NCBI GenBank assembly: GCA_013140455.1
Contig: JABFSU010000001.1
Span: 1 to 50,753, forward strand
Source of the DNA: Nitrospira sp.
Lineage (GTDB): Bacteria; Nitrospirota; Nitrospiria; Nitrospirales; Nitrospiraceae
DNA length: 50,753 bases
Direction: 5' to 3'
In this document: positions 1 to 50,753 of the stretch, piece after piece
Position numbering within the stretch: the first letter of the stretch is position 1
How the letters are laid out: every line of letters begins with the position of its first letter
Notes under the pieces: model-generated
What the model saw: the letters and a program-made list of their open reading frames with translations, nothing else
The model's database searches: none
What the model was told of the DNA's origin: nothing
Program-made: the position numbers and the translations under genes

Positions 1-20
1 ATGGTTGTGAAGGGGGAGTC

Positions 21-1022
21 ATGATTAAAGCGATGAAAGACTTTCAGATCCCGATGCGGGTTGAAGTCGATAAGGATGCGAATTCCCCAGTGTTCGGTCG
101 ATTCACCACCGAGGCGTTTGAGCGGGGATTCGGCACTACAATTGGAAATTCACTTCGCCGCGTGTTGTTGTCATCGTTGACCGGAGCGGCTGTGACGACG
201 GTGAAGATTGAGGGCGTACTGCACGAATTTTCAACGATACCAGGTGTCACGGAAGATGTGACATCCATTATTTTGAATATCAAGAGCCTGCGCTTGGCGC
301 TTCATACCGATAAGCCGAAGACGATCCGTTTGAGGAAGAAGGGACCCGGTGAAGCCAAAGGCTCCGATATTATCCACGATGCCGATGTGACCATTCTCAC
401 GCCGGATCTGCATATCGCGACGTTGGATAAAGATGCGACGCTGGATATCGAGATGACGGTGAAACATGGTCGTGGGTATGTCCCGGCTGAGCGCAACAAG
501 GAAGAAGGGTTGCCGATCGGTGTCATCGCGATCGACTCTGTGTTCTCGCCCATCAAGCGCGTAAACTTTCATGTGGAAAACGCTCGTGTTGGTCGCATGA
601 CCGACTATGACAAGCTGACGATGGAGATCTGGACAGATGCGACCATCAGTCCACGTGATGCCTTGTCGACAGCGGCGAATATTTTGCGTGATCACCTCGA
701 TATCTTTATCAATCCTGAAGAGCGTGGCGAAGGCAAGCGCGAGGCGGGATATGATGAGTCGGAACTTGAAGAGAATAAGAATCTCTCGCGGAGCGTGAAT
801 GAACTCGAGCTCTCCGTTCGTGCGGCGAATTGCTTGAAGAATGCCAACATCAAGACCATTCGTGATCTGGTCCAGAAGACGGAAAACGAAATGCTCAAGA
901 CGAAGAATTTTGGCAAGAAGTCACTGAATGAAATCAAGGAAATTTTGTTAGAGATGGGTCTCACGCTGGGAGGAAGGGTTGAAGCCGGATCCTCCAGCAA
1001 CGGGAGTTCGCAGTCAGAGTAA
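21..1022 (+). CDS. rpoA: DNA-directed RNA polymerase subunit alpha
   Basis: This is the alpha subunit, which dimerises to nucleate assembly of RNA polymerase and contacts regulators and UP elements through its C-terminal domain. At 333 residues it has the usual length. The N-terminal assembly domain (about 1-235) carries the conserved stretch around [14 protein letters not shown] flexible acidic linker follows, and the helix-hairpin-helix C-terminal domain (about 263-320) includes the [18 protein letters not shown] segment. The ATG at 21 follows a strong ribosome-binding site (GGGGGAG). rplQ lies 21 bases downstream, the usual end of a ribosomal-protein operon whose upstream part lies outside the window. 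Confidence 0.98.
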
Positions 1023-1043
1023 TTTTCAGCGAAGGGGAATGCC

Positions 1044-1475
1044 GTGCGACACAGAAAAAAAGGCCGTCAACTTGGTCGGCAGACGAAGCATCGATGGGCC
1101 CTGTTCCGGAGCCTCGTGACCTCGCTCTTGGAGCATGAGCGTATTGAGACGACCGAAGCGAAGGCAAAAGAGATTCGCGGGTTTACTGACCGAATGATTA
1201 CGTTGGGGAAGGATGGAACCTTGCCGGCTCGCCGCCGGGCCCTCGCGTTTATCCGGAGCAAAGATGTGGTCTCAAAACTGTTCAGCGATGTCGCCGGACG
1301 ATTCAAAGATCGGCAGGGTGGATACACCCGTATGGTGAAGACTCGCCGCCGCATCGGCGATGGCGCTGAAATGGTGGCGATCGAGTTGGTGACGATGGTG
1401 GAGAAGGCTTCTTCCAAGGCAGCCACTGTTCCGATGGCGACAACTCCCGTCGCTTCTCCGGAAGCTTCTGCCTAG
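1044..1475 (+). CDS. rplQ: 50S ribosomal protein L17
   Basis: L17 is a large-subunit ribosomal protein near the peptide exit tunnel. The N-terminus [20 protein letters not shown] is diagnostic, and the conserved core runs to about residue 118. The last 25 residues are an Ala/Thr/Pro-rich tail that varies between species. The start is GTG at 1044, preceded by GAAGGGGA; an ATG at 1039 is in another frame. It is the last gene of the rpoA operon and is followed by a terminator at about 1503. Confidence 0.97.
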
Positions 1476-1502
1476 CGCTATAGTTGTTTGTGTGTTGAAC
1501 GG

Positions 1503-1546
1503 AAAGAGCTCCTCGCGTGTCATGCGTGAGGAGCTCTTTCTGTTTC
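1503..1546 (+). terminator. Intrinsic terminator after rplQ
   Basis: The arms AAAGAGCTCCTC and GAGGAGCTCTTT are perfect 12-base complements and are extended by a few pairs towards a short loop. A T-rich stretch (CTTTCTGTTTCT) follows. The position 28 bases after the rplQ stop fits the end of the ribosomal-protein operon. Confidence 0.85.
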
Positions 1547-1635
1547 TGGCCAGCTACAGGCGTTTACTTGCCTGATCCTCAGTGCTACTATCGTGCCAGA
1601 ATTTCAACTGGTTTATCTGGTAAGCGGTGTGATGC

Positions 1636-2208
1636 ATGTGGGACGTATTAGCCAGGCGAAGCCTCCTTACGGTGAGTGGAGCACTGGCGGCATTCCTGAT
1701 TTATCTGTTGTTTGTGAACGCAGATTCCGCTCCTACAAATCAGCCTGTTGTACCAGGTGCCATTGAAAGTGCAGACGCGAAGATCTCGGATTTTACCTTT
1801 ACGCAGACCAAAGGCGATGTGGTGCAGTGGCGGGTACAGGCCAAGCAGGCACGCTTATTCGAGCAGGAGAAGCGCGCCGTCCTGAGCGATGTTGAAGTGA
1901 CGCTCTACGGGCAGGCGGGGAAAGAGGTAACGGTCCTGGGAGACGAGGGCGCGCTCGATACAGCCACGAAAAACTTTATATTGGCGAATCGAACGGATCC
2001 GCTGGTAATTGCGACAGGAAGTGGATATACGATTTATACCAATCACCTGGCATGGACCGATTCCACAAAGATCATTCAGACCGGTGACCCCGTCCGTATT
2101 GTCGGCAATGGATTGGAAATTACCGGCAGAGGATTGTTGGGACGGACGGAGTCTGAAGAGTTTGAGGTACTTGATGATGTTCATGTGGATCTCGTTTCTG
2201 GTTCTTAG
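1636..2208 (+). CDS. lptC: LPS export ABC transporter periplasmic protein LptC
   Basis: LptC is the bitopic inner-membrane protein that takes lipopolysaccharide from LptB2FG and passes it to LptA. It has 190 residues. One N-terminal membrane anchor (about 8-27, LLTVSGALAAFLIYLLFV) is followed by a periplasmic beta-jellyroll (LptC/DUF1239 type) with the typical start ISDFTFTQTKGDVVQWRVQAKQARLF. The gene overlaps the start of lptA by about 35 bases and begins an lptC-lptA-lptB-rpoN run. The ATG at 1636 is the natural start because the anchor begins directly after it. Assignment rests on fold pattern and context. Confidence 0.9.
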   Translation: MWDVLARRSLLTVSGALAAFLIYLLFVNADSAPTNQPVVPGAIESADAKISDFTFTQTKGDVVQWRVQAKQARLFEQEKRAVLSDVEVTLYGQAGKEVTVLGDEGALDTATKNFILANRTDPLVIATGSGYTIYTNHLAWTDSTKIIQTGDPVRIVGNGLEITGRGLLGRTESEEFEVLDDVHVDLVSGS

Positions 2209-2779
2209 CATCTTCGCCTCAGTCACAGCCGAGTCTGTCGTGCCAGCAGGCGCCGCTGTTTCTAAAGGTTCAGGCCCAGTCCAGACTCCGACAACCATTA
2301 CCGCAAAAAAAATGACGGTGCGTAATCAGGATAGTCAGGCCGTCTTTGAAGGGTCAGTCATCCTGACTCAAGGAACATTGATGGTCTATTCGGACAAGAT
2401 GGTGGTGTCGTTTTCCCCCCAGTCTGCGGATACCAAGAAAGGGGAGCCCGGAGAAATCAAGAAGAGTGATCCCTCTTCTACAGCCAAACCGATAGGCAAA
2501 GGTGCCGATGTGATGCCGGGATCCTCGGGTCGATCCGTCAAGCAGATTGAGGCGACGGGCCATGTGCGCATCGAAAAAGAGACCGGAAATGCGACCTCTG
2601 ATAAGGCGGTGTTCGACAATAGTCGGCGGGTTGTGACTTTGACCGGGGATCCGGTGGCTTGGGAGAAGGGGACGCGAGTTAGTGGTGAGAAGATCATTAT
2701 ATACTTGGATGAAGATCGAAGTGTCGTCGAAGGGGGATCGCATCTCCTGATCGATGGCGAACGTGGCGGAATGAAATGA
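2174..2779 (+). CDS. lptA: LPS transport periplasmic protein LptA (OstA-like)
   Basis: LptA forms the periplasmic bridge for lipopolysaccharide. The likely start is one of the ATGs at 2174, 2177 or 2183, inside the end of lptC. It gives a signal peptide of about 20 residues (MMFMWISFLVLSIFASVTA). The OstA/LptA domain begins near residue 38 (TTITAKKMTVRNQDSQAVFEG). The domain is split by a Lys/Ser/Pro/Gly-rich linker of about 40 residues (roughly 80-120) before it resumes with KQIEATGHVRIEKETG, which is longer than in enterobacterial LptA. The stop overlaps the lptB start in an ATGA, implying translational coupling. The frame is open further upstream, but that part lacks a signal peptide. Confidence 0.85.
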   Translation: MMFMWISFLVLSIFASVTAESVVPAGAAVSKGSGPVQTPTTITAKKMTVRNQDSQAVFEGSVILTQGTLMVYSDKMVVSFSPQSADTKKGEPGEIKKSDPSSTAKPIGKGADVMPGSSGRSVKQIEATGHVRIEKETGNATSDKAVFDNSRRVVTLTGDPVAWEKGTRVSGEKIIIYLDEDRSVVEGGSHLLIDGERGGMK

Positions 2780-3558
2780 CTCAGGGAGCCGAATCGGAAT
2801 TGGTCGGGACGTCGGACTCAGTGACCGGTCCACACACATCGTGCTTGCGAGCCCGAGGGTTGGAGAAGAGTTTTCGCGGGCGAAAAGTTGTGAAGGGCGT
2901 GGCAATCGAAGTGCGTGCCGGTGAAGTGGTTGGGCTTCTTGGCCCGAACGGTGCCGGGAAAACCACGATCTTTGATATGGTCGTGGGCCTCTGCCAGCCG
3001 GACGAGGGGGAGATTACGTTTAACGGCGAGTCCATCACGGACCTGCCAATGTATCAACGGGCCAGGCGAGGGATCGGGTATCTTCCGCAGGAGTCGTCGG
3101 TCTTTCGCCGCCTTTCCGTAGAGAAGAATGTCTTAGCGATTTTGGAAATCCTAGGCTATCCTCGTGGTGAGCGGATGGCGCGGGTTGATGAGTTGCTCAA
3201 GGACCTTGATCTCCTGCATATTCGTGGCAGTATGGCGTACGCACTGTCAGGAGGAGAACGTCGTCGATTGGAAATCACCAGGGCCTTAGCGACAAGCCCA
3301 TCCTTCATGCTCTTGGATGAACCGTTTGCCGGAATTGATCCGATCGCGGTGGCCGACATTCAGCAGATTATCCTTCGCCTGAAGGACAAGGGGATTGGGA
3401 TTCTCATCACCGATCATAATGTTCAAGAAACGTTATCTATTACCGATCGCGCATACATTATTAATGAAGGATTGATCCTGGAATCCGGTTCTCCGGAGGC
3501 CATTGTGAAGAGTGAAACCGCTCGGGCCGTGTATCTCGGCGAGCGATTCAAGCTGTAG
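2776..3558 (+). CDS. lptB: LPS export ABC transporter ATP-binding protein LptB
   Basis: LptB is the cytoplasmic ATPase driving extraction of lipopolysaccharide by LptFG. Visible motifs are Walker A GPNGAGKTT (residues 56-64), signature LSGGERRR, Walker B MLLDEPFAGIDP and the H-loop in ITDHNVQETL. It has 260 residues, about 20 more than most LptB proteins, because of an N-terminal extension before CLRARGLEKSF. The start is the ATG at 2776, overlapping the lptA stop. lptF and lptG are not in the window. rpoN follows after 18 bases, the common lptB-rpoN arrangement. Confidence 0.94.
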   Translation: MTQGAESELVGTSDSVTGPHTSCLRARGLEKSFRGRKVVKGVAIEVRAGEVVGLLGPNGAGKTTIFDMVVGLCQPDEGEITFNGESITDLPMYQRARRGIGYLPQESSVFRRLSVEKNVLAILEILGYPRGERMARVDELLKDLDLLHIRGSMAYALSGGERRRLEITRALATSPSFMLLDEPFAGIDPIAVADIQQIILRLKDKGIGILITDHNVQETLSITDRAYIINEGLILESGSPEAIVKSETARAVYLGERFKL

Positions 3559-3576
3559 AGGGTTTGATATCCAGTT

Positions 3577-5085
3577 ATGAAACTTCGTCTCGACTTGAGG
3601 CTTAGCCAGAAGCTGATCATGACGCCGCAGTTGCAGCAGGCGATTAAGCTGTTGCAGCTTTCTCGGCTTGAATTGCAGCAAAGCTTAACCCAGCATCTAC
3701 TCGAAAATCCGCTTCTCGACGAAGTGCAGGCTGAAGTTGAGGAAGCTGAAGCGGCGGCTGCGGAAGGAAAAACGGAAGACCCCGCTACAACGGCTACACA
3801 AGATAACGCAGAAGAGGCGGGAACGCCGGAGGAGCGAGGTTCGCCCGAAGAGTTTTCAGCTTCTGGATGGGAAGAATACTTTGGCTCGGATCGTCGAGTC
3901 GGGGATTCGGAATATCCCTCCTCTTCTCAAGATGAGTTTCCCTCCTACGAGCAGACTGTGGCCAAAGCCACGTCGCTGGAAGAGCATTTGCTTTGGCAGC
4001 TCTCACTCTCGGGTCTTTCAGAGCGAGAGAAGGCCATTGGACGCTTGCTCATTGGAAATTTGGATGATGATGGCTATTTGAGAATTACTCTGGCTGAAGT
4101 CGTCAACGGGAGCGAGTTTGCGGAGGCGGAGGCTGAGTCGGTCCTCAAGGATGTTCAGACTTTTGATCCAACTGGTGTCGGGGCGCGTGACCTGCCGGAA
4201 TGTCTACTGCTCCAACTCGGCCATTTGGGCAAGAACCCGATGGGGTCACTCGGTGCAAGGCCGGGTGCGCTAAAGGGGGCCGTTGTCGAAGGTATTATCC
4301 TGCATCATCTCAAGGATCTTGAAAAGAAGCAGTATGCCAAGATCGCTAAGGCGTTGAATGTGACCATCGAGGAAGTTTTCGAAGCGACGAAATTGATCGG
4401 AGATCTCGAGCCCAAGCCCGGTCGCCCGTTCACGAACACGCAGAATTACGTGATTGTGCCGGATGTCTTTGTCGTGAAGAACGAAGGGGAGTGGGTGGTT
4501 TTGCTGAATGACGATGGCCTGCCTCGTATGCGGATCAGTCCGTATTACAAGCAACTGATAACGGCTGGAGACGGGGGGACGGCTGAAACCAAGTCTTACC
4601 TCGATGAAAAACTCAGAGCCGCCCAATGGGTGATTCGGAGTATCGATCAACGGAATAAGACGATCGTCAAAGTCGTGACGAGTATTGTGAAGTTTCAGGA
4701 GCAGTTTTTTGAGCAAGGGATTGAACATCTGAAACCCTTGGTCCTCAAGCAGGTGGCGGAGGATATCGGGATGCACGAATCGACGATCAGTCGCGTCACC
4801 GCCAATAAGTATATGTATTGTCCGCAAGGGATGCTTGAATTGAAGTTCTTCTTCAACGCGGGACTTCAGCGGGCGGATCAACCGTCTGACATGATGTCGT
4901 CCGTGTCTGTCCGAGAAATGATCCGGAAAATGATTGCCGAAGAGGATACGCAGCGTCCACTGAAAGATGAGGAAATCGCGGCGCGTTTGAAGCTCCAACA
5001 AGTGCTGATCGCGCGTCGCACGGTGGCGAAGTATCGCGCCGAGGACAACATCCCTTCTGCTAGCCAGAGGAAACGCCATTTTTAG
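3577..5085 (+). CDS. rpoN: RNA polymerase sigma-54 factor
   Basis: Sigma-54 directs polymerase to -24/-12 promoters that need an AAA+ activator. It has 502 residues. The glutamine-rich activator region I is at the start (LRLSQKLIMTPQLQQAIKLL), an acidic region II lies at about 52-130, and a core-binding region, the HTH (HESTISRVTANKYMYCPQG) and the RpoN box ARRTVAKYR (about 479-487) follow. The ATG at 3577 is 18 bases after lptB. No clear -24/-12 promoter was recognised in front of the nitrogen genes of this window, so its local targets are not evident. Confidence 0.97.
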   Translation: MKLRLDLRLSQKLIMTPQLQQAIKLLQLSRLELQQSLTQHLLENPLLDEVQAEVEEAEAAAAEGKTEDPATTATQDNAEEAGTPEERGSPEEFSASGWEEYFGSDRRVGDSEYPSSSQDEFPSYEQTVAKATSLEEHLLWQLSLSGLSEREKAIGRLLIGNLDDDGYLRITLAEVVNGSEFAEAEAESVLKDVQTFDPTGVGARDLPECLLLQLGHLGKNPMGSLGARPGALKGAVVEGIILHHLKDLEKKQYAKIAKALNVTIEEVFEATKLIGDLEPKPGRPFTNTQNYVIVPDVFVVKNEGEWVVLLNDDGLPRMRISPYYKQLITAGDGGTAETKSYLDEKLRAAQWVIRSIDQRNKTIVKVVTSIVKFQEQFFEQGIEHLKPLVLKQVAEDIGMHESTISRVTANKYMYCPQGMLELKFFFNAGLQRADQPSDMMSSVSVREMIRKMIAEEDTQRPLKDEEIAARLKLQQVLIARRTVAKYRAEDNIPSASQRKRHF

Positions 5086-5086
5086 T

Positions 5087-5110
5087 CTGCACCCGCTGAG
5101 TCTGGTGCAG
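5087..5110 (+). other. Small hairpin between rpoN and hpf
   Basis: CTGCACC (5087-5093) and GGTGCAG (5104-5110) are perfect 7-base complements with a 10-base loop, directly after the rpoN stop. There is no T-tract, so it is unlikely to terminate transcription. It could be a processing or mRNA-stability site separating rpoN from hpf expression. Function is not established. Confidence 0.4.
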
Positions 5111-5138
5111 AGATGGTTCACGTAAGGAGACACTTCGC

Positions 5139-5702
5139 ATGAAGCTACGAATCACTGGTCGCCACATGGACGTGACGTCCGCACTTCGTCGATATCTTGA
5201 GACACGATTCGATCGGCTTGATCGGTACGAATTGAAAGTGGGGATTGTTCAGGTTGTCTTGAGTGTGGAGAAGCTTCAGCATAAAGCGGAAGCAGTTTGT
5301 GTGGTCCACGGGAAGCGTGTGCAAGCGAAAACCTCGACGCGAGAAATGTATGCGACGATTGATGCGTTGGTGGACCGCATTGATGGACAGCTCAGAAAAC
5401 TGAAAGAGCGATTGGTCAGTCATAAGCCTGCAAAGGCCACCCGAGTCCGGTCGGTGCGCGCGTTGGCTGCTGAGTGGCAAGAGGTGCCGGCCTTCAAGGT
5501 GGAGCGTAGAGCGGTTCCGGTTCTGTCCCTCGCGGAGGCGCACGACCGGTTCAGTGGCCACAGTGAGGCCTTTCTGTTGTTTGCAAATGTTGAGACAGGG
5601 AATCTTCATATGCTTCAACGGGGTGTCGGCGGGCGGGTCTTGGTCATTGAGCCATTTGCGGAAGGTCGGCGAGGGCATTCCTTCCCGGGGGCAGGAGAGT
5701 GA
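5139..5702 (+). CDS. hpf: Ribosome hibernation promoting factor, long form
   Basis: HPF binds idle 70S ribosomes and, in the long form, dimerises them to 100S particles. The N-terminal S30AE domain (about 1-105) begins MKLRITGRHMDVTSALRRYLETR. A linker follows, and then the C-terminal dimerisation domain (about 125-180) with the LSLAEAHDRFSGHSEAFLLFANVETGNLHMLQR pattern. At 187 residues it is a long HPF. The ATG at 5139 follows AAGGAGA. Its place after rpoN matches the classical rpoN-hpf-rapZ neighbourhood, although ptsN/hprK-type genes are missing between hpf and rapZ. Confidence 0.94.
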   Translation: MKLRITGRHMDVTSALRRYLETRFDRLDRYELKVGIVQVVLSVEKLQHKAEAVCVVHGKRVQAKTSTREMYATIDALVDRIDGQLRKLKERLVSHKPAKATRVRSVRALAAEWQEVPAFKVERRAVPVLSLAEAHDRFSGHSEAFLLFANVETGNLHMLQRGVGGRVLVIEPFAEGRRGHSFPGAGE

Positions 5703-5824
5703 TGGTCCGGCTTGAAGACGGCAGGATCTAGTTCCGATGTCGGCAAAGGGCTAGTGGGCAACGTCATCTCTGTGATTGTTAGATTCTCTTCCCTGGTAGA
5801 GCTGGTTGTCCCCAATAAAGTTGT

Positions 5825-6691
5825 ATGGCACAGCTGAATCTCGTCATCGTCAGTGGCCTCTCCGGATCCGGCAAGTCGCACGCACTGAAGGCGTTCGAGG
5901 ATGCCGGCTATTTCTGCATCGATAACCTCCCTCCTGCGTTAATCCCGACGTTCGTGGAATTGTGTAATCAGCAAGGTGGAGAGATATCGAACGTCGCGCT
6001 GGGTGTCGATGTCCGTGAGCGAGTCTTCTTTGCTGATTTGGTCGGGACGCTTGAGCGGGTGAGGGCCCTCGGGTATGCGATTCGTCTGCTCTTTTTGGAA
6101 GCCCGGGATGAAGTCCTTGTCAGGCGATTTTCTGAGTCACGTCGCCCGCATCCGCTATTGCCACATTTGCCGGTTTTGGAGGGAGTTCGGTTTGAGAAGG
6201 AACGGGTTGCGGAGTTGCGCCGCCATGCCGATCGGATTATCGATACATCTGATCTGACCGTGCATGAACTCCGGGACGTATTGACGAAGGAGTTCTCCCG
6301 TGGTCCTGCCACTCGGCGCTTGACGGTAACCTTGCTGACTTTTGGATATAAATTTGGCGTTCCCTACGATATCGATTTGCTGTTTGACGTTCGGTTTTTG
6401 AAGAATCCGTTTTTTGTTCCTGATCTCAAGCCCCTTCCTGGGGATGATCCCCGGGTTCGCGCCTTTGTGTTGTCCGATCCCGATGCCATCGATCTCCTGG
6501 CACAGCTGGAGAGCATGTTGAAGTTTTTGATTCCTCTCTACGAGCGTGAACAGCGCAGTTACCTCACCATTGCGATTGGATGCACCGGCGGGCGCCATCG
6601 ATCGGTCGCGATTGCAGGTCGGCTTCGGGAGAGCCTTGGCGCAATCGGTCACGAAGTGATCCTCAAACATCGAGATCTGCAGAAGTCCTAA
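5825..6691 (+). CDS. rapZ: RNase adapter / nucleotide-binding protein RapZ
   Basis: This is a member of the RapZ (YvcJ/YhbJ) family, which in E. coli delivers small RNAs to RNase E to control amino-sugar synthesis. Walker A is GLSGSGKS (11-18), followed by the family hallmark YFCIDNLPPALIPTF. The C-terminal RNA-binding half ends with the conserved GCTGGRHRSVAIAGRL segment. At 288 residues it has standard length. The 122 bases between hpf and this start hold no recognisable gene. The sRNA-adapter role is known only in enterobacteria, so only family membership is secure here. Confidence 0.93.
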   Translation: MAQLNLVIVSGLSGSGKSHALKAFEDAGYFCIDNLPPALIPTFVELCNQQGGEISNVALGVDVRERVFFADLVGTLERVRALGYAIRLLFLEARDEVLVRRFSESRRPHPLLPHLPVLEGVRFEKERVAELRRHADRIIDTSDLTVHELRDVLTKEFSRGPATRRLTVTLLTFGYKFGVPYDIDLLFDVRFLKNPFFVPDLKPLPGDDPRVRAFVLSDPDAIDLLAQLESMLKFLIPLYEREQRSYLTIAIGCTGGRHRSVAIAGRLRESLGAIGHEVILKHRDLQKS

Positions 6692-6747
6692 GCAAGATTC
6701 TGAGGCACTGTGGTCCGAGCTGCTTCCTATCAGTTCGGTTGTGTTGC

Positions 6748-6775
6748 TTGACAGGTCGAGCATATTGACTATACT
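6748..6775 (+). promoter_or_regulatory. Near-consensus sigma-70 promoter for the pil operon
   Basis: TTGACA (6748-6753) is a perfect -35 box. After 16 bases it is followed by TATACT (6770-6775), five of six matches to the -10 consensus. Transcription would begin near 6782, about 38 bases before the MerR-type gene that heads pilMNOPQ. This is the best promoter match noticed in the window. Confidence 0.75.
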
Positions 6776-6819
6776 TACCTTGTACCTGCAGAACCTAGCT
6801 TCCCTCAGGCACATTTCAC

Positions 6820-7032
6820 GTGAAGAAACGAAACACGATTCGCAAGACAGCAGGGTATAAGACGAATCAGGTGTGTGACTTGTTCGATATATCCAAAGCT
6901 ACTTTGTTTCGATGGGAGCGCCAAGGGTTGATTTCCGGTCCCCCGCGAGACTGGCGAAACTGGCGGCTGTATATGCGGGAGAATGTGGCCGAAATTCAGA
7001 AAATGATTCGCGCTCGAAAGCTTGTCATGTAG
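6820..7032 (+). CDS. Small MerR-type winged-helix DNA-binding protein
   Basis: The 70-residue protein is almost entirely a MerR/excisionase-like winged helix: YKTNQVCDLFDISKATLFRWERQGLI, then a short wing (GPPRDWRNWRLY) and a helix with the EIQKMIRARK end. There is no effector or dimerisation domain. The start is GTG at 6820, the only good start after the promoter at 6748. It precedes pilM by 16 bases and is therefore the first gene of the pil operon, suggesting a role in pilus or motility control. That role is inference from position; the protein could also regulate genes elsewhere. Confidence 0.75.
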   Translation: MKKRNTIRKTAGYKTNQVCDLFDISKATLFRWERQGLISGPPRDWRNWRLYMRENVAEIQKMIRARKLVM

Positions 7033-7048
7033 AGTAGCGGTGAGGGAT

Positions 7049-8155
7049 ATGCTAAGCACATTTAAAAATATGTTTGAAACCGACATTGTCTCCTTACTGA
7101 CTCCTAAGCGTCAGCTGGTTGGGCTTGATATTGGGTCGAGCGCAATTAAGTTGGTGCAGTTGAGAGAAAGCAAGGGGCGGTACTATCTCCAGAAATTTGG
7201 CATGAAGCCATTGGAGCCAGAAGTGATCGTGGATGGAACGGTCATGGACGAGGGACGGGTAGTCTCGGCAATTCGTGAGCTGTTTGAAGAATCGAATGTC
7301 AAGAATAAGCAGGTTGCAGTGTCCATATCAGGTCACGCCGTCATTGTGAAGAAGATCAGCTTGCCCCCCATGCCCGAAGAGGAGTTAGAAGGGCAAGTGA
7401 AATTAGCGGCGGAGCAATATATTCCGTTCGATATTAATGAAGTGAATATTGACTTCCATGTGCTTCCGGCTGATGTCTCAGGCGAGGGGTCTGGCGAGAT
7501 GTCGGTTATTCTCGTGGCGGCAAAGAAAGACAAAATTAATGAGTTGACCGAATTGGTCAAGGGTGCAGGATTGACGCCCGTGGTCATGGACGTCGATGCC
7601 TTCGCTATTGAAAATATGCATGCGATTAACTATCCCCTGGCACAAGATGAAACGACGGCGCTGGTGAATTTGGGGGCCAGCGTGATGAACGTTAATATCA
7701 TCCGCGGTGGAGTCTCTTTATTTACCCGTGATATCCCGTTGGGTGGGAATCGCTATACTGAAGCGATTCAGCGAGAAATGGGCCTCTCCTACGAGGAAGC
7801 TGAAGAGACCAAAAAGGGCGAGCGAAGCGGGAAGGCCGCTGCGAGCTCCATTGAGAGTGTGATTGATAGCGTCAATGGAGAAGTGGCCTCAGAGATTGCC
7901 CGAACAGTTGATTACTTCAAGACCTCCGCATCAAATGTGGGGCTGGATCGCGTCTTGGTCTGCGGTGGGGTTGCGCGTGTCAGCGGACTCGTACAGCAGT
8001 TGAGTGATCGCATGCAAACGCCAGTCGAAGTTGCAAATCCGTTTAGTGAAATTGATACATCGGGAAGTGACTTCGATCAGGATGCCCTGGCTGAAATGGC
8101 ACCGCTGGCGTCTGTCGCGGTAGGGCTGGCCTTGAGATCAGTGGGGGACCGATGA
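7049..8155 (+). CDS. pilM: Type IV pilus assembly protein PilM
   Basis: PilM is an actin-like cytoplasmic ATPase-fold protein that docks PilN and couples the inner-membrane alignment complex to the pilus motor. The phosphate-1 type motif is visible in LVGLDIGSSAIKLVQL. The body carries the conserved QVAVSISGHAVIVKKISLP and KLAAEQYIPFDI stretches. The ATG at 7049 follows GGTGAGGGAT and is preferred over a TTG at 7022, whose extra residues do not resemble the family. The stop overlaps the pilN start (ATGA at 8152). It has 368 residues. Confidence 0.95.
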   Translation: MLSTFKNMFETDIVSLLTPKRQLVGLDIGSSAIKLVQLRESKGRYYLQKFGMKPLEPEVIVDGTVMDEGRVVSAIRELFEESNVKNKQVAVSISGHAVIVKKISLPPMPEEELEGQVKLAAEQYIPFDINEVNIDFHVLPADVSGEGSGEMSVILVAAKKDKINELTELVKGAGLTPVVMDVDAFAIENMHAINYPLAQDETTALVNLGASVMNVNIIRGGVSLFTRDIPLGGNRYTEAIQREMGLSYEEAEETKKGERSGKAAASSIESVIDSVNGEVASEIARTVDYFKTSASNVGLDRVLVCGGVARVSGLVQQLSDRMQTPVEVANPFSEIDTSGSDFDQDALAEMAPLASVAVGLALRSVGDR

Positions 8156-8703
8156 TTCGCATCAATCTACTTCCTGGGCCTAAAGGCCGTGCGGCCAAAC
8201 CTCAGTATGATGTCCGGGCGCAGGCCCTGCTGGGGATTGGTGTGCTCTTGATTACGATTGCAGGTTGTTGGTGGTATTCGTCTTCTCTTGACGAGGCTAT
8301 CGAGGCTCGGCAGGATGAGAAGCTAGCCAAAGAGAAGCAAGTTGTACAGCTCAAAGAACAGGTAAAGCAAGTACAGGACTTTGAGCAAAGGAAGAAGTTG
8401 TTAGAGGATAAGAATCGGGTGATTGATCAACTCGAGTCGGCGCGGGTCGGGCCGGTCAAAGTCTTGGACTTTGTGAGTCAAAGCATCGAGCCTTTGAAAG
8501 TCTGGCTCACCAATTTGAAGCTATCCTCAGAAAATGTAGAGGTCGAAGGGAAGGCCTTGACGAATGATGATGTTGTCGAGTTCGTCAACAATCTTCGCCG
8601 GACCGATTTTTTTGCAAATATCAATCTCCAGGAAAGCAAGGCGGCAGTAGAGAACAAGATCAATATCTACCAGTTCAAACTGGCATTTCGCCTGAAAGGC
8701 TGA
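8152..8703 (+). CDS. pilN: Type IV pilus assembly protein PilN
   Basis: PilN is a bitopic membrane protein whose N-terminal cytoplasmic peptide binds PilM. The first residues MIRINLLPG are the invariant PilM-binding INLLP motif. One membrane segment (about 26-43, ALLGIGVLLITIAGCWWY), a coiled coil (about 45-95) and a ferredoxin-like periplasmic domain follow. It has 183 residues, starts on the ATG overlapping the pilM stop, and ends two bases before pilO. Confidence 0.94.
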   Translation: MIRINLLPGPKGRAAKPQYDVRAQALLGIGVLLITIAGCWWYSSSLDEAIEARQDEKLAKEKQVVQLKEQVKQVQDFEQRKKLLEDKNRVIDQLESARVGPVKVLDFVSQSIEPLKVWLTNLKLSSENVEVEGKALTNDDVVEFVNNLRRTDFFANINLQESKAAVENKINIYQFKLAFRLKG

Positions 8704-8705
8704 GC

Positions 8706-9347
8706 ATGGCGTTGCCTTCGATCAACCTAGAGACGCTTCGCAGTATCCCTGCTCCGCAGAAGCTGGCCTTACTAGGCTTGCTTGTGGGAGTGCTGCTTGC
8801 GGGGTTTTATTTCTATATTGCAGAGCCGAAAGCCGCGACAATCGACCTGCTTCAGGCGGACAATGCACGGTTGGATGGAGAAATTCAGACCCTCACGATC
8901 AAGGCGAAGCATCTGGACGAACTACTCGCTGCCAATAAACAGCTTGAAATCGAATTAGCAAAGAAGAAGGAACGACTTCCTCCGGAAGAAGAAGCTGTTA
9001 TGTTGCTGAAGCAAGTGTCTGATCTCGGTGTTCGTCTGGGACTAGATATCAGGTTGTGGCGGCCAGGAGCTCAGACCGAGGATGTGTCGAAGCTTTTCGT
9101 GAAGATGCCTGTCGCTGTTGAAGCCAGTGGGGCATACCATACGACCGCCCTCTTTTTTGACCGTATCAATCGGTTGCCGAGAATTATCACGGTCTCTGGC
9201 CTCAAGATGGGGACGCCAAAGATGGAGCAAGGACGGATCGTGTCTCAGGCACAATTTGACCTTGTGGCGTATGCGGCTCCTCCGGAGAAGCAGGCTGCCG
9301 CGATCCCGGTGGCAAATGTTGGGAAGCCAGCTCCGGTTGGCAAATAG
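8706..9347 (+). CDS. pilO: Type IV pilus assembly protein PilO
   Basis: PilO pairs with PilN in the inner-membrane alignment subcomplex. The 213-residue protein has a membrane segment at about 19-38 (LALLGLLVGVLLAGFYFYIA), a coiled coil (about 45-90, with ELAKKKERLPPEEE) and a periplasmic ferredoxin-like domain with the PVAVEASGAYHTTALFFDRI pattern typical of PilO. It sits between pilN and pilP in the standard order. Confidence 0.93.
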   Translation: MALPSINLETLRSIPAPQKLALLGLLVGVLLAGFYFYIAEPKAATIDLLQADNARLDGEIQTLTIKAKHLDELLAANKQLEIELAKKKERLPPEEEAVMLLKQVSDLGVRLGLDIRLWRPGAQTEDVSKLFVKMPVAVEASGAYHTTALFFDRINRLPRIITVSGLKMGTPKMEQGRIVSQAQFDLVAYAAPPEKQAAAIPVANVGKPAPVGK

Positions 9348-9360
9348 GGACTGAGGAGCT

Positions 9361-9999
9361 ATGCAAATGTCTAGTGTGGAGCGGATAGCTAGTGTACGCA
9401 GAACTCCAGTGTGTACCCTCTTCCTTGCTGGAATGTTGCTGTTTGTCGTTGTTGGCGCAGGCGCGGAAGTTGGTGCAGGGACCTTGACCCCACCGAATCA
9501 AATTAGCCCGCTCCGGCAAGATTCAATAAAGCTGCCTGCTGCTCCTGAAGTTCAACGGCAAGCCATTGCTCCGACATCGATGGCAAATCCATCCGTTGAA
9601 GGGGAAGCATCGCTCTCATCTCCATCCCCTCTTCCTGATGCTGGGAATGGATTTGGATATGATCCATCAGGCCGTCGAGATCCGTTTGCGCCGGTCGTGC
9701 AACAACTTCAACCAGGAAAAACGGATGTCAACCTTCCTCCGCTCCAGCGAGTCAATTTGACGGAGCTGAATTTGATCGCCATTGTGTGGGGGGCGTACGG
9801 GTACACGGCGATGGTCCAAACTCCTGAGGGATACGGATATACGGTCAGACGAGGGACACGCCTAGGGCAGAATAATGGTGTCGTGAGTGCCATTACGGAG
9901 CGAGGAATCATCGTGCAAGAACGATTTACCGATGTCTATGGAAAAAAACAGGAGCGGGAATACGTGAAGCTTCTTCACCCGAAAGAGGGCGCAGAATGA
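9361..9999 (+). CDS. pilP: Type IV pilus assembly protein PilP
   Basis: PilP links the PilNO complex to the secretin PilQ. The N-terminus has a hydrophobic export signal (about 16-36, VCTLFLAGMLLFVVVGAGAEVG). A disordered Pro/Ser-rich linker leads to the conserved beta-domain beginning YDPSGRRDPFAPVV and containing LTELNLIAIVWGAYGYTAMVQTPEG. It has no lipobox cysteine, unlike PilP of Neisseria or Pseudomonas, so it is probably held by its uncleaved signal or released. The stop overlaps the pilQ start (ATGA at 9996). Confidence 0.9.
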   Translation: MQMSSVERIASVRRTPVCTLFLAGMLLFVVVGAGAEVGAGTLTPPNQISPLRQDSIKLPAAPEVQRQAIAPTSMANPSVEGEASLSSPSPLPDAGNGFGYDPSGRRDPFAPVVQQLQPGKTDVNLPPLQRVNLTELNLIAIVWGAYGYTAMVQTPEGYGYTVRRGTRLGQNNGVVSAITERGIIVQERFTDVYGKKQEREYVKLLHPKEGAE

Positions 10000-11996
10000 A
10001 AACACTAGCGGCAGTGCCAAGTACTTCGTTTCGTCGGGCATGGTGGTTGGGTGTGGTGGGCGTCCTGCTGAGCGCTCAGACCGTTCAAGCTGAACCACTG
10101 TTTACTCAAGCGGCTGGCTCTGAGGAGAGGGCGCATGACCAGGCAGCCATCGCGTCGGATGGTATCGATGCTCCAGCCCAAATGGTCACCAAGATTGAAG
10201 TTCGTCCGGAAGGGGATGAGGTCACAGTCGTTGTGAAGGGCGATGGGAAATTGTTTTCTTCAGCTCGATTATTGGACGATGCTCGGCTTGTTGTCGATCT
10301 CATCTCAGTGTCGTCGGCGCTCAAATCTCCCCTTGTGTCGGGGCAGCATCAGCTTCTTAGGAAAGTCAGGGTTGGATATCATGCTGATAAGGTTCGCCTT
10401 GTTCTCGAGCTACTTGGCCGTCCCTCATTTTCGGTCACGCCCGTTGGTCATGACCTACTGGTTTCGCTAAAGCCGAGAACGGTGGGGGCGAATGCTATTC
10501 CGGTGAGCGTGGTCTCGTCAACGGCAGGAAGTATTGCCGATCCAGTTGGAATAGGCGCGAGCGATTTTGCAGATCCTGGACAGGTGGTGCCGAGGGAGAC
10601 CCGGTCGAAGAAAGGGCAGGTCATGGGGCCTGCTCAAGGGAAATTCAAAGTCCGAACCGTTCAGATGGCTACGGAGAGCACAACTCAGGAGAGCGACTCG
10701 AGAGGGGATGATCTTGTTGCCGGTCAAACACGCTTTGCTGGGCGCCGGATCTCTTTAGATTTTCAGCAGGCTGATATCACCAACATTCTTCGTCTCATCG
10801 CTGAGGTCAGTGGGTTTAATATCGTGGTGGGCGAGGGGGTTAAGGCCAAGGTAACCATGAAGCTTGTCAGTGTACCCTGGGATCAAGCCCTGGATATGCT
10901 ACTCAAGATGAATGGGTTGGGCATGATCCGTCAGGGAACAATCGTTTGGGTTGATACGCTGACGAACATTGCCAAGCAACAGGATGAAGAAGCCCGCGCA
11001 AAAGAAGCGAAGACCAAAGCCGAGGAGCTGGTTGATCGCGTATTCTACATCAGGAACATCCAGGCACAGGAGCTTCAAACGGCATTGCGGCAGTATTTGA
11101 GCCCCCGTGGAGTCATGAATATCAGCGCCGGAAGCAATGCGCTGATCGTGCGAGATACCGAAACCAAGCTTGCGGTGATGAAGCAATTGGTGGATGGGTT
11201 GGATCTCCAGGTTCCTCAGGTTCAAATTGAAGCGCGCATTGTTCAAGCGGATACAGTGTACGCGCGTGGCATGGGTATTCAATGGGGAATTCAGAACGGT
11301 GACTTTGGTCCCAACTCGTTTAACTTCTTGGGGAATTCGACGGGCGCATTTGCTCCGACCGGAGGTACTGGCACAACGACTATTCCGCGTGATTTCATTG
11401 TCAATCTTCCTGCGCAGGTCGGCGGACTTCCGGCAGTTCCGGCGATCGGCTATCAGTTTGGCAAGTTGGCGCCTGGTTTTGCCTTGGATTTACGGCTGTC
11501 TGCCGGAGAGTTGCTGGGGTTGAGCAAAGTGATCGCGGCTCCGAAGATCACAACATTGGATAAACGTGAAGCGAAGATTTCACAGGGGGAATCAATCCCG
11601 TTCCAAACCACTTCGCTCCAGGGAACGCAGACTACATTTGTGGATGCGAATCTTGAGCTTAACGTGACTCCGCAAATTACGTCGCGTGATCCGAAGGAAG
11701 CGGGGAAGCAGATTCTCATGAAGGTTCGCGCCACTCGAAATGCGGTCGGTGCTCGAAGCAATCCTGCTGGCCCGAGTATCGATCGCCGTGAAGCGACAAC
11801 CCAAGTTATTGTACGCGATGGTGAGACGATGGTGATCGGCGGTGTATTTGTTGATACTCAGAACAACAACGTGCAGGGAGTCCCGTACCTGTCACGAATT
11901 CCCGTTCTGGGGTGGCTGTTTAAGAATAAATCTGAGAGTGTGTCAAAACAGGAACTGTTGATCTTCATGACTCCGACCATTATTCGCACGACATAG
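9996..11996 (+). CDS. pilQ: Type IV pilus secretin PilQ
   Basis: PilQ is the outer-membrane ring through which the pilus passes. The order is: signal peptide (about 1-33); an AMIN domain (about 47-155) that usually binds peptidoglycan; a linker; an STN/N0 domain (about 248-325, ISLDFQQADITNILRLIAEVSGFNIVV); an N1 domain (ERVFYIRNIQAQELQTAL-like segment); and the secretin barrel (about 410-665) with PIPVLGWLFKNKSE near the end. Only one AMIN domain is seen. At 666 residues it has normal length. It is the last gene of the pil operon and is followed by a strong terminator. Confidence 0.95.
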   Translation: MKTLAAVPSTSFRRAWWLGVVGVLLSAQTVQAEPLFTQAAGSEERAHDQAAIASDGIDAPAQMVTKIEVRPEGDEVTVVVKGDGKLFSSARLLDDARLVVDLISVSSALKSPLVSGQHQLLRKVRVGYHADKVRLVLELLGRPSFSVTPVGHDLLVSLKPRTVGANAIPVSVVSSTAGSIADPVGIGASDFADPGQVVPRETRSKKGQVMGPAQGKFKVRTVQMATESTTQESDSRGDDLVAGQTRFAGRRISLDFQQADITNILRLIAEVSGFNIVVGEGVKAKVTMKLVSVPWDQALDMLLKMNGLGMIRQGTIVWVDTLTNIAKQQDEEARAKEAKTKAEELVDRVFYIRNIQAQELQTALRQYLSPRGVMNISAGSNALIVRDTETKLAVMKQLVDGLDLQVPQVQIEARIVQADTVYARGMGIQWGIQNGDFGPNSFNFLGNSTGAFAPTGGTGTTTIPRDFIVNLPAQVGGLPAVPAIGYQFGKLAPGFALDLRLSAGELLGLSKVIAAPKITTLDKREAKISQGESIPFQTTSLQGTQTTFVDANLELNVTPQITSRDPKEAGKQILMKVRATRNAVGARSNPAGPSIDRREATTQVIVRDGETMVIGGVFVDTQNNNVQGVPYLSRIPVLGWLFKNKSESVSKQELLIFMTPTIIRTT

Positions 11997-12016
11997 CCAA
12001 ACGGCACAGTGGCTTT

Positions 12017-12070
12017 GGATCGGCCCGTACTTGTTGCAGATGGCAATGAGTACGGGCCGATCCATTTTGG
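12017..12070 (+). terminator. Terminator after pilQ (15-bp perfect stem)
   Basis: GGATCGGCCCGTACT (12017-12031) and AGTACGGGCCGATCC (12049-12063) are perfect complements, with a 17-base loop and ATTTTGG after the stem. The U-tract is short but the stem is very stable. It ends the pil operon. The remaining 200 bases to aroB hold a GGTGATCACC palindrome (12126-12135) and no recognisable gene. Confidence 0.75.
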
Positions 12071-12275
12071 AGGCGGTATCTCCGCTGTGAAGTGGCTGGG
12101 CGGCATTGCCTCATTTGGCCGGTGGGGTGATCACCTTTTAGTTAGTTCGAACCTGTGCTACGATCCACGCGGTTTTCCACTGGAAGCAACTGAGCTGCCG
12201 GTGAATATCCTGTAGTGTATGGATCTTGAAGGCCAGTCTCATGCACTGGGGCGATTTCTGGAGAGTGATGAGAAT

Positions 12276-13391
12276 ATGGGCAGAGTAGAACAACGAGTGT
12301 CGGTGTCGCTTAAAGCGCGAAGCTACGACATTGTCATCAAGCCGGGCTTGATCGACGAGCTTGCAACGCGTCTTCAGTCTCTTGCCTCAACCGGACGTGT
12401 CGGCATTGTGACGGATCGCCATGTCGCCAGGCACTATCTCCGCGCCGTGGTGGGGCAGTGCGAACAAGCTGGACTCCATGCGGTCCCAATCGTGTTGCCA
12501 CCGGGGGAAAAGAATAAGACTCTTGCGACAGTGGGGAAGATTCTCGATGTGCTGGCGAAGGAACGCTTTGAGCGGAAATCATTGTTGCTGGCGTTGGGGG
12601 GAGGGGTTGTAGGGGATGTGACGGGATTTGCTGCGGCGATTTACCAGCGAGGGATTCCGTTCGTCCAAGTGCCGACCACATTGGTGGCACAAGTGGATTC
12701 GAGCGTCGGAGGAAAAACTGGCGTAGATCATCGGCTGGGAAAGAATCTCATTGGAGCATTTCACCAGCCCAAGGCCGTCTGGATTGATACGATGCTTCTG
12801 CGTACGCTTCCGAAGCGGGAATGGATTGCAGGCCTGGCAGAAGTGATCAAGTATGGCATTATTGCCGACAAGGCTTTCTTTGCGTATCTCGAACGAATGA
12901 TGCCAGCCATTTTGGAGCTCGCCCCTCAGGCGGTCATGCAGGTCGTGAAGCGTTCGTGTGAGATCAAGGCCCAGGTAGTGGCAGAGGATGAGCAGGAGTC
13001 CGATCGGCGAAGAATTTTGAATTACGGACATACGATCGGACATGCCCTGGAGGCTTTGGGTGGCTATCGATCCTTGATTCATGGGGAGGCTGTTGGCATT
13101 GGACTGGTGCTTGAAGCAGATTTGGCCAGGCATCAGGGATATTGCGATTCCAAGACGGTTGATCGAATCAGGTCGGTCGTCCGTTCTGCCGGCTTGTCTG
13201 ATCGTCTGCCCAGTCCTTCCCTGGAGAAGGTATGGGCGGCGATGCAGCATGACAAGAAGGTCTCGCAGGGGAAAGTCGTGGGCGTGTGGCCGAACGCGAT
13301 AGGACGCGTTCGGATTGCGCCGATTGAGCGAGCCACGTTTGCTGAGTGGTTTCAAACTGTTCCGGTTGGGGCTAGAGGGCGATCACGGTGA
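12276..13391 (+). CDS. aroB: 3-dehydroquinate synthase
   Basis: AroB converts DAHP to 3-dehydroquinate, the second step of the shikimate pathway, using NAD and a divalent metal. The NAD-binding/catalytic core is clear: GGGVVGDVTGFAAAIYQRG, then VPTTLVAQVDSSVGGKTGVD. The metal ligands lie in LAEVIKYG (Glu) and in NYGHTIGHALE and IHGEAVGIG (His). The ATG at 12276 follows GGAGAG and is preferred; an upstream in-frame ATG at 12219 would add 19 residues without a ribosome-binding site. A 49-base gap leads to the GAF-ANTAR gene, so the two may be cotranscribed. Confidence 0.95.
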   Translation: MGRVEQRVSVSLKARSYDIVIKPGLIDELATRLQSLASTGRVGIVTDRHVARHYLRAVVGQCEQAGLHAVPIVLPPGEKNKTLATVGKILDVLAKERFERKSLLLALGGGVVGDVTGFAAAIYQRGIPFVQVPTTLVAQVDSSVGGKTGVDHRLGKNLIGAFHQPKAVWIDTMLLRTLPKREWIAGLAEVIKYGIIADKAFFAYLERMMPAILELAPQAVMQVVKRSCEIKAQVVAEDEQESDRRRILNYGHTIGHALEALGGYRSLIHGEAVGIGLVLEADLARHQGYCDSKTVDRIRSVVRSAGLSDRLPSPSLEKVWAAMQHDKKVSQGKVVGVWPNAIGRVRIAPIERATFAEWFQTVPVGARGRSR

Positions 13392-13440
13392 GTAGCGAAG
13401 CGAGGACAGTGAGGGACATCCTCTCTCGGGATCTATAGGT

Positions 13441-14703
13441 ATGGAATCAAAAAAGCTCTCTGCAGTACAACTTGAGCAGGCGTTGCGGGAAAAGACTCGC
13501 GAAGTGGATGTGCTGCACAGGATTAGCGAGTCGATCAGTAACACGCTCGATCTTGAGGCCGTGCTTCGGCACATTGTGGATGTTGTGGTCGAGGTGACGA
13601 AAGCGGATGCCTGCCTCCTCTATCTGTTGTCTGATGGCCGGGACGAATTGATCCTTCGGGCATCGAAAAACCCTCATCCTCGCCTAATCGGTCGCATTAC
13701 GATAGGTCTGGGTGAAGGTATCACCGGCTGGGTGGCTCGTGAGCGGACTCGCGTGGTCATTCCAAACAATGCCAGTGAGGATCCTCGATTTAAGTTCTTC
13801 AATAATCTTCCTGAGGATCGGTATCAGGCCTTTGTGTCCGTGCCGATTCTTGCGAAGAAGGAAGTCAGTGGCGTTATTAATGTGCAGCATAAGCGCTCTC
13901 GCCGCTATCGAGAAGATGAACTGGCCTTGCTCACGACGATCGCCAATCAGGTGGGCGGTGCGATAGAAAATGCGCGTATATACGACCAAATGCGTCGAAA
14001 GGCGCTCCAGTTGGAGACCTTGTCGCAGGTTTCCGAGACAGTCGCCTCCAACCGGATTACCGATGATGTGTTGCAGCTCATTGTGACCATGACGGCGCAG
14101 ATGTTGGGGTCCAAAATCTGTTCGATCATGCTGCTGGACGAAGCCAGCGGGGAACTGAGGATTGCGGCCACACAAAGTCTGAGCGAAGAGTACCGGCGAA
14201 AACCCAACCTCAAAGTCGGGCAGAGCATCAGCGGTCGGGCCGTCCAGGAGCGACGGTCGATCATTGTTCCCGAGGTGATGAAAGAGCGGGACTATATGTA
14301 TCCGGACATGGCGGCGAAGGAGGGGCTCTGTTCCTTGCTGTCGGTGCCGATGATGATGCGGGAGAAGTGCGTGGGAGTGATCAATAGCTACACGTCGGTT
14401 CCCCATACCTTTACGTCGGAAGAAGTGCGGCTGATGCAGGCCATCGCCAATCAGGCAGCGATCTCAATCGAGCACACCACCTTGTTGGAAAAATCGTTTG
14501 AGATGCAGGAGGCCCTGGCTGTGCGGAAGTTACTGGATCGCGCGAAGGGATATCTTATGCGATCCAAGAGGCTGTCGGAAGAGGAGGCCTTCAAGCTTAT
14601 CCAGCGGCAGAGCATGGATTTACGGAAATCTATGAGAGAGATCGCCGAGGCCATTCTTCTCGCAGGGGAAATCGACGGTCGAGCGAGTGACTTAAGGAAA
14701 TAA
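13441..14703 (+). CDS. GAF-GAF-ANTAR antitermination regulator
   Basis: The 420-residue soluble protein has two GAF sensor domains (about 25-178, starting LHRISESISNTLDLEAVL, and about 193-350, starting TLSQVSETVASNRITDDVL) and a C-terminal ANTAR RNA-binding domain (about 358-408: KLLDRAKGYLMRSKRLSEEEAF, then LIQRQSMDLRKSMREIAEAIL). ANTAR domains bind paired hexaloop hairpins in leader RNAs and prevent terminator folding. NasR of Klebsiella uses a NIT domain for nitrate and EutV a receiver; here GAF domains take the sensor place, and their ligand is unknown. Four hexaloop/terminator leaders lie downstream of this gene at 18.4, 28.0, 28.2 and 32.0 kb, all before nitrogen genes, which makes this protein their likely regulator. 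The link is inference. The gene follows aroB by 49 bases. Confidence 0.9.
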   Translation: MESKKLSAVQLEQALREKTREVDVLHRISESISNTLDLEAVLRHIVDVVVEVTKADACLLYLLSDGRDELILRASKNPHPRLIGRITIGLGEGITGWVARERTRVVIPNNASEDPRFKFFNNLPEDRYQAFVSVPILAKKEVSGVINVQHKRSRRYREDELALLTTIANQVGGAIENARIYDQMRRKALQLETLSQVSETVASNRITDDVLQLIVTMTAQMLGSKICSIMLLDEASGELRIAATQSLSEEYRRKPNLKVGQSISGRAVQERRSIIVPEVMKERDYMYPDMAAKEGLCSLLSVPMMMREKCVGVINSYTSVPHTFTSEEVRLMQAIANQAAISIEHTTLLEKSFEMQEALAVRKLLDRAKGYLMRSKRLSEEEAFKLIQRQSMDLRKSMREIAEAILLAGEIDGRASDLRK

Positions 14704-14746
14704 CGAACGCCTTGGTGATGGCTGGCTGTCAGTTGTCGTCGAGTCG

Positions 14747-15676
14747 CTAGCGTGCCGGGGCCGGCACGGCCGTAGCCGGTTCACGCAGCTGCCGTCGAAT
14801 ATCCTGTAATTCCTTCCGTAAGTCTTCCAACTCACGATTCTTTTGATTCATCTGTTCTTGCAGAAGGCGAAGCGGCGCGTCTCTTCCGGCATCGGGTGGC
14901 AAGGACGGAGCTTGTTGGAGCGGCGCTTCCTTGGCAGGGGGCGGAGGAAGCACATGCGCTGGAGTATGTGTGGGGAGAGCGGCAAGCGATTCGTAGTCAA
15001 TGACCAGGGTTGTGTTTGTGGAGTTCTTGCCACGGTAACTATCCGGCCGTCTGGCCGATTCCGGTGTAAAGGACAACGTTCGATCCGTAAGTCCAGTGTG
15101 GTCGGATTGGCGGCGATTGGCCTTGGTGATCGAATCGGTACGTTCAGAACGAACATGATATTCCAGCACGGTCACATACAGAGAGCGTCCGTACGCGTAC
15201 ATGGATCCTCTCGACGTTTCCATCAGGGCAAGCCGCCCAGGAGAATGTGAAGCGCCGGACCCCGCACTCTCCGACTGAGGCGTACCCGATGAACCGGTTC
15301 GTATGAGTCGAAACCCTATTTGCTGATCGACGGCTGCACGAGTGAGTCCTTCGGCAAGGAGCGGCGCGAGGTAGCGAACCTCATCTTCTGAGAAGGCCGA
15401 GACCGCCTGTGACTGTCCGGCAAGAAAGTTCTGGAGCAGCCCTTGGTTCTCTTTCACGAGAATGCCCTGGAGTACTCGAGCGATCGTGTCTTGGTCGATC
15501 TTGATCGGATGCGCAGCCAGGAAAGAACGGTCTGGTATTCGTTCGAGGTACACGGCTCCTTGAGGGGATTCGTGCAGCATGAGATCGAGTTCGGGATTCG
15601 ACGCGCAGCTCCCGAGGGACAGCAGCGCGCAGAAAAAAACCATGCGAAGACCAGTGAAGGAAAATGGACGTGTCAT
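14747..15676 (-). CDS. Putative lipoprotein with C-terminal coiled coil, unknown function
   Basis: I do not recognise a named family. From the ATG at 15676 the protein has a lipoprotein signal (VFFCALLSLGSCAS, with Cys in an LGSC lipobox). A conserved-looking region (about 25-170) contains FSEDEVRYLAPLLAEGLTRA and GRSLYVTVLEYHVRSE. A Pro-rich linker follows, ending in a coiled coil (LLQEQMNQKNRELEDLRKEL) and a Pro/Ala tail. This layout suggests an envelope-attached protein. Starts at 15691 (ATG) or 15760 (GTG) in the same frame are possible; none has a convincing ribosome-binding site. It is convergent with the GAF-ANTAR gene and stands alone on the minus strand. Confidence 0.7.
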   Translation of the reverse strand: MTRPFSFTGLRMVFFCALLSLGSCASNPELDLMLHESPQGAVYLERIPDRSFLAAHPIKIDQDTIARVLQGILVKENQGLLQNFLAGQSQAVSAFSEDEVRYLAPLLAEGLTRAAVDQQIGFRLIRTGSSGTPQSESAGSGASHSPGRLALMETSRGSMYAYGRSLYVTVLEYHVRSERTDSITKANRRQSDHTGLTDRTLSFTPESARRPDSYRGKNSTNTTLVIDYESLAALPTHTPAHVLPPPPAKEAPLQQAPSLPPDAGRDAPLRLLQEQMNQKNRELEDLRKELQDIRRQLREPATAVPAPAR

Positions 15677-15883
15677 GAGATGTCGAGCCATTCGTACAGG
15701 AGTTTGAGCGTAGCACAGTTCTAGACTGATTGCATGGAGCTTGGAGTGATGCCTGCTCACGCCCTTGCCAATTGAATGGATCGTGGGATAATCGGACGCC
15801 CAACAATAGTAAAGGCCGGGCGGGATTGCCTATCTGTGAAGAATCGCAGTGGCTGTGTTTGTATGTGATGGTGAGGGGATCTG

Positions 15884-16342
15884 TTGACTAGAACGACTGG
15901 CGTAATGGCCGTCATGCATGCACTGGCGGTGGTCTTCGTGTTGGCTGATGTCGGTGGCGCAGCAGACCTTCCTGCCGGCAGGCCAGTGCCGATCAAGGAG
16001 TTGCGTGAACGGACTAGCTCACTTGTCGGGCGGGATCTGATTCTGTTGGGTATCGCCGGGGCGGTGGAATCAATTACAGAAGATAATTTTGACGACTGGC
16101 GGTTGATGAGTCCTTGTATCGGGAGCTACTACGTCACGCTGAATGACGATACCGGCTCCGTCGATGTGCTGGTAAAAGGCAACTGCCTCTTGAAGTCCTC
16201 CATGGTCAATGGACCTCGAATCGTGGAGGGCGAGAAGGTGTGGATGAAAGTGTCGATCTTTGTGCCCGGTCTCAACCCCTTCGAGCTCAATTCAGTGGTC
16301 CGTGCCATCGCCAAAGATTTTGGTGCGTGGTCTGCTGAGTAA
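15884..16342 (+). CDS. Exported protein of unknown function, OB-fold-like
   Basis: The 152-residue protein starts with TTG at 15884 after GAGGGG; an in-frame ATG at 15905 is the alternative. A signal peptide (VMHALAVVFVLADVGGAADL) is followed by a compact domain with PIKELRERTSSLVGRDLILLGIAGAVESI and then DDTGSVDVLVKG. This resembles small bacterial OB-fold proteins in which a domain opens with a 'strand, G, strand' pattern and a DxxGxV turn. Two cysteines (SPCIGSY and GNCLL) could form a disulfide. No partner gene is evident. The OB-fold reading is an impression only. Confidence 0.65.
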   Translation: MTRTTGVMAVMHALAVVFVLADVGGAADLPAGRPVPIKELRERTSSLVGRDLILLGIAGAVESITEDNFDDWRLMSPCIGSYYVTLNDDTGSVDVLVKGNCLLKSSMVNGPRIVEGEKVWMKVSIFVPGLNPFELNSVVRAIAKDFGAWSAE

Positions 16343-16444
16343 GATTCACCGTAATCTGACGTCGCACAATCTCCGTTGCCGCGATTCTATCCAGGAGCGA
16401 AAGTCGGGTATTACCGTCAGCGTCGTATGTATGTCAGAGCGTTT

Positions 16445-16473
16445 TTGACACCTCCTTGAGCCGATGCTAATGT
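16445..16473 (+). promoter_or_regulatory. Possible promoter for nadE
   Basis: TTGACA (16445-16450) is followed after 17 bases by TAATGT (16468-16473), a weak -10 match. It lies 75 bases before the nadE start in a 205-base gap that shows no other gene. The -35 box is perfect but the -10 is poor, so this is tentative. Confidence 0.35.
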
Positions 16474-16547
16474 CCGCCGTAGATTTTAACAAAGTCATTA
16501 CGTGTCTATGGCTGTTGCGAGTATTTGATTGAGGTAGAAAAAGGCTG

Positions 16548-18326
16548 ATGCGCACGATCCGAATTGCCATGGCTCAAATCAATCCGACGGTCGGTGATAT
16601 CGCCGGGAATATGCGTTTGATCAGGAGCTGGATTAAGGAAGCGCGCAAGGCGAAAGCCGATCTGGTGGCGTTCCCCGAGTTGGCGATTACCGGCTATCCT
16701 CCAGAAGACTTGCTATTGAAGCCCCGATTTGTGGCGGATAATCGGCGGGCCCTCGATGAGATTGCCAAGGACTGCAAGGGGCTTGTGGCCGTCATTGGCT
16801 ATGTGGGCCAAGGCGCGGGGGGCGGAGGAAAGTTGCAGCCGCCAGGGGTGGTCGCGGCCGGTCAGCATGAACTAACGAATGCGGCGGCCATTGTGGCGGA
16901 ACGGCGGATCCTTGCGAGCTATAACAAATGGCTTCTGCCCAATTACGGTGTGTTTGATGAAAGCCGATACTTTCATCCCGGTCGCAAGGTGCCGCTGGTG
17001 ACGCTGTGTGGAGTGACGATCGCGGTCAATATTTGCGAAGACATCTGGTTTCCCGACGGGCCGATCCGTCTTCAGGCTGCGGCTGAGGCCGAGGTGATCG
17101 TCAACATCAATGCCTCGCCGTTTCACATCGGAAAGAGTCGTATGCGGGAGCAGATGTTGGCGACGAGGGCGCGCGAGAATGGGGTCGTCCTCACCTATAC
17201 CAATACGGTCGGCGGACAGGATGAACTGGTGTTTGACGGGAACAGTGTGATCCTCGATCAGACCGGTGAGGTGATTGCCAGAGGCAAAGCCTTTGACGAG
17301 GATTTGATCATCGCCGATCTTACTGTGGATGCGGTGACGCGAAATCGCATGGCCCAGGGAAGAAAAAAGCGGTTCACGGTCGCGATGGCGGAAGCCGTCG
17401 AGCGGGTTGCGGTCGCGACCGCCAATGCCTCTGTGAAGCGACCGCGGGTTGTGCCCCAGCTGGAGGCTCCCTTAGGAGAACTCGACGAGGTCTATCATGC
17501 ACTGGTCGTGGGCGTGCGGGACTACGTGCAAAAGAACGGATTCAAAAAGGTGGTCATCGGTCTGAGCGGCGGCGTGGATAGTGCCTTGACGGCAGTGATC
17601 GCCGTCGACGCGCTTGGTCCGAAGAATGTGATGGGCATTTTCATGCCCTCGCCCTATACCTCATCGGAAAGCGGCGAAGATGTTGCCGATCTCACGCGGC
17701 GATTGACGATCGACTACCGGACGATTCCGATCACGCCGACGTTTCAAGCCTACCGTGACGCACTCGCGGAGGAGTTTACCGGCAAGCCGGTGGATACGAC
17801 GGAGGAAAACCTCCAGGCACGCATTCGCGGCAACATTTTGATGGCCTTCTCCAATAAGTTTGGCCATCTCGTGTTGACCACCGGCAATAAGAGTGAAATG
17901 AGTGTGGGCTATGCCACTTTATATGGCGACATGGCCGGTGGATTTGCCGTCATTAAGGATGTGCCGAAGACGATGGTCTATGACCTCTCCCGGATTCGGA
18001 ATGCAGGAGGGCCGACGCCAGTGATTCCCAAGCGCATCCTTGATCGCGCGCCGACGGCGGAATTGCGGCCGAATCAAAAGGACGAAGACAGCTTGCCGCC
18101 ATATACCGTTCTAGATCCAATTCTCAAGGCGTATGTGGAAGAGGATCGGTCTCTTGAAGAAATTGTGGCCATGGGGTGTGACCGTGCCACAGTAGCCAAG
18201 GTGATGGCGATGGTGGACCGAAGCGAGTACAAGCGTCGTCAGGCGCCGATCGGCATCAAGATTACACTCAGGGCGTTTGGAAAAGATCGGCGGATGCCGA
18301 TCACAAACGGTTATCGAAACGTCTAG
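16548..18326 (+). CDS. nadE: Glutamine-dependent NAD+ synthetase
   Basis: NadE makes NAD+ from deamido-NAD+ with ATP and glutamine. The N-terminal nitrilase-type glutaminase domain (about 1-270) shows Glu in FPELAITGYPPEDLL, Lys in ASYNKWLLPNYGVFDE, and the catalytic Cys in VNICEDIWFPDG (about 163). The C-terminal synthetase domain (about 300-590) shows the PP-loop SGGVDS (about 341-346) and LTTGNKSEMSVGYATLYGD. At 592 residues it is the long, glutamine-using form. The ATG at 16548 follows AAAAAGGCTG. The downstream nitrogen block begins about 40 bases later with its own promoter-like site. Confidence 0.95.
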   Translation: MRTIRIAMAQINPTVGDIAGNMRLIRSWIKEARKAKADLVAFPELAITGYPPEDLLLKPRFVADNRRALDEIAKDCKGLVAVIGYVGQGAGGGGKLQPPGVVAAGQHELTNAAAIVAERRILASYNKWLLPNYGVFDESRYFHPGRKVPLVTLCGVTIAVNICEDIWFPDGPIRLQAAAEAEVIVNINASPFHIGKSRMREQMLATRARENGVVLTYTNTVGGQDELVFDGNSVILDQTGEVIARGKAFDEDLIIADLTVDAVTRNRMAQGRKKRFTVAMAEAVERVAVATANASVKRPRVVPQLEAPLGELDEVYHALVVGVRDYVQKNGFKKVVIGLSGGVDSALTAVIAVDALGPKNVMGIFMPSPYTSSESGEDVADLTRRLTIDYRTIPITPTFQAYRDALAEEFTGKPVDTTEENLQARIRGNILMAFSNKFGHLVLTTGNKSEMSVGYATLYGDMAGGFAVIKDVPKTMVYDLSRIRNAGGPTPVIPKRILDRAPTAELRPNQKDEDSLPPYTVLDPILKAYVEEDRSLEEIVAMGCDRATVAKVMAMVDRSEYKRRQAPIGIKITLRAFGKDRRMPITNGYRNV

Positions 18327-18363
18327 CATTCCGCGATTGTCCCGTCTGTGCGCGGGGGCTCAG

Positions 18364-18393
18364 TTGACTCTATCAAGATGGCTATGGTACAAG
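18364..18393 (+). promoter_or_regulatory. Candidate promoter before leader A (TTGACT-N18-TACAAG)
   Basis: TTGACT (18364-18369) and TACAAG (18388-18393) are separated by 18 bases, and a start near 18400 would place the first hexaloop hairpin at the very 5' end of the RNA. The same arrangement (TTGACG-N18-TACAAA) lies in front of the leader at 28.0 kb, which raises its credibility. The -10 box is a weak sigma-70 match. Confidence 0.5.
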
Positions 18394-18405
18394 GCTCGAT
18401 CGTTT

Positions 18406-18509
18406 AGAGGGACAACGACGTTCCTCTGACGGCCGATTCAAGTGTATGGCAAGGACAATGACGTCCTCCGGCCTCTTTTAAAGAAAGAGGCCAGAGGACG
18501 TTTTTTTTT
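18406..18509 (+). ncRNA. ANTAR-type two-hexaloop attenuator leader A
   Basis: P1 (18406-18427): an 8-bp stem (one G-U) AGAGGGAC/GTTCCTCT closing the six-base loop AACGAC. P2 (18452-18467): stem AGGAC/GTCCT closing AATGAC. Both loops have A at position 1 and G at position 4, the ANTAR recognition rule, and are 24 bases apart. Terminator: arms 18461-18478 and 18484-18501, 18 positions with one mismatch, then nine Ts. The 3' half of P2 lies inside the first terminator arm, so P2 and the terminator exclude each other. It precedes the small lipoprotein gene at 18620 and, behind it, the porin-amtB-glnK-glnD-glnA run. Structure is read directly; regulation is inferred from NasR/EutV. Confidence 0.85.
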
Positions 18510-18619
18510 ACCTTGTGCGAACACGAGCGAGTCACCATGAAGCGGATGAATCCAACCAGGGAAAAGGTACTGGGAAATGGGATTAAGAATGGTAGCGCTC
18601 GTTCTAACAGGAGGGGATC

Positions 18620-18970
18620 ATGACGAATCAGAAGCGATGGATTCAGAGTGGTGTTCTGTGGGGGGTCGTGCTGGGAGGGTTAGTCGGCTGCGCGATGATT
18701 GCGAGTCCTCCTGTAGGAGAAATTGGCAAGAATGATCACGCTGCATTAGCAGCCTGGTATGACAAGGAAGCTGCCCATCTTCGGCAACACGCGAAGGACG
18801 AGATGGCGATGGCGGAAGCGTATCGAAAAAATCCAGATCCCAGTACCCTAGGTGTAATCTCCCATAAAATCGATATGATTCAGCACTGTGAGGCCCTTGT
18901 GGGCATGTATACAAAGGCAGCTGAAGAGGCTGATCAGGCGGCCAAGGCTCATCGCGATTTGTTGAAGTAA
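18620..18970 (+). CDS. Small lipoprotein-like envelope protein
   Basis: The 116-residue protein has a signal with a lipobox-like LVGCAMIAS (Cys at about 24), then an alanine- and histidine-rich helical region with AWYDKEAAHLRQHAKDEMAMAEAYRKNP and a second helix ending in AEEADQAAKAHRDLLK. It resembles the 120-residue protein at 37666-38028 in size and in a (W)Y-x-x-E/Q-A-x-x-H pattern, so the two look like paralogues. The ATG at 18620 follows AGGAGGGG. As the first gene behind leader A it should be nitrogen-regulated. Function unknown. Confidence 0.75.
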   Translation: MTNQKRWIQSGVLWGVVLGGLVGCAMIASPPVGEIGKNDHAALAAWYDKEAAHLRQHAKDEMAMAEAYRKNPDPSTLGVISHKIDMIQHCEALVGMYTKAAEEADQAAKAHRDLLK

Positions 18971-19049
18971 GACCGGCTAAATGTAGGGGTTATGCGGTGT
19001 GAATCGGTGCAAGGCTTGAGAGTCGTGTGGTCCGGAAGGGGCGAGAGGA

Positions 19050-19069
19050 TGCGCACAACGGCGTGCGTG
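19050..19069 (+). ncRNA. Single ANTAR-like hexaloop hairpin upstream of the porin gene
   Basis: GCGCAC (19051-19056) and GTGCGT (19063-19068) form a stem with one G-U (plus a further G-U) and close the hexaloop AACGGC, again with A1 and G4. No second hexaloop and no terminator were found next to it, so it may be a chance match or a relic. It lies in the 170-base gap between the small lipoprotein and the porin, which otherwise shows nothing. Confidence 0.35.
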
Positions 19070-19140
19070 ACGACGATGATGTCAAGAAAGCTGGTAAGCC
19101 ACTAATGAAACATCATCTCAACGTGAAAGGGGAGAGCGTC

Positions 19141-20517
19141 ATGTACGTTGCGAAGTGGAAATGTCTGTCAGTCTCGTTCTGTCTCGTCAGCACCGCACTA
19201 TTTGGCGGTGAATTGGCCTGGGGGCAAGCTGTGTCCGCGCCCCTTCCGGCCGCTGCTCCGGCGGCCGCGCCGCCAACCGTGCAAGAGCGGCTGGATGCAC
19301 TTGAAAAGAAAGTGGAGGCCCCCTCACTCTGGAAGACGCTGGGGTTCAAGGCATCCGGGTTTCTGGATGTGGCCTACACCCATAACTTCAATAATCCCAG
19401 TACCAATCTCAATCAGCTACATATCTTCGATACCAATGCCAGTTCCTTCATGCCGCATTTGGCTCAGTTGATGGTTGAGCGTCCGGCTGAGGCCGGCGGA
19501 AGCGCGGTGGATCGGGCTGGATTCCGGGCGCGATTGAATTTCGGCTCCGACGCCCGAGTGACGCGCGCCAGGACCAACTATCAACCGGGCACTGCCAGCG
19601 ATGAAATGGACTTCCAGGAACTCTACGCAGAATATATTCTTCCTATCGGGAGCGGCCTGAAGGTTCAAGCCGGCAAGATGAACACGTTAATCGGCTATGA
19701 GGTCATCAACAGCTGGGAAAACCCGAACTTTTCACGGACCTTCATGTTCGGTCTCGGCCAGGCCTTCACCACCACCGGTATTCGGTTCAGCTATACGTTC
19801 AATCCGATGATTTCGGCATCGGTCGGCTTGGTCAACGGCTGGGACAACGTGGACGACAACAACAAGGGCAAGACGGTCGAATGGTTGGTGGCCTTGACCC
19901 CGCATGAAAAGCTCGGAGTGAATTTCTATGGATCATTCGGGCCGGAGCAATCCAATACAGTCGGTGGGGTCGTTGCCGGCGGCGTCGGCGCCAATGCGGA
20001 CGCCAAACGGACGGTCGTCGGTTCCATCATTACCTTCAAAGCGACCAGTCAAGACACGATCATCCTGGAACCGTACTATGCGAACGAGGCGAATGCTAAT
20101 TTGGTCGCGGGGAAAGCCGGAAAGAATGCTCGCTGGAATGGACTCGGAGCCTATTATCTCCATGACTTCGACGATCAATGGAGCGCGCGGGTTCGTGGCG
20201 AGATCTTCGAAGATGCCGGCGGTGCCAGGACCTGCACGGGATCTGTGGCCGGGACAGTCGGGGGATTCACCGGGGTTCCTGGCGGCTGGAACACTTGTGC
20301 GGCGCAACCCTCTGGGGGCGGTGGGCTGGTCGGCGGAGGCGGAATCGCACAAACATTGTGGGACACCACGTTTACATTGCAATACAAACCACTTCCCTCT
20401 TTGATTACGCGGGCAGAATTCCGCTACGACAAATCAAACAAGAACGTGTTCCTTAATGGCAATGATCGATCGAACAACCAAGAAACCCTGTCGTTCCAAG
20501 TCATTTATCTATTCTAA
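19141..20517 (+). CDS. Outer-membrane beta-barrel porin (bbp2/OmpL-like)
   Basis: The 458-residue protein has a signal peptide (KCLSVSFCLVSTALFGGELAWGQA), a Pro/Ala linker, a short coiled-coil-like segment (VQERLDALEKKVEA) and then a barrel of alternating strands. GFLDVAYTHNFNNPS opens the barrel, LKVQAGKMNTLIGYEVI is typical of the putative beta-barrel porin-2 family, and the end is a C-terminal aromatic FQVIYLF. The ATG at 19141 follows GGGGAGAG and is the start that exposes the signal; the frame is open upstream. A glycine-rich insertion lies near residue 390-410. With amtB 21 bases downstream, it probably admits small nitrogen solutes to the periplasm. The substrate is inference. Confidence 0.8.
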   Translation: MYVAKWKCLSVSFCLVSTALFGGELAWGQAVSAPLPAAAPAAAPPTVQERLDALEKKVEAPSLWKTLGFKASGFLDVAYTHNFNNPSTNLNQLHIFDTNASSFMPHLAQLMVERPAEAGGSAVDRAGFRARLNFGSDARVTRARTNYQPGTASDEMDFQELYAEYILPIGSGLKVQAGKMNTLIGYEVINSWENPNFSRTFMFGLGQAFTTTGIRFSYTFNPMISASVGLVNGWDNVDDNNKGKTVEWLVALTPHEKLGVNFYGSFGPEQSNTVGGVVAGGVGANADAKRTVVGSIITFKATSQDTIILEPYYANEANANLVAGKAGKNARWNGLGAYYLHDFDDQWSARVRGEIFEDAGGARTCTGSVAGTVGGFTGVPGGWNTCAAQPSGGGGLVGGGGIAQTLWDTTFTLQYKPLPSLITRAEFRYDKSNKNVFLNGNDRSNNQETLSFQVIYLF

Positions 20518-20538
20518 GCAAGGAGGAAGGAGGCCATC

Positions 20539-21930
20539 ATGAAACAGCTATCTCGTCTCATGACCGCAATGCTGCCTGCCCTGGCCTGTCTTGCCCTGAT
20601 GGCAGGGACGACGGAGGGGTTGGCTCAAGAAGTTGGTGCACCGGCGGCGTCCGCGCCGGTTGCCACTGCGCCGGAGGCTCCGGCGGCAGCGGTCCCGGCT
20701 CCGCCGAAGATCGATACTGGAGATACCACGTGGGTGCTGGTGTCGACCGCCTTGGTGTTGGCCATGACCGCCCCGGGGCTGGCCTTATTCTATGGAGGAA
20801 TGGTTCGCGGGAAAAATGCCTTGGGTACGATCATGCAGAGCTTCATTATTCTCTGCCTCATCAGTGTCCAGTGGGTACTCTTGGGCTATTCACTCGCGTT
20901 TGGGCCTGACAAAGGACATGTGATCGGAGGACTCGAATGGTTGGGTCTGAACGGCGTGGGGCTTGAGCCCAATGCCGATTATGCAGCTACCATTCCGCAC
21001 CAGGCATTCATGATCTTTCAGATGATGTTCGCCGTCATCACGCCGGCGCTCATTACGGGCGCGTTCGCCGAACGCATGAAGTTCAGCAGCTTTCTCGTCT
21101 TTACGCTGCTCTGGTCGACGCTCATCTATGATCCGCTGGCCCATTGGGTGTGGGCGGTCGGCGGCTGGGTGCGAAACATGGGGGCGTTGGATTTTGCCGG
21201 TGGTACGGTCGTTCATATCAGTTCCGGAGCCTCCGCACTGGCCTGTGCCATCGTGTTACGGAAGCGACTGGGGTATGGAAAAGAGCATATGGTGCCGCAC
21301 AACCTGCCGATGACGGTCTTAGGTGCGTCACTGCTCTGGTTTGGGTGGTTCGGCTTCAATGCCGGCAGTGCGGTGGCTTCCGGGGCGTTGGCAACCAGCG
21401 CGTTTGTGGTGACCCATGTGGCGACGGCGACGGCGGCGCTGGCCTGGATGGCGGTGGAATGGATCTATCGTGGCAAACCCACGGTACTTGGCGCGGCGAG
21501 CGGCGCTGTGGCAGGATTGGTCGCCATTACGCCGGCGTCCGGGTTTGTTGGCCCAATGCCGGCGGTGATCATCGGGCTGGTTGCAGGAGTGGTGTGCTAT
21601 CTGGCCGTCCTCTGGAAGGCCAAGTGCGGGTACGATGACGCGCTCGACGTCGTCGGGATCCATGGAGTCGGAGGGATTTGGGGTGCGCTGGCAACAGGGC
21701 TCTTTGCCTCGAAGGCCATCAACGCCGCGGGGGCGGACGGATTGTTCTATGGCAATCCGGCGCAGTTCGGCATTCAGGCCGTGACCGTGTTGATTTCTGT
21801 GGGGTTTGCGTTCGTGGGGACTTTCGTGATTCTGAAGCTTGTCGGAACCATGATGCCCTTATGCGTGAAAGAAGAGGAAGAGCGAATGGGCTTAGATCTC
21901 AGTCAGCACGATGAGCGGGCCTATTCGTGA
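20539..21930 (+). CDS. amtB: Ammonium transporter AmtB, first copy
   Basis: This is an Amt/MEP-type ammonium channel. It has 463 residues: a cleavable signal peptide, a Pro/Ala linker (to about 57), then 11 membrane segments starting TTWVLVSTALVLAMTAPGLALFYGGMV. Family hallmarks are FAERMKFSSFLVFTLLWSTLIYDPLAHW, the first pore-His region DFAGGTVVHISSGASAL, and DVVGIHGVGGIWGALATGLFA with the second His. The C-terminus LGLDLSQHDERAYS is the conserved tail used for PII (GlnK) binding. The ATG follows AAGGAGGAAGGAGG. A second amtB follows after 33 bases, and glnK lies downstream. Confidence 0.95.
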   Translation: MKQLSRLMTAMLPALACLALMAGTTEGLAQEVGAPAASAPVATAPEAPAAAVPAPPKIDTGDTTWVLVSTALVLAMTAPGLALFYGGMVRGKNALGTIMQSFIILCLISVQWVLLGYSLAFGPDKGHVIGGLEWLGLNGVGLEPNADYAATIPHQAFMIFQMMFAVITPALITGAFAERMKFSSFLVFTLLWSTLIYDPLAHWVWAVGGWVRNMGALDFAGGTVVHISSGASALACAIVLRKRLGYGKEHMVPHNLPMTVLGASLLWFGWFGFNAGSAVASGALATSAFVVTHVATATAALAWMAVEWIYRGKPTVLGAASGAVAGLVAITPASGFVGPMPAVIIGLVAGVVCYLAVLWKAKCGYDDALDVVGIHGVGGIWGALATGLFASKAINAAGADGLFYGNPAQFGIQAVTVLISVGFAFVGTFVILKLVGTMMPLCVKEEEERMGLDLSQHDERAYS

Positions 21931-21963
21931 TGCGTTGAGCGACCGGAGAGAAGGAGGGAGTAG

Positions 21964-23355
21964 GTGACTGACCCGAACAATGAGCGTGACTGTACAAACC
22001 GGCATATGGGGTGCCACAGGATGGCCGCGCTGACCATTGCGGCCGTGATGTTGGGTGCCTTGGTATTGGGTGCCGGGTCAGTAGCCATCGCCCAGGACTC
22101 ATCGGCAATCGGCGGTGGAGCCGCTCCCGTACTGAAAGTTGATACGGGAGACACGGCGTGGGTGCTCATGTCCTCCGCGCTGGTCTTGGCGATGACGATG
22201 CCGGGGCTGGCGTTATTCTACGGGGGGTTGGTCCGGAGCAAGAATATTTTGGGCACGATTATGCACAGCCTGATTATTCTGTGCCTGGTCAGCCTCATCT
22301 GGATTTTCTTTGGTTACAGTCTGGCCTTCGGTCCCGACAAGGGAGGCTTGATCGGAGGGTTGGACTGGATCGGACTCAGCGGTGTCGGAAGCGACCCGCA
22401 TCCGGTGTATGGGCCGACGATTCCGCATCAAGTGTTCATGCTATTCCAACTGATGTTTGCCGCCATCACTCCGGCGCTGATTACGGGCGCCTTTGCAGAG
22501 CGCATGCGGTTTTCCGCGTTGCTGCTGTTTGCGGCGCTCTGGTCCGTGGTGATTTACGCGCCGGTTGCCCACTGGATTTGGGGTGGGGGCTGGCTAGGTA
22601 AGATGGGCGCGCTGGATTTTGCCGGGGGTGCCGTGGTGCACATCAGCTCCGGTGTCAGCGCATTGGTCTGTGCGATCGTACTCGGAAAACGGAAGGGATA
22701 TGGGACGGATTACATGGCGCCCCATAATCTCCCCTTTACGTTGTTGGGGACCGGCCTCTTATGGTTCGGCTGGTTCGGCTTCAATGCCGGCAGCGCATTG
22801 GGCGCCAACGGATTAGCCGGCAGTGCGTTTCTGGCTACGCATGCAGCGGGTGCGACCGGTGCGCTCGTGTGGATGTGTACGGAATGGATGCATCGGGGTA
22901 AGCCGACTGTTCTGGGGGTTGCGAGCGGAGCCGTGGCCGGGTTGGCGACGGTGACGCCGGGCGCCGGGTATGTCGGACCGATGTCAGCGATCGCAATCGG
23001 CGCATTTGCAGGGGTTTTGTGCTATTTCGCCGTTGTTTGGAAGGGGAGGATGGGCTATGATGACTCCCTTGATGTCGTGGGAATTCACGGCGTCGGCGGC
23101 GTGTTCGGCATTCTGGCGACGGGGCTCTTTGCCTCCAAGGCCGTCAATGCGGCCGGGGCAGACGGGTTGTTCTATGGCAACGCGGCCCAGTTCGGTATTC
23201 AGGCGGTCATGGTCGTCGCCGTCGCGGCCTTTTCCGTGGCGGGGACCTGGTTGATTCTGAAAGTGGTGGATGCGAGCGTCGGATTGCGAGTCTCCCCGGA
23301 GGACGAATCCACGGGGTTGGACTTGAGTCAACACGATGAGCGCGCATATTCATAA
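21964..23355 (+). CDS. amtB: Ammonium transporter AmtB, second copy
   Basis: This tandem paralogue of the preceding gene has the same length (463 residues) and the same tail (GLDLSQHDERAYS). Differences cluster in the signal/linker and in loops. Hallmarks are FAERMRFSALLLFAALWSVVIYAPVAHW, GGAVVHISSGVSAL and DVVGIHGVGGVFGILATGLFA. The start is GTG at 21964 after AAGGAGGGAG; an ATG at 22021 inside the signal region is possible. Two adjacent copies could give channels with different affinity or mixed trimers, which is inference. Confidence 0.94.
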   Translation: MTDPNNERDCTNRHMGCHRMAALTIAAVMLGALVLGAGSVAIAQDSSAIGGGAAPVLKVDTGDTAWVLMSSALVLAMTMPGLALFYGGLVRSKNILGTIMHSLIILCLVSLIWIFFGYSLAFGPDKGGLIGGLDWIGLSGVGSDPHPVYGPTIPHQVFMLFQLMFAAITPALITGAFAERMRFSALLLFAALWSVVIYAPVAHWIWGGGWLGKMGALDFAGGAVVHISSGVSALVCAIVLGKRKGYGTDYMAPHNLPFTLLGTGLLWFGWFGFNAGSALGANGLAGSAFLATHAAGATGALVWMCTEWMHRGKPTVLGVASGAVAGLATVTPGAGYVGPMSAIAIGAFAGVLCYFAVVWKGRMGYDDSLDVVGIHGVGGVFGILATGLFASKAVNAAGADGLFYGNAAQFGIQAVMVVAVAAFSVAGTWLILKVVDASVGLRVSPEDESTGLDLSQHDERAYS

Positions 23356-23446
23356 ACAGCTGATGACACTATTGATTACACGATCATACCGGGGCTTGGG
23401 GTGGCGGCGTCGAGAGCGGGCCGTTGACTCGCAAGACTGTCGGTGA

Positions 23447-26478
<3,032 letters not shown>

Positions 26479-26531
26479 CCGTCGAAAAGGTCTCACGCAG
26501 CTTGTTGTGAGGAGCCTGAAAGGAGGAGGGG

Positions 26532-27941
26532 ATGAACGTTCGTGAAGTGTTAGAGTACGCAAAGAAGAACAAGGTCCAGGTGGTGGATCTGAAGTTTGTG
26601 GACCTGATCGGGACGTGGCAGCATTTTACCATTCCGCTCGGGGAGTTGACGGAAGACCTGTTCAAGGATGGCTCGGGTTTGGATGGTTCCTCTATCCGCG
26701 GCTGGAAGGCGATCAACAACAGCGACATGCTGGTGGTGCCGGATCCCTCGACCGCCTGCATGGATCCGTTCTGCGCCGTGCCGACGCTGAGTCTGATCGG
26801 CAACGTGGTCGATCCGATCACCCGCGAAACCTACAATCGCGATCCCCGCTTCATCGCCCAGAAGGCGGAGAAGTATCTCCAGAGCACCAAAATCGGCGAC
26901 ACCTCCTACTGGGGTCCCGAAGCCGAGTTCTTCATTTTCGATCAGGCCCGGTACGACCAGACGAATCACAGCGGCTACTACTTCATCGATTCCGAAGAAG
27001 GCGTGTGGAACATGGGCCAGGATGGCGTCAACTTGGGCGGGAAGATCCGCTCCAAGGAAGGCTACTTCCCGGTGGCGCCGACCGATACGCAGCAGGATAT
27101 CCGCACCGAGATGATTCTGGAGATGGAGAAGGCCGGCATCTCAATCGAGAAGCATCATCACGAAGTGGCTACGGCCGGTCAGGCGGAAATCGACATCCGC
27201 TTCGATTCGCTGGTCAAGACGGCCGACAAGATGATGATGTACAAGTACATCGTCAAGAACGTCGCGCGCCGTCACGGCAAGACCGCGACGTTTATGCCGA
27301 AGCCGATTTTCGGCGATAACGGATCGGGCATGCATACGCACCAGAGCATCTGGAAGGACGGCAAGCCGCTGTTCGCGGGCAAGGAATATGCGGGCGTGTC
27401 GCAGATGTGTCTCCACTACATCGGCGGCATTCTCAAACACGCGCCGGCGCTGGCGGCGTTTACGAACCCGACGACGAATTCGTACAAGCGGTTGACCCCC
27501 GGATTCGAAGCGCCGGTGTTGTTGGCCTACTCCAGCCGGAACCGGTCGGCTGGCATCCGCATCCCGATGTATTCCCCGAGCCCTAAGGCGAAGCGGATCG
27601 AAGTGCGCTTCCCGGATCCCGGTGCCAACCCGTATCTCGCGTTCGCCGCCATGTTGATGGCGGGATTGGACGGCATCGAGAACAAGATCAATCCGGGCGA
27701 ACCGGCCGAGAAGGATCTCTACGATCTCGAGGCGAAGGAAGCGGCAAAGATTAAGACCATGCCGGGCAGCCTTGATGAGGCGCTCAACAACCTTGAGAAG
27801 GATCACCAGTTCTTGCTGAAGGGCGGGGTCTTTACGGAGGATCTGATCGAGGCGTGGATCGGGTACAAGCGCACGAAGGAAGTCGATACCATGCGGTTGC
27901 GTCCGCATCCGTATGAGTTCTACCTGTATTACGACATTTAG
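26532..27941 (+). CDS. glnA: Glutamine synthetase, type I
   Basis: GlnA makes glutamine from glutamate, ammonium and ATP. At 469 residues it is the dodecameric GSI form. Motifs: [18 protein letters not shown], the ATP-binding [10 protein letters not shown] region, and NRSAGIRIP. The segment [14 protein letters not shown] contains the tyrosine that is adenylylated in GSI-beta enzymes, although no glnE is present here. The ATG follows GGAGGAGGGG. It lies 53 bases after glnD, so ammonium channel, PII, PII modifier and glutamine synthetase form one run. After its stop comes the 350-base double attenuator region. Confidence 0.97.
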
Positions 27942-27974
27942 AGCGCTCGCTGTCGGCCTATTCAAAAATATGGG

Positions 27975-28004
27975 TTGACGGTTGGGCCTAGGGCGTGATA
28001 CAAA
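27975..28004 (+). promoter_or_regulatory. Candidate promoter before leader B1 (TTGACG-N18-TACAAA)
   Basis: TTGACG (27975-27980) and TACAAA (27999-28004) are spaced by 18 bases, exactly as at leader A. A start near 28011 would place the P1 hairpin about 11 bases into the RNA. It begins 34 bases after the glnA stop, so the transporter operon can be transcribed separately from glnA. Confidence 0.5.
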
Positions 28005-28021
28005 TCGGCCATGAGCTGATT

Positions 28022-28110
28022 GAGGCAAAGGCGCCTCGGTTGGGGCTCTCGACATAAGGCAACGGACAAAGGCGTCCGTCATTCTGGAAAGAATGGCGGA
28101 CGCCTTTTTA
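28022..28110 (+). ncRNA. ANTAR-type two-hexaloop attenuator leader B1
   Basis: P1 (28022-28037): GAGGC/GCCTC closing hexaloop AAAGGC. P2 (28062-28079): ACGGAC/GTCCGT closing an identical AAAGGC loop. Both loops have A1 and G4; the spacing is 24 bases, as in leader A. The terminator has an 18-position stem (28068-28085 with 28090-28107, one G-U), a GGAA loop and five Ts. The loop and 3' strand of P2 are the first terminator strand, so the two folds are mutually exclusive. A second attenuator follows 13 bases later. Together they control the ABC transporter operon starting at 28292. Confidence 0.87.
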
Positions 28111-28122
28111 ATTTCTGAGCCA

Positions 28123-28237
28123 GTGAGGCTTCTTCGTCGAAGCCTCGCACGTAAAGGCAGGTCGTGGCAGACCTGTCGTGAGGTGGACAAAGGCGTCCCT
28201 TCTCCCGCGAGGGAGGGGGACGCCTTTTGTGTTTTTG
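28123..28237 (+). ncRNA. Second tandem attenuator leader B2, upstream hairpin atypical
   Basis: P2 (28185-28198): GGAC/GTCC closing AAAGGC, the same loop as in B1. The terminator uses 28189-28206 and 28211-28227 (GGCGTCCC with GGGACGCC plus CTCCC/GGGAG) and is followed by TTTTGTGTTTTT. Two hairpins lie upstream: 28123-28148 with hexaloop TTCGTC, and 28158-28175 (CAGGTC/GACCTG) with hexaloop GTGGCA. Both have G at loop position 4 but lack A at position 1, so P1 is either degenerate or specific for something else. Two attenuators in series give two gates before the same operon. Confidence 0.72.
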
Positions 28238-28291
28238 GGGCGGTGCAACTGGGCAGGTCGATACCGGACTCACAAACCGAAGGGGTGAAAC

Positions 28292-29623
28292 ATGACAGTG
28301 ATGGGGAACGGCAATGTAGGTGCAGGAAAGAACGGGGATGAGCCGGAGGCCTCGCGGGAATCCAGTCCGCCTCATTTCAATACGGCCATTGAGCGCGCGG
28401 TAGCCGGAGCAGTCCTGCATGCCGCGGATCCAACCAGGCGTCGACTGCTCGCACAGCTTGGGGCCGTAGCGCTGACGGCATTCATCGCCGACGTGTTTCC
28501 GCTCGCTCGGCTGGTCGCCTTCGCGGAAGAGTCCGGCGGGAAACCGGAAAAGAAAGATCTGAGCATCGGCTTCATTCCGATCACCTGCGCCACGCCGATC
28601 ATCATGGCGGAACCGCTGGGGTTCTATAAGAAGTATGGTCTGAATGCGTCGGTCAAACGAGCGGCCGGATGGGCGATGATCAGAGATTGGGCGATCAACG
28701 GGGAAGTCGATGCGGCACATATGCTGACGCCAATGCCATTGGCGATTACGATGGGCGTCGGATCGGTCCCTAAGCCGTTCTACATGCCGACCGTCGAAAA
28801 TATCAATGGGCAGGCCATTACCCTGCATATCAAGCACAAGAATGTGAAGACCGCTGCCGATATGAAAGGTTTTCGATTCTGTGTCCCATTCGATTTTTCG
28901 ATGCACAACTATCTCCTTCGGTACTACTTGGCTGAAGGAGGCGTGCATCCCGATAAAGACGTCCAGATTCGTGTGGTCCCGCCGCCCGAAATGGTGGCTA
29001 ATTTGAAGGCCGGTAACGTCGATGGATATCTGGCTCCCGATCCCTTTAACCAACGGGCGGTCTACGAAAACGCGGGATTCATTTTTAAGCTTTCCAAGGA
29101 GATCTGGGACCGGCATCCCTGTTGCGCCTTCACGGTGTCGCAGGAGTTCGCGACCAAGTATCCGAACACATTTCATGCACTGTTCAGAGCGATTGTGGAT
29201 GCGACGCACTATGCGTCCGATCCGGCGCATCGCAAAGAAATCGCCGCCGCGATCGCTCCGACGAATTACCTGAATCAGCCGGTCACGGTGCTCGAACAGG
29301 TCTTGACGGGCACCTATGCCGACGGGCTCGGGAGTATCAAGAAGGAGCCGAGCCGGATCGACTTCGATCCTTATCCGTGGCACTCCATGGCGATCTGGAT
29401 TCTCACCCAAATGAAGCGCTGGGGGCATCTGAAGGGCGAGGTGAATTACAAGTCGGTGGCCGAACAAGTGTATCGGGCGGCAGACTGTGACCGTATCGCA
29501 AAGGAGTTGGGGTATCCGACGCATCAGGCGACGACGATGAAGCACGTCATTATGGGAAAGGAGTTCGATCCTTCCAATCCTGAGGCCTATGTAAAGGGAT
29601 TCCCAATCCACAGCATGGCATGA
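28292..29623 (+). CDS. ABC transporter substrate-binding protein, NrtA/CmpA family (cyanate/nitrite/nitrate type)
   Basis: The 443-residue protein carries a long N-region with a Tat-like signal (TRRRLLAQLGAVALTAFIAD, about 49-68), then a periplasmic binding domain of the NrtA/CmpA/CynA family: LSIGFIPITCATPIIMAEPLGFYKKYGL, HMLTPMPLAITMGVGS and FRFCVPFDFSMHNYLLRYYLAEGG. Family members bind nitrate, nitrite, bicarbonate or cyanate. The cyanase gene at the end of the operon points to cyanate, and nirC/nirA next door make nitrite possible. ATG at 28292 after AAGGGGTG. It is the first gene behind the double attenuator. Confidence 0.85.
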   Translation: MTVMGNGNVGAGKNGDEPEASRESSPPHFNTAIERAVAGAVLHAADPTRRRLLAQLGAVALTAFIADVFPLARLVAFAEESGGKPEKKDLSIGFIPITCATPIIMAEPLGFYKKYGLNASVKRAAGWAMIRDWAINGEVDAAHMLTPMPLAITMGVGSVPKPFYMPTVENINGQAITLHIKHKNVKTAADMKGFRFCVPFDFSMHNYLLRYYLAEGGVHPDKDVQIRVVPPPEMVANLKAGNVDGYLAPDPFNQRAVYENAGFIFKLSKEIWDRHPCCAFTVSQEFATKYPNTFHALFRAIVDATHYASDPAHRKEIAAAIAPTNYLNQPVTVLEQVLTGTYADGLGSIKKEPSRIDFDPYPWHSMAIWILTQMKRWGHLKGEVNYKSVAEQVYRAADCDRIAKELGYPTHQATTMKHVIMGKEFDPSNPEAYVKGFPIHSMA

Positions 29624-29636
29624 AGGGGGTCATCAC

Positions 29637-30629
29637 ATGGAGGTCGGCATGTCTGCTGAGACGGTAGTGTCGGAAGATCCGCCGGTGGATAACGAAACAG
29701 GAAGCTCTCGGTCTGCACGGAAGCCAACAAAGGGCAGGATGATGGTCGGTCAAGCGGCAGATAGTCCGTGGATGATCACGGTGTTTCTGGCGGTTCTCTT
29801 TCTGCTCGGATGGCATCTGGCAACCCTGAGGGGGGCGTTCGATGGGACAGGGTTGACCGAAGAACAATTGCAGATGATGGAATTCAACGGAGACATCGTT
29901 CGCGCTCCGGACGGAACCTACCTCTGGAACCCGGAGAAGGAAAAGGTAAAGGGGATTCCCGGTCCCCTCGCGGTCATGGAAAAAGCTCGGGAAGAACTCA
30001 GCGACGCCTTTGTGATAAAGGGCACCAACGATCATGGGATCGGCTACCTCGTGTTCTATACGGTCTCACGATTCGGAGCAGGCTTTCTGGCCGCGTCCGC
30101 GGTAGCGGTCGTCTTGGGTGTCTTCCTGGGGCTCAACAAGGTTCTCTTCAAGGCCGTGAACCCGTTCATCCAGATCTTGAAACCGATTTCGCCGCTGGCC
30201 TGGATGCCGCTCCTGTTGTATACCGTCAAAGATCCGAAATGGACAGCGATCCTGGTGGTCTTCATGGCGGCGCTCTGGCCGACGCTGGCGACGACGGCGT
30301 TCGGGGTCAATTCGCTACGGAAAGACTATTTGCACGTGGCGGCCATTCTCCAGCTCTCCTGGCCCAAGCGCCTCTTCAAGGTCATTCTTCCCGGCGCGGC
30401 TCCGACGATCGTCAACGGACTGCGCATTTCGTTCGGGAGTGCCCTGGTGGCGGTGGTGCCGGCAGAGATGCTGCTGGGCGAGTTGGGGGTCGGGTATTTG
30501 AGCTGGATCGAGTGGAATAACCTGGACATTTCCGGCGTCATCTTCGCCATTCTCGTCGTCGGCTGTGTCGGCGTCATCTTGGACTCAGGGTTCAATAAGT
30601 TGGCCGGGCTCGTCACCTATCAGGAGTAA
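29637..30629 (+). CDS. ABC transporter permease, NrtB/CynB family
   Basis: This is the membrane subunit of the anion importer. It has 330 residues. A first membrane segment (about 42-60) is followed by a hydrophilic loop of about 80 residues, then five or more segments. The EAA-type coupling loop is AAILQLSWPKRLFKVILPGAAPTIVNGLRISFG. The ATG at 29637 follows AAGGGGG at good spacing; ATG at 29649 after GGAGG is the alternative. It sits between the binding protein and the ATPase with short gaps. Confidence 0.88.
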   Translation: MEVGMSAETVVSEDPPVDNETGSSRSARKPTKGRMMVGQAADSPWMITVFLAVLFLLGWHLATLRGAFDGTGLTEEQLQMMEFNGDIVRAPDGTYLWNPEKEKVKGIPGPLAVMEKAREELSDAFVIKGTNDHGIGYLVFYTVSRFGAGFLAASAVAVVLGVFLGLNKVLFKAVNPFIQILKPISPLAWMPLLLYTVKDPKWTAILVVFMAALWPTLATTAFGVNSLRKDYLHVAAILQLSWPKRLFKVILPGAAPTIVNGLRISFGSALVAVVPAEMLLGELGVGYLSWIEWNNLDISGVIFAILVVGCVGVILDSGFNKLAGLVTYQE

Positions 30630-30632
30630 CCC

Positions 30633-31484
30633 ATGCCATATCTGCAAATTGATCATGCCAGCAAGTCGTTCCCCAGCCATACGGGGGAGGGACAGGTGTG
30701 TATCTTCAACGACGTCACGATCAAGATTGAACAAGGCGAATTTGTCACCGTCATCGGGCATTCGGGCTGCGGCAAGAGCACGCTGCTGAACATCATCGCG
30801 GGGTTGGACACGGCGTCCGAAGGGGGCGTCATCCTGGAGGGGAAAGAGGTAGTGGGGCCGGGGCTCGATCGGATGGTGGTGTTTCAAAACTTTTCGTTGA
30901 TGCCGTGGATGACGGTGTTTGAGAACATTGCGTTGGCGGTCCGGTCGGCGTATCCGGATTGGAGCCAGACCCAGGTCGCGGATCATGTGAACAAGTATAT
31001 CGCGCTGGTCGGGCTCAAGGGCGCGGAGACGAAACGTCCGACGGCCTTATCCGGCGGAATGAAGCAACGGGTCGGTCTGGCGCGCGCGTTCTCGATCGAA
31101 CCGAAAGTGCTGTTGCTGGATGAGCCCTTTGCACAGATCGATGCGCTGACGAGGGGGGTCATTCAGGAGGAGTTGATCCAGATGTGGAATGCCTCACGGA
31201 ATACCGTGTTCATGGTCACTCATGATGTGGATGAAGCTATTTTGTTGTCCGACCGCATCCTGTTAATGACGAACGGCCCCTCGGCGCGTGTCGGCGAGAT
31301 CGTCGAGGTCTCGATCCCCCGGCCACGCTCGCGCGAATCCATCATCGAACATCCGCACTACTACAAGATCCGCAACCATGTCATTCACTTTCTCGTTCGC
31401 CATGCGGCGCATGTCGGGCGCGGGAGCGGAGAGTCCGGTGCCGGCAGGAGCGGAGACGCACCGGTGCTGGTGAGGTTTTCGTGA
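30633..31484 (+). CDS. ABC transporter ATP-binding protein, NrtD/CynD family
   Basis: This is the ATPase subunit of the anion importer. Visible are Walker A GHSGCGKST, the Q-loop MVVFQNFSLMPWMTVFENI, signature LSGGMKQRVGLARA, Walker B VLLLDEPFAQIDALT, and the H-loop VTHDVDEAILLSDRI. It has 283 residues; the C-terminal 35 residues are a Gly/Ala/Arg-rich tail. There is no NrtC-type fused sensor domain. The ATG at 30633 is three bases after the permease stop. cynS follows after 62 bases. Confidence 0.92.
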   Translation: MPYLQIDHASKSFPSHTGEGQVCIFNDVTIKIEQGEFVTVIGHSGCGKSTLLNIIAGLDTASEGGVILEGKEVVGPGLDRMVVFQNFSLMPWMTVFENIALAVRSAYPDWSQTQVADHVNKYIALVGLKGAETKRPTALSGGMKQRVGLARAFSIEPKVLLLDEPFAQIDALTRGVIQEELIQMWNASRNTVFMVTHDVDEAILLSDRILLMTNGPSARVGEIVEVSIPRPRSRESIIEHPHYYKIRNHVIHFLVRHAAHVGRGSGESGAGRSGDAPVLVRFS

Positions 31485-31546
31485 CAGATTCAGAAGAAGG
31501 AGCCGCAGCACAAGCGGGTCCCGCACAAACCAGAAGGAGGAACGAG

Positions 31547-31987
31547 ATGGAAAAGGACGAGATTCGGAAGGCGATCAAGGCGAAGCGGTTGGCCAAGAAG
31601 GTGACGATTGCCGAGGTCGCCAAAACAGTGGGCAAGAATCCGACTTTTGTCGCGGCGGCGTTGAACGGAAATCATAAATTCACAGCCGATGAAGCCAAAA
31701 AAATCGGCGACTTGATCGGCCTTGATGCCGAGCTGACCGCGTCGCTCAGCAAGTTTCCGGTGCGCGCGGATTTCCCCAATGCCACAGACCCCTTCAAGTA
31801 CCGCCTGTTGGAGATTATCGGAGTCTACGGGGATTCGTTGCGCGAACAAGCCAACGAAATGTTTGGCGACGGGATCATGAGTGCGATCGACTATACGATG
31901 GAGATGGAAAAGGTGACGGGCAGTCAGGGCGAGGCCCGGTGCAAGATTACGTTGAACGGGAAGTGGCTCGAATATAAGACGTTCTAG
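31547..31987 (+). CDS. cynS: Cyanate hydratase (cyanase)
   Basis: Cyanase converts cyanate and bicarbonate to ammonia and CO2. The N-terminal helical bundle (LAKKVTIAEVAKTVGKNPTFVAAALNG) resembles a DNA-binding fold, and the C-terminal catalytic domain contains the active-site Arg and Glu in FKYRLLEIIGVYG and the Ser in GIMSAIDY. It has 146 residues, the typical length. The ATG at 31547 after AAGGAGG is clearly the start, although the frame is open from 31481. The gene completes a cynABDS-like operon that supplies ammonium from cyanate to the GlnA pathway upstream. Confidence 0.96.
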   Translation: MEKDEIRKAIKAKRLAKKVTIAEVAKTVGKNPTFVAAALNGNHKFTADEAKKIGDLIGLDAELTASLSKFPVRADFPNATDPFKYRLLEIIGVYGDSLREQANEMFGDGIMSAIDYTMEMEKVTGSQGEARCKITLNGKWLEYKTF

Positions 31988-32011
31988 CGGCCACCTGAGA
32001 GTGGGTATGGT

Positions 32012-32110
32012 GCGGGAACAACGACGTTCCTGCCTGGTCGAAACAGCGAGCGCTGGAAAGCGGACAATGGCGTCCGTCTCCTATTCGGGAAGACGGGCGC
32101 CATTGTGCGT
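32012..32110 (+). ncRNA. ANTAR-type two-hexaloop attenuator leader C
   Basis: P1 (32012-32033): 8-bp stem GCGGGAAC/GTTCCTGC (one G-U) closing AACGAC, the same loop as P1 of leader A. P2 (32061-32076): CGGAC/GTCCG closing AATGGC. Both loops have A1 and G4 and are 26-27 bases apart. The terminator-like stem joins 32066-32081 with 32088-32104 (one wobble, one bulge); the T-tract after it is weak (GTGCGTTT). P2 overlaps the first strand as in the other leaders. It lies between cynS and the nirC-type gene, 31 bases before the latter's ribosome-binding site. A possible promoter (TTGAAC-N15-TATAAG, 31952-31978) lies inside cynS. Confidence 0.8.
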
Positions 32111-32141
32111 TTATGATTCAGTGACGATCAAGGAGGAGTCG

Positions 32142-32969
32142 ATGTATACGGCGGACCATGAGCGGATTGCATCGTTGGCTGCGAAGAAACATCGGTTCCT
32201 GGAAATCTCGCTGTTGCGCTACCTCATACTCGCGGCTCTGGCGGGAGTCTATGTGGGATTCGGCATCGCGTTGATTTTCAGCCTCGGCGGGCCGTTGGCC
32301 GGGTCAGGATCGCCGATGCTGAAGCTGGTGATGGGTGTGTCTTTCGGGATCGCCCTGACGCTGGTGATCTTCGCCGGATCGGAATTGTTTACCGGCAATA
32401 ACATGACCGGAGTCATTGGCGGGCTGTCGGGCAGCCTCACCTGGGGTCAAGTGGTGCAGCTCAACGTCTGGTCCTGGTTCGGCAACCTCGTCGGCTCACT
32501 GGCGCTGGCCTGGTTGGTCGTCCAATCTGGCGTCCTGTCCAAGGGCCCGCAGGCCGATCTGATTGGAAATGTGGCGGCCATGAAGATGGCGCTGCCGGCA
32601 TGGGAGCTGTTCCTCCGTGGTCTACTGTGTAATTGGCTCGTCTGCCTGGCGGTCTGGACATCCGGGCGGACGACGAACGATGCGGCCAAGATCATGCTGA
32701 TCTTCTGGTGCCTGTTCGCCTTCATCGGCACCGGATTCGAGCATAGCGTCGCCAATCAATCGTTCCTCGGCATGGCGCTGTTTCTGCCCCATGGGGACGT
32801 CGTCAGTTGGACGGGCTACTGGTACAACCAGTTCTACGTCGTATTAGGAAACATCGTCGGTGGCGGGCTGTTCGTCGGCGGGCTGTATTGGCTCGCGAGT
32901 CCCTATACCATCGCCGGTATTGAGCCAAGGGAATTGCCGCAGGTCGTTCCGGCAAGGGAGGCCTGCTGA
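32142..32969 (+). CDS. nirC: Formate/nitrite transporter (FNT) family channel, NirC-like
   Basis: The 275-residue membrane protein has six hydrophobic segments. FNT motifs include LAALAGVYVGFGIALIFSLGG, FAGSELFTGNNM, and FCLFAFIGTGFEHSVANQS (the segment around the central His). The ATG at 32142 follows AAGGAGGAG; the upstream open frame contains leader C and is not coding. Sequence alone does not separate nitrite from formate channels. Lying before nirA and after a nitrogen-type attenuator, nitrite import for assimilation is the best reading. Confidence 0.85.
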   Translation: MYTADHERIASLAAKKHRFLEISLLRYLILAALAGVYVGFGIALIFSLGGPLAGSGSPMLKLVMGVSFGIALTLVIFAGSELFTGNNMTGVIGGLSGSLTWGQVVQLNVWSWFGNLVGSLALAWLVVQSGVLSKGPQADLIGNVAAMKMALPAWELFLRGLLCNWLVCLAVWTSGRTTNDAAKIMLIFWCLFAFIGTGFEHSVANQSFLGMALFLPHGDVVSWTGYWYNQFYVVLGNIVGGGLFVGGLYWLASPYTIAGIEPRELPQVVPAREAC

Positions 32970-32999
32970 ATCCAAGATTCAAAAAGAGGGGAGGACGCC

Positions 33000-33218
33000 A
33001 TGGCGAATTCACATGATCGTGCTGCCATCTCGAATGAGAATAGTGTGATACAACGGCTGCGTGAATGCGGCGCGAGCTCATTCGAAGATCTGGCCCGACT
33101 GTCCGGACTGGACTGGGTCACGGTGTTCTCAGTTGTCGATCGGCTCAATCGTACAGGCCTCGTGGTGCTCACACGAACCGGGGCCGATTACCGTGTGTCA
33201 TTGGAGAAGGGAACATGA
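33000..33218 (+). CDS. Small winged-helix protein coupled to nirA
   Basis: The 72-residue protein is a single helix-turn-helix/winged-helix unit: VIQRLRECGASSFEDLARLSGLDWVTVFSVVDRLNRTGLVVLTRTGADYRVSLEKG. It has no sensor domain. The ATG at 33000 follows GGGGAGG. Its stop overlaps the nirA start (ATGA at 33215), so it is made with the reductase. It could be a local repressor or a protein-interaction module. I recognise the fold but not the family. Confidence 0.75.
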   Translation: MANSHDRAAISNENSVIQRLRECGASSFEDLARLSGLDWVTVFSVVDRLNRTGLVVLTRTGADYRVSLEKGT

Positions 33219-34777
33219 ACAAAATCGAGGTCATCAAGACGGAGCGCGACGGGTTGGCGGTGAAGGAGATGATTGCCCAGTACGCCAAAACGGGATGGGA
33301 GTCGATCCCTGAGGCCGATATCCAGCGGCTCAAGTGGTATGGCCTCTTTCTGCGCAATCCAACGCCCGGGTTCTTCATGGTGCGGGTGCGGATTCCCGGG
33401 GGACAGACCACATCGTACCAATTGCGGGCCCTGGCCGAGATCGCCTCGACCTATGGCAATGGAGTCCTGGATTTGACCACCAGACAACAAGTCCAACTCC
33501 GGAATATCAAGATCGAAGACGTGCCGGCGGTCTTTGTTCGGATGGACGGGGTCGGACTGACCTCCATGCAAACCGGCATGGACAATGTCCGCAACGTCAT
33601 GACCTGTGCCATCTCCGGCTTCAACCCGGATGAGGTCGTCGAGACCACGGCGCTGGTACGGGCGATCAACGAAGAGATTCTCGGCAACCCGGCCTACTCC
33701 AATCTGCCGCGGAAGCTGAATGTGGCGGTGACCGGCTGCCCGCATAACTGCGTGCATATGGAAACACAAGACCTTGCGCTCGTGCCGGCGCACTATGATC
33801 TGGGACATGACCGTTGTGCGGGATTCAATGTGCTCGTGGGTGGCAAGCTGGGATCGGGCGGGTATCGGATCGCCACGCCGCTGGAGGTGTTCGTCAATCC
33901 GTCCGAGGCGTTGGCTGTGTGCCGCGCGATTCTGGAAATCTACCGCGATCACGGGCCGCGGGAGAGTCGCACACAGGCCCGTCTCGCGTTCTTGATCGAG
34001 GAATGGGGCGAGGCCAGATTCCGCGCCGAAGTCGAGGCGCGTGTGGGCAAACGGCTCGCGTCGGCCGGAATGGATGCCCGGAAAACGGGAGAGCAAGACC
34101 ATGTCGGGATCTTCCGTCAACGGCAACAGGGGATGAACTACGCGGGGCTGAAAGTGCTGGTCGGGCGGGTCAAAGCGGCAGACCTTGTGAAGATTCTGAA
34201 TCTCTCGGAAAAATACGGGAACGGAGAGATCCGTATTACGCCGAGCCAGGCGTTGATCATTCCCAATATCAGCGACCGAACCGTCGGGGATCTGGCGGAT
34301 GAGCCGCTGTTGAAGCAATTCGCCTACAACCCCTCGGCCTTATACAAAGGACTGGTCAGCTGTGTCGGCAGCGACTACTGTAATCTGGCGGTGATCGAAA
34401 GCAAGGGGCGGGCGGTCGCGGTGGCCAAGGTGTTGGAGGAACGGCTGGGCAGCGCGCTTAAGCCGATTACGATGCACTGGTCCGGTTGTCCGGCCAGTTG
34501 CGGCAACCACCTGGTGGCCGATGTGGGGTTATTGGGGAAAAAGGTCAAAATCGAGGGAAAGGTCGTTGAGGCGGTTGATATTTATGTCGGCGGCCGCTCG
34601 GGTCCTGACCCGAAGCTGGCGGTGAAGATCATGGAAGACGTGCCCTGCGAAAAACTTCCGGCAGTACTCGAAGGCCTGCTGCCCTATCACACACGGGAGA
34701 AAATGCACCGTGTCCGCGGCGGTGGAGCCCGGAAAGTGCTGACGGGAAAAGAAGTGAATATTTCGCCTGCGGCGTAG
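33215..34777 (+). CDS. nirA: Ferredoxin-nitrite reductase, assimilatory (siroheme/4Fe-4S)
   Basis: NirA reduces nitrite to ammonium with six electrons. It has 520 residues and two repeated nitrite/sulfite reductase halves. The siroheme/4Fe-4S ligands are Cys383 and Cys389 (SCVGSDYC) and Cys425 and Cys429 (GCPASC). The substrate region shows LTTRQQVQLRNIKIEDVPAVF and AVTGCPHNCVH. The start at 33215, ATG overlapping the upstream stop, removes a spurious 50-codon extension. Sulfite reductase is the main alternative; the nirC-type neighbour and attenuator favour nitrite. Electron donor genes are not in the window. Confidence 0.9.
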   Translation: MNKIEVIKTERDGLAVKEMIAQYAKTGWESIPEADIQRLKWYGLFLRNPTPGFFMVRVRIPGGQTTSYQLRALAEIASTYGNGVLDLTTRQQVQLRNIKIEDVPAVFVRMDGVGLTSMQTGMDNVRNVMTCAISGFNPDEVVETTALVRAINEEILGNPAYSNLPRKLNVAVTGCPHNCVHMETQDLALVPAHYDLGHDRCAGFNVLVGGKLGSGGYRIATPLEVFVNPSEALAVCRAILEIYRDHGPRESRTQARLAFLIEEWGEARFRAEVEARVGKRLASAGMDARKTGEQDHVGIFRQRQQGMNYAGLKVLVGRVKAADLVKILNLSEKYGNGEIRITPSQALIIPNISDRTVGDLADEPLLKQFAYNPSALYKGLVSCVGSDYCNLAVIESKGRAVAVAKVLEERLGSALKPITMHWSGCPASCGNHLVADVGLLGKKVKIEGKVVEAVDIYVGGRSGPDPKLAVKIMEDVPCEKLPAVLEGLLPYHTREKMHRVRGGGARKVLTGKEVNISPAA

Positions 34778-34839
34778 GAGAGGCTTGAGGCTGCGCCGCG
34801 CTTGCGATATCCTCGTGCGTATCATGCAGGAGGGACCAG

Positions 34840-35610
34840 ATGCCAAAACGAGTTCGTACGGGCTTAACGCGCAGCGATATTCTCGATCGTTATATTGACC
34901 GCGTCAAACAGATGCTGGTGAAGTTCCAGCCGTTTCTCTCGCGCAAACGAGGGACCGCTTCTCTGGAAGACTTTGACGAGGCCGCCGAGGATCTGATCGG
35001 ACAGGTGTTCGGCGCCGCCTCCGAGGAAGCCGAAGCCTACTTCTATGCCAAGAGCGGGGAGTCGATCATGCTCCCGGAAGAGGCTCAGGAGAGCGGCATG
35101 CATGACGTGGAGCGGGAAACGCTCCAGCAGCGCCGCCAAGTGCTTGCCAGTTGTCTGGCCGATCTGGAGTTGCGCCGCCGGGTGCAGGCGACACGGGAGA
35201 GCAGCCTCAACGGCAAGAAGCGAGTACGCGCCACGGTGGAGACCTATATGTCGCACGACGTGCGGAGCATCCACCGGGCGGCGACGGTGAAGGAAGCCGG
35301 GAAGCTGTTACTCAAGCATAAGGTGGGGTCGTTGATGGTGGATGACGGTTCCCGCTACATCGGGATCATCACCGATGCAGACCTCAGCCGGAAAGTCGTC
35401 GCGAAGGGACTCGATCCCAATACGACCACGGTGTCGGCCTGCATGAGCAAATCGTTCGTCACGATCGAGGAAGACGAGCCCCTGTCTGAGGCGATGGCGT
35501 TGATGAAGAAACAGGGGATCCGGCATTTGCCGGTGAGTGCAGACGGCACGGTCATCGGCGTGCTGTCCGTATCTGACTTAGTGCGCGCATTCCAGGACGC
35601 CACGCCGTAA
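34840..35610 (+). CDS. CBS-domain-pair protein
   Basis: The 256-residue soluble protein has a helical N-terminal half of no known family (about 1-120) and two CBS domains (about 130-190 and 198-254) with VETYMSHDVRSIHRAATVKEAGKLLLKHKVGSLMV and TDADLSRKVV, then ACMSKSFVTIEEDEPLSEAMALMKKQGIRHLPV. CBS pairs usually bind adenine nucleotides. It starts 62 bases after nirA (ATG after AGGAGG) and is two bases from the histidine kinase gene, so it may report energy state to that system. That role is inference. Confidence 0.88.
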   Translation: MPKRVRTGLTRSDILDRYIDRVKQMLVKFQPFLSRKRGTASLEDFDEAAEDLIGQVFGAASEEAEAYFYAKSGESIMLPEEAQESGMHDVERETLQQRRQVLASCLADLELRRRVQATRESSLNGKKRVRATVETYMSHDVRSIHRAATVKEAGKLLLKHKVGSLMVDDGSRYIGIITDADLSRKVVAKGLDPNTTTVSACMSKSFVTIEEDEPLSEAMALMKKQGIRHLPVSADGTVIGVLSVSDLVRAFQDATP

Positions 35611-35612
35611 CC

Positions 35613-36803
35613 TTGAAGAACAGATCAAGACAACTGACGCGAAAGACGGAAAGAGGTTCTCGGCTTGCCGGCGGCACAGAGTTGAAGAAACCGCGCAGAG
35701 GGAAGGGGCAGGCCATCCAATCGACACGCGGGGGAGTGGCTCACCGTCTCGTCGAACGGGTGAAAGAGCTCAGTGCCCTGCATCGCGCCGTTCGCGTCAT
35801 GCAGGACAACGTCAAACCGGTATCGAAGGTGTTGCGTGAGATCGTCTCGCTGATTCCCCCTGCGTGGCAATATCCCGAGGTGACGGAAGCCTGCCTGACG
35901 GTTGACGGGATGCGTTTTCCTACCGCTGGTTTTAGAAAGACTCCTTGGGCACAACGGGCTGAATTTACGACTTCCGATGGACGCCAAGGGAAGCTTGAGG
36001 TGGTGTATAGGGAGAAGCGTCCGCCGGAAAGCGAAGGGCCGTTTCTCGCAGAGGAGCGGCATCTGATCAATTCGTTGGCCGACAGCTGTGCCTCCTATTT
36101 GACCCGAAGACGGGCGGAAGAGGAACTGGTGGTGGCCCATGGACGGCTGCAAGCGCTGTCCAAGCAGTCGATGCGGCTGCAGGAGCAAGAGCGGCGACAG
36201 TTGGCGCGGGATCTGCACGATGAAATCGGTCAAGCCTTTACGACGCTCAAAGTGAATTTGCAAACGATTCAGAGAACCACAGACCCGAAACGCAAGACCG
36301 CCTCTCTCAACGACAGTTTTATGATCATCGACCAGACGGTCGCGCGCGTGCGCGACATGGCGCTCGATTTACGCCCTTCAATGCTGGATGACTTCGGGTT
36401 GGCCTCTGCCGTGCGGTGGTACGTCGGCAAACAGGGTGAGCGGGCCGGGATTCGGACAAAGGTCGATTCCGTGGCCATCCCTCATGGATTATCTCCCGAT
36501 GCGCTGGTAGCCTGCTTTAGGATTGTCCAGGAAGGAGTGACCAATATTTTGAGGCACGCCAAGGCGAGCCGGATGGCGGTCACGCTTCGGCCACTGAAAA
36601 AAGGAGTCAAATTGGTCATCGAAGACGATGGCATCGGTTTTTCCCCCAACGAGGCGCTGCGGGCATCCGGTGAACGGTCGCATTTGGGATTAATCGGAAT
36701 GCAAGAACGAATCAGGACTTTTAACGGACAGCTCCAGATCAGTTCAGAAAAGCGGAAGGGCACCAAGCTGTCTGCGATGATCCCGTTCGACGAGGCCGTT
36801 TGA
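35613..36803 (+). CDS. Soluble histidine kinase, NarX/DesK-type (HisKA_3)
   Basis: The 396-residue kinase has no membrane segments. A GAF-like region (about 45-165, ALHRAVRVMQDN to LADSCASYLTRR) precedes the dimerisation helix with the phospho-acceptor His in ARDLHDEIGQAF (about 202) and the HATPase domain (about 290-393) with FRIVQEGVTNILRHAKA, DDGIGF and GLIGMQERI. The start is uncertain: TTG at 35613 has no good ribosome-binding site, and a GTG after GGGGGA lies further in. The response regulator gene follows after 16 bases. The input signal is unknown. Confidence 0.88.
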   Translation: MKNRSRQLTRKTERGSRLAGGTELKKPRRGKGQAIQSTRGGVAHRLVERVKELSALHRAVRVMQDNVKPVSKVLREIVSLIPPAWQYPEVTEACLTVDGMRFPTAGFRKTPWAQRAEFTTSDGRQGKLEVVYREKRPPESEGPFLAEERHLINSLADSCASYLTRRRAEEELVVAHGRLQALSKQSMRLQEQERRQLARDLHDEIGQAFTTLKVNLQTIQRTTDPKRKTASLNDSFMIIDQTVARVRDMALDLRPSMLDDFGLASAVRWYVGKQGERAGIRTKVDSVAIPHGLSPDALVACFRIVQEGVTNILRHAKASRMAVTLRPLKKGVKLVIEDDGIGFSPNEALRASGERSHLGLIGMQERIRTFNGQLQISSEKRKGTKLSAMIPFDEAV

Positions 36804-36819
36804 AGAGGAGAGGGGCAGG

Positions 36820-37482
36820 ATGCGAGCCACGTCAAAGACGATACGGGTTCTGTTGGCCGACGATCACGCGCTCTTTCGAGCCGGACTTCGTGCGCTGCTC
36901 CAGAGTTTTGATGGGGTGCAGGTGGTTGCCGAAGCCGGCAACGGGCCTGACGCGATTCAGCTGGTAGAACGAGATCGACCCAACCTGGTGTTGATGGACA
37001 TCGCGCTCCCCGGTCCCTCGGGCCTCGAGGCAGCTGCCCGCATCACCACAGCGTGGCCACAGGTGCGAGTCATCATCCTCTCCATGCATTCCAACGAAGA
37101 ATATGTCCGCCAAGCGCTCCGGGCCGGTGCCTCCGGGTACCTCTTGAAAGGAGCCGAGCCGCCAGAATTGGAGCTGGCCCTCAAGGCGGTCATGCGAGGA
37201 GAGACCTACCTGACGCCCAGTGTGTCCAAGAAAGTGGTGGACGAGTATCTCAGGCAGGGGACCGCGCAAAACAAAGGTGTGGCGTTATCTCCGCGGCAGT
37301 GTGAAGTGCTGAAGTTGATCGCCGAAGGCGGTTCCACGAAGGAAATTGCCGGCAAGCTCGATCTGAGTGTCAAGACGGTAGAAGGGCACCGCGCCGAATT
37401 GATGAGGCGATTGGAGATTCACGATGTCGCAGGGCTCGTCCGCTATGCGATTCGCATCGGTCTGGTCGCGGTAGATTCCTAA
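36820..37482 (+). CDS. Response regulator, NarL/FixJ family
   Basis: The 220-residue regulator has a receiver domain (about 8-125) with acidic DDH near the start, the phosphorylated Asp60 in VLMDIALPGPSG and Lys in YLLKGAEPPE, then a LuxR-type HTH (about 153-210, LSPRQCEVLKLIAEGGSTKEIAGKLDLSVKTVEGHRAELMRRL). The ATG at 36820 follows GAGAGGGGCAGG. It is the partner of the kinase directly upstream. A 17-base palindrome at 37524 just after the gene is a possible binding site. Confidence 0.93.
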   Translation: MRATSKTIRVLLADDHALFRAGLRALLQSFDGVQVVAEAGNGPDAIQLVERDRPNLVLMDIALPGPSGLEAAARITTAWPQVRVIILSMHSNEEYVRQALRAGASGYLLKGAEPPELELALKAVMRGETYLTPSVSKKVVDEYLRQGTAQNKGVALSPRQCEVLKLIAEGGSTKEIAGKLDLSVKTVEGHRAELMRRLEIHDVAGLVRYAIRIGLVAVDS

Positions 37483-37523
37483 ATCAGTCCCTCTTTCTTC
37501 CTGCGTTTCTTCTTCCGTAAAGA

Positions 37524-37540
37524 CCAAGGGAATCCCTTGG
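37524..37540. promoter_or_regulatory. 17-base palindrome, possible operator
   Basis: CCAAGGGA-A-TCCCTTGG is a perfect 8+1+8 palindrome in the 183-base gap between the response regulator and the small lipoprotein at 37666. It has no T-tract and is too short in loop for a terminator, so a protein-binding site (for example for the neighbouring NarL-type regulator) is the better guess. Confidence 0.4.
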
Positions 37541-37665
37541 TGTACCCCCAGGAAATAGCTCACGCTCCATACGGTATCTACCTTCTAGTGGGACAATCGC
37601 CTTGGGAGTATTCTGCGTTCCAGGATAATGCTTAAGAGGGCCGGATGTAACCCACGGAGGTATGT

Positions 37666-38028
37666 ATGAGCAACATATTGAGGTTGGGAAATAGGCGGGT
37701 GTCTGTGCTCGGCGGCGTCATGCTGCTCTGCGCCGGCTTGTTCGGTTGTTCCGGGATCTCTCCCCAGGTGACCTCTGCTACTCAGGGAACGATCGAGCCG
37801 GAAGCACAGCATATGACAGCACAATGGTATTGCGATCAAGCTGAAGCACACCATGCGGAAGCGGCAAGGTATGAACGGCAGGCAGCATCACTGGTTGGGT
37901 ACGTCGACCCGAAAGGGTTCGTGAGGAGTGGAATGCTGACGGCGGCACAAACGTATCGAGCAAAGGCTCGTGACCTGGAACAACTGGCAGCTGCCCGCGA
38001 ACAGACCATGACGGTCGCATGTCAATAA
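37666..38028 (+). CDS. Small lipoprotein, paralogue of the protein at 18620
   Basis: The 120-residue protein has a lipoprotein signal (GVMLLCAGLFGCSG, lipobox LFGC, Cys at about 28). A mature part rich in Ala, His and Gln follows, with QWYCDQAEAHHAEAARYERQA and a second helix AAQTYRAKARDLEQLAAAREQ. Size, lipobox and the repeated Y-x-x-x-A-x-x-x pattern match the protein at 18620-18970. The ATG follows GGAGG. It lies behind the two-component genes and may be their target. Function unknown. Confidence 0.75.
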   Translation: MSNILRLGNRRVSVLGGVMLLCAGLFGCSGISPQVTSATQGTIEPEAQHMTAQWYCDQAEAHHAEAARYERQAASLVGYVDPKGFVRSGMLTAAQTYRAKARDLEQLAAAREQTMTVACQ

Positions 38029-38133
38029 GTGCCGGTTGCTGCGAAACGAGATGTGGCGATATTCTTCGAATGGATGTTGTGCGTCACTCGATCCATCCCG
38101 TTTTCTGCTCGCGTTGATCGGGAAACAGTCTAA

Positions 38134-39192
38134 TCAGGCTTCCTGGCGCTCTCGCTCGAGCGCCAGGAGCCGCTTCTTTTTCTCCAGCCCCCAGCGATAG
38201 CCCGCCAGATGACCGTCTTCCCGCACGACGCGATGGCAGGGAATGGCGACGGCAATGGGATTCGTCGCGCAGGCTCTGGCCACGGCGCGGGCGGCTGTCG
38301 GTTGCCCGATCTCGCAGGCAATCTCACGATAGGTCCTGGTCGATCCACGGGGAATCTTCTGGAGCGCCGCCCACACTTTCCGCTGAAAGGCCGTTGCCTG
38401 CACATCCAGGGGGAACGCATCCGGGAGGCGGTGACCGTAAAAGTATTGGAGCAGGGCCCGTATCTGTCGCTTCAATCCTTTCGGATCGTGGGACAGCTTG
38501 GCATGTGGGTACTTTTCTTTGAGTACAGCGATCAAGTCTTCTTTACTGTCTCCCAGACTCACCGATGCCACGCCTCGTTCCGTTCCGGCAATCAGGGCTC
38601 GGCCGACTGGTGTGCGTGCTGTGGCATAGCGCAGCGTCACGCCCTTGCCGCCTGATCGATAGGCGGAGGGCGTCATCCCAAGTACTCGCGATGCGTGTTC
38701 CGCGACGCGACTGCTGGAGCCGAAACCTGCTGCGTAGGTCGCGCTCGTGACCCTCTCCCCACGGTGGAGCAGAGCGGAGAACCGTTCAATGCGCTTGGCG
38801 TCCTGATAGGCTTTGGGTGAGAGGCCAAGCGATCGCTGAAAGGCTCGCTGCAAGTGAAACGGGCTGAGTCCGACATGGTCGGCTAATCGACGGAGTGAGA
38901 CCGTCTCGTCTGCATGCGCATCCAGGTACTGACGGGCCTGTTCGATTTGCCGATCCGGCAGAGAGCCTTGATCGGATTGAGGCCGGCAACGCAGGCAGGC
39001 ACGGAATCCTCCGGCCTCTGCCTGTTGCGGCGAAGGGAAAAAGGTTACGCGGTGACGGGCAGGGCGGCGCGAAGGACAGGATGGGCGGCAGTAGATGCAG
39101 GTAGAGGAGACAGCATAGACGAAGCGCCCGTCGTACCGTCGGTCATGATTCAGCACCGCGTTCCAGGCTGCCTGAGCATCTACCGAATCCAT
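38134..39192 (-). CDS. ada: Bifunctional Ada: AraC-type activator and O6-methylguanine-DNA methyltransferase
   Basis: Ada repairs methylated DNA and activates the adaptive response. The N-terminal zinc domain (about 10-80) shows DGRFVYAVSSTCIYCRPSCPSR and FRACLRCRP, giving the four zinc cysteines including the methyl-phosphotriester acceptor. An AraC-type HTH (about 90-175) follows, then a methyltransferase domain with the active site AIPCHRVVREDG. From the ATG at 39192 it has 352 residues, matching E. coli Ada (354); the frame is open to a GTG at 39249. It stands alone on the minus strand. Confidence 0.94.
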   Translation of the reverse strand: MDSVDAQAAWNAVLNHDRRYDGRFVYAVSSTCIYCRPSCPSRRPARHRVTFFPSPQQAEAGGFRACLRCRPQSDQGSLPDRQIEQARQYLDAHADETVSLRRLADHVGLSPFHLQRAFQRSLGLSPKAYQDAKRIERFSALLHRGERVTSATYAAGFGSSSRVAEHASRVLGMTPSAYRSGGKGVTLRYATARTPVGRALIAGTERGVASVSLGDSKEDLIAVLKEKYPHAKLSHDPKGLKRQIRALLQYFYGHRLPDAFPLDVQATAFQRKVWAALQKIPRGSTRTYREIACEIGQPTAARAVARACATNPIAVAIPCHRVVREDGHLAGYRWGLEKKKRLLALERERQEA

Positions 39193-39283
39193 GTCTCCCT
39201 CACGATCGGAATCCATGGATGATGATACCGCCGGAATGGGGCGGGGCACTATCCGAATCTTGCGGTCAAACTACGGGCCGCCT

Positions 39284-40345
39284 CTATTTGCCGTCGGTCG
39301 GCTTGCGCGCCTCATCCTCTTTGCCCAGATTCCAGATGGTCTCCGCCTTGCTGCCGATGTACCAAAAACTAGCGGCAAGTAATGCAAAGAAGACGGCTTT
39401 GTGCAGACTGTTCCAGAACAGCTCGAAGAAGCGGGTATAGAGGTTGATGCCGAGAAACGTCAGGCCGAATCCTTTGGTGATGTCGTTGTCGTGCCGCAAA
39501 CCATAATAGACGGCCCAGCCGGCGACGGCGGCGAAGAGAATCGACCAGTGGAAGAGTTCGATTTGCTTCACCCGTCCCCATGAGGGGAAGTCGCCGTAGT
39601 TCCCGAAGATCGACATGATCCAGAGGGCGATAAAGAGATACAGCAGTCCCATCGCCAGGGTGCTGCGGAAGAACCGCTGTCCGAGCGGATGCGTTTCCAG
39701 CGAGAGGGCGCAGGCGGTCAGCAGGCCTCCGAAGAGGACGAAGCGCAGCGGATAGTTCATGCCGAGATAGTAGGCGCCCCAGCCGGACAGGTAGCCGGTT
39801 TCAGTGCCCATCCAGCTGCCCAGCGACGCCAGGGCGAATATCCAGATCAGATTGGATTCGAGCCGTATGCCAAGGGCGGCGTACACCAGGAACGACAGCA
39901 AAAGCATGAGGGAAAAGTGCCCGCTGCCCGTGTCGAGCATGATGCCGAGTTGAGAGATCGCTCCGGCGGTGGCGAGTATGCCCAGAAAGAAGATGGCTTC
40001 GTTGCGGTAAACCTTACCGGGGGCTTCCGCGCGTCTGGCAAGACCCCAATGGAAGAGTCCGCCGGCCACCAATGAGAGGGCGGCGCACTTAATCGCGGCA
40101 GGGGCCTTGAAGAGGATCTCCAGCAGATCCCTGATGAAACGGTCCGACAGCGCCGCACTCACCGACGAGACAATCGAAAACAGGGCGATCCAGAAGGAAT
40201 ACTTTGCCAGCTTGCGCCAATCGAAATATTGCACCTCGATCGTGGCGGCCAACGTTGCCGCTTGTGCTTCCTTGATCACTCCGTCCTGTTTCCATTGTGC
40301 GATAGCATCGCGGAGCACGACGGCTTGTTTGCGGGGGAGTTTCAT
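39284..40345 (-). CDS. DUF2157-type multispanning membrane protein
   Basis: The 353-residue protein starts with a soluble helix (AVVLRDAIAQWKQDGVIKEAQAATL), typical of DUF2157 proteins, and continues with about ten hydrophobic segments, for example WIALFSIVSSVSAALS, AIFFLGILATAGAIS and HKAVFFALLAASFWYIG. The ATG at 40345 follows GAGG. The first 48 codons and the DNA upstream are duplicated at 43700-43954, where the copy is truncated. Function unknown. Confidence 0.8.
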   Translation of the reverse strand: MKLPRKQAVVLRDAIAQWKQDGVIKEAQAATLAATIEVQYFDWRKLAKYSFWIALFSIVSSVSAALSDRFIRDLLEILFKAPAAIKCAALSLVAGGLFHWGLARRAEAPGKVYRNEAIFFLGILATAGAISQLGIMLDTGSGHFSLMLLLSFLVYAALGIRLESNLIWIFALASLGSWMGTETGYLSGWGAYYLGMNYPLRFVLFGGLLTACALSLETHPLGQRFFRSTLAMGLLYLFIALWIMSIFGNYGDFPSWGRVKQIELFHWSILFAAVAGWAVYYGLRHDNDITKGFGLTFLGINLYTRFFELFWNSLHKAVFFALLAASFWYIGSKAETIWNLGKEDEARKPTDGK

Positions 40346-40457
40346 GACGGCCTCATGCGAGTGTGGTGCAGTAGGTTCGTTCGAACTGAATTATAGGGCG
40401 GAATAGAAAGCCAGGCTATTTAGAAGGGGAAATATGACCAAAGGGAGAATAGCGAAA
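40203..40457. repeat. Direct repeat, left copy (5' end of DUF2157 gene plus upstream DNA)
   Basis: This segment matches 43700-43954 in the same orientation with a constant offset of 3,497 bases. The match is almost exact through the start region of the DUF2157 gene and becomes more divergent towards the right end. The two copies enclose the Kelch gene and a decayed gene. Confidence 0.88.
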
Positions 40458-40624
40458 GCGAAAAATGGCAGAAATGGACTGAGGTAATTGCCAAGAAAAT
40501 ACTTGTTGGCGCCAGTCAATTTGCCTGCCTCGCGATTCGGCACCTGCGGAAGAGCCCTATCAATGGGAGTTGCCCAGGCTCCCTTCAACGTATGGTACCA
40601 GTCAGTCTTATCGACCCTCTTCAA
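40391..40624 (-). pseudogene. Small hydrophobic reading frame, possibly the tail of a lost membrane protein
   Basis: This 77-codon frame ends in FAFAILPLVIFPLLNSLAFY. In the duplicated copy (43893-43954, minus strand) the same frame reads AILPVVVFHLLNS with conservative changes and the same stop, which suggests it once was selected as protein. Its 5' part runs into the end of the Kelch gene. It could be the C-terminus of a membrane protein formerly next to the DUF2157 gene, cut when the Kelch segment arrived. It might also be chance. Confidence 0.35.
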
Positions 40625-42881
40625 CGTCGGCTAAAGGGAACGGACTCAGAAAGGTCGAGCCCACCACGATTCGCACGGGGAATAGCGACCCTCCAAACAC
40701 ATAGACATTCCCGCCGAGTTCAGTGGTTGCCGCAGAATGACGCGGGATAGGTACGGATGTCTGGCTGGTCCAGGTATTCGTGGCAGGATCATATTCCTGC
40801 ACGGCGTCATGCACATCCGATGAATCAGAGCCCCCCACTGCGTAGAGCTTATTCTTTGCTGGAACTGCAATAAGTCGAGTCTGGGATAGATTTCTTAACG
40901 GAGGAGCTTTGGGTGTCCATGTGTCTGTGGCGGGAGAATACTCTGCAAAAGAACTGGCGCCGAAGTTGTCACCATTGAGTGCATACAGAATTCCATTGAG
41001 AGCGGTCACAGTATATTGACTGTGGCCAAATGGAACGGGAGCTTTGCCGGTGTTCCAGGCGTCCGCGACTGGATCATACTCAAACGTCGAAAAAATCGGA
41101 GGCAGGCCGTTGTTGTTAAAAACGGTGATATAGATCCTGCCGTTGATGGCCGCTCCTGCAATGAAGCGGTTACCAAGGGAGGAATTTACCGCATTGCCGA
41201 TTGGCATGGGAGCTTTGGGTATCCATGTGTTGGTGGCAGGGTCGTACTCCTCGGTGACATAGGTATAGAGCACCTGGTTCATAGGGTGCGGGTAGCTCAT
41301 TCCCCCAATGGCGTAAATTCTGTTGTTGACGGCAGCCACGACCGGCGCGCGGCGCGCGGTCGGCATGTTCGCCTTAGGCGTCCAGGTATCCGTTGCCGGA
41401 TCATACTCTTCGGTGGTAGCGAGGGTGCTTCCCGAAAACCCTCCAATGACGTAGATCCTCCCATTGACCGTGGCGGCGCCGGCGTCCAGACGAGGCGTCG
41501 GCATCGGAGTCTTCGTACTCCATTGCAGGCCAGGTGCGGTGGCGGGCGTGGCTGAGGCGCCGAACGATTCTTCGCTTTCCCATGTTGCGTTTGCCGCAGT
41601 CACGAAAAAGTAGTACGTCCTGCCGTTTGTCAGTCCGGAAATGGTGTGCGGGGATGTGACACCGACTAATTTTGCTCCATCGGCGAGGCTGGCGTAGTTG
41701 CTACGATCCAGGTTTGGGTCTGATGCCATATAGAGATTGTAGGAGGCCGCTCCGGTAACGGGGTTCCATCTGACAGTCACTTGTCCGCTTGAGGCTGTGA
41801 CTGAGTCTCCAGTGGGAATCTGCAGGACGGAACCGGGGGCGGGAGGCAACCCTTCTTCGAGTGTGGTCACCGGGGCAGGGAAGTTCTCGCTGGTATTTGA
41901 TGACCCCCCAACGGCATAGAGCCGTCCGGCAATCTCTCCAAGTGAGGGAGAGGTGCGGGCAGAGGGGAGAGTGGCACGCACAGCCCAGCTGTGGGTGATG
42001 GGATCGAATTCTTCGACGGTGCCGACCGCCGATGATCCGGTTCCTCCACCTGCGGAGTAGAGCTTCCCTCCTGACGAGGTCAGGCCGGTCCGGAACCGGC
42101 TGGTAGTGGTCGGCGGCTGTATTGTCCACGTATCTTTGGCAGGATCGTACTCGGCAAATTCTCCGATGTCAGACAGGGCATAGACTTTGTTGCTATGAGA
42201 GGCGACCGCATAGCGCGTGTAGTTGAAGGGGGGCGCCGTCTTACTTGTCCAGGTATTTGTGGCGGGATCATACTCATGGGCTTGTGTAATCCATGGGGAG
42301 CCTGGATTGTTGTAGGCTGCGATATAGATCTTCCCATTGGCGGCGGCTCCACCGATAAAACGATTGCCTAAGATGTCGTTTACGCCCCCGCCGGTTGGCA
42401 GGGAGGCCTTAGCTGCCCATGTGTCTGTGGCGGGGTCATACTCTTCTGTGGCATAGGAGTACACGACCGAACTTGTGTTTGAGGTAAAATTGACTCCGCC
42501 GATCGCATAGATTCTGCCATTGACCGCCACAACCACAAGTTGCCGGCGGGGCGTGGGCATGTCCGCTTTGCGAGTCCATGCATCTGTAGCAGGATCATAC
42601 TCTTCTACTGTCTGGAGGACTGATCCGGGTAAGGCTGTTCCTGAGTACCCGCCGATCGCATAGAGCCTGTTATTCACCGTGGCGACGCCGAGTTCCGTGC
42701 GCGGCGTCGGCATGGGCCGTTTGGTCGTCCATGTGATGGGTGGCCCGGCAGGAGTCAATGGAGATGCTGATGGTCCTGTTGTACCTCCGCTCGAACCGCC
42801 GCCTCCGGAGCAGGAAAGAAGTGTGAGTGAAAGAAGCGCAGCGGGGAGGACATACATTCGAGCGACCTTCAGAACATGCAT
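40608..42881 (-). CDS. Kelch-FN3-Kelch lipoprotein
   Basis: The 757-residue protein begins with a lipoprotein signal (LPAALLSLTLLSCSGGGG, lipobox LLSC). It contains two blocks of Kelch repeats (about 50-345 and 455-750), each blade with the V(N)N/GRIYAIGG ... TEEYDPATDTWTPKA pattern, which would fold as two beta-propellers. Between them lies one fibronectin type III domain (about 355-448, VTVRWNPVTGAASYNLYMAS). The two blocks are internal duplicates of each other. The ATG at 42881 follows GGAG. A cell-surface binding or adhesion role is likely. It lies between direct repeats, so it may have been acquired. Confidence 0.88.
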   Translation of the reverse strand: MHVLKVARMYVLPAALLSLTLLSCSGGGGSSGGTTGPSASPLTPAGPPITWTTKRPMPTPRTELGVATVNNRLYAIGGYSGTALPGSVLQTVEEYDPATDAWTRKADMPTPRRQLVVVAVNGRIYAIGGVNFTSNTSSVVYSYATEEYDPATDTWAAKASLPTGGGVNDILGNRFIGGAAANGKIYIAAYNNPGSPWITQAHEYDPATNTWTSKTAPPFNYTRYAVASHSNKVYALSDIGEFAEYDPAKDTWTIQPPTTTSRFRTGLTSSGGKLYSAGGGTGSSAVGTVEEFDPITHSWAVRATLPSARTSPSLGEIAGRLYAVGGSSNTSENFPAPVTTLEEGLPPAPGSVLQIPTGDSVTASSGQVTVRWNPVTGAASYNLYMASDPNLDRSNYASLADGAKLVGVTSPHTISGLTNGRTYYFFVTAANATWESEESFGASATPATAPGLQWSTKTPMPTPRLDAGAATVNGRIYVIGGFSGSTLATTEEYDPATDTWTPKANMPTARRAPVVAAVNNRIYAIGGMSYPHPMNQVLYTYVTEEYDPATNTWIPKAPMPIGNAVNSSLGNRFIAGAAINGRIYITVFNNNGLPPIFSTFEYDPVADAWNTGKAPVPFGHSQYTVTALNGILYALNGDNFGASSFAEYSPATDTWTPKAPPLRNLSQTRLIAVPAKNKLYAVGGSDSSDVHDAVQEYDPATNTWTSQTSVPIPRHSAATTELGGNVYVFGGSLFPVRIVVGSTFLSPFPLADVEEGR

Positions 42882-42944
42882 TGTGCGTACTCCATGTTGA
42901 AGCGCGGCGGAGTGTTAGGATACCTTCCGTCAAAAGCCGTTGTC

Positions 42945-42957
42945 TAGATGATCTAGG
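42945..42957. promoter_or_regulatory. Small palindrome upstream of the Kelch gene
   Basis: CTAGAT-G-ATCTAG is a perfect 6+1+6 palindrome 64 bases before the Kelch start on the minus strand. It could be an operator. The surrounding gap (42882-43165) shows no gene. Confidence 0.3.
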
Positions 42958-43165
42958 TGAAATTCTGGATCGAGGTCTGATGGCGATTCCTCAGTAAGTT
43001 CGGCTCCTGTATAAAGGCTGGTTCTGTTTAGCAGGTTCGTGGAGGAAATGCCTCTACCCTAAAGAGGGGATGACAGATTGCTTGCAGGTAGGTATCCTCT
43101 TGAAAAAATATCGGCTTCAAGGCGTGGCCTTGCCCGGGTTTTCTCGTCGTGACGAATGGTCGGCA

Positions 43166-43484
43166 CAGAGGCGGAGAGCGAGAGGCCCCTCAGGGATTTC
43201 TGGACAAACCGGTCCAAACGGTGAATTTCAGTACCGGTCAGGGGACAAAGTCACTTTCACCGTTGGCTCGGGAAGTCATGTTCTCATGAGCGGACGGACA
43301 GCTGCGTATTACGCCTTTTGCCCTTGCCGGAAATACCTTAATTCTCAATGCGAATCAACCGGGGCTCGTAAATCTGTCCCAGTACCTCTTGATGTTGGAT
43401 ACCAGGCTGGGGGCGGATGTGCTCACGATGCCTGCCATGCTTCCGACGCTGGTAGTTCTGATGTCGTCTCTTTCGATCGTGTGA
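43166..43484 (+). pseudogene. Decayed exported/adhesin-type gene, frameshifted
   Basis: One frame reads GISGQTGPNGEFQYRSGDKVTFTVGS, resembling a repeat found in large bacterial surface lipoproteins (a G-x-T-x-x-x-G-x-F-x-Y-x-x-G-x-x-V-T-F pattern). After a one-base frame change the other frame reads TPFALAGNTLILNANQPG and then LVNLSQYLLMLDTRLGADVL, the part that normally follows in that family, ending at TGA 43482. No valid start or signal peptide remains. Similarity is from memory of the pattern. Confidence 0.45.
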
Positions 43485-43692
43485 GAGTTCCGTAATCAGT
43501 CGGTTCTTCAAGAGCTGCTGGCGTGCCGTCGGCGGCTTATCCAAGCGTCCAGTACGCTCGGTCACAGCTGATTTGAAATCGTTCTGCTGGGACTCCCCGG
43601 CAAGTTTGCGCTTCGGAGGCAACCCCCCGATACAGTGGCGACTCTTACCCCGGTGTTCACAAAGCACGGACCAGCGCAGTCTGACATTCATT

Positions 43693-43842
43693 TCAATGCT
43701 TCGCCAGCTTGCGCCAATCGAAATATTGCACCTCGATCGTCGCTGCCAGCGTTGTCGCTTGTGCTTCCTGGATCACTCCGTCCTGTTTCCATTGTGCGAT
43801 AGCATCGCGGAGCACGACGGCTTGTTTGCGGGGGAGTTTCAT
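43693..43842 (-). pseudogene. Truncated copy of the DUF2157 gene start
   Basis: From the ATG complement at 43842 the frame encodes MKLPRKQAVVLRDAIAQWKQ and continues almost as in the intact gene at 40345, then stops after WRKLAKH. Only 49 of 353 codons remain. The copy includes the upstream region and ribosome-binding site, so the fragment may still be translated. Confidence 0.8.
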
Positions 43843-43954
43843 GGCGGCCTCATGCGAGTGTGGTGCAGTAGGTTCGTTCGAACTGAATTATAGGGTGGAA
43901 TAGGAAGGGGAGCTATTCAGAAGGTGAAATACGACCACAGGGAGAATGGCGAGG
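43700..43954. repeat. Direct repeat, right copy
   Basis: This is the partner of 40203-40457. Left of it the sequence changes abruptly at codon 48 of the DUF2157 copy to unrelated DNA (43500-43692, no recognised gene). To the right it leads towards the globin gene after about 75 bases. Confidence 0.88.
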
Positions 43955-44031
43955 ATGGGAGGGTCACCTCAAGTCTCGTGTGATCCTGCCGATATAAAAA
44001 GGAGAAAGAGTAGCAACCGCGAGGGAATCCC

Positions 44032-44439
44032 ATGCCCATTCGAGACGTCGTCGCCAGTTACGGCCGCTGCTGCGTGCATCCCGCGTTCTTCGACCGATTC
44101 TATGACATCTTCCTCGCCAGTGATCCGGCGATTCGCCCGATGTTCGCCAGAACGAACTTTGCCAAGCAGAAGGCATTGCTGCGCGAGGGCGTGTCGATGC
44201 TCCTGATGCATTTGGAGGGGAAGCCGGTAGGAACGGCCTGTTTGGATCGTCTCGCAGAGTCGCACAGCCCCAAACGAATGAATGTGACTGCGCAGCTGTA
44301 TGAGTTGTGGATCACGAGTCTGATCAAGGCCGTCAAGGAGTTCGACGGCGAGTGCACCGCGGAAGTCGAGGCCGAATGGCGGAAGGCCCTGCATGCCGGC
44401 ACCCACTACCTCATCATGCAAGGTACGAAAGCGGCCTAG
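44032..44439 (+). CDS. Single-domain globin
   Basis: The 135-residue protein follows the bacterial globin pattern: helix A/B (VVASYGRCCVHPAFFDRFYDIFLASDPAIRPMFA, with the Phe/Pro-rich CD turn), helix E (KQKALLREGVSMLLMHLEG), and the F helix with a candidate proximal His in LAESHS. The GH helices include LWITSLIKAVKEFD. ATG after AGAAAGAG-type purines. Such globins bind oxygen or NO. Reactive nitrogen handling would suit a nitrite-using organism, but that is inference. Confidence 0.8.
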   Translation: MPIRDVVASYGRCCVHPAFFDRFYDIFLASDPAIRPMFARTNFAKQKALLREGVSMLLMHLEGKPVGTACLDRLAESHSPKRMNVTAQLYELWITSLIKAVKEFDGECTAEVEAEWRKALHAGTHYLIMQGTKAA

Positions 44440-44640
44440 CCGACGCAGATCCTGCGAGCGGCTCACGCCGCCGTCCGGCCGTCGGACCAATCGGACTCGT
44501 CCCGCCATTTCATCGATCATCATCCCAATCGCCGCCGGATCGGCCGGAGTGTGAAGGCTTAAGATCGAGTAGAAAGTTGCCGATAGGCGAGGCGAGTGAG
44601 AGTCCGGCTTCCGATTGTCGGGAGCAATAGAAGGAGAAGT

Positions 44641-46314
44641 ATGACCGCGCTGCTGGATCATCTGTCCATTCGATACAAACTGGCGTTGCTGGCGGGCCTG
44701 TTCGTGCTTGCCATGGTCATTGCGCTGGCGATGTCTTATACCACACTCGAAGCGGTCAAGATCAACGGTCCGGTCTATCAAGAAATCATTCAGACGAAAG
44801 ATCTGGTGGCCGATGTGCTCCCTCCCCCCGTGTACCTCGTGGAGTCCTATCTCCTCATGTTACAGCTGTTGCAGGAAACTGACCGGCAGGTCGTTGCTCA
44901 ATTGATCGAGAGAGGCAAGCAGCTCCGGAGCGAGTACGAGAGTCGGCATCGGTATTGGTCGGATACGCTGGCAGACGGGAAGTTGAAGCAGGCATTGGTG
45001 ATGGATTCCTATTCCCCCGGTATCGCCTTTCTGGACGCCCGGGACCGCGAATTTGTGCCGGCCGTTCTTGCGGGTGATCTTCCCAAGGCCCGCGCCCTGG
45101 CCGCCGGAGTGTTGAGCGTGCGCTATCATGAACACCGCGCGGCGATTGATCGGGTGGTGGCGGCCGCAGTGCCCTGGCAGCAACAACAGGAAGAGCGGGC
45201 TTCGACCATCGTTCAGGAGCGGGTCAATCATGTGGTGCTTGCGGCGGCGTTCACTCTGGGAGTCGCGGTGATCATCGGTGTGCTCATCGCACGGCGGGTC
45301 AGCGGAGCGCTGTCCGCGATCGAATCCCGCTTTCAAGCCATCTCCGCCGGCGATTTGCGCATTCGGATTCCCGTGCGTGGACAGGATGAGATCGCAAGGC
45401 TCTGTCAATCCACGAATCGATTGCTTGAGACTCTCGAAGGGCTCATCGGGAAAGTGGTGCATGTGACGCATAAAGTGGCGTCGGCGTCGGTGCAGTTGTC
45501 CGCCACTGCCGAAGAAATCTCCAAGGGGACCAATGTATTGACCTCCCGGGCTTCCCAGGCCGCCTCGGCGGTCGAGGAGATGAATGCCACGGTCGGCCAG
45601 GTGGCGGAGAGTTCCGGCAAAGCCGCCGGTCTCGCGCAGGAAACCGTCGCGACGGCGAAAGCCGGCGGAGCGGTCGTCTCTGAAACCATCGCCGGCATGC
45701 AGCATCTTTCCGAGGCCGTGACGAATTCCGCGACCATCATTGAGGCGTTGGGAAACTCGTCGGACCAGATCGGGGCCATCGTCCGCACGATCGAAGATAT
45801 CGCGGATCAGACCAATCTCCTTGCGTTGAACGCGGCGATAGAAGCGGCCCGTGCGGGAGAAGCGGGGCGGGGATTTGCCGTGGTTGCGGACGAAGTCCGC
45901 AAGCTGGCCGAGCGGACGACCAAAGCCACGAAAGAGATCGGCGACATGATCCGGAAGATTCAGCATGATACCCGAGGCGCCGTCGAGTCCATGCAGGAGG
46001 GGACGCGGAAAGTATCAGTCGGAGTGGAACTGGCCAACAAGACGGGCGAGGCGCTTGCGCAGATCGTGCAGATGGTGTCACAGAGTGCGGACATGATCCG
46101 GCATATCGCCGTCGCGTCCGAGGAACAATCGGTCGTAACCAAACAGATCGCCGGCGATATCGACAATGTGGCTCAGGTGACTCAAGAATCAGCCACCGGC
46201 GCCGGCGAATCTGCGAAGGCCAGCCAGGGCCTGAGCCAGATGGCGATTGAGCTGCAAGACGTCGTCGGCATTTTCCAGGTATCCGGATCGACCCCGGCCT
46301 CTCCCCACTCATGA
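44641..46314 (+). CDS. Methyl-accepting chemotaxis protein
   Basis: This 557-residue membrane chemoreceptor has two membrane segments (about 10-34 and 200-222, [20 protein letters not shown]) that enclose a helical periplasmic domain. A HAMP domain (about 220-275) follows, then a long signalling coiled coil with the hairpin tip [43 protein letters not shown]. The ATG at 44641 follows GAAGGAGAAG; the open frame upstream to 44596 is not needed. There are no che genes nearby, so it is an orphan receptor feeding a distant array or the pilus system. Confidence 0.94.
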
Positions 46315-46748
46315 GCCTGAGGCGCCGAAACGGGTGGGCGAAATGATTTCTGCCACCCATTTTCTCTCAGGAAAGGCTCCTAATCCATTTGTTTGTCCTG
46401 ATTAAGTAGAATGTCCCCATTTTCCTGCCCACAGCTTGGTCGTTTCAATGGAGCGGGTTGATAGCGGGACGGATCGAAATGGTTCCTGCCACTGTATTCT
46501 TTCTCCAGCCCCACGCCAAGGTGCAAGGTCAAGCTACGACCCCATCTCTTCCCGTGAAACCTCTAGATGTTGGCTTGCAAGACCTAACCCCAATTCTGAA
46601 GCCTTCGAGATGGGCGACTCCGCATTACTTCTTACTCGTGTTCTTGAGTAATTTTGTCATTGCTAGTAGCATCGCAGAAATCATACATAATTCATCGGAA
46701 AAATCATGCTAACTTAATCAATCCTATAGTCAGGAAAAGGGTACACGC
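46315..46748. other. Intergenic region with short dispersed repeat relics
   Basis: No gene was recognised in these 434 bases. They contain two related stretches, GAAATGATTTCTGCCACC (from 46340) and GAAATGGTTCCTGCCACT (from 46476), each followed by a TTCT-rich run. Both resemble the segment near 48329 (AAATGGTTTCTGACACATTT). Base composition becomes AT-richer to the right, marking the start of accessory DNA. Confidence 0.45.
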
Positions 46749-47315
46749 ATGAATAGGACGCAGATTCTTCACAGAGCGCTTGCTGCAGGAAACATCGCAG
46801 TGGTTTTGACCGGACTTGGCTTAGAAGGGAAAAAAGGGATTACGCTTAATGTAATACTTATGTTCTTCTTGTTGCTGATTTTTCGGATTAAGTTCTGGGT
46901 AGATGATGAACAATATTTTCAGGACGTTGAAAGTGGCAAGCTTCCTGGCGGAACCCCTCATGTTATCGGGTTAGTCATTGGTGTTTTTTCTTGGTTGGTT
47001 TGGTATTTGGCCGGCTTTTTCATAAAGGACATTGCATTGTCGTCCTTACTCATGGCCATCGTAATGGGGTTATCATTCTTATGGATCGTTGCAACCATGG
47101 TTTCGCGTGGTGCTTATGCTGAACAAGTACCGTGGTTATTTTTCAATGCTTTTTATATTCTGGGATTTTTATTATTGTTTTTTCAGGATCGGTCGTGGAA
47201 CCCCTTTGTTGAAAGAAGAGAGGCCTTTACAACTGTTGTACTTTGCGGCCTTGGCGTGGTGTTCCTGTTTGACCTCGTCGTGACCAGGCTTCTCGAACAG
47301 AGGCGTGCAACGTAA
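46749..47315 (+). CDS. Membrane protein of unknown function
   Basis: The 188-residue protein has about five hydrophobic segments, including LNVILMFFLLLIFRIKFWV, VIGLVIGVFSWLVWYLAGFF, LSSLLMAIVMGLSFLWIVATM and LFFNAFYILGFLLLFF. It has no recognised motif. ATG at 46749; the ribosome-binding site is weak (AGGAAAAGGG). The gene is clearly AT-richer than the nitrogen block, which suggests transfer. Neighbours give no functional hint. Confidence 0.7.
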   Translation: MNRTQILHRALAAGNIAVVLTGLGLEGKKGITLNVILMFFLLLIFRIKFWVDDEQYFQDVESGKLPGGTPHVIGLVIGVFSWLVWYLAGFFIKDIALSSLLMAIVMGLSFLWIVATMVSRGAYAEQVPWLFFNAFYILGFLLLFFQDRSWNPFVERREAFTTVVLCGLGVVFLFDLVVTRLLEQRRAT

Positions 47316-47402
47316 GGGGGCCATTAAAACACCTTGTGGATAGCCGTCGCGTTCAAGAATCATCTTGGGTGGCGAGGCTGATATCTTAAAGACTCAGCAC
47401 AT

Positions 47403-48182
47403 ATGAGTTCCAGCAAGAAGGTTGGGATAATAACAGGGGCCGCGAATGGAATTGGACGCGCTGTAGCAATACGCCTCGCCTCGCGGGGGGTGTGTGTGGT
47501 TTTGGTGGATATCGATGAAGAGCATTTGATTGAGGTCGCTGACGAAATTTGTAGCATTGGTGGCGAATGTGTCAGGATTGTCGGAGATGTTTCTGAAGCT
47601 GAAACATCTGCGCGCGCAGTTGCCGCAGGATCTTCCCTGGGGAGTATCCGTTACTTATTTAACAATGCTGGTATTGAAACTGTCGCAACTATCGAAAACC
47701 TGGAGCTTGTGGACTTTCGTCGAACTCTCGAAGTCAATCTCGATGGATATTTCCTTATGTCGAAGGCATGTATCCCATACATGAAGAAATTCTTATGTGG
47801 GGTCATCGTTAACAATTCATCGGACGCGGGGTTGCGGGGAATGCGAAAGAGTATCGCATATGGTCCCTCAAAGGCAGGTGTTATCCAGTTTACTAAAGCT
47901 CTTTGTCTGGATCTTGCTGGGCATAACATCCGCGTAAATTGCATTTGTCCAGGTGTTATCAAGACAGCATTGTGCGATCGATTCAACGATGATCTTGGAA
48001 AGTTAGCTGGGATTGAGGGAAGCGAGGCTCAAGCTAATTTTGTGGAAAAGCATGTTCCGCTGAAAAGGTGGGGAACTCCTGAAGAGGTTGCAGAACTGGT
48101 CGAGTTTCTATTTGCCGAACAATCCTCATACATAAACGGAGCGATTATTCCTATTGATGGAGGATTAACGGCCGGTATTTGA
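47403..48182 (+). CDS. Short-chain dehydrogenase/reductase
   Basis: The 259-residue protein is a classical SDR: cofactor motif TGAANGIG (11-18), NNAG in the centre, and the active site Tyr153-x-x-x-Lys157 (YGPSK) preceded by NNSSDAG. The C-terminal end ...INGAIIPIDGGLTAGI is typical. Asp after the second strand (VLVDIDEEH) favours NAD(H). The ATG at 47403 has no strong ribosome-binding site (GACTCAGCACAT). Substrate unknown. It is AT-richer than the core genes. Confidence 0.9.
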   Translation: MSSSKKVGIITGAANGIGRAVAIRLASRGVCVVLVDIDEEHLIEVADEICSIGGECVRIVGDVSEAETSARAVAAGSSLGSIRYLFNNAGIETVATIENLELVDFRRTLEVNLDGYFLMSKACIPYMKKFLCGVIVNNSSDAGLRGMRKSIAYGPSKAGVIQFTKALCLDLAGHNIRVNCICPGVIKTALCDRFNDDLGKLAGIEGSEAQANFVEKHVPLKRWGTPEEVAELVEFLFAEQSSYINGAIIPIDGGLTAGI

Positions 48183-48212
48183 GTCGACTGGACAAGCAAA
48201 CCTGAAAGCGAG

Positions 48213-48358
48213 CAGAAGAAGGTGTCAGGCCCCATTGTTTACTCGCTCTTTCTTCAGTCGCCCTTGATCTTGCGCCGTCGCGCCCAAGTTCTACAGTGTC
48301 ACCATCTGCTTCGACCGCTTCGGACTGCAAATGGTTTCTGACACATTTTCTTGCTCCC
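48213..48358. repeat. Inverted REP-like repeats
   Basis: GAAGAAGGTGTCAGGCCCC (from 48216) and, in opposite orientation, GGTTTCTGACACATTTTCTT (from 48333) are variants of the common GGTGTCAGACACC-type dispersed palindromic sequence. They lie between the SDR and the ATPase genes. About 90 bases between them show no gene. Confidence 0.5.
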
Positions 48359-48366
48359 TTGTTTAG

Positions 48367-50475
48367 CTAATTGTCCCCATCACCGCCGAAATCCATTTGA
48401 TCCTCTGGGGTAGTAGAGAAATAAACTTCCTGTGCTGTAGGAGTGATCTCGAAAGTGCGGCGACCAGTTTCATTTTCGCCTCGCACAAGCAGACTTCGCT
48501 CTGCTAAATGCCGTCCACGCCTCCCAACGAGCTGGTAGGAGCAGTCGAGCTGTGCAGCAATCTCTTTGGCAAACATGCTCTGTCTCTCATCGTGAAGCGT
48601 TTTCAAGATTCCTAGTTCTGTATCAGGCAATAAAGTTTCGTCTGCTACAGACCTAATGAGGCGTTCGTACTTGCGGGATAGATTAACAAGTTTACATCTG
48701 CCTTGTTTGCATTGAGGGCAGAGCATGTCAAATGCCTGAATCGCTGGAAGCATCTCATGTCCGTGTCTGCAGCCACAGTTATTGCAGAGAATTTCTTGGT
48801 TAACTTTTATATATGAAACGACAATAGGGCTAAAATCAAAAACTCGCTCAATGAAGTACAGCCGCTGCTCTCTTGTTTCGCGTGGACGCCCAAATGCAAT
48901 TGACTGCTGCTGGCAGAGCCCATAGTTAATCGCGTAGATTGAAACATCGCGACCTTCCCTGTCCTTCATCTCGTAGTATTTGGTCAGAAAGAAATTTAGC
49001 TCAAGAGTCGAGAGGATGGATTCGTACCCTGACCTCACATGGAAGTGGCTTGTTGGTGGGCGCCCTGAGATCTCACTCATCACTTTTGAATCTCGATACT
49101 TCCGCAGGGTCTTTGCCCTTTTTACGATCTCCTCAAATAGTTCCTTCAGACTGTAGATGGAGGAGCGTTCTTCAAAAGTCTCTTGCAAGAACTTATTGAG
49201 GCGGAAGGAATGGTCAATTTTCTCCTCGTAGTAACGGCGGGCTGCATCTTGAATCGTTTTTACGCCAATGCGTTTATCGTAGATGATCGTTGTTTCGTAG
49301 CAAAAGAAAAGGATGTATCCTAGGATTCTCGGATTTCCAAGGCATGAATAGAATAGCGTTTGCCAGAAGTCGGCGGAGCTTGTGTCGAAATATGCCTCCA
49401 GATCCTCATTGCAGAAGTAGAGCAGCCTAGTAGTAACGAGGCGCTTCGTGAAGTCAATTGCTCTATCCTCCATATTCCCCACATCATTGCGGCCGTATGC
49501 TCTGTAGATGTCGAGGTAAATCTCGTCAACCTTCGACAAGTCTATTTGTCCCGCATATAGACGGCCTGGATAAACGGCAACCTTCAACTTAATAAATTCT
49601 TCAGACCAGTTGTTGAATGGTGTGAGGATTGTGTCGATAACTTGCTCCATGTCAGCGCGCGGAAGCTCTGAAAAGTCGTCGATGAAAATATAGAGATGTC
49701 TCATATTCAAGGTCGTCAGGATTTCCCGCAGTCGGGTTATTAGGCCACGAACATTGAAGACCTTGATAAAGACTTGTGAGTAGTTTTGGCTTCGAGTTTT
49801 TTCAAGTTCGGAAATAAGTTCAGCCAGTAATTGTGCTTGAGCTGAAGGGTTGGATGAAATTGTTGCTGTAGTCTTTGCCGCGAATTTAACCTTCTCTTTA
49901 TGAGTTTCCTCGTCCTGCTTCGATGCCTGAATGCTTCCTGTGATATCGAGGTATCGGTCCTGCTTTAGTTCCTCCACGAACTCATCGAGCTTTTCAAAAA
50001 GATCCGTAGCGGATCCGGTGAATGCCTCTCTAACTTGATTCCACATGCTTGAGGTAACACGTTGTGTTATTTGAGTCTTGATTTCCCGAATCAGCTCGAT
50101 GACGAAGCTCTTAAATACACTGAGTCTTCTGATTGCATCAGGGGGGAGCGCGGACTCATAGCTCTGTGGAGCGCTACCTAGCAATTCAGCAGTTGAAGAC
50201 TCGTAGAGTGTCTTGATGTCGATGTATGCCCATGTTGCATATTTATCCCGAGTCAACGACTCTTGTGCCATTTGGAAGATGGTTGATTTGCCGGTTCCTT
50301 TGCGCCCTATCAAGAACGTTGTGTTGGGTCGCAATACTGTCCGTAGTACATGATTGTCGGGAAGTGGATCCACGTAGAGGTCGGAAATCAATTCTTGCCC
50401 AAGTTCATCTACAAGCTCAGCGCGGCGATACAACTTCAGGGTGTCTACGGCCTTGAGAAACTCATCTTTCTTCAT
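48367..50475 (-). CDS. Large P-loop ATPase with zinc ribbon and C-terminal wHTH (Sll1717/ORC-CDC6-like)
   Basis: The 702-residue protein has Walker A GRKGTGKST (57-65), Walker B LYIFIDDFSEL (about 274), an AAA-like lid region, a zinc-ribbon-like segment (about 560-600) with CNNCGC and CPQCKQGRC, and a C-terminal winged helix (ERQSMFAKEIAAQLDCSYQLVGRRGRHLAERSLL). The GRKGTGKS form of Walker A is characteristic of Sll1717-type P-loop ATPases, some of which are found in defence or mobile contexts. The ATG at 50475 follows AAGGA. A truncated gene and an IS3 element lie directly upstream. Function unknown; a defence role is speculation. Confidence 0.8.
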   Translation of the reverse strand: MKKDEFLKAVDTLKLYRRAELVDELGQELISDLYVDPLPDNHVLRTVLRPNTTFLIGRKGTGKSTIFQMAQESLTRDKYATWAYIDIKTLYESSTAELLGSAPQSYESALPPDAIRRLSVFKSFVIELIREIKTQITQRVTSSMWNQVREAFTGSATDLFEKLDEFVEELKQDRYLDITGSIQASKQDEETHKEKVKFAAKTTATISSNPSAQAQLLAELISELEKTRSQNYSQVFIKVFNVRGLITRLREILTTLNMRHLYIFIDDFSELPRADMEQVIDTILTPFNNWSEEFIKLKVAVYPGRLYAGQIDLSKVDEIYLDIYRAYGRNDVGNMEDRAIDFTKRLVTTRLLYFCNEDLEAYFDTSSADFWQTLFYSCLGNPRILGYILFFCYETTIIYDKRIGVKTIQDAARRYYEEKIDHSFRLNKFLQETFEERSSIYSLKELFEEIVKRAKTLRKYRDSKVMSEISGRPPTSHFHVRSGYESILSTLELNFFLTKYYEMKDREGRDVSIYAINYGLCQQQSIAFGRPRETREQRLYFIERVFDFSPIVVSYIKVNQEILCNNCGCRHGHEMLPAIQAFDMLCPQCKQGRCKLVNLSRKYERLIRSVADETLLPDTELGILKTLHDERQSMFAKEIAAQLDCSYQLVGRRGRHLAERSLLVRGENETGRRTFEITPTAQEVYFSTTPEDQMDFGGDGDN

Positions 50476-50543
50476 GGTGTTTTCCTTGAACTTGAAAATG
50501 AGGTTCAGGTCTTGCCGTCATACTTTGCTGGGTATGGCTCGAC

Positions 50544-50626
50544 TCACAACGCCCCAAACATCCTCTCAAAGAACTCTTTCGTCAGCTTCATATGCTGTTC
50601 AATATCTGTCTGTAAGTGTCTCGCTC
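50544..50626 (-). pseudogene. 3' end of a gene cut by an IS3-family element
   Basis: On the minus strand the frame reads VRARHLQTDIEQHMKLTKEF and ends FERMFGAL before a TGA at 50544-50546. The upstream part is interrupted at about 50627 by the insertion sequence. It lies in the same direction as the ATPase gene and 68 bases before it, so both may once have formed an operon. Family not recognised. Confidence 0.5.
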
Positions 50627-50753
50627 TGACCTTCCCCCCGAAAACTAGACCATTGGCTTGGAAGTTCGCCTGTGCTGAGATGGGGCCCACAGGAGGGGCC
50701 CATGACTCGGAAACGACACACGGAGGAACAGATTATCGCAGTGCTCAAGGATG
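50627..50753 (+). mobile_element. Left end of an IS3-family insertion sequence
   Basis: The candidate terminal inverted repeat starts TGACCTTCCCCCCGAAAACT at 50627, a form common at IS3-family ends, and the transposase start follows within 75 bases. GGGCCC (50683-50688) and GGGCCC (50696-50701) form a hairpin whose loop holds the AGGAG ribosome-binding site. The right end lies outside the window. Confidence 0.7.
50702..50753 (+). CDS. IS3-family transposase OrfA (partial)
   Basis: Only the first 17 codons are present: MTRKRHTEEQIIAVLKD, the standard start of the helix-turn-helix OrfA protein of IS3-family elements. The ATG follows AGGAG. The gene runs off the end of the window. Confidence 0.8.
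   Translation, partial: MTRKRHTEEQIIAVLKD

Follow-up and report, generated by a model that had tools for sequence, protein, structure and literature searches.

A conserved, probable ANTAR antitermination leader between glnA and nitrite and cyanate uptake genes in Nitrospira

The region downstream of glnA in this Nitrospira genome holds a real, conserved ANTAR antitermination leader, here called B1, which by its structure, conservation, covariation, genomic context and co-occurrence with an ANTAR gene is a member of the known dual-hexaloop antiterminators. We consider it very likely (a probability of roughly 90%) that B1 acts in cis as a transcription attenuator controlled by a GAF-GAF-ANTAR protein encoded in the same gene cluster, a reading for which we infer the start site, protein binding, antitermination and signal. 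The type of switch is known, and its regulon in Nitrospira is new relative to the literature searched, in which we found no report of antitermination control of nitrogen assimilation in this genus; antitermination goes unmentioned where its nitrogen cluster has been described (PMC5767232). Nitrospira are major nitrite oxidisers, including comammox organisms, and the present analysis points to a single ANTAR protein that, across much of the family, would govern ammonium uptake, PII/GlnD/GlnA, nitrite reduction and the uptake of nitrite and cyanate. Coordinates (Table 1) refer to the window, that is, the whole stretch of 50,753 nucleotides that was analysed.

Table 1. Coordinates of B1, B2, the other leaders and the associated genes in the window. 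R1 is the covariance model described in the text.
Feature	Position	Strand	Support or context
GAF-GAF-ANTAR protein, proposed regulator	13441–14703	+	Pfam; 13 kb upstream of B1
Leader A, dual hexaloop AACGAC/AATGAC and terminator	18404–18510	+	R1 57.0 bits; before lipoprotein-porin-amt-amt-PII-glnD-glnA
Promoter-like TTGACG-18 nt-TACAAA with a TG one base 5′ of the -10, past the glnA stop and ahead of P1	27975–28004	+	Conservation
B1 P1 hairpin, hexaloop AAAGGC at 28027–28032	28016–28043 (core stem 28022–28037)	+	Compensatory changes; R1 75.9 bits
B1 P2 hairpin (antiterminator form), hexaloop AAAGGC at 28068–28073	28062–28079	+	GGAC-loop-GTCC invariant in 19/19 aligned leaders
B1 18-pair intrinsic terminator with GGAA loop and U-rich tail	28068–28114	+	Pairing in 100% of cells, 10 genomes
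B2 hairpin, hexaloop TTCGTC (T1, G4)	28123–28148	+	Conserved hairpin
B2 hairpin, hexaloop GTGGCA (G1, G4), 7 nt before second P2	28156–28177	+	Possible atypical P1
B2 second P2, GGAC-AAAGGC-GTCC	28185–28198	+	R1 16.5 bits
B2 second terminator, overlapping second P2	28189–28236	+	Fold, relatives
Proposed regulated operon: NrtABC-like ABC transporter (28292, 29637, 30633) and cyanase cynS (31481)	28292–31987	+	
Leader C, dual hexaloop AACGAC/AATGGC and terminator	32012–32115	+	R1 63.9 bits; between cynS and nirC-nirA
nirC-like FNT transporter and nirA-like ferredoxin-nitrite reductase	32142–34777	+	

Anatomy and conservation of B1

Both direct reading and a script recover, at 28022–28110, the two hairpins with identical AAAGGC hexaloops described in the original prediction, and the remaining details of that description hold as well: P1 and P2 are separated by 24 nt from core to core (28038–28061), or by 18 nt if the extended P1 stem is counted, and the 18-pair terminator with its GGAA loop comprises 17 Watson–Crick pairs and one G-U pair. 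Its 5′ arm opens with base 1 of the P2 loop and runs on through the P2 3′ arm, which makes the terminator and P2 mutually exclusive, as had been claimed. The core arms of P1 are GAGGC (28022–28026) and GCCTC (28033–28037), from which G-U pairing lengthens the stem to its full extent, and those of P2 are ACGGAC and GTCCGT. The terminator arms (28068–28085 and 28090–28107) are followed by TTAATTT, and the short U-tract after the terminator reads TTTTTAATTT. Given calculated energies of −8.8 kcal/mol for P2 alone and −31.4 kcal/mol for the terminator, the terminator wins unless something aids P2; folds of the nascent RNA at growing lengths, which are thermodynamic only, pass from P1 to P2 and then to a terminator that displaces P2 once its 3′ arm has been made. 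The B1 fold as a whole has a z-score of −5.6, with none of 200 shuffles equally stable.

With 40 first-order simulated strands defining the expectation, 0.1 strict-stem dual A1/G4 hexaloops are expected per strand, and the window holds two on the + strand and none on the − strand; when an overlapping terminator is also demanded, the count is still two, against 0.0 in the simulations. A scan that tolerates G-U pairs finds three strong-stem pairs on the + strand (18404, 28016 and 32012) and none on the − strand. Between the glnA stop and P1, the elements TTGACG and TG-n-TA are nearly invariant at near-fixed spacing in 10 genomes, while the remaining intergenic region diverges, a pattern which suggests that the leader likely has its own promoter just upstream of P1.

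B1 orthologues occur in 13 Nitrospira genomes, nearly all with the same 35-nt distance from loop to loop. The original prediction had staked itself on conserved stems, on A1 and G4, and on compensatory changes among related genomes, and it survives this comparison: both loops keep A1 and G4 in 13/13 orthologues, and P1 has undergone G-C/A-U and A-U/U-A exchanges. Across 19 aligned leaders, 96.2% of cells are paired, compared with 42–47% in slid controls, and 25 cells have changed on both sides, compared with 8.3 in shuffles; none of 500 shuffles attains the score. The C-G closing pair of each loop is invariant in all 19. P2 is itself invariant among the B1 orthologues of alignment A2 and, taken alone, shows no covariation there. 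P1 covaries again on a wider set of hits (43 double-sided cell changes versus 13 in shuffles, in an alignment fitted to the model).

The wider collection of 56 leaders further delimits what is fixed and what may vary. Position 4 of the P2 loop is G in every one; since position 1 is G in seven of them and A in the other 49, A1 is a preference and not a rule, and G at position 4 is the constant element. Loop-to-loop distances are mostly 32–46 nt, which corresponds to linkers of about 20–35 nt with short stems. An overlapping terminator, a feature that lies outside the covariance model, accompanies 52 of the 56, compared with 38 of 400 random sites (9.5%), as scored by an energy-based test; a simple ungapped scorer misses bulged terminators.

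The ANTAR gene, the cluster and their distribution

The proposed regulator is the only ANTAR protein of the genome. Pfam finds two GAF domains and an ANTAR domain in it and nothing else: neither a NIT nitrate/nitrite-sensing domain, which sets it apart from the NasR type, nor a receiver or pseudo-receiver before the ANTAR domain, which sets it apart from the NasT/EutV type. This domain order fits one-component GAF-ANTAR proteins. The ANTAR domain is related to the Rv1626, EutV and NasR structures, and an aromatic Phe in it aligns with Tyr164 of EutV, the RNA-stacking residue that stacks on G4 (PMC8934654); the N-terminal GAF domain most resembles those of PtsP and NifA. Elsewhere in the phylum, individual genomes (G364, G129 and others) encode two ANTAR proteins.

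From the ANTAR gene onward the cluster runs through NAD synthase, leader A, a small ORF, a BBP2 porin, two Amt transporters, P-II, glnD and glnA to B1 and B2, and then through the NrtABC-like transporter, cynS and leader C to the nirC-like FNT transporter and the nirA-like nitrite reductase. A covariance model, R1, built from P1 and P2 only with the terminator excluded, ranks B1, C and A well above B2 in the window (Table 1) and, across the whole genome, has exactly three matches, A, B1 and C, all in this cluster. Other R1 matches fall within coding sequence and have no support: one at 19046 (14.1 bits) is in the porin gene, and with those at 30766, 26086 and 33542 it was taken as chance. The terminator U-tract of leader C is weak in this genome (GCGTTTAT) and shorter than that of B1, and reads TTTTT in the relatives G014 and G050. 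Beyond nirA, at 34840–37482, stand a CBS-domain protein, a histidine kinase and a LuxR-type response regulator, conserved with nirA in several genomes. Where nrtABC is missing (G002, G011, G038, G039, G067, G068, G069 and G071), the leader directly precedes nirC and cynS, mostly with nirA; across genomes, the switch is constant and its cargo exchangeable.

Among 79 genomes of the genus, strong leaders are present in 14 of 14 with an ANTAR gene and in 2 of 65 without one (Fisher p ~1e-13, which overstates independence as the genomes are related); leader and ANTAR gene share one cluster, and joint gain or loss is possible. In G011, one of the two exceptions, the contig stops before the cluster reaches the site of the ANTAR gene; in the other, G019, there is a remnant of the gene with 65% identity over ~69 residues (residues 2–70) and two in-frame stops. 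The latter genome (G019:C50:27792-27977 and L088:12109-12172) retains a single leader-like RNA, which as judged by eye stands beside urease-accessory-like ORFs. Matches of 23–24 bits in the ANTAR-free G049 and G051 lack an overlapping terminator and were taken as chance. At the level of the family, 108 of the 175 genomes carry leaders, and so does every one of the 22 genera sampled; in named Nitrospira, including N. moscoviensis and Ca. N. defluvii, 53 leaders lie near ANTAR genes, 52 of them on the ANTAR strand. Loop conservation, P1 compensation, the lone ANTAR gene in the cluster and co-occurrence across the genus together uphold the initial reading of B1 as an ANTAR leader. In G038 and G039 there are additional leader hits (L032:14835-14896 and L036:15430-15492), flanked by the ANTAR gene on one side and the cluster on the other, with P1 loops that begin with G (GACGAA and GATGAA).

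Proposed mechanism, known relatives and rival readings

As the conserved promoter-like sequence suggests, transcription would start just after glnA. By default, P1 and then the 18-pair terminator would form, halting RNA polymerase ~100 nt into the leader. An active ANTAR protein would bind the P1 and P2 hexaloops, reading their G4 and first position on stems closed by C-G, and keep P2 folded; the folded P2 would in turn withhold the 5′ arm of the terminator, and polymerase could proceed into nrtABC-cynS and possibly nirC-nirA. Through leader A the same protein would also control the ammonium-transport/PII/glnD/glnA genes, and through leader C nirC-nirA. That the ANTAR protein overrides default termination is suggested by the anatomy and by analogy with EutV, NasR and NasT, for which this has been tested. 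What might the protein sense? General nitrogen shortage is a more probable cue than nitrite, since nitrite is the energy substrate, normally present, and since leader A would control ammonium transport and PII. One might guess at a nitrogen-status ligand, which would suit the PtsP/NifA-like GAF domain.

The eut leaders of Enterococcus faecalis, read by EutV/EutW, resemble B1 in having two A1/G4 hexaloop hairpins with conserved closing pairs, a P2 that excludes the terminator, and several leaders per regulon (PMC3369931, PMC8934654). They differ in their role (ethanolamine use rather than nitrogen assimilation), in their regulator (a phosphorylated receiver-ANTAR protein, EutV, rather than a one-component GAF-GAF-ANTAR protein) and in their linkers, which are 5–12 nt long against 24 or 18 nt in B1, depending on whether the core or the extended P1 stem is counted. 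In the current model a EutV dimer meets the two hexaloops in succession (PMC8934654), and the natural EutV linkers span the same 5–12 nt, with 14 nt drastically lowering induction (PMC3369931); curated actinobacterial ANTAR RNAs, by comparison, have linkers of 2–25 nt (PMC8164766), a range that takes in both B1 values. The length of the B1 linker, beyond what EutV tolerates, speaks against our reading, as do the short U-tracts of B1 and leader C. The nasF leader of Klebsiella, target of NasR, shares with B1 two hairpins, the C-G closing pair, A1/G4 loops and terminator overlap (PMC7496416), and a one-component ANTAR protein governing nitrate/nitrite assimilation is common to NasR and to our proposal for Nitrospira (PMC7496416). 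The C-G closing pair as a feature of such targets comes from SELEX with NasR (PMC7496416). NasR senses nitrate/nitrite by its NIT domain, which the Nitrospira protein lacks according to Pfam. The natural variants in Nitrospira, namely long linkers, G at position 1 and serial terminators, probe how much latitude ANTAR recognition allows.

We take P11 and NalA of Pseudomonas to be the same RNA. This is consistent with PMC12080996 and PMC12830290. The leader in question, that of nirBD and a NasT target (RF00625), shares with B1 the core GGACAAAGGCGUCC running into the terminator, and, like B1, it precedes nitrite assimilation genes; the covariance match extends over the full length of B1 at a sub-threshold score. 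Against the RF00625 (P11) gathering score of 70 bits, B1 reaches 35.4 and B2 24.6–28.1, which marks a related core only and not membership. The two further differ in promoter, sigma-54 at NalA (PMC3973561, PMC12830290) versus a sigma-70-like sequence at B1, and in regulator, the NasS/NasT pair versus the GAF-GAF-ANTAR protein.

This kinship bears on the idea that the short terminated RNA is what functions, either as a stand-alone sRNA with targets in trans, the role put forward for Pseudomonas P11, or as an ANTAR decoy. The P11 match over the whole leader is sub-threshold with an E-value of 2.6e-6, and P11 has been reported as an sRNA regulating the nirBD operon (PMC12080996), but the Pseudomonas NalA leader itself works in cis and is read through with the ANTAR protein NasT (PMC12830290), and in Nitrospira the placement before operons is conserved with no evident trans target. 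We therefore judge a trans product highly improbable as the main function; a side role of this kind would be compatible with attenuation in cis. The strong terminator some 75–130 nt past the glnA stop could, more simply, do no more than end the glnA operon as intrinsic terminators ordinarily do, with the hexaloops a by-product of its stem sequence. P1, however, lies outside the terminator and is nevertheless conserved, with compensatory changes and an invariant A1 and G4; a conserved promoter-like sequence separates glnA from P1, the dual motif is found again before two other operons, and the presence of the leader tracks the ANTAR gene. Because of the conserved P1 and the promoter-like sequence, a plain glnA terminator is insufficient as an explanation, and we hold it to be very unlikely.

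Control of the attenuator by something other than an ANTAR protein, whether a riboswitch or another RNA-binding protein, has in its favour a weak Rfam PyrR-site match in B2 (21.8 bits against a cut-off of 54, E 0.76) and the circumstance that we infer the ANTAR protein as the regulator of B1. The hexaloop rules are nevertheless those of ANTAR targets, the motif follows the ANTAR gene, and nothing in the window matches Rfam at gathering score, riboswitches included, so such control seems to us a very distant prospect compared with attenuation under the GAF-GAF-ANTAR protein.

A second module, B2, downstream of B1

Immediately beyond B1 lies a second module at 28123–28236, whose P2 and terminator are present in 11 of the 13 genomes with B1 and absent from G041 and G071. 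B2 has no canonical second P1: the TTCGTC and GTGGCA hairpins upstream of its P2, although conserved in nine genomes, lack A1, and they have changed too little for their pairing to be judged, with a single compensatory cell, a count equalled in 179 of 500 shuffles. B2 may act as a further gate in series with B1 or as a back-up to its terminator. There is precedent for several ANTAR sites in one transcription unit, as in Desulfotomaculum acetoxidans with 13 sites in six units (PMC3369931). A more elaborate picture, which we offer tentatively and regard as rather doubtful, is a two-step gate in which a single ANTAR protein has to overcome both terminators in turn, B2 obeys a variant rule (a lone A1/G4 hexaloop after a closely spaced G1/G4 hexaloop, or the hairpins of B1 reused), and the GAF-GAF-ANTAR protein senses nitrogen status directly, and not a nitrate, nitrite or phosphate signal. 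In G069 and G003 both upstream hairpins of B2 are replaced, and its P2 and terminator are kept.
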